Position numbers and translations under genes: made by a program
DNA from: Desulfuromonas sp.
GTDB lineage: Bacteria > Desulfobacterota > Desulfuromonadia > Desulfuromonadales > Desulfuromonadaceae
Reading direction: 5' to 3'
DNA: 36,084 bases
Assembly: GCA_021162745.1 (NCBI GenBank)
Contig: JAGGYC010000011.1
Location: 1-36,084 of the forward strand
The notes under the pieces: generated by a model
The model's input: the letters and a program-made list of their open reading frames with translations, nothing else
What the model was told of the DNA's origin: nothing
Database searches by the model: none
Shown: piece by piece, positions 1-36,084 of the stretch
Layout: every line of letters begins with the position of its first letter
How positions within the stretch are numbered: the first letter of the stretch is position 1

Positions 1-2787
<2,787 letters not shown>

Positions 2788-2838
2788 TCAATAATAAATT
2801 GACCTATAAAATCAGTTATTTTGGAGGTTACCAGGTAG

Positions 2839-5346
2839 ATGCTTTCACAACAGAATAAAGTTAGCGTCAATATAGAAAGTGAAATGCGCAAGTCCTATAT
2901 GGACTATGCGATGAGTGTCATTATCGGTCGTGCATTACCGGATGTTCGCGATGGTTTGAAACCAGTGCATCGGCGCGTTTTATATGCAATGCATGAATTA
3001 GGTAATGAGTATAATAAGCCTTATAAAAAATCGGCGCGTGTTGTTGGTGATGTCATTGGTAAATACCATCCTCATGGTGATACCGCTGTTTACGATACCA
3101 TTGTTCGCATGGCGCAAAGTTTTTCCATGCGTAATCCATTGATTGATGGCCAGGGCAATTTTGGTTCTATCGACGGTGATTCGGCTGCGGCCATGCGTTA
3201 TACCGAAGTGCGGATGGCTAAATTATCCCATGAACTGTTAGCTGATATTGATAAAGAGACAGTTGATTTTGGTCCAAACTATGACGATTCCTTAAATGAG
3301 CCACTGCTGCTACCCTGTAAATTTCCAAATTTGCTGGTGAATGGTTCTGAGGGTATTGCTGTTGGTATGGCGACAAAAATTCCCCCCCATAATCTGGGAG
3401 AAGTGGTCGATGGTCTGGTGTCTATTATCGACGATCCGACTTTATCATTTGAAGATTTGATGCAAAAAATTCCAGGACCGGATTTACCGACCAGTGGTTT
3501 TATTTTGGGTCAGGAAGATATTCGCGAGGCTTACAGTACCGGGCGTGGCATCTTTCAGATGCGTGCCAAGGCGATGGTTGAAATTGATCGTCGTACCAGT
3601 CGCGAGAGCATTATTGTTAACGAAATACCCTACCAAGTTAACAAAGCCAGGTTGATTGAAAAAATTGCCAACTTGATCAAAGAGAAGAAGATCGAAGGTA
3701 TTTCGGATCTGCGTGATGAATCCGACCGCGATGGCATGCGTATCGTCATTGATTTGAAAAGAGATACTGTCGCCGGCGTAGTACTCAATCAACTGTATAA
3801 GATGACCATGATGCAGACCTCGTTTGGCATCATTATGCTGGCGATTGTTGGTGGTCAGCCCAAGGTTTTAACCTTGCGCGAGGTCCTGGATCATTTTCTC
3901 GATCATCGTAAAGAGATTGTCACCCGTCGCTGTGTATTTGAGTTAAAGAAAGCGGAAGCACGGGCCCATATACTTGAAGGTCTTAAAGTTGCGCTGGATA
4001 ACCTTGATGAACTGATTCAGATTATCAAGAGTTCTGCAAATTCTCCGGAAGCTAAAACACGTCTGATTGAGCGCTTTACCTTTTCCATGATTCAAGCCCA
4101 AGCCATTCTCGATATGCGCTTACATCGCCTGACTGGTTTGGAACGCGATAAAATTCTCAATGAATACAAAGAGATTCTGGCACAGATAGCACGTCTTAAA
4201 GAAATTCTTGGCAGTGAAGTGGAAATTCTGAAAATTATCCGCAAAGAGCTGCTCTATGTTAAAGACGCCTATGCTGATGCACGACGCACGGAAATTATTG
4301 CCAAAACAAAAGACCTGTCCATTGAGGATTTAATTGTCGAAGAAGACATGGTCGTGACCGTCTCCCACACGGGTTATATCAAGAGAAATGCAGTCTCTCT
4401 CTATCGTTCACAGCGCCGAGGCGGTAAAGGTAAAACCGGTATGCGTCCCAAAGAGGAGGATTTTGTTGAGCATCTGTTTATCGCTTCAACACACTCCTTT
4501 ATTTTGGTTTTTACCGATCAAGGAAAAGTTTACTGGTTGAAGGTACATGAAATACCTCAGGGTGGACGGGCCGCGCGCGGTAAGGCGATTGTTAATTTGC
4601 TGCAACTTGACCCGACAGATCGCGTAATGAGTATCTTGCCGGTGAAGGAATTTGTCGAGGGTAAGCATATTATTGCTGCGACCAAAAATGGCGTTGTAAA
4701 AAAGACGGAGTTGATGGCTTATGCCAATCCACGTCAGGGTGGTATTATTTCCATGACCATTGACGAAGGGGATTCTCTTGTTTCGACACGAATAACCGAT
4801 GGCGGCATGGATGTGTTGCTCGCCAGCAATCATGGTAAATCGATCCGTTTTTCAGAAAAAGATGTACGGGCCATGGGCCGCACCGCACGCGGTGTGCGCG
4901 GTATGCAACTCGAAGGTAGCGACAGCATTATCGGTATGGAAGTGGTCAATGATAATACCGCTGCTACCCTGGTCAGTGTCACTGAAAATGGTTATGGTAA
5001 ACGAACCAGTCTCTCAGAATATCGGGTACAAAGCCGTAGCGGTAAAGGGGTTATTACCATCAAAACCTCTGATCGAAATGGCAACGTTGTTGACATTAAG
5101 CTGGTGAGTGATGATGAAGACCTGATGTTTATTACCGACCGTGGTAAAATTTTACGCACTCGTGTTGGTTCATTATCTATTATTGGTCGTAATACTCAGG
5201 GTGTGCGTCTGATGGTTCTTGAAGATGATGAACGAATTGTCGCAGTTGCCAAGTTGGCAGAAAAAGAAGAAGATGAACTGTTGGACAATGATACTGAGCA
5301 GCCAGAGGCTGATAATGAAGGTGTTAGCCCCGCTGAAGAGGAATAG
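2839..5346 (+). CDS. gyrA: DNA gyrase subunit A
   Basis: DNA breakage-reunion subunit of gyrase, 835 residues. The N-terminal part has [21 protein letters not shown], the quinolone-determining region [17 protein letters not shown], and the catalytic tyrosine in [11 protein letters not shown]. The long helical part has [15 protein letters not shown], and the C-terminal beta-pinwheel begins with the GyrA box QRRGGKG, which is needed for DNA wrapping. That box favours true GyrA over ParC. The tail is acidic ([14 protein letters not shown]). A strong GGAGGT lies about 10 bases before the ATG. The residue equivalent to E. coli Ser83 is Thr (about residue 82), a natural variant in several lineages. 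Probably co-transcribed with gyrB. Confidence 0.98.
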
Positions 5347-5358
5347 ATAAATCGCGTG

Positions 5359-6357
5359 ATGAATATAGGTGTAATAGGGGCGGGAAGCTGGGGAACCTGT
5401 CTGGCCAACTTGCTGGCAAAAAAAGGACATAATGTCGTCCTCTGGGCTTACGAAAGCGATCTTGTCGCCCGTATGAATCAGACACACATCAATGATCTTT
5501 ATTTGCCCGAAATTGAGTTAGCTGAAAATCTACATTTTAGTGATCAACTCAGTGAGGTAGCCTGCCGGGATTGTTTATTACTGGTGCCACCTTCTCAGAT
5601 GATGCGCCGGGTTTTATCACAGGCTGTAGCGTTTATCAAAGATGACGCCTTGATTGTTTCGGCATCCAAGGGGATTGAAAACGATACCCTGCTGCCTATG
5701 TCAGACGTCCTCAAGCAATTGTTGCCCGAAAAAGTTAAGCAACAGACGGCATTTATTTCCGGTCCAACCTTTGCCAAGGAGGTGGCCTTGGAGCAGCCGT
5801 CAGCGGTTGTTGTTGCAGCAGAGGATGAGCGTGTTGCGACGCGGGCACAGGATGTTTTTAATACGGATCATTTCCGTGTCTATACCAATAATGATGTGAT
5901 AGGTATTGAGTTAGGTGGTTCTCTTAAAAACGTGATCGCGCTGGCAGCCGGTGTCTGTGATGGCTTGGGTTACGGTTATAATACACGTGCGGCATTGATT
6001 ACGCGCGGATTGGCTGAGATGAAGCGGATAGGTTTGGCTATGGGCGCCAAGGCGGATACCTTTGCCGGTCTGGCAGGGATGGGCGATCTGGTTCTGACCT
6101 GTACTGGAGATCTTTCACGTAATCGTACCGTTGGTCTTGAATTGGGTAAAGGTCGACGTCTTTCAGAGATTCTTGGCGAAATGACCATGGTGGCCGAAGG
6201 AGTGAAAACGACTCTCTCAAGTTATCAATTGGCAGAAAAACTCGCTGTTGAAGTCCCTATTATCAGTCAGATGTATGCGATCCTTTATCAGGATAAAGAC
6301 CCGCGTCAGGCTGTCATTGAGCTGATGCAGCGTGAGTTGAAATCAGAATATCTCTAG
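5359..6357 (+). CDS. gpsA: NAD(P)-dependent glycerol-3-phosphate dehydrogenase
   Basis: Cytosolic enzyme that reduces dihydroxyacetone phosphate to sn-glycerol-3-phosphate for phospholipid synthesis. The N-terminal Rossmann motif is GVIGAGSWGTCLA. Further family blocks are SASKGIE, FISGPTFAKEVA, the catalytic-lysine region IELGGSLKNVIALAAGVCDGLGYGYN, and AGMGDLVLTCTGDLSRNR. Length is about 332 residues, as usual. Two start codons are adjacent (GTG at 5356, ATG at 5359). I chose the ATG because it directly precedes the conserved NIGVIGAG; no strong ribosome site decides between them. The gene starts 12 bp after gyrA, so it may be transcribed with it. Confidence 0.96.
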   Translation: MNIGVIGAGSWGTCLANLLAKKGHNVVLWAYESDLVARMNQTHINDLYLPEIELAENLHFSDQLSEVACRDCLLLVPPSQMMRRVLSQAVAFIKDDALIVSASKGIENDTLLPMSDVLKQLLPEKVKQQTAFISGPTFAKEVALEQPSAVVVAAEDERVATRAQDVFNTDHFRVYTNNDVIGIELGGSLKNVIALAAGVCDGLGYGYNTRAALITRGLAEMKRIGLAMGAKADTFAGLAGMGDLVLTCTGDLSRNRTVGLELGKGRRLSEILGEMTMVAEGVKTTLSSYQLAEKLAVEVPIISQMYAILYQDKDPRQAVIELMQRELKSEYL

Positions 6358-6397
6358 GAGGCTGTTGGACGTTGCAGATTCTAACGAAAGGTGAGTG

Positions 6398-6961
6398 ATG
6401 AAAAATTTGATCGTATTATTTTGTCTTATGCTCGTTCCTGCCGTGGTATGGGCGAGTCCTTCCGTTGTTATAAAAACAAACCTTGGCAACATTGAGGTCG
6501 AACTCAATGAGGCACAGGCACCAATTTCAACGGCTAACTTTTTGAGCTATGTCGATGATGGTTTTTATAATGGCACCATCTTTCATCGAGTTATTCCAAA
6601 TTTTATGATTCAAGGCGGTGGTTTCACGAAGAATATGTCTCGTAAAGTAACAAAAAGTGCGATTAAAAATGAAGCGACAAATGGCTTAAAAAACAAACGT
6701 GGTACCATTGCTATGGCACGTACCAATATGATTGATAGTGGCACAAGTCAATTTTTTATCAATCACGCCGATAATGCGTTTCTCGATCACAAATCTAAAA
6801 CAACACGTGGTTACGGTTATGCTGTATTTGGTGAAGTGATCCGGGGAATGAATGTGGTTGATCAAATTGCCGGGATGAAAACAGGTCGCAAAAAAGGGAT
6901 GTCCGATGTGCCTGTCCAATCGGTAATTATCCAAGCGGTTGAGCGATTAGTATCACAGTGA
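6398..6961 (+). CDS. Cyclophilin-type peptidyl-prolyl isomerase, exported
   Basis: Catalyses cis-trans isomerisation of prolyl bonds. The N-terminus is a signal peptide (MKNLIVLFCLMLVPAVVWA, cleavage likely after VWA), so the protein is periplasmic and PpiA-like. The cyclophilin core carries FHRVIPNFMIQGG (active-site Arg), GTIAMAR, TSQFFINHADNAFLD and YAVFGEVIRGMNVVD. At 187 residues it is a single-domain enzyme. The ATG at 6398 is preferred over the GTG at 6395 because AAAGGTG lies at a proper distance. It sits between gpsA and a degenerate EEP protein on the same strand with no terminator seen, so it may belong to the same run of genes. Confidence 0.93.
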   Translation: MKNLIVLFCLMLVPAVVWASPSVVIKTNLGNIEVELNEAQAPISTANFLSYVDDGFYNGTIFHRVIPNFMIQGGGFTKNMSRKVTKSAIKNEATNGLKNKRGTIAMARTNMIDSGTSQFFINHADNAFLDHKSKTTRGYGYAVFGEVIRGMNVVDQIAGMKTGRKKGMSDVPVQSVIIQAVERLVSQ

Positions 6962-6995
6962 TTTAGACGAGCTCAACGCGGAAAAAGGGGCCGTT

Positions 6996-7712
6996 ATGAC
7001 CACTATCCGCATTATGTCTTACAACTTAAAGGGCTGCCGGGATAGCGGTGCCGTATGGCGGGTGATTGATCAGGCCGGTGCGGATTTTGTCGCCCTGCAG
7101 AATGTTGCTGAATTACCCAGTAGTAAAAGTCTTTCGGCTCTTGCGGCCTTTACCGGTCAGAAGATTGTCAGCCGCGGGGAAACCCGCGCGCTAGCGCTAT
7201 TATCGGGTTTACCAGTTAAATTTATCCAGACCTATGATCTTGGCTTTGGCGCCGGTTGTATGAAAGCCAAGCTTCATATCGGTGATAAACGCTGTCTGTT
7301 GTATAATCTCTCCTTGCATGGTGGTTTATTTAAGCGACTGATTCAGATCCGTCGGTTGTTGGGTCCAGATCTTCTCGATCAGCCGGGTCCACCCTTTCCA
7401 ACCCTGGTTCTTGGTGATTTTCTGGATATGATGGGGATGGCGAGTTCATTGCGTGTCCATAAGAAGATGCAGAGAATTGCTCCTCTGTTCGCTGGCACCT
7501 ATCCCGCCTTTTTCCCCATTTTTGCCCGTGATCGCGTTTATGCTATGCAGGGCGTCAAGGTTCAATCGATTCGTATCGATCGCAGTGCCGATGCACGTCG
7601 TGCCACAGCCCATCTACCCCTGATCATGGATATTTCATTGGTCGATAATCTGGTTGGGGTAACCAGTAGCGATGTAAAACGACACGCCAAGATGGAAATT
7701 GCTCCTGGATAA
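6996..7712 (+). CDS. Endonuclease/exonuclease/phosphatase (EEP) fold protein, degenerate catalytic motifs
   Basis: 238 residues. The beginning (IMSYNLKGCRDSGAVWRVI, then DFVALQNVAEL) and the pattern LHGGLF ... LVLGDFLDM ... TAHLPLIMDI match the order of motifs in the EEP (DNase I/exonuclease III) fold. The metal-binding Glu expected in ALQEV is Asn (ALQNV), the Asn of GDFN is Leu, and the Asp of SDH is Ala (TAH). The first Asn, the GDF Asp and the two His remain. By family knowledge these changes should weaken or abolish metal-dependent hydrolysis, so a non-catalytic role is possible; this is inference. No signal peptide is seen. AGGGG precedes the ATG. The substrate is unknown. Confidence 0.7.
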   Translation: MTTIRIMSYNLKGCRDSGAVWRVIDQAGADFVALQNVAELPSSKSLSALAAFTGQKIVSRGETRALALLSGLPVKFIQTYDLGFGAGCMKAKLHIGDKRCLLYNLSLHGGLFKRLIQIRRLLGPDLLDQPGPPFPTLVLGDFLDMMGMASSLRVHKKMQRIAPLFAGTYPAFFPIFARDRVYAMQGVKVQSIRIDRSADARRATAHLPLIMDISLVDNLVGVTSSDVKRHAKMEIAPG

Positions 7713-7730
7713 TCAGTGTTAAACACAGCC

Positions 7731-7760
7731 TGTGGATAACTCTGTGAGTAGTGTGGATAA
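7731..7760 (-). promoter_or_regulatory. Pair of perfect DnaA boxes upstream of nth
   Basis: TGTGGATAA occurs at 7731-7739 and again at 7752-7760. Its complement, TTATCCACA, is the consensus high-affinity DnaA box. The two are in the same orientation with starts 21 bp apart, about two helical turns, so both would face the same side of the DNA. They lie in the 66 bp between the EEP gene and nth, about 7.3 kb from the end of recF. No AT-rich unwinding region is obvious beside them, so a regulatory or DnaA-titrating site is as likely as an origin part. Confidence 0.6.
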
Positions 7761-7778
7761 ACATTGGAGAATCGCCGA

Positions 7779-8420
7779 ATGGCAATCAGTCAAAAAAAAC
7801 AACGTGAAAATATTGCCCAGATTCTCAGAGTCCTGAATACGCATTATCCCGATGCACGCTGTTCCCTCAATTACACCACCCCACTTGAACTGCTGATGGC
7901 GACGATTTTATCGGCTCAGACGACCGATGTGCGGGTTAATAAGGTCACCAGGCAGCTATTTGAACAATTTCCCGATGTCCATGCCTATGCGCGCTCTGAG
8001 ATTGAAGATGTTGTCGAGGTGATCCGCACCGTTGGTTGTTATCGCAACAAAGCGCGAAACCTTGTGCTATGTGCTCAACGACTATGCGCTCACTATGATG
8101 GTAAGGTGCCACAGACAATGGAGCAACTGGTGACCCTGCCGGGTGTGGGGAGAAAGACCGCCAATGTGGTGTTAAGTAACGGGTTCGGCGTGCCGGGTTT
8201 GCCTGTCGATACCCATGTCAAGCGGGTCAGTAAGCGGTTGGGCTGGACAACACACACCGAACCGGAAAAAATTGAGCAACAGTTGTGTCGGCTGATAGAA
8301 CCACAGCAGTGGGGTCACAGTTCCCATCTGTTGATCTATCACGGACGGGCGACCTGTAAAGCCAGAAAAGTCGAATGTGAACGTTGCCCGGTAGAATCCT
8401 TGTGTGAAAAGCAACTGTGA
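7779..8420 (+). CDS. nth: Endonuclease III (DNA glycosylase/AP lyase)
   Basis: Base-excision-repair enzyme that removes oxidised pyrimidines and nicks the abasic site. The helix-hairpin-helix LPGVGRKTANVVLSNGFG holds the catalytic Lys region, and LPVDTHVKRVSKRLG holds the catalytic Asp. The C-terminus has the [4Fe-4S] pattern C-x6-C-x2-C-x5-C (CKARKVECERCPVESLC). It is 213 residues from the ATG at 7779, which follows GGAGA by 8 bases. An in-frame TTG at 7764 would add five residues and overlap that ribosome site, so it is less likely. The DnaA box pair lies immediately upstream. The gene ends before a bidirectional terminator. Confidence 0.96.
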   Translation: MAISQKKQRENIAQILRVLNTHYPDARCSLNYTTPLELLMATILSAQTTDVRVNKVTRQLFEQFPDVHAYARSEIEDVVEVIRTVGCYRNKARNLVLCAQRLCAHYDGKVPQTMEQLVTLPGVGRKTANVVLSNGFGVPGLPVDTHVKRVSKRLGWTTHTEPEKIEQQLCRLIEPQQWGHSSHLLIYHGRATCKARKVECERCPVESLCEKQL

Positions 8421-8447
8421 AGTCTAAATTCGGCTCAGGTTGAAATG

Positions 8448-8490
8448 AAAAGGTTGGCAATCACCCTAAGTGTGGTTGCCAACCTTTTTT
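8448..8490. terminator. Bidirectional rho-independent terminator between nth and the PBP1A gene
   Basis: A stem of about 13 bp (AAAAGGTTGGCAA paired with TTGCCAACCTTTT) has a run of T on the plus side and, by symmetry, a run of A at the other edge. It sits between convergent genes (nth rightward, PBP1A leftward) and can stop transcription from both. Confidence 0.85.
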
Positions 8491-8524
8491 ATGTTTAAAA
8501 TGGAAATTTGGAGATATTGCCGGG

Positions 8525-10927
8525 TCAGTCGAGGCGGAAGAAATCGCGTGCCTGGGGTTTGTTTTCATCCAGAGCATAGCGCGTAGGCGCGGTGCCAGGG
8601 GCAAACATCTCGATAACGGCTGTTGGACTGTCTTCCGGTTCCAGCAAGCCGGTTTTGGGATCGATAGGGTGAAATTCCATGCTGTCGGGCACCACAAAGT
8701 GTTTAACGGGAATGGATGTGACCGCTTTTTTCATAAACTCGACCCAGGCCGGAGCGGCAGCTTTCGATCCGGTTTCATTTTTCCCCAGCGGTCGTTCCTG
8801 GTCGTAACCAACCCAGGAGACGGTGACCAATTGTGGGATATAGCCGGCAAACCAAGCATCTTTTAGATTGTTGGTGGTGCCGGTCTTTCCCGCCACTGGT
8901 CGTCCGAGGGCTTTGGCCCGCCAGCCAGTGCCCTTCTGCACAACACTCTCAAGCATGTTGGTTATCAAGCTGGCTGTTTCCTGAGAAATCACCCGCTGTC
9001 GTTCGAGACGGATCAATTTCTGATCATCGGCCAGGCCATTGGGAAAGTCGGCCGGATCAATGGATTCAAGGATGCGTCCATTACGGTCGGTGATTTTAGT
9101 GATGTAGGTCGGCGCGGTTTTAATGCCGCCACTGGCAAAGACAGAATAGGCACTTGCCAGTTCCAAAGGGGTTAACGCGCTAGAACCGAGCGACATGGTC
9201 AGATCAAGAGCCAACGGCGATGTTATACCCAGCTTTTTCAGATAGCGGGCTGTGTAGCCGATGCCGATATTGTTAAGCAGCTTGATGGTAATGATGTTGT
9301 ACGAGTGGGTCAGAGCAGTACGCAGCGATGTCGGGCCGTAAAATTTATTGCCGTAGTTTCTAGGTTTCCACTCCCGCTTTTCGCCCTTTTCGTCGGTTTC
9401 CTTATAGATCAACGGTGTATCAAGGATCACCGATGCCGGTGTATAGCCCTTGTCGAAGGCGGCGGCATAGATGAGTGGCTTGATCGCTGAACCGGGCAAA
9501 CGGTTGGACTGTAGAACGCGATTAAACTGGCTAGTGGCAAAGTCATAGCCACCGACCATCGCCTTAACGGAACCATTGTGTGGATCCAGCGCTAACAATG
9601 CACCTTGAGCTTGCGGTTGTTGAAACAGTTTAACCTGGACAGGTTTACTATCCTCAATGGTGGTAATGCTCAACTGGACCACTGAACCGACAGGTAACAG
9701 TATTGTTTTTTCATCGTTTAAGGGATCGGCTGATGGTACGGCATATTGGGCGTAGGGGATCACCAGAAGTGGACCTGTCCAGCGTTCCTTGTCGCGTGGC
9801 AAGGTGACAGGGTAAGGTCCGATCCGCAGCTGTAACGCTGAATCATCAGCCCCCGTCACAATGGCTTCGACCACCTGATCTTCGACGAGGGGCTTTTTTT
9901 CCAATTGCAGTGTTTGCTCATCGATGGCATTGATGGCCATCTCTTCGTTTAGAATACGCAGGGGGCCACGATAGCCTTGGCGACGATCATGGTTGTACAG
10001 GTTGTTGCGTACCGCCTGTTGTGCCGCTTGTTGCATGGCAAGGTTCATAGTGGTGTGAACCTGAAGACCGCCGCTGTAGAGGCGTTTTTTGCCGTAATTT
10101 TTTTCGATATAACGGCGAACCTGTTCACTGAAATAGCCAGTTCCAGCGGCTGAATTATCGCCTCGTGGATGGATCGTCAGTTCTTCGGTATAGGCCAGAT
10201 GGGATTGCTCTGTTTCAATGTAGCCGTTGGCAATCATCCGCTCCAACACATATAGCTGGCGGTTTTTAGCGCGGTTATAGTGACGGTAAGGGGAATATCG
10301 GCTCGGCGCCTGAGGCAGTCCGGCGAGAATGGTACATTCTGCCAGAGTGAGATCTTCGACGTTTTTGGCAAAATAGTTTTCAGCGGCGGCCTGAACACCG
10401 TAGGCGCCATGTCCGAGGTAGATCTGATTCAGATAGAGATAGAGGATTTCCCGTTTGCTGAAACGCTGCTCCATGCGCCAAGCGAGAATCGCTTCTTTGA
10501 ATTTACGCGAAAATTTACGCTCGGGGGTGAGCAGTAAGCTTTTTGCCACCTGTTGGGTGATGGTGCTGCCGCCCTGGACAATGCCACCGGCGCGGATGTT
10601 TTTAAGGGCGGCGCGAAAAATCGAGGTGAAATCGATCCCCTGGTGCTCAAAAAAATGGGCATCCTCTGCGGCGACAAAGGCTTGAATAAGCATTTGCGGC
10701 ATGCGATTGACAGGGACGACGATGCGCCGTTCCTGATAAAATTCAGCGATGGTCTGCTCATCTTCACTGTAAACACGGGTGATGGCAGGTGGTTGGTAAT
10801 CTTCGAGGGTGTCAAACTTCGGCAGTGAGCTGGCGACATAGAAATATGCACCGGCCAGCCCGGAGAGCGAAATAATGCCCGAGGCAATGACAGCGAGAAA
10901 GAGTAAGCGGAGAGTTTTGCGCAGCAT
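8525..10927 (-). CDS. mrcA: Penicillin-binding protein 1A (class A PBP: glycosyltransferase and transpeptidase)
   Basis: 800-residue inner-membrane peptidoglycan synthase. One N-terminal membrane anchor (LLFLAVIASGIISLSGLAGAY) is followed by a GT51 glycosyltransferase domain with EDAHFFEHQGID, GGSTITQQVAK and NQIYLGHGAYGVQAAAENYF. An inserted OB-like region (about 310-430) follows, typical of PBP1A of Gram-negatives. The transpeptidase domain carries the three penicillin-binding motifs: SAIK (in LPGSAIKPLIYAAAF), SYN (THSYNIITIK) and KTGT (AGKTGTTNNLKDAW). It lies downstream of glmU-glmS on the same strand, but a terminator separates them, so it probably has its own promoter. The symbol is by family resemblance. 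Confidence 0.94.
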   Translation of the reverse strand: MLRKTLRLLFLAVIASGIISLSGLAGAYFYVASSLPKFDTLEDYQPPAITRVYSEDEQTIAEFYQERRIVVPVNRMPQMLIQAFVAAEDAHFFEHQGIDFTSIFRAALKNIRAGGIVQGGSTITQQVAKSLLLTPERKFSRKFKEAILAWRMEQRFSKREILYLYLNQIYLGHGAYGVQAAAENYFAKNVEDLTLAECTILAGLPQAPSRYSPYRHYNRAKNRQLYVLERMIANGYIETEQSHLAYTEELTIHPRGDNSAAGTGYFSEQVRRYIEKNYGKKRLYSGGLQVHTTMNLAMQQAAQQAVRNNLYNHDRRQGYRGPLRILNEEMAINAIDEQTLQLEKKPLVEDQVVEAIVTGADDSALQLRIGPYPVTLPRDKERWTGPLLVIPYAQYAVPSADPLNDEKTILLPVGSVVQLSITTIEDSKPVQVKLFQQPQAQGALLALDPHNGSVKAMVGGYDFATSQFNRVLQSNRLPGSAIKPLIYAAAFDKGYTPASVILDTPLIYKETDEKGEKREWKPRNYGNKFYGPTSLRTALTHSYNIITIKLLNNIGIGYTARYLKKLGITSPLALDLTMSLGSSALTPLELASAYSVFASGGIKTAPTYITKITDRNGRILESIDPADFPNGLADDQKLIRLERQRVISQETASLITNMLESVVQKGTGWRAKALGRPVAGKTGTTNNLKDAWFAGYIPQLVTVSWVGYDQERPLGKNETGSKAAAPAWVEFMKKAVTSIPVKHFVVPDSMEFHPIDPKTGLLEPEDSPTAVIEMFAPGTAPTRYALDENKPQARDFFRLD

Positions 10928-10943
10928 AATGGCCGTTAATCAG

Positions 10944-10967
10944 AAAAGCCGGGCTGTGCAGCCCGGC
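10944..10967 (-). terminator. Rho-independent terminator after glmS
   Basis: Read leftward, GCCGGGCTGCACAGCCCGGC is a near-perfect GC-rich hairpin followed by TTTTCTG. It lies just past the glmS stop and before the PBP1A start, so it ends the glmU-glmS transcript. Confidence 0.85.
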
Positions 10968-10973
10968 GTTGTT

Positions 10974-12803
10974 TTATTCAACAGTAACGCTTTTTGCCAG
11001 ATTTCTCGGTTGATCGACATCGGTACCTTTGAATACCGCAATATGATATGACAACAACTGTAATGGTATTGAAGCAAGCACCGGCATCAGGTCATCGCAG
11101 ATGGCTGGTATACGGAAGACAATATCCGCTGCTGACTGCAGATCGGGGCAGCCGCAGTCGCTGATGGCGATAATCTGACCGCCACGCGCCTTCACCTCTT
11201 CCATATTCGAGATCACTTTTTCATAGGTTTCATTGCTCGGTGCAACGACCACTACCGGTAAATTCTCATCGATCAGGGCAATCGGCCCGTGTTTCATCTC
11301 GCCGGCAGGATAGCCTTCGGCATGGATGTAGGAGATCTCCTTGAGTTTAAGGGCTCCTTCCAGGGCGATGGGATACTGATTGCCACGGCCCAGATAGAGG
11401 AAGTCGTTGGCATGGATAAATTGTCGCGCCGCCTGTTCGATCTGGTTGTCCAGCTCCAGGGTTTCTTCCAGTTTTCTCGGCAAGGTCAGCAGGGCGAGAA
11501 GATTTTTTTGAATCTGCTCGGCGGTGATGGTTTGCTTGATACGGCCCAGGTGCAGGGCAAACAGGTACAGCGCGATCAACTGAGTGGTAAAGGCCTTGGT
11601 CGATGCAACACCGATCTCCGGTCCGGCATGGGTGTAGATCACCCCTTCACTTTCGCGGGCAATGGAGGATTCAACGACATTACAGATAGAAATGACTTTG
11701 CCGCCACGTTCGTGAGCTTCGCGCAGGGCTGCCAATGTATCAGCTGTTTCACCGCTCTGGCTGATCACCAGCGTCAATGTTTTTTCACTGATCAGTGGCT
11801 GGCGATAGCGGAATTCGCTGGCAATATCGACCTCAACCGGGGTTCGGGCGAATTTCTCGATAAGAAATTTTCCCACCAGCGCAGCATGCCATGAGGTACC
11901 ACAGGCAACGATATACAGTCGATCGAAGGTACGGAGTTCGGTATCGGACAGATTAAGATCATTGAGCAGCACCTGGTTTTTGTCGTCATTGATCCGACCG
12001 GCAATGGTGTCGGTAACAGCTCGCGGTTGCTCGTAAATCTCCTTGAGCATAAAGTGGCGGTAACCACCCTTTTCCGCCATCATCGGATTCCAAGTGATGG
12101 TTTTACTTTTTTTTTCTACAGGCTGGCCTTCCAGGGTTGAAATGTTCATCCGGCTACGGCTGAACACGACCATCTCGCCATCATTGAGGAAGATCATTTC
12201 ACGGGTATGGGAAAGCATGGCTGGAATATCCGAGGCGACAAAATACTCCCCCTGGCCCTGGCCGACAACCAATGGTGAACCGGCCTTGGCGGCGATGAGC
12301 AGGTCCGGGTATCGGTCGCAGATGACGGCAATGGCAAAAGCACCACGTAATTCCAGCAGGGCCAGGCGAACGGACTGCTCGAAATCGTCACACTGTTTGA
12401 AGTGCTTTTCTATGAGATGAGCGATAATCTCGCTATCCGTTTCCGATTTGAAATTGTGGCCGGCATCGACCAATCCTTGCTTAAGTTGGAGATAGTTTTC
12501 GATTATGCCGTTGTGAACCACCACAAAGCCACCGGCGCGATGGGGATGGGCATTTATTTGTGATGGCTTGCCGTGGGTAGCCCAGCGGGTGTGGCCGATG
12601 CCGAGGGAGCCTGACAGCGGCGCATTCTTGAGTTGTTGCTCAAGATTAGCAAGTTTACCTTCGGCTCGCCGGGTGGTCAGTTGACCGTCACTCAACGTGG
12701 AGATTCCTGCCGAATCGTAACCGCGGTATTCAAGACGACGCAGACCGTCGAGAACGATGTCGACGGCAGGTTTTTCACCAATATATCCAACAATTCCACA
12801 CAT
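10974..12803 (-). CDS. glmS: Glutamine--fructose-6-phosphate aminotransferase (isomerizing)
   Basis: Makes glucosamine-6-phosphate from fructose-6-phosphate and glutamine, the first step to UDP-GlcNAc. It is 609 residues, the standard length. The N-terminal class II glutaminase begins MCGIVGYIG, with Cys2 as nucleophile after Met removal, and also shows [11 protein letters not shown]. Two SIS sugar-isomerase domains follow, with [29 protein letters not shown] and [18 protein letters not shown]. The C-terminus ends NLAKSVTVE like other family members. It lies 29 bp after glmU on the same strand, a two-gene operon for consecutive pathway parts. I saw no sign of a glmS ribozyme upstream. Confidence 0.98.
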
Positions 12804-12832
12804 ATATGTCGTTTTACTCCTGAGGGTTTAGT

Positions 12833-14206
12833 TTATTTTTTACGTTTGCTCCAGCCTTTGATGATCTTTTGCTCTGTGCGGGACAGTGCCAGAGCATCGG
12901 CTGGAACATCTTTGGTAATGGTTGATCCGGCAGCGATTACGCTATTACGACCAATGGTCACCGGGGCAATAAGCTGGCTGTCACTGCCGACAAAAACACC
13001 GTCTTCGATGATGGTTTTATGCTTGTTGACGCCATCGTAATTGCAGGTGATGGTACCACAGCCGAGGTTGATATCGCAGCCCAGTTCGGCATCACCAATA
13101 TAGGTTAAATGACTGGCTTGTGAGAGCAATCCCAGTACAGCTTTCTTTGTTTCGACAAAATTGCCCAGTTTGTTGTGGCCCTGCAAGATTGTGCCGGGGC
13201 GAAGGTGAGCCATAGGACCAATCGTACAGTGTTCAGCCAGTTGGGATCCTTCCAGCGCACTGGCGGCCTTGATAAGGCAGTGGTCGCCGATGGTACTACT
13301 GTCGATCACGGCCCCTGTTTCGATGGTGCAATGATGGCCGATGCAGGTCTGACCACGAAGGTGCACATTGGGATAGATGGTGGTATCTGCAGCGATTTCG
13401 ACATTGAGATCAATGTAGGTGGTTGCCGGATCGATAAGCGTTACTCCACCAAGCATATGCTGTTGATTGATCCGTTGGCGCATGATGGTCGTGGCTTCAG
13501 CGAGTTGAATGCGGTCGTTGATCCCCATGCTTTCGCTGGAATCTTTGAGCAGGCTGGCACACACCCGGTGACCGGCTTGCTTGGCCAGGGCGATGATGTC
13601 GGTCAGGTAATATTCCCCCTGGGCATTATTGTTGCTGATCTGATGGAGAAGTTGAAAAACCAGCGGTGCTTCAAAGGCATAGATGCCGGTGTTGATCTCC
13701 TGCAGAGCCTTTTCGCCGGCATTGGCATCTTTTTCTTCAACAATACGTTCAATTTCATCGGCCCGGCGGACGATTCGTCCATAACCGGTGGGATCATCCA
13801 TGGTTGCCGTAAGAACAGTAACTGCTGCCTGTGACTGGCGGTGCTGATTCAGGAGCTCTTTCAAGGTTTGTTCACGCAGTAACGGGACATCTCCGCACAG
13901 CAATAACAGGGTACCGGTAAAATCCTTGAGGGCTTTTCTCGTCACCATTAAAGCATGGCCGGTACCAAGTTGTTGTTGTTGCAAGACAAAAGAGATATTC
14001 TGCCCGGCAAATGCCTGTTGTACCTGATCGGCCTGATGGCCAACCACCATGACGGTCTGGCTGCAGCCGAGCTTTTCTGCCAATTGAACCGAAAAAGTGG
14101 CTAACGGCTGGCCGGTAATGGGGTGAAGTACCTTGGAACACTCTGATTTCATGCGTGTTCCCTTGCCGGCGGCAAGGATCACTGCAACCATATTTGCTGT
14201 AGACAT
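12833..14206 (-). CDS. glmU: Bifunctional GlmU (glucosamine-1-P acetyltransferase / GlcNAc-1-P uridyltransferase)
   Basis: 457 residues. The N-terminal uridyltransferase domain starts AVILAAGKGTRMKSECSKVLHPI, the nucleotide-binding signature, and has LLLCGDVPLL. The C-terminal acetyltransferase is a left-handed beta-helix of hexapeptide repeats (IGHHCTIETGAVIDSSTIGDH and following), with the conserved GNFVETKK and the Asn-Tyr pair in CNYDG. It makes UDP-GlcNAc for peptidoglycan and LPS. It is first in the leftward glmU-glmS unit. A ribosome site AGAGGTAG precedes the ATG. The 105 bp to the rightward gene at 14312 should carry divergent promoters. Confidence 0.97.
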   Translation of the reverse strand: MSTANMVAVILAAGKGTRMKSECSKVLHPITGQPLATFSVQLAEKLGCSQTVMVVGHQADQVQQAFAGQNISFVLQQQQLGTGHALMVTRKALKDFTGTLLLLCGDVPLLREQTLKELLNQHRQSQAAVTVLTATMDDPTGYGRIVRRADEIERIVEEKDANAGEKALQEINTGIYAFEAPLVFQLLHQISNNNAQGEYYLTDIIALAKQAGHRVCASLLKDSSESMGINDRIQLAEATTIMRQRINQQHMLGGVTLIDPATTYIDLNVEIAADTTIYPNVHLRGQTCIGHHCTIETGAVIDSSTIGDHCLIKAASALEGSQLAEHCTIGPMAHLRPGTILQGHNKLGNFVETKKAVLGLLSQASHLTYIGDAELGCDINLGCGTITCNYDGVNKHKTIIEDGVFVGSDSQLIAPVTIGRNSVIAAGSTITKDVPADALALSRTEQKIIKGWSKRKK

Positions 14207-14311
14207 CGCACTACCTCTTAGAATATGTTAAACTTAATCTTTTATCTGAAATGGTGGTGTGAGTCAAGCGGTTTGCCGTGATACTTTCCCCAGTGCTACG
14301 GAGAGCTGATT

Positions 14312-14842
14312 TTGATAAAAAGTCGCGATGATCGAACCCAAACCGAAACGCATCTGGTTGAGATTGAGAAAAAGATCAAGGAATTGCGTATTCGTTATGA
14401 ACAATATTTTGCCGGGGTTGAAAAGAGAGCACCGCTCAAAGAGCGCGAAGCTCTGGAGCGATTATTGCGCCGGATGAATCAGCGTAAAATTATGCAGACC
14501 GAATTACGCTACCGCTTTCAAAATCTCTCCAGCAGTTTTCATTCCTATCAGGGGATGTGGGATCGTATTCAGCGTGAAATGGATGAGGGGCGTTATCATC
14601 GCCAGAAAATAAACCATGTCGATCAGCAGGATAACGCTAAGGCCGAGGTGGAAAAAATCTATCTCGATTACCAGAATGTTTGTCGACAGTGCCAGCGCCC
14701 CGTTCCGCAACGTGCCAAACTTGAACTGTTTATTAACCAGCAGCGGGAAAACATCCGTAAAAAATACGGAAATGTCGAGTGTGTCTTTCGCATTATTAAT
14801 GACAACGGCAAACCAAAAATTACCGCTAGTTTGAAACGATAG
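14312..14842 (+). CDS. MXAN_5187 C-terminal-like coiled-coil protein, function unknown
   Basis: 176 residues, highly charged and mostly helical, with no signal peptide or membrane segment. The N-terminal half is a predicted coiled coil (HLVEIEKKIKELRIRYEQYF). The blocks YEQYFAGVEKRAP, LRYRFQNLSSSFHSYQGMWDRI and MDEGRYHRQ match what I recall of proteins named MXAN_5187 C-terminal domain in Geobacter and Myxococcus. The C-terminus (VFRIINDNGKPKITASLKR) resembles the small beta segment there. The start is a TTG at 14312 after GGAGAG; no ATG is well placed. The radical SAM gene begins 4 bp after its stop, so the two are co-transcribed. Lineage-specific; the biochemical role is not known to me. 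Confidence 0.75.
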   Translation: MIKSRDDRTQTETHLVEIEKKIKELRIRYEQYFAGVEKRAPLKEREALERLLRRMNQRKIMQTELRYRFQNLSSSFHSYQGMWDRIQREMDEGRYHRQKINHVDQQDNAKAEVEKIYLDYQNVCRQCQRPVPQRAKLELFINQQRENIRKKYGNVECVFRIINDNGKPKITASLKR

Positions 14843-14845
14843 GCT

Positions 14846-16684
14846 ATGTCTGATTCGATAGTTTTAGTCTCCCTGCATGTCCGTCAATCTCCCCAGGCTG
14901 TTCCTTTGTCTGCGGCAACGATTGCGGCGTCCCTCCCCTCCTCATGGTATTCACGGACCCGACTCCTTGATTTTTTTCCTGAAGACAGTGACGAGGCTAT
15001 TGTTGAGCAGATAGTGGCTGCCGATCCCGTTCTGGTTGGCTTCAGCCTTTATGTCTGGAACCGGCAACGTGTTGTCACCCTTGCGCGCTTTTTGCGCCGT
15101 CGCCGTCCCCAACTGCCACTGTTGGTCGGGGGGCCGGAGGCAACAGCGAATACAACTTCGCTCAATGAATTGCAGTTGTTTGATCGTGTTTGTGAAGGGG
15201 AGGGGGAGCTGGTTTTTACTGAGTTGGTTGCAGCGGTTGATCAGCAGCGTGATCTGGCTGCGCCGTCTCTTGTCCAGGATGGTCCTGTTGATATGGAGAG
15301 ACAGATCTCACCATGGCTCAGTCAGCAGATTATTCCCGGTAGCGGCGTATTGTGGGAAGTTTCGCGCGGTTGTCCGTTCAGTTGTTCATTCTGTTACGAC
15401 GCCCGTGGCGAGCACGGAGTCCGGGTTGTACCTCAGCGTCGACTTGAACAGGAGCTTCAGCTGTTTGTCCGGCATGGGGTGTCACAGGTCTGGGTTTTGG
15501 ATTCAACCTTTAACTTTCCCGCTGAACGAGGGCGTAAGTTACTCCAGTTGATTGCTGAAATTGCCCCCCATATCCATTTTCACCTTGAAGCCAAGGCGGA
15601 GTACCTTGACGAGGAAACCGTTGAGCTGTTGCAGCAGATCTCGTGTTCGGTTCAGCTGGGGTTGCAATCGGCCCGGCCCGAAGTGTTACGCCATATTCAG
15701 CGTGCGCTCGATCCGCAATTGTTTCAGCATAAGATTGAACTGCTGGCTGAAGCGGGGATCACTTTCGGCATTGATCTGATGTACGGTTTGCCCACGGACG
15801 ATTATCAGGGCTTGTGCGACAGTCTGGAGTTTGTGCTGGCGCTACGACCGAATCAGGTTGAAATCTTTCCTCTCGCCGTACTGCCGGGAACCCGACTCTA
15901 CCAGCAGCGTGAGCAATTCGGTCTACAGGCCGAGTTGTCCCCACCCTATCAGTTGTTGAGCAGTGACACCATGACTCCGGCTCAACTCAATCAGTGCCGT
16001 CATCTGGCTGCGGTGACGGATTTGTTCTACAACACCGGTCGTTCCATGGCCTATTTTCTCGATTTATGTCAGGGCTATGATCTGACGCCATTGCAGCTGC
16101 TGAACCGGTTCGGCGACTGGCTGGCGACGGAGCAACAGATTGATGATGAGCAGCTGCTGGCAACGGACTGGACAGCCTCCCAGGCGACCACGCTACAGCT
16201 GGCCTTTATCGAGTATTATTTACGTCAGACGGGGCAGGAAAACTTGCTGCCGGTGTCAGAGGATATGATCCGTTTTCATCGCATTTGGGCTGATACCATT
16301 CTGGCAGAAGAGGTGGTTGGCAAAGACAGCTTGCCTGCGACTGAACAGTGGTTGCAGCAGTGCTGGCAACTGGCTGCCGGAGTAACCGTGGCACACTTTC
16401 ATTACGATGTGCAGGAGTATTATTTCAACCCTGAGGTCGACCTGGTTGAGATGGCTGAATTCCACGCCGCCCAAGGCTCTAACGGATTATTCTTCCGCCG
16501 CCACAACGAGGTGGCCTGCCTGGCCATCGAAGCGGAATTGACCGAACTGTTACGTGGTTGTGACGGCAGCCGGACCCCGCAACAGATTGTGGAGACCGGG
16601 CAGCTTAATGTTGCGCCGCAGCAGTTGGAGGAATGGATTGAGTTGGCGGTGAGCGAAGGGGTGTTGCAGCCGGTCTCGGCGTAA
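14846..16684 (+). CDS. B12-binding-type radical SAM protein
   Basis: 612 residues. The N-terminal domain resembles the cobalamin-binding Rossmann fold of class B radical SAM enzymes (VGFSLYVWN, LLVGGPEATAN), but I see no DxHxxG histidine motif, so cobalamin may bind base-off or not at all. The core has the [4Fe-4S] motif CPFSCSFC within EVSRGCPFSCSFCYDARG, then VLDSTFN, FHLEAKAEYLDEE, LGLQSARPEVLRHI and IDLMYGLPTDD, as expected for the Elp3/MiaB-like superfamily. The C-terminal 250 residues are a family-specific extension. The substrate is unknown. It starts 4 bp after the coiled-coil gene. A decayed second copy of its C-terminus lies about 0.9 kb downstream. Confidence 0.85.
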   Translation: MSDSIVLVSLHVRQSPQAVPLSAATIAASLPSSWYSRTRLLDFFPEDSDEAIVEQIVAADPVLVGFSLYVWNRQRVVTLARFLRRRRPQLPLLVGGPEATANTTSLNELQLFDRVCEGEGELVFTELVAAVDQQRDLAAPSLVQDGPVDMERQISPWLSQQIIPGSGVLWEVSRGCPFSCSFCYDARGEHGVRVVPQRRLEQELQLFVRHGVSQVWVLDSTFNFPAERGRKLLQLIAEIAPHIHFHLEAKAEYLDEETVELLQQISCSVQLGLQSARPEVLRHIQRALDPQLFQHKIELLAEAGITFGIDLMYGLPTDDYQGLCDSLEFVLALRPNQVEIFPLAVLPGTRLYQQREQFGLQAELSPPYQLLSSDTMTPAQLNQCRHLAAVTDLFYNTGRSMAYFLDLCQGYDLTPLQLLNRFGDWLATEQQIDDEQLLATDWTASQATTLQLAFIEYYLRQTGQENLLPVSEDMIRFHRIWADTILAEEVVGKDSLPATEQWLQQCWQLAAGVTVAHFHYDVQEYYFNPEVDLVEMAEFHAAQGSNGLFFRRHNEVACLAIEAELTELLRGCDGSRTPQQIVETGQLNVAPQQLEEWIELAVSEGVLQPVSA

Positions 16685-16753
16685 ATTTGGAATCTGTGCC
16701 GTGCTGGCCGGATAAAAAAATTGGCACTCAAGCTCTACAGTGGGAAATGCTGA

Positions 16754-17074
16754 TTATTCAATTTCATTGATTCTTTCGTTAATCAAATATTTTCTAAGCA
16801 CTCGTTCACTGCGCATAACATAAAGAATGTATATATTATCCTGTTCATTTCGATAGAACACGCGACAGGGACCGATGATGATTTCGCGATAGCGCGATGA
16901 GGTTTCTAACTCAGGAGGCTTTCGACCCGATTCGGGGAAAATTTCAAGGTGTTCAACAGCTATAAAGACTTGTTGGACTAATTTTTTTGCAGCACTCTCC
17001 TTGTCGAGAGCAATATATTCGGCAATTTCATCAAGATCAGTTAACGCCGGCTCTGTCCAGATTATTTGAGCCAT
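16754..17074 (-). CDS. ParE/RelE-family toxin of a type II toxin-antitoxin pair
   Basis: 106 residues. The start IIWTEPALTDLDEIAEYIA and the later SGRKPPELE, YREIIIGPCRVFYRNEQDNIYILYVMRSER follow the ParE/RelE fold (W-s-p-A..DL.eI..yI, then R.l....yrv.Y.......i..V.h.r). The family contains gyrase poisons (ParE) and ribosome-dependent RNases (RelE); the spacing looks more like ParE, but the target cannot be told from sequence. The start overlaps the antitoxin gene by 13 bp, so translation is coupled and the antitoxin is made first. The gene pair is more AT-rich than the radical SAM gene beside it, which suggests transfer. Confidence 0.85.
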   Translation of the reverse strand: MAQIIWTEPALTDLDEIAEYIALDKESAAKKLVQQVFIAVEHLEIFPESGRKPPELETSSRYREIIIGPCRVFYRNEQDNIYILYVMRSERVLRKYLINERINEIE

Positions 17075-17319
17075 TTACCCATTTTTTCTTTTGCTTCAGC
17101 CTGATTAAGGGTGCGATTGTCCAGAAGTGCTTTTTCGCCACGCGATAAACCCTCAAGTATTTGCATACGCTTTTGCATGAGTTCAAAGTCTTTGACATCA
17201 ACAAGATACGCTGATGGCTGACCATGCTCTGTAATTAAAATAGGCTCTTTCGATTCATGCAATTCGGCTAGAATCTTTGTTGCCTGACGTTTTAGTGTTG
17301 TTACAAGTTCGATTCTCAT
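17062..17319 (-). CDS. Phd/YefM-family antitoxin
   Basis: 85 residues. The N-terminal DNA-binding half has the Phd/YefM pattern: an early helix (ELVTTLKRQATKILAELHESKEPILITEHGQPSAYLV) and then VKDFELM. The C-terminal half is charged and helical (EKALLDNRTLNQAEAKEKMGKWLK) and is the part that normally wraps the toxin. It precedes the ParE/RelE-like toxin in one operon and should repress its own promoter, where a palindrome lies 5 bp upstream of the start codon. Confidence 0.87.
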   Translation of the reverse strand: MRIELVTTLKRQATKILAELHESKEPILITEHGQPSAYLVDVKDFELMQKRMQILEGLSRGEKALLDNRTLNQAEAKEKMGKWLK

Positions 17320-17323
17320 ACAA

Positions 17324-17341
17324 GTGATACTATACTGTCAC
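17324..17341 (-). promoter_or_regulatory. Promoter/operator of the toxin-antitoxin pair
   Basis: Read leftward, GTGACAGTATAGTATCAC is an imperfect 18-bp palindrome just before the antitoxin start. A promoter TTGCCA - 17 bp - TAGTAT overlaps it, so a bound Phd-type antitoxin would cover the -10 box. The match is by eye; binding is inferred from how Phd/YefM systems work. Confidence 0.5.
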
Positions 17342-17394
17342 TTTCTGGTTGGCAAGTATTCTTACTGATCCGTGATACCGGAAAAATTCTTAAC

Positions 17395-17593
17395 GGTAAC
17401 AAGCTGGGAGGGAACAGCAACGAGTACGAATTATCCCTTTCCAGATTAATGACAGAAATGGCAGGGGGAGGAGTCAGACAGGGCTTTTCGCCGCTGCCAG
17501 ATTGTTGTTGAAAGAGATCTGGCCGTGGATGGGCCGGAACTTGAGGAGATGCTGCAGTTTGCCGTAACTGAAGGGATACTGGTTGCTGTTTAG
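17395..17593 (+). pseudogene. Remnant of a second radical SAM gene (C-terminal end, frameshifted)
   Basis: The frame ending at TAG 17591-17593 reads CQIVVERDLAVDGPELEE and then MLQFAVTEGILVAV. This aligns with the last residues of the intact radical SAM protein at 14846-16684: ELEEMLQFAVTEGIL against QLEEWIELAVSEGVL has 8 of 15 identical with similar changes elsewhere. In another frame, upstream from about 17401, NEYELSLSRLMTEMAGG resembles the preceding NEVACLAIEAELTELLRG. The fragment is therefore frameshifted near 17480 and has lost the rest of the gene. The toxin-antitoxin pair lies between the intact copy and this scrap. Confidence 0.6.
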
Positions 17594-17597
17594 GCCC

Positions 17598-18455
17598 CTA
17601 TTGGTTGGGCGGTGTTTGTAATCCGTCGTAAATCAAGCGTAAAACGCGTTTGCTACGGGCAACCAGTCGGATGCAGTTTATCGGTTTGGCGATAAAATCA
17701 ACAAATCCCATGTCGAGTAGTTCGGCTTCCTCCTTGGCTGTTGAACGGCTGGAGGAGGCGATGAACGGAATATTCTCTGTCTGGGGGTTTTTGCTCAGGG
17801 AATTGTAGAGATCGACCCCCCCCATCCGCGGCATCACAATCTCGGTAATGATCAAGTGCGGACGTTTATTGACCGCAATCGGCAGGGCTTCGACGCAATT
17901 GTTGCAGGTGATCACATCAAACCCTACTTTTTTCAATGCGGCAGCCGTTGTGGTTAGTACCGGTTCCTGATTGTCGATGACGAGAATTTTCCACCAACCA
18001 CCCTGGATGGGCTCATTCATCGTTTTCAGGTAGTGCCTGTTGATGGCCGCATGGACCTCTCTGGGGGTTGTCAGGTAGGGGACGATTCGCAGACCTGTAG
18101 CAAAGGACAGCGTGTCGATGGTCTCCATATCGAGGGGATTAACCATCGCCAGGCAGAGGGTTTTTTCTTCAATACGCAGAGGGAAAATGAGTTTTTGTAG
18201 TGCTTTTTCACTGTCAATCAGATCAAGTAATTGCGTGGGAAAATTGTGGGCAGCAATATTTTTGACCGTTTTTAAACCAAACTGGCGAGCGAGAACCAGT
18301 ACAATATCTCGCTCGGAGATCACGTTTTGCTCTTCGAGAATTTGACCAAGGCGCTTGCCGCTACCGGCCTGCTTTTCTAAGGCCAAGCGCAGAGTCTGTT
18401 CGTCGATCACGCCCTCTTCAAATAAGACTTCGCCAAACTTTTTACGTTTTGCCAT
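17598..18455 (-). CDS. MshEN-type (c-di-GMP-binding) domain fused to a degenerate receiver domain
   Basis: 285 residues. Residues 6-29 and 35-58 are two 24-residue motifs (KFGEVLFEEGVIDEQTLRL... and RLGQILEEQNVISERDIVL...), each ending in Q and separated by exactly five residues. This is the architecture of the MshEN c-di-GMP-binding domain (GspE/PilB N-terminal type). There is no ATPase domain. A CheY-like receiver follows (about 156-275), but the phosphoacceptor Asp is Glu205 (LIITEIVMPRMGG) and the acidic pair is Asp-Asn (VIDNQ); the Lys of KP (257) remains. Phosphorylation is thus unlikely and a locked state possible. The ATG at 18455 follows AGGTGA; a GTG at 18464 lies inside that site. 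The gene stands alone, next to hslO. Confidence 0.82.
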   Translation of the reverse strand: MAKRKKFGEVLFEEGVIDEQTLRLALEKQAGSGKRLGQILEEQNVISERDIVLVLARQFGLKTVKNIAAHNFPTQLLDLIDSEKALQKLIFPLRIEEKTLCLAMVNPLDMETIDTLSFATGLRIVPYLTTPREVHAAINRHYLKTMNEPIQGGWWKILVIDNQEPVLTTTAAALKKVGFDVITCNNCVEALPIAVNKRPHLIITEIVMPRMGGVDLYNSLSKNPQTENIPFIASSSRSTAKEEAELLDMGFVDFIAKPINCIRLVARSKRVLRLIYDGLQTPPNQ

Positions 18456-18614
18456 TATGTTCACCTATATAATTAGATAAATAATGAACGATCATTTTGT
18501 TGTGTCAACGCGCTGTATCCAAGGCGTTTGCATCCTAAACCTAAGAGATGAAAGTGGTAACGCAAGTCTTGGTTGCAGGGATGTCTATATTCAAAATCAA
18601 TTTAAATCATACAA

Positions 18615-19490
18615 TTATTTTTTTGCTGACACAAGGTTCACGATTTCTGCCGGAGTGAAAAGGTAGGCTTTTTTACAGTATTCACACACCACTTCGGTGT
18701 CCTCATTCTGTTCTGCCATGGCGTTCAGTTCTTTGGCGTCCAATCCTCCGAGCATCGCCAGAACGTGACGTCGGCTGCAGTTACAGTGGAATTTCAGTTC
18801 GCAGGTTGCCTGCACGGTATAAGGTAGGTAGGTCATCACCCGATCCGCTATCTGTTGGGCGGATAACCCTTCGCGGATCAGCGTTGAGATTGCCGGTAAT
18901 GAGCTCAGGGTTTGCTCCAGTGCCTTGAGATAGTCATCATCGCAATCCGGCATGGCCTGAATAAAAAAACCGCCGCTGGCCGCGACTTCTCCCTGTTGAT
19001 CGAGAGTGACGCCCAGGGCAACTGATGTCGGCGTCTGTTCGGAGCTGGAAAAGTAATGAGCGAGATCCTCAGCAATTTCACTGCTGCACAGTTGCACCAT
19101 GCCCCGATAGGGTTCTTTAAGGCCAAGGTCTTTGATGACATGAAGAAATCCGGCTTTACCGATCGCACCAGGGACATCAAAGCGGTCATTGACAGGGGGC
19201 AGGTTACAGACGGGGGTTTTGATTGTCCCGCGAACCAAGCCGTTGGCGTCTGTCTCTGCCTGCAGTTTTTGTAGCGGACCATTACCCTCAATGGTCAGTC
19301 CTAAGCGCTGCTTGCCTTTAAGCAAGCTTCCCATCAGGGCCGCTGCCGTGGTCAAGCGGCCCAGGGCGACGGTTGCTGTGGGATCGGTTCCCTGATGGTG
19401 ACACACTTCCCGAACAAGAGCAGTGGTTGTGGCAAAGGAAGCCCGGATGAATCCATCTTGACTCAATACGCGTAGGAGTTGATCCGTCAT
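18615..19490 (-). CDS. hslO: Hsp33 redox-regulated chaperone
   Basis: 291 residues. Holdase chaperone, activated when oxidants release its zinc and unfold the C-terminal switch. The four zinc cysteines are visible as CNC (in HCNCSRRHVLAMLGG) and CEYC near the C-terminus. The N-terminal domain has GRLTTAAALMGSLLKGKQRL and GTIKTPVCNLPP, typical of the family. It begins 13 bp after cpoB and is probably read from the same transcript, which would make it the last gene of pal-cpoB-hslO. No clear terminator follows in the short gap to the next gene. Confidence 0.95.
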   Translation of the reverse strand: MTDQLLRVLSQDGFIRASFATTTALVREVCHHQGTDPTATVALGRLTTAAALMGSLLKGKQRLGLTIEGNGPLQKLQAETDANGLVRGTIKTPVCNLPPVNDRFDVPGAIGKAGFLHVIKDLGLKEPYRGMVQLCSSEIAEDLAHYFSSSEQTPTSVALGVTLDQQGEVAASGGFFIQAMPDCDDDYLKALEQTLSSLPAISTLIREGLSAQQIADRVMTYLPYTVQATCELKFHCNCSRRHVLAMLGGLDAKELNAMAEQNEDTEVVCEYCKKAYLFTPAEIVNLVSAKK

Positions 19491-19503
19491 AGTGCTTTCT
19501 TTC

Positions 19504-20361
19504 CTATTGCCAGCTGTCTAGGCGTTGTTTGGCTTTGTCAGCTTCAGGTGTCTGTGGATAGCTCTCGACCACTTTTTGCAAAATTATCCGGGCATTGCGT
19601 AGATCACCCAATGCGTAAAAGGCCAGTCCCTGCTTCATCAGTGCCGCAGGCACCTTGGGATGGCTTGCATGTTTTTGGATGACATCCTGAAACTGGAGGA
19701 TGGCGCTTTCGTATTGCTTGTCACCATAGAGGGTTTCGCCGATCCAATACATGGCATTGATGGATAGCTCGTGGCCTGGGTACTGTTGGATAAATTGACG
19801 AAATAGTGTCCTTGATTGAGTGAAGTCGGTACTTTGTTGTACCAGTTGTAGCGCCTGCTGGTAAAGTTGTTGAGCGCTATCACCCGCTTCTTCAGGTTGC
19901 TGGACGGTTGTCGTAAACGGTTGCGGTTGCGGTGTATTGTCGACAACGGGGACGACGGGAGTGGCTGTTGCTTCGGGTTTGATGACTGGGGGTTGTGGCG
20001 TGACAGGCTGTGTTTCCAGTGCAGCAACACGCAGACTTAAATCGTTTTGCGCCAATGTCCACTCTTCGCGCTGTTGCGAGACGCTGTGTTGTTGATCTTC
20101 CAAGCGACCGGAGAGACGTTGTAAATCGACCCGCAGGCTGTCGAGCTCAGCTTTAAGGTTCGCTTGTTGCCGGGCGATGTTGCGTAATTGCATGGTTGGG
20201 TCGTTCTGGCTCGGCTGGGCGGTCTGGCGCTGTTCAACGACCATCAGCCGCTTGTTGAGAGCTTGCAGATTGGATTGGAACTCCGCCTGTTGCTGTACCG
20301 GCAGGCAACCACTGAGAACCCCCATAATGCAGGAGCCGAGGATAAGGGGCTTGAGGTGCAT
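19504..20361 (-). CDS. cpoB: CpoB/YbgF-like TPR protein, apparently a lipoprotein
   Basis: 285 residues. CpoB couples peptidoglycan synthesis to the Tol-Pal system during envelope constriction. The N-terminus is a lipoprotein signal with a lipobox-like VLSGC, then a long coiled coil (about 25-110) and a Pro/Thr/Val-rich linker (about 115-160). Three TPR-like repeats with the family pattern follow (YQQALQLVQ..., YWIGETLYGDKQYESAILQF, KQGLAFYALGDLRNARIIL). E. coli CpoB is a soluble periplasmic protein, so the predicted lipid anchor differs. It follows pal with a terminator-like hairpin between them, and hslO follows 13 bp later. Confidence 0.88.
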   Translation of the reverse strand: MHLKPLILGSCIMGVLSGCLPVQQQAEFQSNLQALNKRLMVVEQRQTAQPSQNDPTMQLRNIARQQANLKAELDSLRVDLQRLSGRLEDQQHSVSQQREEWTLAQNDLSLRVAALETQPVTPQPPVIKPEATATPVVPVVDNTPQPQPFTTTVQQPEEAGDSAQQLYQQALQLVQQSTDFTQSRTLFRQFIQQYPGHELSINAMYWIGETLYGDKQYESAILQFQDVIQKHASHPKVPAALMKQGLAFYALGDLRNARIILQKVVESYPQTPEADKAKQRLDSWQ

Positions 20362-20379
20362 GACTGGTTTTCTCCTTAG

Positions 20380-20413
20380 AAAAAAAGAGGGCCGTGCATT
20401 AATGGCACGGCCC
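20380..20413 (-). terminator. Terminator/attenuator between pal and cpoB
   Basis: Read leftward, GGGCCGTGC - ATTAATG loop - GCACGGCCC is a perfect 9-bp GC-rich hairpin followed by TCTTTTTTT. It lies inside the presumed pal-cpoB-hslO unit, about 19 bp before the cpoB start. It would therefore let pal be expressed at a higher level than cpoB, or separate the transcripts entirely. Confidence 0.8.
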
Positions 20414-20437
20414 CCTGAGATTTAGCAGAGTGTTTGT

Positions 20438-20971
20438 CTATTGCTGGGGAACAAATTCCGCACGGCGATTTTTTGCCCAGGCACTCTCGGTGCTCGCCAA
20501 TTCAGCAGGCTTCTCTTCACCATAGGAGATGATACGGATGCGCTGTGCAGCGATACCCATTGAAGCCAGATATTGTTGAGCGGCAGCGGCACGACGTTCA
20601 CCCAGGGCCAGGTTGTACTCATCAGAACCGCGCTCATCGCAGTGGCCTTCGATGACGATGCTGGTGGTGGGATTGGCCTCCATGTAGCGCGTATTTTCCA
20701 TCAGCGTATCGCGGGACGCCTGTGTCAGTGTGTGCTGGTCGAAGTCGAAGTAAACCGGATTGAGGACAGCGGCTGCGACGACAGGAACAGGGACAGGTTC
20801 GACAACGGGTTCATCGATGTAGCTGGGAACCTCTTCAGCAACGGGAGTCGCAGGAAGCTCAGAGACTTCGCAAACTTCATCGGTAATGGTGGTGTCGGTT
20901 GCCGGTTTTGCACAGCCGGCAGCGAGAATCAGGGTCAGAGCCAACAGGCACAGTAGCTTAAATGTTTTCAT
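20438..20971 (-). CDS. pal: Peptidoglycan-associated lipoprotein Pal
   Basis: 177 residues. Outer-membrane lipoprotein that holds the outer membrane to peptidoglycan, as part of Tol-Pal. The signal peptide ends in the lipobox LAAGC. An acidic, Pro/Val-rich spacer (about 25-70) follows, then an OmpA-C domain with YFDFDQHTLTQASRDTL, IEGHCDERGSDEYNLALGE and RRAAAAQQYL, the peptidoglycan-binding residues. Usually pal follows tolB. Here nothing resembling tolQRAB is adjacent (the upstream gene is divergent nadA), so the rest of the system must be elsewhere. Confidence 0.94.
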   Translation of the reverse strand: MKTFKLLCLLALTLILAAGCAKPATDTTITDEVCEVSELPATPVAEEVPSYIDEPVVEPVPVPVVAAAVLNPVYFDFDQHTLTQASRDTLMENTRYMEANPTTSIVIEGHCDERGSDEYNLALGERRAAAAQQYLASMGIAAQRIRIISYGEEKPAELASTESAWAKNRRAEFVPQQ

Positions 20972-21271
20972 TTTAATTCATCTCCTTGGTATTAGCTCGA
21001 TAAAATGAAGAGTTAATGAGGTTAGGAATAATCAACGCCAAGTATACAGGGTACGACGGAAAAAACAACAACTTGTCCGATAATAAAGCGGTTTGTTGTC
21101 CCTCTGCTTATTACAGTAAAAAAACTGCTATTAAAAAATAGATGATTTTGTGTGTCCGGGTGTCCGGGGCTAAGGATGGGAAAAGTTACGGCAGATTAAC
21201 CATTTTCTATCGTTTGACAGCAAGGAGCATTTTACTTTATTATGCGGAAAAAATGGAGGATCGCTGACGAT
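20972..21271. promoter_or_regulatory. Divergent intergenic region between pal and nadA
   Basis: About 300 bp without a gene. It must hold the leftward pal promoter and the rightward nadA promoter, but I see no strong match to name. The only small repeat is a tandem GTGTCCGG GTGTCCGG near 21152. There is no recognisable riboswitch or operator. Confidence 0.4.
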
Positions 21272-22186
21272 ATGAATGAAAAACAGATGAAAGAAGAGAT
21301 CATAAAGCTGGCTAAAGAGCGCGATGCGCTGATTCTGGCCCACAACTATCAGCGCGATGAAATTCAGGATATCGCTGATATTACGGGCGACTCCCTGGCT
21401 TTGTCCATCGCCGCCTCTGAGACTGATAAAAAAGTGATTGTCTTCTGTGGCGTACATTTTATGGCTGAAAGTGCTGCTGTACTGGCCCCTGATAAAACAG
21501 TGCTGTTGCCGGTCGAAGGGGCGGGCTGTCCCATGGCCGATATGGTGACCCCCGAAGCATTACAGGTCATGCGTGATAAATATCCCGGCGTACCTGTGGT
21601 GGCTTATGTTAATACCAGTGCCGCCACCAAGGCGCTGAGCGATATCTCTTGTACCAGCGCCAATGCCGTCAAGGTGGTCGCCTCCTTGCCGGACAAGGAA
21701 GTGATCTTGGTGCCGGATCGCAATCTCGGTAGTTATATTGCCTCCCAGGTCGATAAAGAGTGCCACCTGTGGCCCGGTTATTGTCCGGTGCATGATCAGT
21801 TGTTACCTGAGCAGATTATGCAGTGTAAAGCTGAGCACCCCGACGCGATTTGCCTGGCACACCCGGAATGCTCTCCTCAGGTACTTGAGGAGGTGGATGA
21901 GATCCTTTCCACCGGTGGCATGCTCGAATTTGTTCGCAACAGCAGCCACAAAAAATTCATTATTGCTACGGAGCGAGGCATCCTTTGCCAACTGCGTAAA
22001 GAAAATCCGGACAAGGAATTCTTTTTCCCGGATTATGAATTTATCTGTAAGGATATGAAGCTGATCACCCTTGAGGCGCTGTTGATTTGTCTACAAAACA
22101 TGGCACCGCAGATTACCGTCCCCGACGAGGTCAGTGTTGCTGCCCGTCGTTCTCTGGAACGGATGCTGGCCGTCCCGCGCGATTAA
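21272..22186 (+). CDS. nadA: Quinolinate synthase
   Basis: Condenses iminoaspartate with dihydroxyacetone phosphate to quinolinate for NAD synthesis, using an oxygen-sensitive [4Fe-4S] cluster. The three cluster cysteines fit FCGVHFMAE, WPGYCPVHD and ERGILCQLRKE. Other family blocks are ILAHNYQRDEIQDIAD, GDSLALS and DISCTSANAVKVV. It is 304 residues from the ATG at 21272, preceded by GGAGGA. An ATG at 21242 would add ten residues but has no ribosome site. No nadB or nadC is adjacent. A strong terminator ends the gene. Confidence 0.96.
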   Translation: MNEKQMKEEIIKLAKERDALILAHNYQRDEIQDIADITGDSLALSIAASETDKKVIVFCGVHFMAESAAVLAPDKTVLLPVEGAGCPMADMVTPEALQVMRDKYPGVPVVAYVNTSAATKALSDISCTSANAVKVVASLPDKEVILVPDRNLGSYIASQVDKECHLWPGYCPVHDQLLPEQIMQCKAEHPDAICLAHPECSPQVLEEVDEILSTGGMLEFVRNSSHKKFIIATERGILCQLRKENPDKEFFFPDYEFICKDMKLITLEALLICLQNMAPQITVPDEVSVAARRSLERMLAVPRD

Positions 22187-22210
22187 TTACGGCAGAATCA
22201 ACGAGAGATT

Positions 22211-22239
22211 AAGGGGCGTGTTTTGACACGCCCTTTTTA
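22211..22239 (+). terminator. Rho-independent terminator after nadA
   Basis: GGGCGTG - TTTTGA - CACGCCC followed by TTTTT, 24 bp after the nadA stop. Confidence 0.88.
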
Positions 22240-22260
22240 TTTTCAGGATTTTTTGGTAAC

Positions 22261-22381
22261 TAACTATTCAGCACAACTGTAGATACGCTGGTAACGCCTA
22301 TGGAAATGGTGTCTGCCGCCTGGATGGCGGCAGTTAAGTACCCATGGATGGGCGTTGCCAGTGTATCGGGCTGAATAGTTA
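22261..22381 (+). repeat. 121-bp nested palindromic element upstream of mfd (full-length copy)
   Basis: The ends are perfect 12-bp inverted repeats, TAACTATTCAGC (22261-22272) and GCTGAATAGTTA (22370-22381). Inside is a second stem, CTGGTAACGCC (22288-22298) with GGCGTTGCCAG (22351-22361), fully paired in RNA with one G-U. Inside that is a third, CTGCCGCC/GGCGGCAG (22313-22333, 5-base loop). The whole unit can fold as one long hairpin. It ends 8 bp before the mfd ribosome site, so the mfd promoter or leader must overlap it. A shorter relative lies downstream of mfd. No transposase is present, so it is a miniature or REP-like element. Confidence 0.75.
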
Positions 22382-22398
22382 CATTTTTGGAGGATAGC

Positions 22399-25300
22399 GT
22401 GGCCGCAGAAGAGCACGCTCACACAACCCGTCACTCGTTTGTTAAAGCACTGACCAGCCAGCTTGACCGGTCCGAGGTTCTTGGTCTGTGCGGTTCCAGT
22501 GCGGCCCGTTTTCTGGCCGCGTTACTGCCAGGGCTCGCTGAACCGTTGCTGATTGTGGTCGCCGATCTTGAGCAGGCGCGGCAGATGGTGCGCGAACTGA
22601 CGTTTTTTGCTGCTGACGCCGGTTCGGTTCGCCTGTTCCCCCATTGGGAGATGGCCCCCTATGAACCGCTGATTCCCCACAGCGAGCTTGAGGCTACCCG
22701 CCTTGCCACGTTGCAGGCGATCATGCAAGGCGACGCTAAAGCGGTGGTGGCTACCACCGCAGCTCTTCAGCAGCGGTTGATCCCCCGTCAGGCATTGCAG
22801 CAACTCAGTGAACATCTGACCCTCGAAGAGGAATACGAACGGCAGGGCTTGCAGCGTCGCCTGCTCGATCTCGGTTATCGTTCGGTGCCGCTGGTGGAAG
22901 ATCGCGGTACCTTTTCATTCCGCGGTGATATTCTCGATCTGTTTCCACCCACCTTGGATCAACCGGTGCGCATCGATTTTTTTGGTGATTTCATTGAACG
23001 GATGCGGATCTTTGATCCCCAGAGCCAGCGCAGCTGCGATACTGAGATCAATCAACTTCATCTGTTGCCGTCGCGGGAGATGGTGTTCAGCGGTGAATTG
23101 CTGGAGCAGTTCAGCCAGGCGTTAAAACAGCGCTGTGATCAGTTGGAGTTGCCGCGCACCAAGCGTGAGGCGGTGCTGGAAGAGGTGCGCGAAGGGTTAC
23201 TGGCTCCGGGGCGATCATTTTTGCTGCCCCTCAACTATCCTCAGCTCGACAGCCTGTTCGATTACCTGACCACCCGTAGCGTGGTATTGATTGATCCACC
23301 GCTTATAGAACAGAGTATGGATCGTTTCAGCCAGTTGATACAGGAGGGTGTCGCCCATATGGCTGCGGGTGAAGAGCCTTATGTTGAACCCCATCAGCTC
23401 TATCTGGCACCGCAGGAGTTGGAACAACAGTTGAATATGGCGCGGCGGATCGAAATCAGCGATCTGCATGTCTACAATCTGGAGCAGGAACGGCCGGTTT
23501 ATCGGATCGACAGCTGCGCCAATGGTGAATTTGTTCAACAACATGGTGACCATGGGCGGATCGATTATCTGGTTGACAAGTTACAGCAGTGGTCCAGTGA
23601 TGGTTGGGGGGTGTTGCTGGTCTGTCGTCAGGCCGGGCAGGCTCAGCGTCTGGTCGATCTACTCAACCCCCATGATATTTATCCGACCCTGGTCGATCAA
23701 CAACCATGGCAGGAACAGCATGGCCGATTGGAGTTGATGATCGGTGATCTCAGCCGTGGTTTTCAGCTGCCCGATGAGCGACTGGTGGTGTTGACCGAAG
23801 AGGAGATCTTTGGTCAACGGGCACGTCGCAGCAGCCGCAGTGAACTGCGCGCCAAGGCGTCACTGTCATCGCTGGCTGAACTCAAGGAAAACGACTACGT
23901 CGTTCATGCCGATCACGGCATCGGTCTTTACCTCGGCCTACAGCAGATGGGTAGTGGCCAGCTCAGTGGCGATTTTCTGCAGCTGGAATACGCCGGTGGC
24001 GACCGCCTCTATCTGCCCATTGAGCGCATTGAGAAGGTGCAGAAATATGCCGGTGGCGACGGTCACAACGTGCGTCTGGACAAGATGGGTGGTAGCGCCT
24101 GGCAGAAAACCTGTCAGAAGGCGCGGGCCGTTGTCGAAGAGATGGCTCGCGAGCTGCTGACCATCTACGCCCGGCGTCAGATGGAGGAGGCCTACACCTT
24201 TTCGCCGCCCGACGAGGTGTTCCGCGAGTTTGAAGCGGCCTTCCCCTACGAGGAAACGCCCGACCAGATGGCGGCGATTCAGGATGTACTGGAGGATATG
24301 CAGTCCGGTCGGCCCATGGATCGATTGATCTGCGGCGATGTCGGTTATGGCAAGACCGAGGTGGCGATCCGCGCTGCCTTTAAAGCGGCCCTCGACAGCA
24401 AACAGGTGGCGGTGGTGGTTCCTACCACCATCCTCGCCCGCCAGCACTTTACCACTTTTGTCGAGCGCTTCAAGGACTACCCGGTCCATGTCGAGATGGT
24501 GTCCCGTTTTCGCACGGCTGCTGATCAGAAACGGGTAATTGCCGCCCTGGCCGATGGTAGCGTCGATGTGGTGATCGGCACCCATCGCCTGTTGCAGCGC
24601 GATGTTCACTTCAAGGATCTGGGTCTGGTGGTGATTGATGAAGAGCAGCGCTTCGGCGTCTCTCACAAGGAGCGACTGAAGAAGATGCGCGCCCAAGTGG
24701 CCATGCTCACCCTCAGCGCCACCCCCATTCCGCGTACTCTCAATATGGGGATGATCGGTATGCGCGATCTGTCGATCATCGATACGTCGCCGGTGGATCG
24801 GCTGGCGATCCGCACCTATGTGACCCGCTTTGACGACGATCTGATCCGTAGCGCCATTCTGCGCGAGTTGCAGCGCGGCGGCCAGGTCTACTTCGTTCAC
24901 AACCGCGTTCAGTCCATCGATGCCATGGCCGAATTTCTCCGTACCCTGGTGCCGGAAGCCATGATCGCCGTCGGTCACGGTCAGATGGGGGAAAAAGCGC
25001 TGGAAAAGGTGATGCTCGATTTCATCGACGGCGAAACCAACGTGCTGGTGGCCAGCACCATTATCGAAAATGGTCTCGATATCCCCCGCGCCAACACCAT
25101 TATTGTCAATCGCGCCGACTGCTTCGGCCTGTCGCAGCTCTATCAGTTACGTGGTCGCGTCGGTCGCAGCAAGAATCGCGGTTATGCCTATCTGTTGATT
25201 CCCGGTGAGAGCACCCTGAGCAAAGATGCCCGCTCGCGGTTGCAGGTGTTGCAGGATCTGACCGAACTCGGTGCCGGATTTCGCGTCGCCAGCCACGATC

Positions 25301-25869
25301 TGGAATTGCGCGGCGCCGGTGATCTGCTCGGCGGTCGTCAGGCCGGACAAATGGTCGCCATCGGCTTCGAGATGTATACCGAGCTGCTGGAAGAGACCAT
25401 TCAGGAGCTTAAGGGACTGGAAAAAAAGGGTCGCCTCGATCCGGAAATCCGCCTTGGCGTTTCTGCCTATCTTCCGGAGAGCTATATGGCAGATCCCAAT
25501 CAACGCCTGGTGTTCTATAAAAAAATGGCCGCCGCCGAAGAGGATGAGCAGCTCTACGACGCCATTGATGAACTGCAGGATCGCTATGGCGCCCTGCCCG
25601 ACCCCGGCAAGGTGTTGCTGGAGATGATGAAGCTGCGCGTGCAACTGAAAAAGTTGCGCATTGATCTGGCCGAGTACGATGGTCGCCGCTTGACCTTCGG
25701 TTTTCATGCCACCACCACCGTCGCTCCGGAGAAGATTTTGCACCTGATTCAGACGGCGCCGCAGCAGTATAGTTTGTCGCCCGATTTCAAGTTAAGCATT
25801 CGACTGGAACGCACGGAAGATATGCAGTTTCTCCAGGAAGCTAAAAAGCAATTGCAGCAATTTTGTTGA
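22399..25869 (+). CDS. mfd: Transcription-repair coupling factor
   Basis: Translocase that removes RNA polymerase stalled at DNA lesions and recruits UvrA. It is 1156 residues from the GTG at 22399, which follows GGAGG with normal spacing; the in-frame TTG at 22387 overlaps that site. The N-terminal UvrB-like domains (FPHWEMAPYEPL, RGDILDLFPP) precede the RNA-polymerase-interacting domain (ENDYVVHADHGIGLYLGL). The RecG-like helicase core follows, with Walker A GDVGYGKTEVAIRAAFKA, DEEQRFGV, LTLSATPIPRTLNMG, and the TRG motif region near SQLYQLRGRVGRS. The UvrA-interacting C-terminal domain ends the protein. Related palindromic elements lie on both sides. Confidence 0.98.
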   Translation: MAAEEHAHTTRHSFVKALTSQLDRSEVLGLCGSSAARFLAALLPGLAEPLLIVVADLEQARQMVRELTFFAADAGSVRLFPHWEMAPYEPLIPHSELEATRLATLQAIMQGDAKAVVATTAALQQRLIPRQALQQLSEHLTLEEEYERQGLQRRLLDLGYRSVPLVEDRGTFSFRGDILDLFPPTLDQPVRIDFFGDFIERMRIFDPQSQRSCDTEINQLHLLPSREMVFSGELLEQFSQALKQRCDQLELPRTKREAVLEEVREGLLAPGRSFLLPLNYPQLDSLFDYLTTRSVVLIDPPLIEQSMDRFSQLIQEGVAHMAAGEEPYVEPHQLYLAPQELEQQLNMARRIEISDLHVYNLEQERPVYRIDSCANGEFVQQHGDHGRIDYLVDKLQQWSSDGWGVLLVCRQAGQAQRLVDLLNPHDIYPTLVDQQPWQEQHGRLELMIGDLSRGFQLPDERLVVLTEEEIFGQRARRSSRSELRAKASLSSLAELKENDYVVHADHGIGLYLGLQQMGSGQLSGDFLQLEYAGGDRLYLPIERIEKVQKYAGGDGHNVRLDKMGGSAWQKTCQKARAVVEEMARELLTIYARRQMEEAYTFSPPDEVFREFEAAFPYEETPDQMAAIQDVLEDMQSGRPMDRLICGDVGYGKTEVAIRAAFKAALDSKQVAVVVPTTILARQHFTTFVERFKDYPVHVEMVSRFRTAADQKRVIAALADGSVDVVIGTHRLLQRDVHFKDLGLVVIDEEQRFGVSHKERLKKMRAQVAMLTLSATPIPRTLNMGMIGMRDLSIIDTSPVDRLAIRTYVTRFDDDLIRSAILRELQRGGQVYFVHNRVQSIDAMAEFLRTLVPEAMIAVGHGQMGEKALEKVMLDFIDGETNVLVASTIIENGLDIPRANTIIVNRADCFGLSQLYQLRGRVGRSKNRGYAYLLIPGESTLSKDARSRLQVLQDLTELGAGFRVASHDLELRGAGDLLGGRQAGQMVAIGFEMYTELLEETIQELKGLEKKGRLDPEIRLGVSAYLPESYMADPNQRLVFYKKMAAAEEDEQLYDAIDELQDRYGALPDPGKVLLEMMKLRVQLKKLRIDLAEYDGRRLTFGFHATTTVAPEKILHLIQTAPQQYSLSPDFKLSIRLERTEDMQFLQEAKKQLQQFC

Positions 25870-25891
25870 CCGTGATAGCATAGTTTTTTTT

Positions 25892-25931
25892 GTAACTATT
25901 CAGCCTATCTACAGTTATACTGAATAGTTAC
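25892..25931 (-). repeat. 40-bp palindromic element downstream of mfd (internally deleted copy, also a likely terminator)
   Basis: GTAACTATTCAG (25892-25903) and CTGAATAGTTAC (25920-25931) are perfect 12-bp inverted repeats followed by TTTTT. The interior carries TATCTACAGTT (25906-25916), the exact reverse complement of AACTGTAGATA at 22275-22285 in the element upstream of mfd. It is therefore the same family in inverted orientation, without the internal stems. Hairpin plus T-run 22 bp after mfd also makes a plausible rho-independent terminator. Confidence 0.75.
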
Positions 25932-25985
25932 TTTTTCCCTATTACCTGAATCTGTATCAATCAAACGCTGAGGAATTACATACTT

Positions 25986-26897
25986 ATGTTGAAAAAGATC
26001 GCCATTGTCAGCTTACTGCTTGGCACCCTGTCCACACCGGCTTTTTGTCAGCAGATCAGTAAAATTGCTGCTGTAGTCAATGATGAGATTATCACCACCC
26101 GTCAACTCGAACAGCGCATTGCCGGCCAGCCTGGTAGTGTCAACAGCGAGGCCCAGCGTTTGCAGATGCTGGATATGATGATTGCCGATCTGTTGATGGA
26201 GCAGCGCAGTAAAGAGATCGGCTTGGAGGTGAGCGACGACGATATTGAGGCCGCTATCGGCGATGTTGAGCAGAACAACAACATCTCTCGTGACCAGCTT
26301 GAGCAGGCGCTGTTGGCTCAAGGGCTGACCATGGAAGGTTATCGCCAACAACTCAGCCGCCAGATTTTGCGCTACAAGCTGATGGGGCGTGAGGTACAGA
26401 GCAAGGTTGATATCACCCGCCAAGAGGTGCGTAACTACTTTCAAGAGCACATTGATGACTATCGGCAGCCACCCAAAGTACGGTTAAGCCGCCTCTCTTT
26501 CCCGGTTGGGGAGGATGTCGACCAAGTTAAGCACGATGCTGAACTGGCGTTGCGTAAACTGCAGGATGGTCAGAGTGTCGATGATGTGTTGCTGGCGTTG
26601 TCCGGCACCACTAACATTGAGGGCGGCGAGATGGGCTCATTCGTTGCCGGCGAGTTGTCACCCACCTTCGAGCAGGCTCTTGCCGGCCTCGATAGTGGTG
26701 AGACGACGCCGATTTTAAGCTTGGGTGGTTTGCTGCATATCCTTAAAGTTGAAGAGCGCATTCCCGGTCAAGTTGCTGAGTTATCCAGCGTTGAAGACAC
26801 GATTCGTGGTGATCTTCGTAAGGTCAAAATGGAGGAAAAACTTCAGCAGTGGCGTGAAGAATTGCGCTCAGAGGCATATGTTGACGTTCGATTGTAA
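25986..26897 (+). CDS. SurA-like periplasmic chaperone / parvulin-type isomerase
   Basis: 303 residues. A signal peptide (MLKKIAIVSLLLGTLSTPAFC, cleavage near AFC-QQ) is followed by a SurA_N domain (KIAAVVNDEIITTRQLEQRI, a hallmark) and one PpiC/rotamase-like domain (PPKVRLSRLSFPVGEDVDQ, GGEMGSFVAGELSPTFEQALAGL, LGGLLHILKVEER). E. coli SurA has two parvulin domains; one is common in deltaproteobacteria. It should help fold outer-membrane proteins. It follows mfd by 116 bp, with the palindromic element in between, and ends at a strong terminator. A Cys at the cleavage region (FCQQ) lacks a lipobox context, so I do not call it a lipoprotein. Confidence 0.88.
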   Translation: MLKKIAIVSLLLGTLSTPAFCQQISKIAAVVNDEIITTRQLEQRIAGQPGSVNSEAQRLQMLDMMIADLLMEQRSKEIGLEVSDDDIEAAIGDVEQNNNISRDQLEQALLAQGLTMEGYRQQLSRQILRYKLMGREVQSKVDITRQEVRNYFQEHIDDYRQPPKVRLSRLSFPVGEDVDQVKHDAELALRKLQDGQSVDDVLLALSGTTNIEGGEMGSFVAGELSPTFEQALAGLDSGETTPILSLGGLLHILKVEERIPGQVAELSSVEDTIRGDLRKVKMEEKLQQWREELRSEAYVDVRL

Positions 26898-26924
26898 TCG
26901 GTAACGTTAAACGGCTGTTCTGGG

Positions 26925-26965
26925 GCCCTGCAAGAGAATCGTTGATTCTCTTGCAGGGCTTTTTT
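26925..26965 (+). terminator. Strong rho-independent terminator after the SurA-like gene
   Basis: GCCCTGCAAGAGAATC - GTT - GATTCTCTTGCAGGGC, a perfect 16-bp stem followed by TTTTTT. Confidence 0.92.
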
Positions 26966-27007
26966 GTTTTTTGGGTCTTGGAAATGGTGACCAATTTTAC
27001 CTGTTTG

Positions 27008-27492
27008 CTAAGCTTGGTTATCCGTTGAAAAATAGCATGCCCGATTTCGCCCCTGCTTTTTGGCTGCATACAAAGCTTGATCCGCCTGTTGAATAAGGCT
27101 GCTGACTCTTGAATCTTTTAGCGGAATAACCGAGGCGACGCCCAAACTGACCGTAACGTACTCACTTATGGTTGAGCTTGCGTGTTCTATTTGAAGATCA
27201 GCAATATTTGAGCTTATGTGATTTGCAACAGCCATGGCCCCGTCTTTGTCGGTGCCGGGTAAGACGATGGCAAATTCCTCTCCACCATACCTCGCTACAA
27301 AGTCAATCGAATGCTTCATCTCAGCATACCCAAGCGACCGACATCAAGTAGGTTCTTGCCCATCCGCTCCATGGTGGTGGCACAGGTGGCCCGGTAGATG
27401 ATCCACATCCCCGTTGATGACAGGGCAATGGCCAGCAGGGAGACGGTCAGGGCTAATTTGATCCGAAAAGATAGCTTTATTTCATATCTCAA
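27008..27492 (-). pseudogene. Broken membrane-bound diguanylate cyclase (internal deletion with frameshift)
   Basis: The 3' part (27319 to 27008) is the second half of a GGDEF domain: FVARYGGEEFAIVLPG, VSLGVASV, LIQQADQALYAAKKQGRN. Nothing before FVARYGGEEF remains in that frame. In the adjacent frame, from about 27492 to 27322, there is the N-terminus of a membrane sensor (EIKLSFRIKLALTVSLLAIA, IALSSTGMWIIYR, then TMERMGKNLLDVGRLG), ending at a TGA that overlaps the ATG of the 3' part. The two pieces fit one ancestral sensor cyclase that lost its middle (periplasmic part, HAMP/PAS and first half of GGDEF). Without its active-site half the remnant should not make c-di-GMP. Confidence 0.72.
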
Positions 27493-27727
27493 TCGTTCGA
27501 CTGCGCAGGATCACCATCGGACGTCTGAACACGGAGGACCGATGGGATGTGAGACTGGATTCTGCAAGGATGGCGATTGTTGAGTGGTAAACATGAGTGA
27601 TCATGAATAGGTAGACATGTAAAGTCAAGCACTGTCCTCTGGCGGGCTTGGCAGCAGTTTTCGACAATTTTGTCGATGCCGATGGAGGATAATTGTTGTG
27701 AGGTGTTGGTCGGGAAGGTTAAGCAGG
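27493..27727. other. Intergenic region upstream of the broken cyclase
   Basis: About 235 bp without a supportable gene. It contains a small perfect palindrome, TCGACAATTTTGTCGA, near 27660, close to the end of the next leftward gene. Otherwise I see nothing definite. Confidence 0.4.
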
Positions 27728-29785
27728 CTACTGAGAATCAGCCAGATCGTCTTTGTGTTTGTACATGGCTAAATCGACCGCAGCAACGAGTGTTTCGGCG
27801 CTGGTGCCATTCTCCGGGTAACTTGCCAAGCCAATACTGCATGAGGTGGTGACCGTTATCTGGTCGAGCTTAAATGGTTGGCAAAGGATGTCGTGAATGC
27901 GGCCCGACAGGGCGTTGGCCTGGGTCAGGGTGCTGTCGGGCAGCATGATAATGAACTCATCACCTCCCCAACGGCACAGGGTGTCGCATTCACGCACGGC
28001 ACCGCGCAGGCGCCGGGCGACCTGGATCAGCAGTTGGTCACCAATCAGGTGGCCGTGGGTGTCGTTAATCTGCTTGAAACGGTTAAGATCAAGCATGATC
28101 AGGGTAAAGGGCTGCGGCTGATCGGGTTGCAAGGCTTGTTCGAGCTGGTTGTTGAAATAGCGGCGGTTGGCCAGATCGGTCAGGGCATCGCGATGGGCCA
28201 TATCGTTAATCTGAGATTCCTGTTTCTTGCGTTCGGTGATATCGACGGCAAAGTTGAGGTAGATGTCATCGTCCTGACCGTCATCAACAGGACACCAGCA
28301 GACCATATCCCAGCGACCGTCGTCACGCTGGCGCTCTTTTACATGCAGATCGCCATTGCCGTTTTCCGCCGGGGGTTGACAGCAGTTACTGATCTCGCCG
28401 ACGACAATTCCCATCTCCTGCGCCTTGCGGTTGGCTGCGACCACCCGCTGAGTCGAATAACGCGCCAGCATGGCAGGATAAGGGAGGGCGTCGATCAGTG
28501 TTTGATTCAGGGCTTGGGAGGTTTCAAGCTGTTGCTGTTGTTGTAGGTGATCAACCGCAAACGACAGATCGTTCGCCATCTGTTGGACCAGCAGACTGAG
28601 TTCAGCACTGAAAAAATCGGTTTCGTCGGTATAGACCTTAAGGGCGCCGATCACCTCATTGTTGGCGTGGATAGGATACGCTGCGGAAGCACGGATACCG
28701 TTGCGTAATGCGGCCTCATACCATGGTGTACCGGCAAGCTGTTGCAGAAAGTTGTCGACGATAATCGGTCGATTCTCACGAATGGCTATGCTGGTGGGTC
28801 CATTGCCCTCGGCGCTGTCGGGATCCATGGTGATGTGGATCTCATCAATGTAATCGCACATGCTGCCGCTACGAGCGACCGGCTCAATCACTAATGATTC
28901 CTTGTTGACGATTCCCACCGATGCCAGCTTAAACCCGCCGTAGCGTACGGCAATGTCACAGACGTGTTGAAAAAGCTCTGTCTGCGGCAGTTGCTGGGCA
29001 ATGGCCTGATTGGTGGCGCTCAGGGCACTGTAGAGATTATTGCTGCGTTGTAGTCTGAGGCGTGCTTTGTCACGCGAGCGTACCCGTTTGCGTAAACTGC
29101 GGGTGGTGGTGGCGATACCGATGCTGCCCAGCAGCCATAATGACAACAGGCTGGCGGTCGTCGCGATGTTTTTTGTCCGTAGCATCATCTCCAGGGGCCG
29201 TATAGGGACATTAATGCTCAACGCTCCCCAGCTCGTTTCATTTTCCAGTCGATTGTCATCGTGACAGTTCAGGCACTGTTGGTCGGCGGTCAACGGATGC
29301 AGCATCCGATAGTAGGGTTGATTGTTAATCTCCGTCAGTTCGGTAATAGTTTGGCGATCATCGCCCTGTTGCTGCAGTTGGGTCTGTTCCCAGTGGTCTG
29401 GAGCGTTTTCAGGATTGATGGGGTTCAGGCTGGTGATGTGGCTGTAGACGCTGCTGACCGGAAAGTTACTTTGAATGTGGCTGAGCATCTGGGCTGGAAC
29501 CATGTGCTGTAACCGCAGTCCATTGCTTGTTTCCACTTGATGCAGACCCGGCCCGGCGGTGGGCAGGTAGATGCCACCGCTGTGTAGATTCCAGCGGCGC
29601 AGGCTGTCGGTGTAGGCAAGGGAAAGCTCTGCTGACTGGCGAGCCAATGCTAGAATCTCTTTGTTGCTCTGTTGCTGATGGATGGCGAGTGCCACCAACA
29701 GTAGAATGCACCAGAGCCCCTGGCTAAGCCAGGGCAGGCGGCGGGAAAAAAGCAGTTGATCGGTTTTGTCAGCCAGAGATTTCAT
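27728..29785 (-). CDS. Haem-sensor diguanylate cyclase (DUF3365/Tll0287-like, GAF, PAS, GGDEF)
   Basis: 685 residues. A first membrane helix (about 19-37) is followed by a periplasmic domain of the Tll0287/DUF3365 type, ending in a c-type haem motif CLNCH (171-175), and a second membrane helix (about 208-227). Cytoplasmic domains follow: a GAF domain (about 250-405), a PAS-like domain (about 425-520), and GGDEF with an intact active site RWGGDEF (607-611) and an intact RxxD inhibitory site (RECD) five residues before it. It should make c-di-GMP in response to a redox or gaseous signal sensed by the haem, as in the Geobacter c-haem sensors; the ligand is inferred. It is divergent from the cit operon. 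Confidence 0.9.
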   Translation of the reverse strand: MKSLADKTDQLLFSRRLPWLSQGLWCILLLVALAIHQQQSNKEILALARQSAELSLAYTDSLRRWNLHSGGIYLPTAGPGLHQVETSNGLRLQHMVPAQMLSHIQSNFPVSSVYSHITSLNPINPENAPDHWEQTQLQQQGDDRQTITELTEINNQPYYRMLHPLTADQQCLNCHDDNRLENETSWGALSINVPIRPLEMMLRTKNIATTASLLSLWLLGSIGIATTTRSLRKRVRSRDKARLRLQRSNNLYSALSATNQAIAQQLPQTELFQHVCDIAVRYGGFKLASVGIVNKESLVIEPVARSGSMCDYIDEIHITMDPDSAEGNGPTSIAIRENRPIIVDNFLQQLAGTPWYEAALRNGIRASAAYPIHANNEVIGALKVYTDETDFFSAELSLLVQQMANDLSFAVDHLQQQQQLETSQALNQTLIDALPYPAMLARYSTQRVVAANRKAQEMGIVVGEISNCCQPPAENGNGDLHVKERQRDDGRWDMVCWCPVDDGQDDDIYLNFAVDITERKKQESQINDMAHRDALTDLANRRYFNNQLEQALQPDQPQPFTLIMLDLNRFKQINDTHGHLIGDQLLIQVARRLRGAVRECDTLCRWGGDEFIIMLPDSTLTQANALSGRIHDILCQPFKLDQITVTTSCSIGLASYPENGTSAETLVAAVDLAMYKHKDDLADSQ

Positions 29786-30192
29786 GGGATCGCTCTATGG
29801 AATGGATCAATTCAGGCGAGACGAGAAATTCTTTTATTCGTAGAGCATTATTTTGATGGAAGCCACAATAATATTAAATATTAAAAATTTCAACATAATT
29901 AAGCCGGCGAGCCGGCAAGGGTGGTGGAATGACGGCCAGGTCTGCACTGTCTTGATACGCTGGTGTGCGAATTTGGGACGATAACCAGAGTTTTGTGTGC
30001 TGGAGTGGAAGCAAATGGAGTGTTTACCCGTTTGTATTTATTTCTAAGTGGTTGAAATGAAAAACTATTCTTTTGAGTGGATAAAAACTGCTAGAACGGC
30101 CCTCTTATTGCAGTAGTGCTAAGGCACAGTCTGTGTGTCTGTTATGGCACATAGACTGTGAAAAATATTCTTGCTGGAGCCACGGAGGGGCT
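29786..30192. promoter_or_regulatory. 407-bp divergent region between the haem cyclase and the cit operon
   Basis: Largely AT-rich, with no gene. Two symmetric sites stand out: GCCGGC GA GCCGGC at 29903-29916, and a longer inverted repeat at 30125-30160, listed separately. Promoters for both directions must lie here, but no -35/-10 pair is convincing. An ORF starting with GTG at 30133 would extend citC upstream across the inverted repeat, but it has no ribosome site. Confidence 0.5.
30125..30160 (+). promoter_or_regulatory. Inverted repeat upstream of citC (candidate operator or leader hairpin)
   Basis: CACAGTCTGTGTG (30125-30137) and CACATAGACTGTG (30148-30160) form a 13-bp inverted repeat with one mismatch and a 10-bp centre. 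It ends 23 bp before the citC ribosome site GGAGGGG (30184-30190). The position suits either an operator for a cit regulator or a hairpin in the mRNA leader. The sequence alone cannot decide. Confidence 0.5.
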
Positions 30193-31206
30193 ATGGTACG
30201 GGTGATACAGGGCTGTGAGCAAACGCAGCAGGTTGTCGAGTTGTTGGCACGCTTCGAGCTGAGCTATGAGAGCGATGTTGACGAGCTGCTCGGGGTCTGG
30301 GATAGCCATGGCCGGTTGTTGGCAACCGGCGGGCGTCGCCAGGCACTGCTGAAGATGATTGCCGTCGCAGGCGATCAACAGAGCGGAGAGTTGTTTTCCG
30401 CGCTGGTCAGTGAGCTGATCCGGCGTGGTTATCAGGACGGCATCGAGACCTTCTTTGTCTTCACCAAACCCCAGAACTACCATAGCTTTTCTGCGGTCAA
30501 CTTCCGCCTGCTCTGTGTGACGGATCAGGTGGCCCTGCTTGAGCACGGGCCGGGGTTGGCTGCTTATTTCAGGCGCTACCAGGGGCTGCGACGCACGGGA
30601 GATAACGGTGGCGTGGTAGTGAATTGTAACCCCTTTACCCTTGGTCATCGCTATCTGATCGAAACCGCTGCCCAGCGGGTTGACTGGCTGTATGTGTTTG
30701 TGGTCGAAGAGGATCGTTCCAGTTTTCCCTTCGCTGTCCGTCTCGATCTGGTGCGCCGGGGGGTGGCCGATCTGGACAATGTCATCGTGCTGCCCAGCGG
30801 TCCCTATGCCGTCAGTCAGATTACCTTTCCCGGTTATTTTCTGAAAAATTCCGCTCAGGTTGAGCATCAACAGCATCAGGTCGATGCCCAGCTGTTCGCG
30901 CGTCATCTTGCGCCCCATTTTCACATTTATCGTCGTTTTGTCGGCAGTGAACCCTACTGTCAGACCACGCAGCGTTATAACGTCGCCCTCAACACCCTGT
31001 TACCGGAACAGGGGGTTGAGGTGCATGAGCTGCCACGGGCGACCAGCGCGATCGGGGCGATCAGCGCATCGCAGGTGCGTCGTCTGCTCAGGCAGCGCGC
31101 GCTAAATAAATTATCGCAACTGGTGCCGGAAACCACCCTCGCTTATCTGTTGTCTCCGGCATGTGAACAAACCGTTCGGTGGGGGGATTCTCCCGGGAGG
31201 CATTGA
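30193..31206 (+). CDS. citC: Citrate lyase ligase ([citrate (pro-3S)-lyase] ligase)
   Basis: Activates citrate lyase by acetylating the thiol of the prosthetic group on the acyl carrier protein, using acetate and ATP. 337 residues. The N-terminal GNAT-like domain (about 1-130) has FELSYESDVDELLG and VFTKPQN. The C-terminal nucleotidylyltransferase domain has VVNCNPFTLGHRYLIE, the HxGH-type site as in other CitC proteins, then VVEEDRSSFPFAVRLDLV and GPYAVSQITFPGYFLK. I chose ATG 30193 because GGAGGGG lies 3 bases upstream; earlier in-frame starts lack such a site. The stop TGA overlaps the citD start by one base. Confidence 0.94.
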   Translation: MVRVIQGCEQTQQVVELLARFELSYESDVDELLGVWDSHGRLLATGGRRQALLKMIAVAGDQQSGELFSALVSELIRRGYQDGIETFFVFTKPQNYHSFSAVNFRLLCVTDQVALLEHGPGLAAYFRRYQGLRRTGDNGGVVVNCNPFTLGHRYLIETAAQRVDWLYVFVVEEDRSSFPFAVRLDLVRRGVADLDNVIVLPSGPYAVSQITFPGYFLKNSAQVEHQQHQVDAQLFARHLAPHFHIYRRFVGSEPYCQTTQRYNVALNTLLPEQGVEVHELPRATSAIGAISASQVRRLLRQRALNKLSQLVPETTLAYLLSPACEQTVRWGDSPGRH

Positions 31207-31469
31207 TGGAAATTCGTAATAAGGCACAGGCTGGAACCATGCAGTCCAGCGATATGATGGTATTTGTCGAAGCGGCCGATGAATTGATTATTGAGATCGA
31301 TTCGACGGTGTTCAAGCAGTTTGAACACCTGATTCGGCAGCGCATTGAGCAGCAATTGAAGGTGTTGGATGTGAGCCGGGGGCGGATTCGCGTCAGTGAT
31401 CGTGGGGCGTTGGATTATGCCATTGATGCGCGCATCGAAACCGCCGTACGCCGTTCACAGGAGGGTTAA
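31206..31469 (+). CDS. citD: Citrate lyase acyl carrier protein (gamma subunit)
   Basis: 87 residues. Carries the 2'-(5''-triphosphoribosyl)-3'-dephospho-CoA group on a serine; the block KAQAGTMQSSDMMV near the N-terminus holds the modified Ser (SSD). VKxxDRGALDYAIDARIETAV at the C-terminus matches the family. The length is normal (about 90-98). The ATG at 31206 overlaps the citC stop. An upstream GTG at 31179 would add residues that do not match the family. The next gene starts directly after its stop codon. Confidence 0.94.
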   Translation: MEIRNKAQAGTMQSSDMMVFVEAADELIIEIDSTVFKQFEHLIRQRIEQQLKVLDVSRGRIRVSDRGALDYAIDARIETAVRRSQEG

Positions 31470-31946
31470 ATGAAAAATGCCTGGTTTAAGGAGTGTTCGC
31501 AGGGGCGTCGCTTTCTGCTCAAGATCTCGCAAGGGGAATGCCTAGTGGAGAAGTTACAGGCTTTTGCGGCCGAAACGGGCGTGAAAACCGCCGTGATTCT
31601 TTCTGCTGTTGGCTCGGTAAGCCATGTCCGTTACCGTGGCATCAAAGCAGGAGCTAAACTGCCGATCACCCCGCCGCGGATAAGTGTTCATGAGGTGGAA
31701 GGTCCGCTGGAGCTCCTCGGCTTGGAAGGCAATATCGTCCCCAACGATAAAGGGGAGAGCGACTGTCATCTGCATATTCTGATGGCAAAATCCTCCGGTG
31801 AAGTGCTCGGCGGTCATTTGTTTGACGCCAGGGTTTTTGCCAGCTGTGAAATTGTGCTGAGTGAATTTCATGGCGACGGCATTGAGCGGCATAAATCTAA
31901 AACCGGCGGTATTTCAACCATCTATCTGGAGGATAGCCATGAGTGA
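31470..31946 (+). CDS. PPC-domain (DUF296) protein inside the citrate lyase operon
   Basis: 158 residues, essentially one PPC/DUF296 domain: FLLKISQGECLVEKLQAFA, TAVILSAVGSVSHVRYRG, then DCHLHILM, SSGEVLGGHLFDARVFASCEIVL. The His residues of CHLH and GGHL are the ones that bind a metal in known PPC structures. In plants the domain occurs with AT-hooks; here there is none, and bacterial stand-alone members have no settled role. It starts on the base after the citD stop and overlaps the citE start by 8 bp, so it is translationally coupled on both sides. The standard order citC-D-E-F-X-G has no such gene. This argues for a function tied to the lyase; DNA binding is only one option. Confidence 0.85.
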   Translation: MKNAWFKECSQGRRFLLKISQGECLVEKLQAFAAETGVKTAVILSAVGSVSHVRYRGIKAGAKLPITPPRISVHEVEGPLELLGLEGNIVPNDKGESDCHLHILMAKSSGEVLGGHLFDARVFASCEIVLSEFHGDGIERHKSKTGGISTIYLEDSHE

Positions 31947-32865
31947 TAGCGGTTTTGTCCTGCGGCGCTCTCTATTGTACGTGCCGGGGAATATGCCATC
32001 GATGTTGCAGAACGTGCCGGTGTTCGATTGCGATGCGGTGTTTATCGATCTGGAGGATGCGGTTCCTCTCAACGAAAAAGATGCGGCACGCAATCTGGTC
32101 AGTCGTTTTATTGCCACCTATACGGAGCGTAACAAAGAGGTGTTTGTCCGTATCAATGCCCTCGATACCGAATGGGGCCTCGATGATCTGAAAAAGGTGC
32201 TGCCGTCGCTGCCCGATGGTATCCGGCTGCCTAAGGCCGATACCCCGGAGATCGTTGAGCGCCTCGATACGCTGTTGACGGAGATGGAGGAGGCGCTGGA
32301 GGTGGAGATCGGCACCTTCAAGATTATCCCTTCCATCGAAAGCGCCCTGGGGGTGATCAACTCAATCAAGATAGCCCGCTGTTCGTCACGGGTGATCGCT
32401 CTGGCCTTTGGTGCCGAGGATTACACCGCCAGTATGGAGATTGAACGGACCAAGAGCGGCGAAGAGCTGTTTCATTCGCGGGCGCGGGTGCTGTGGGCGG
32501 CCAAGGCCGCCGGCATTCAGGTCATCGATACCATCTTTGCCGATGTCGGCGACATGGAAAGTTTCCGCACCGAGGTGGCGTTGGTGAAAAATCTTGGCTT
32601 TACCGGCAAGTCGCTGGTCAATCCACGCCAGATTGACGTGGTGCATGAGGTGTTTGCCCCGCAAGCGAATGAGATTGTCTATGCCCAGCAGGTGATCGAG
32701 GCCATTATCCAGGCGCGCAAGATGGGTACCGGGGTTATCGCTCTTAATGGCAAGATGGTTGATGCGCCGGTGGTCAAGCGGGCGGCGCGGGTGATCAAAA
32801 CCGCCGTATCGCAGGGATTGCTCGAGTACGAACTCGATGATGAGGTGATTTATGGTGCAAAATAG
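31939..32865 (+). CDS. citE: Citrate lyase beta subunit (citryl-ACP lyase)
   Basis: 308 residues. Cleaves citryl-ACP to oxaloacetate and acetyl-ACP. The HpcH/HpaI-aldolase-like fold is shown by RRSLLYVPGNMPSMLQN, DAVFIDLEDAVPLNEKDAARNLV, VFVRINALDTEWGLDDL, ALAFGAEDYTASM and FTGKSLVNPRQIDVV, all typical of CitE. The ATG at 31939 follows GGAGG (31929-31933) and overlaps the PPC gene by 8 bp. A longer in-frame ORF begins at 31861, but it reads through the PPC gene and lacks a site. The stop lies inside the start of citF (14-bp overlap). Confidence 0.96.
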   Translation: MSDSGFVLRRSLLYVPGNMPSMLQNVPVFDCDAVFIDLEDAVPLNEKDAARNLVSRFIATYTERNKEVFVRINALDTEWGLDDLKKVLPSLPDGIRLPKADTPEIVERLDTLLTEMEEALEVEIGTFKIIPSIESALGVINSIKIARCSSRVIALAFGAEDYTASMEIERTKSGEELFHSRARVLWAAKAAGIQVIDTIFADVGDMESFRTEVALVKNLGFTGKSLVNPRQIDVVHEVFAPQANEIVYAQQVIEAIIQARKMGTGVIALNGKMVDAPVVKRAARVIKTAVSQGLLEYELDDEVIYGAK

Positions 32866-34390
32866 TCTCGGACGCTGGATTCCCCAGCAGTTTAACGGCA
32901 GGGCGTGTCGCCCCTATTGCGACCCATTTTCAGTCCAACCGAATGTTCAGCGCGCGTCACGTGCTCTGCGCCGGGTCAATCCCGGGCAAAGTAAGCTGGT
33001 GAGCAATCTCATCGACGCGGTGATTGCATCGGGCCTTAAGGACGGCATGTGTATCTCCACCCATCACCATCTGCGCAACGGTGATGCGTTGCTCAATAAC
33101 GTGGTCCGGGTGATCGATACCCTGGGGATTCGTGATATCACCATCGCTTCCAGTTCCGTTCATCCGGTTCATGCCGAGCTGATACCCTATATCCACAGCG
33201 GGGTGATCCGCGGATTTGAATGTGGCGTCAATGGTCTGATCGGCGAGCTGGCCAGTAAAGGGGAGATCCATTGCCCCATCACCGTCCGTACCCACGGTGG
33301 CCGGGCGCGGGCGATGATGAGTGGCGAACTGAAGGTCGATGTGGCCTTTATTGCCGCCCCCTGTTGCGATCTCTACGGCAATATGAACGGTTGCAGCGGC
33401 CCGTCGGCCTGTGGTTCGCTGGGCTATGCCTATCCCGATGCCGACTACGCCCATTGCGTGATTGCCGTCACCGACAACCTGCAGCCCTATCCGGTGACAC
33501 CGATCTCCATCGCCCAGACCCAGGTCGATTATGTGGTGGAAGTGGAACGGTTGGGTGATCCGCAGAAGATCGTCTCCACCACCACCCGCATCACCAGTGA
33601 TCCCATCGGTTTGATGATCGCCAAGCACGCTGCCGAAGTGATCGAGGCCGCCGGCTTGCTCAAGGACGGGTTTTCGTTCCAGACCGGCAGCGGCGGTACC
33701 AGTCTGGCAGTGGCTGATAACGTGCGTAAAAAGATGCTGGCCGCCGGGGTCAAGGGCAGTTTTGGCAGTGGCGGTATCACCAGCTATTTTGTCGATATGT
33801 TGGAGCACGGCTTGTTCAACACCCTGTTCGATGTGCAGTGTTTTGATCTTGAGGCGGTGCGTTCCATTGCACGTAACCCGAATCATCTCGAAATCAGCTC
33901 CGATATGTACGCCAATCCGTTCAATGGCGGTGGGGTGGTCAATCAGCTCGATGCGGTGATTCTCGGTGCTACCGAGGTGGATGTTGATTTCAATGTCAAC
34001 GTCAACACCGAATCCAACGGTTATCTGCTCCACAACACCGGTGGCCACAGTGATACCGCTGCCGGAGCCAAGCTGTCGATTATCACTGTACCGTCTATCC
34101 GTGGTCGGCTGCCCATCGTTCGCGATGCGGTGACCACCGTGACCACCCCCGGCGAAACCGTTGATGTGATCGTCACTGAGCGCGGTATAGCCGTCAATGA
34201 CAACCGTCCTGAGCTCAAGCAAGAGCTGCTCAAGCGCAAGCTGCCGGTCAAGGATATCCGCCAACTGCAGCAGGAGATTGTCGCCCTGACCGGCCAACCT
34301 AAAGCCGTGGAGTTTGAAGATGATGTTATCGCCGTTATCGAGTACCGCGACGGAACAATCATTGACGCCGTACGCCGCGTTAAGGACTGA
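32852..34390 (+). CDS. citF: Citrate lyase alpha subunit (citrate:acetyl-ACP transferase)
   Basis: 512 residues, the usual length. Exchanges the acetyl group on the acyl carrier protein for citrate. Family blocks include DGMCISTHHHLRNGDALLN, THGGRARAMMSGEL, DVAFIAAPCCDLYGNMNG, GFSFQTGSGGTSLAVADNV, GGITSYFVDMLEHGLFNTLFDVQ, NGYLLHNTGGHSDTAAGAK and GIAVNDNRPEL. The start overlaps citE by 14 bp, and citX begins before its stop. An uninterrupted 446-codon frame on the other strand is a codon-bias shadow. Confidence 0.97.
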   Translation: MVQNSLGRWIPQQFNGRACRPYCDPFSVQPNVQRASRALRRVNPGQSKLVSNLIDAVIASGLKDGMCISTHHHLRNGDALLNNVVRVIDTLGIRDITIASSSVHPVHAELIPYIHSGVIRGFECGVNGLIGELASKGEIHCPITVRTHGGRARAMMSGELKVDVAFIAAPCCDLYGNMNGCSGPSACGSLGYAYPDADYAHCVIAVTDNLQPYPVTPISIAQTQVDYVVEVERLGDPQKIVSTTTRITSDPIGLMIAKHAAEVIEAAGLLKDGFSFQTGSGGTSLAVADNVRKKMLAAGVKGSFGSGGITSYFVDMLEHGLFNTLFDVQCFDLEAVRSIARNPNHLEISSDMYANPFNGGGVVNQLDAVILGATEVDVDFNVNVNTESNGYLLHNTGGHSDTAAGAKLSIITVPSIRGRLPIVRDAVTTVTTPGETVDVIVTERGIAVNDNRPELKQELLKRKLPVKDIRQLQQEIVALTGQPKAVEFEDDVIAVIEYRDGTIIDAVRRVKD

Positions 34391-34865
34391 TATACTGGAT
34401 GCCCGTGAACAGCGGCAGTGGGAGCTGGATCAGTTTCTACACGCTGGTCACAACACGGTGCTGATGCTGTCTTTGAACTATCCCGGTCCGCAGAAGCTTC
34501 CGACGGGCTGCGGGGCATTGATGGCCTGGGCGCAGGAGCAGATCGAGACTGGCCTCGGCGCCATGGCGGTGGTGCAGAGTTGTGATGCCGCCGGCATGTA
34601 CAGCCTGTTTGTCTGCGACAGGGATAGTGTGGGCTGTAAGCACTATGGTGTCGAAACGGAGTCGGCCTTTGCCGCTGCCCGTCTGCTCGATATCGATGTC
34701 TATGGCCGCTGGTGCGGTCAGCTTGATCGCAAAAAACTTGGCTTGCCACCACGCCGCTGCCTGTTGTGCGATCAGGCGGCGGTGGACTGCATAAGGAAGG
34801 GACAGCATGACCAGGATGCCGTTGTACGCGCCGCTCAGCGCTACCTGCACAGCTTTTCCCGCTGA
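34320..34865 (+). CDS. citX: Apo-citrate lyase phosphoribosyl-dephospho-CoA transferase
   Basis: 181 residues. Attaches the prosthetic group precursor to CitD. Typical blocks are LDAREQRQWELDQFL, LNYPGPQKLPTGCGALMAWA and KKLGLPPRRCLLCDQAA, with the CxxC-containing C-terminal part. It overlaps the end of citF by about 70 bp and the start of citG by about 60 bp. I prefer ATG 34320 (or the next codon, also ATG), which follows GTGGAG at a suitable distance; a TTG at 34314 is less likely. Confidence 0.9.
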   Translation: MMLSPLSSTATEQSLTPYAALRTDILDAREQRQWELDQFLHAGHNTVLMLSLNYPGPQKLPTGCGALMAWAQEQIETGLGAMAVVQSCDAAGMYSLFVCDRDSVGCKHYGVETESAFAAARLLDIDVYGRWCGQLDRKKLGLPPRRCLLCDQAAVDCIRKGQHDQDAVVRAAQRYLHSFSR

Positions 34866-35733
34866 TCGTCTCAGTGAGGCATTATGTTTTGGTGCCCGCA
34901 GTGAACTGCTGCTGACGCCGAAACCGGGGCTGGTGGATCTCTACGACAACGGATCGCATAGCGATCTCGATCTGGTGCGGATGCAGCGCTCCATCGATCT
35001 GATGCCGGTATATTATGCCGAACTGCTCAATGAACCACTGGAACCCCTCGATGTGGAGCGGTTACAGGCGATTGGCATGCGCGCTGAAGCACGGATGCGT
35101 GAACATTGTGATACCAACACCCATCGCGGTTATCTGTTTCTCAGCGGGATCATCTTGATCGCTCTGCGTCTCGATGGTGATATTCGCCTGGGTATTATTC
35201 GGCTGTCGGAACGGTTGTTCAAGGTGCGCAAATCTGAAGACAGCCATGGTCAGCAGGTACGGCAGCGTTATCAGACGGGGGGGATTATCGGCGAATGTTT
35301 AAGGGGACTGCCCACGGTCTTTGAACATGCCCTGCCCTGTTATCGGCGTCAACGTCAGCAGCATGGCGATGAGCAGCGAGCGGCACTGGCGATGATGGCC
35401 ACCTTGATGCAAGTCACCGAAGATACCACCAGCTATCACCGTTGTGGTCAAGCCGGTATTGAACAGGTGCGTGCCGACGGCGTTGAACTGGAGCAGCGAC
35501 TGCTCGGTGGAGAAACTGTTGAATCCTGGCTGTGCCAGCGTAACAGCTTGTATCAACAGATGAACCTGACCATGGGCGGCGTGGCCGATCTTATTGCCAT
35601 CTGTTTTGCCCTTGATCGGTTGCAGATTGCAGTGATGGAACCCGCAGGGCAAGACATTCGGGGTCGCGTACCCGGTTTACCTCAGCCAATGTCGCCGTTT
35701 AGCAACAAAAAAACATGGATCAAAATGCCATGA
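34807..35733 (+). CDS. citG: Triphosphoribosyl-dephospho-CoA synthase
   Basis: 308 residues. Makes 2'-(5''-triphosphoribosyl)-3'-dephospho-CoA from ATP and dephospho-CoA. Family blocks are ELLLTPKPGLVDLYDNGSHSD, NTHRGYLFLSG, SHGQQVRQRY, GIIGECLRGLPTVFEHALP, QVTEDTTSYHRCG and NLTMGGVADLIA. It starts inside citX. It is a separate gene, not fused to citX as in some organisms. It is the last recognisable gene of the operon; no transporter follows in the window. Confidence 0.94.
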   Translation: MTRMPLYAPLSATCTAFPADRLSEALCFGARSELLLTPKPGLVDLYDNGSHSDLDLVRMQRSIDLMPVYYAELLNEPLEPLDVERLQAIGMRAEARMREHCDTNTHRGYLFLSGIILIALRLDGDIRLGIIRLSERLFKVRKSEDSHGQQVRQRYQTGGIIGECLRGLPTVFEHALPCYRRQRQQHGDEQRAALAMMATLMQVTEDTTSYHRCGQAGIEQVRADGVELEQRLLGGETVESWLCQRNSLYQQMNLTMGGVADLIAICFALDRLQIAVMEPAGQDIRGRVPGLPQPMSPFSNKKTWIKMP

Positions 35734-35745
35734 ACCAAGATCAAG

Positions 35746-35890
35746 TTCGCGGGTTTCGTCCCGCAGCCGACACACTTTCTTTGCAAAGCCCCCAAAGAAA
35801 GTGTGCAAAGAAATGGCTTTGAAAACCAGCCCTCCAGGGGTCGCAGACCCACTTACAATGAGTCGTTTTCCGTTTTGCTTCACCTTGGCG
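35746..35890. repeat. Dispersed-repeat-like sequence with hairpins downstream of citG
   Basis: GCGGG-TTTCGT-CCCGC (35749-35764) is followed by a perfect 13-bp inverted repeat CACACTTTCTTTG (35771-35783) / CAAAGAAAGTGTG (35793-35805), then GC-rich sequence and a further stem near 35890. From memory this layout (CTTTCTTTG...CAAAGAAAG followed by a GGGTCG-like tract) recurs in many proteobacterial chromosomes and often yields spurious ORFs, as the 68-codon leftward frame here (35883-35677) probably is. It may also serve as the cit operon terminator. Confidence 0.5.
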
Positions 35891-35981
35891 GCAAGTCGCC
35901 CTTTAGGTCGACTGAGTTTTCTCTTTTTCTTAAGCTACGGCATTGAGTAACTTGTTCGTTTATCGCTCTCTACTTTTTCCG

Positions 35982-36084
35982 GTGCGCCGAGCCAAGCTCG
36001 GTCATTCTCGCAAGCTGAAAGGAGCTTGCCCTGTCAATTGCTGATTGGACAGGTAGTTGCGGTCTGTCGTGCGGAGATAACAAA
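35982..36084 (+). ncRNA. Possible 5' end of a group II intron (cut by the window)
   Basis: GTGCGCC at 35982 is a typical 5' end of bacterial group II introns. It is followed at once by hairpins that look like the start of domain I: CCGAGC-CAA-GCTCGG, then GCAAGCT-GAAAGG-AGCTTGC, then CTGTCAAT...ATTGGACAG. No protein frame is found here. The reverse transcriptase, domain V and the 3' end would lie beyond the window, so the call rests on the boundary motif and fold only. Confidence 0.5.

Follow-up and report, generated by a model that had tools for sequence, protein, structure and literature searches.

We found that one group of citrate lyase operons has a gene of its own for a PPC/DUF296 protein, a dedicated component with a fixed position between citD and citE, and that this gene is, as far as our searches show, a real and undescribed seventh gene of that group. 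The list of citrate lyase components has counted as complete, as befits a textbook enzyme. That several phyla retain a seventh gene between two of the subunit genes implies that one lyase group works differently, and it provides a concrete biochemical context for a widespread family often titled DNA-binding. Our literature search, which covered mainly open-access papers, found nothing linking the DUF296/PPC domain with citrate lyase, in line with the earlier note, which knew of no described role. The reading that we place first, at a probability of roughly one in three, is that the PPC protein acts at the CitE step and decarboxylates the oxaloacetate released there.

The window, which is the whole 36,084-nucleotide stretch of DNA analyzed here, contains genes running in one direction in the order citC, citD, PPC, citE, citF, citX, citG. 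Pfam matches were obtained for all six classic genes. The features of the operon are:

30133–31206, forward strand: citC, citrate lyase ligase, whose true start may lie downstream of the listed GTG (TIGR00124, 270.9 bits, above the cut-off of 262.1).
31206–31469, forward strand: citD, acyl carrier (gamma) subunit, 87 aa (TIGR01608, 78.6 bits, above the cut-off of 63.5).
31460–31465, forward strand: GGAGGG, likely ribosome-binding site of the PPC gene within the 3' end of citD, as read from the sequence.
31470–31946, forward strand: PPC/PCC-domain gene, the seventh operon gene, ATG start, 158 aa (PF03479, E 2.1e-26).
31928–31932, forward strand: GGAGG, likely ribosome-binding site of citE within the 3' end of the PPC gene, likewise read from the sequence.
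31939–32865, forward strand: citE, beta subunit (citryl-ACP lyase), 308 aa (PF03328, E 5.8e-61; TIGR01588, 334 bits, below the cut-off of 443.4).
32852–34390, forward strand: citF, alpha subunit (TIGR01584, 625.9 bits, above the cut-off of 501.45).
34314–34865, forward strand: citX, prosthetic-group transferase (PF03802, E 2.6e-33; TIGR03124, 95.7 bits, below the cut-off of 105.25).
34807–35733, forward strand: citG, triphosphoribosyl-dephospho-CoA synthase (PF01874, E 1.5e-43; TIGR03132, 154 bits; TIGR03125, 120.4 bits).

The citC stop and the citD ATG overlap by one base in our reading. The ATG of the PPC gene begins on the very next base after the citD TAA stop (31467–31469), and its TGA stop (31944–31946) gives an 8-bp overlap with citE, whose ATG is at 31939. 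These junctions confirm from sequence the position described in the earlier note, and the gene placement supports its proposal that the PPC gene is translated together with the lyase genes. The same order of citC, citD, citE, citF and the cofactor gene is found in the Klebsiella plasmid citCDEFG operon with oadA and citS (L103), but there citD and citE overlap directly with no PPC gene between them, and sodium-pump oxaloacetate decarboxylase genes lie alongside. CitC, CitD and CitF of the window clear the curated NCBIfam cut-offs for standard citrate lyase and CitE, CitX and CitG stay below them, an early hint that this lyase may belong to a lineage of its own. The citX reading frame is listed from a TTG inside the end of citF, and its real start is probably further downstream. 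For the citG product, the MdcB (malonate decarboxylase) model gives a better score than the CitG one, and neither score reaches its cut-off. Upstream of the operon, a divergent gene on the reverse strand (27728–29785) encodes Tll0287-like, GAF and GGDEF domains and is possibly a sensor.

Membership of the encoded protein in the PF03479 (PCC, DUF296) family is clear, with a match of 93 bits against a gathering cut-off of 25 that aligns residues 13–134 to positions 1–116 of the 117-position profile. At E values up to 0.01, PF03479 is the only Pfam family matched, with no acetolactate decarboxylase model among the hits, and no NCBIfam family is matched. Solved PPC/PCC proteins are described as trimeric, and AHL-type PPC transcription factors carry an AT-hook with the core RGRP; this core is absent from the 158-aa translation, as the earlier note had stated. 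A search of the window's own genome with the PPC protein (E ≤ 0.001) returned only the protein itself, and a search of plasmids returned no match.

Among 58 relatives (the window's own genome included), the PPC protein was matched in 17; 16 of these matches are strong, with E values no higher than 2e-50, and the other is weak. All 16 strong matches sit between citD and citE, and an independent citF search detected citF in exactly those 16 of the 58 genomes, such that 16/16 citF-bearing relatives have the PPC gene. The weak match (L017 in G039) is 26% identical and has no cit match in its stretch. We also ran a PPC-led pattern scan of named genomes, which yielded 34 loci that were selected via PPC and are hence blind to its absence – absence is detectable only by citF-led searches. 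The order citD-PPC-citE-citF is present in 33 of these 34 loci, in all 33 of which the PPC gene's own stop is close to, or overlaps, the citE start. PPC-CitE or PPC-CitD fusions, prompted by long open frames in some GC-rich loci, were ruled out. The remaining locus (L067, an Archaeoglobales MAG) encodes a 138-aa protein of 36% identity, and since it has no cit match in its stretch it was excluded from lyase counts.

Most of the 33 loci come from records of Desulfuromonas or Geobacter type, and the others are betaproteobacterial (Propionivibrio, Accumulibacter and others), myxococcal, acidobacterial and gammaproteobacterial, the last comprising one MAG named as such and a Neptunomonas MAG. Many of the 33 are MAGs, in which isolated odd placements could be binning errors; the named isolates are Citrifermentans bremense, Geomonas species, Malonomonas rubra, Pelovirga terrestris and Propionivibrio dicarboxylicus. 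Two loci (L059 and L060) are near-copies, and the PPC protein is identical in G1316 and G058. Three betaproteobacterial or gammaproteobacterial records (L059, L060 and L062) have an operon without a citC match, citC being on another contig, and the PPC gene is still between citD and citE. Median pairwise identity is 0.59 for PPC, compared with 0.53, 0.40 and 0.45 for citC, citX and citG and 0.68, 0.74 and 0.73 for citD, citE and citF. Linkage across distant lineages, which the earlier note had asked for, is thus borne out by 16/16 citF-bearing relatives and 33/34 scanned loci in several phyla: it is confined neither to this strain nor to its close relatives, and orthologs do not mostly sit in unrelated contexts.

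The citCDEFXG cluster of Geobacter bemidjiensis, a relative of the window's organism, is given as Gbem_3862–Gbem_3856 in the part of PMC2996986 available to us, which names no extra gene and does not contain 'DUF296'; seven consecutive tags for six named genes would fit the PPC gene as the unnamed seventh. In citC-less betaproteobacterial operons, we observed a monomeric isocitrate dehydrogenase-like gene (named by reading) directly upstream of citD, both with PPC (L059, 5133–7361) and without it (L138, 11777–14068).

We examined the distribution of the PPC gene across lyases using a CitF tree of 48 rows, from which L048 (truncated citF) and three loci lacking PPC within the group, placed in a separate tree, were omitted. 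The 33 PPC-bearing rows (34 less L048) lie on one side of a branch with support of 100/100, and in this unrooted tree a single change of PPC state suffices. In citF-led samples, citF was present in 12/395 genomes of the window's phylum, 3/399 of the order of Propionivibrio dicarboxylicus, 12/297 of its family and 2/369 of the Propionivibrio class; three of the citF samples were centred on G058, whose appearance was thus certain. Outside the PPC group, none of 15 citF genomes has a PPC match at E ≤ 0.001. Inside the group, the citF-led searches gave 24 distinct genomes, of which 21 have PPC (the 16 relatives plus G058, G061, G1316, G1380 and G1442) and three have no PPC match (G1496, G1265 and G1351). 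In these three loss genomes citD leads straight into citE, and the gap-free junction shows that PPC is absent from the operon, whatever the completeness of the genomes. Separately, seven loci (L076, L097, L100, L101, L105, L125 and L126) contain citF-like genes with no citD or PPC match in the fetched stretch, and two of the genomes concerned (G1361 and G1421) also have no citC match; these genes possibly encode a different enzyme.

The loss genomes tie the PPC gene to CitE. We compared sites that are strictly invariant among PPC-bearing rows and found that the three loss genomes have changes at 16–18 of 116 such sites in CitE, 2–5 of 191 in CitF and 0–1 of 28 in CitD. The corresponding ranges for PPC-bearing rows, with the row in question left out each time, are 0–2, 0–4 and 0–1, apart from six changes at 122 CitE sites in the acidobacterial L056, which is also the sole row with Q in place of K59 in PPC. 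Near-invariant columns changed in all three loss rows number 21/141 in CitE, 0/245 in CitF and 0/36 in CitD. As a control, we took columns that hardly vary in rows other than the beta group: loss rows depart from 25/153 in CitE, 15/264 in CitF and 1/36 in CitD, and PPC-bearing beta rows from 4, 11 and 0, which indicates that CitF shifted somewhat across the beta group and that the shift of CitE is particular to the loss rows.

In the tree that includes the loss genomes, their CitF falls within betaproteobacterial rows (12 rows, SH-aLRT 100). Their CitE fell outside all PPC-bearing group rows in a quick tree and inside the group in a careful one, where it is weakly supported beside Geomonas and beta rows and has a long branch of 0.58; constraining it to the beta rows was not rejected (AU p 0.209). 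These results suggest that, with the loss of PPC, CitE either evolved rapidly or gave way to another CitE. The three loss genomes form one clade, so PPC loss and CitE change count as one event, which functionally ties PPC to CitE; the coupling is well supported. Loss of citC as the cause of PPC loss was ruled out, as citC is present in all three loss genomes. The CitE proteins of the three loss operons, in L139 (9991–10908), L137 and L138, also carry G138S, E176D and A180P (window numbering), which alter positions that the four classic CitE rows in the comparison conserve as well, and this PPC-less lyase may have a new substrate.

We next considered the fold. A PPC model built from 30 aligned sequences reached a mean pLDDT of 88.9 (80.4 for the first model) and aligned with seven solved PPC entries at Z 16.2–19.2 (rmsd 2.2–2.9 over 129–143 residues). 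The top folds, AF0104 (2h6l, Z 18.4) and PH0802 (2dt4, Z 19.2), are also the best PDB sequence relatives of the window protein (E 3.6e-17 and 1.4e-13); the title of 2h6l describes a metal-containing protein, and, unlike the window gene, neither is a lyase gene. The model also aligned with acetolactate decarboxylases at Z 7.5–9.6 (rmsd 5.1–5.5 over 125–138 residues), although Z values near 8 can mirror a common arrangement and a shared fold shows no activity. Human PTD012 followed at Z 5.3 (rmsd 4.5), with the next row at 3.8. The first model gave the same groups on top, with a Foldseek match to acetolactate decarboxylase 4bt2 (E 3.8e-4), but it placed a plant lectin (Z 5.3) alongside PTD012 (Z 5.5), which makes the PTD012 match weak taken alone and leaves that to acetolactate decarboxylase better supported. 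A profile link between PPC and acetolactate decarboxylase in hhalign was not significant (probability 3.7%) and served as a motif alignment only.

alpha-Acetolactate decarboxylase (4bt2, 6j92) thus has its fold in common with the window protein, together with the HxH...GGH motif seen in one of these enzymes, but is about 210–240 residues long where the window protein has 158. PTD012/C11orf54, the weaker fold match, is reported to decarboxylate 3-dehydro-L-gulonate, with a zinc ion held by three histidines, beta-keto-acid chemistry and a structure related to acetolactate decarboxylase (PMC12435205); unlike the window protein it is a DUF1907 protein of a eukaryotic sugar pathway and has 313 residues in 1xcr. 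The putative metal-binding histidines that the earlier note had called intact are present in the window protein as H100, H102 and H116 (HxH...GGH). The relevant positions are:

31638–31679, forward strand: codons of residues 57–70 (GIKAGAKLPITPPR), a conserved stretch of lyase-linked PPC proteins.
31767–31775, forward strand: codons of H100-x-H102, the first two putative metal ligands, His in 34/34 lyase-linked PPC proteins.
31815–31817, forward strand: codon of H116 (GGHL), the third putative ligand, His in 29/34 and Gln in 5/34.

The five proteins with Gln come from beta- and gammaproteobacterial records (L058, L059, L060, L062 and L064). Within the conserved stretch, I58, G61, A62, P65, I66 and R70 are kept in 34/34 lyase-linked PPC proteins and K59 in 33/34, and residues 61–70 have the lowest model confidence (mean pLDDT 56). 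We compared these proteins with eight general PPC proteins, a set that excludes L115 as a repeat of L017: R140 is present in 34/34 and 8/8, and K59 and R70 are present in 0/8. The Archaeoglobales relative (L067), which lies beside tryptophan-synthesis-like genes (named by reading), is likewise without K59 and R70.

CitE cleaves citryl-CitD to acetyl-CitD and oxaloacetate, a beta-keto acid. The relationship of PPC to the acetolactate decarboxylase fold, which the earlier note had not brought up, suggests action on oxaloacetate, and it is the grouping of the PPC fold with two beta-keto-acid decarboxylase families, together with the loss-event tie to CitE, that leads to the decarboxylation reading. 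In the mechanism we propose, a small metal-site PPC protein would be positioned on or near CitE and would convert the oxaloacetate freed there to pyruvate and CO2. Metal and beta-keto acid would be bound at an acetolactate decarboxylase-like site formed by H100, H102 and H116, and the oxaloacetate carboxylates by K59, R70 and R140, basic residues that hardly vary; reversible citrate cleavage would be pulled forward without a separate oxaloacetate decarboxylase beside the operon. We regard a built-in PPC/DUF296 oxaloacetate decarboxylase as a tentative, even somewhat doubtful, description of this lyase group as a whole. If true, it would be the third beta-keto-acid decarboxylase in the acetolactate decarboxylase/PTD012 fold group, and citrate lyase would become a machine that turns citrate into acetate and pyruvate. 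To our knowledge, no enzyme activity has so far been assigned to a prokaryotic DUF296 protein, and a decarboxylase PPC would be the first.

Gene neighborhoods provide a weak and biased hint in favor of PPC as an oxaloacetate decarboxylase. Genes for OadA, malic enzyme or acetolactate decarboxylase lie near 6/12 PPC-less lyase loci and 0/34 PPC-bearing loci (window included), a count that used one query per enzyme, taken from PPC-less loci (L103, L075 and L093) that are themselves three of the six positives. Without these query sources the count is 3/9 versus 0/34. Three of the positives come from one genus (one locus being in both sets), flank lengths differ, and eight PPC-less loci are omitted from the count (L076, L100, L101, L105, L116, L117, L125 and L126). 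OadB/carboxyltransferase-type genes are nearby in 2/34 PPC-bearing loci. Genome-level exclusion between PPC and the sodium-pump oxaloacetate decarboxylase was considered and showed no pattern, with an OAD_beta gene in 8/16 citF-bearing relatives versus 14/42 others.

Several observations count against decarboxylation. The fetched stretches of the three loss loci contain none of the searched decarboxylase genes. H116 is replaced by Gln in 5/34 proteins, which is unexpected for a three-His metalloenzyme and weighs against an enzyme. In G. bemidjiensis, a PPC-type organism, the part of PMC2996986 available to us reports oxaloacetate decarboxylases predicted elsewhere in the genome and suggests a reductive TCA role for the lyase, in which an oxaloacetate drain would not be obviously useful. 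Also on this side are the single loss event with its unsure CitE placement, the acetolactate decarboxylase Z values near 8, the non-significant profile link and the OAD_beta genes in 8/16 citF-bearing relatives.

The earlier note's placement, motif, lack of an AT-hook and linkage all stood, but it had left three functions – assembly or stabilization, action on the acetylated or CoA-like prosthetic group, and regulation – unranked and undecided. Second in our order, and possible to our minds, is a non-catalytic PPC oligomer that binds CitE and is needed for lyase assembly, stability or control, its metal site being structural or vestigial. The substitution of H116 in 5/34 proteins is the main argument for such a partner, and the tight coupling between two subunit genes, the altered CitE where PPC is missing and the retention of PPC between citD and citE in L059, L060 and L062 despite citC being elsewhere all fit it. 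So does its sequence conservation, which lies between that of the accessory genes and the subunits, and nowhere is the model less confident than in the conserved 57–70 stretch, like a loop that becomes ordered on a partner. On the other hand, H100 and H102 in 34/34 proteins go beyond the needs of a scaffold, and three genomes keep the lyase with no PPC match, which makes PPC dispensable for some enzyme forms.

Rather unlikely, though third in order, is that PPC is the citrate lyase deacetylase (EC 3.1.2.16) and hydrolyzes the CitD acetyl thioester. This enzyme switches the lyase off at citrate exhaustion, which guards organisms with a working TCA cycle from a futile cycle, and we know of no gene assigned to it. 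Its source is Rubrivivax gelatinosus (Rhodopseudomonas gelatinosa), and a 1981 paper by Giffhorn, cited in PMC11204750, concerns the deacetylase of R. gelatinosa and R. palustris. PPC may supply either a missing oxaloacetate decarboxylase or the gene of a deacetylase characterized biochemically decades ago. The PPC gene adjoins citD, and PTD012, of related fold, hydrolyzes p-nitrophenyl acetate (PMC12435205), but the PPC-less genomes show their change in CitE, with CitD altered at only 0–1 of 28 sites, and the persistence of citC in the loss genomes makes the idea less likely. The portions of PMC8307300 and PMC4257681 available to us contain nothing on the R. gelatinosus citrate lyase. Ranked below the deacetylase, and also unlikely, is action on the prosthetic group or a lyase side product, in which PPC might mend a wrongly acylated carrier or clear away an off-pathway keto acid; it is compatible with the fold and with the coupling to CitE, whereas citX and citG are not adjacent to the PPC gene. 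A transcriptional or other regulator of the operon comes last and is highly improbable: although the solved PPC structures 3htn and 3hwu are titled 'putative DNA-binding protein', the window protein has no AT-hook core and carries a metal-site motif, its gene is fixed among structural genes and PPC absence goes with a change in CitE.

One of the PPC-less loci that supplied a query in the neighborhood count, L075 (G150), has its lyase operon followed by acetolactate decarboxylase-like and acetolactate synthase-like genes (1555–3929, named by reading), and these acetolactate genes would link citrate to acetoin.
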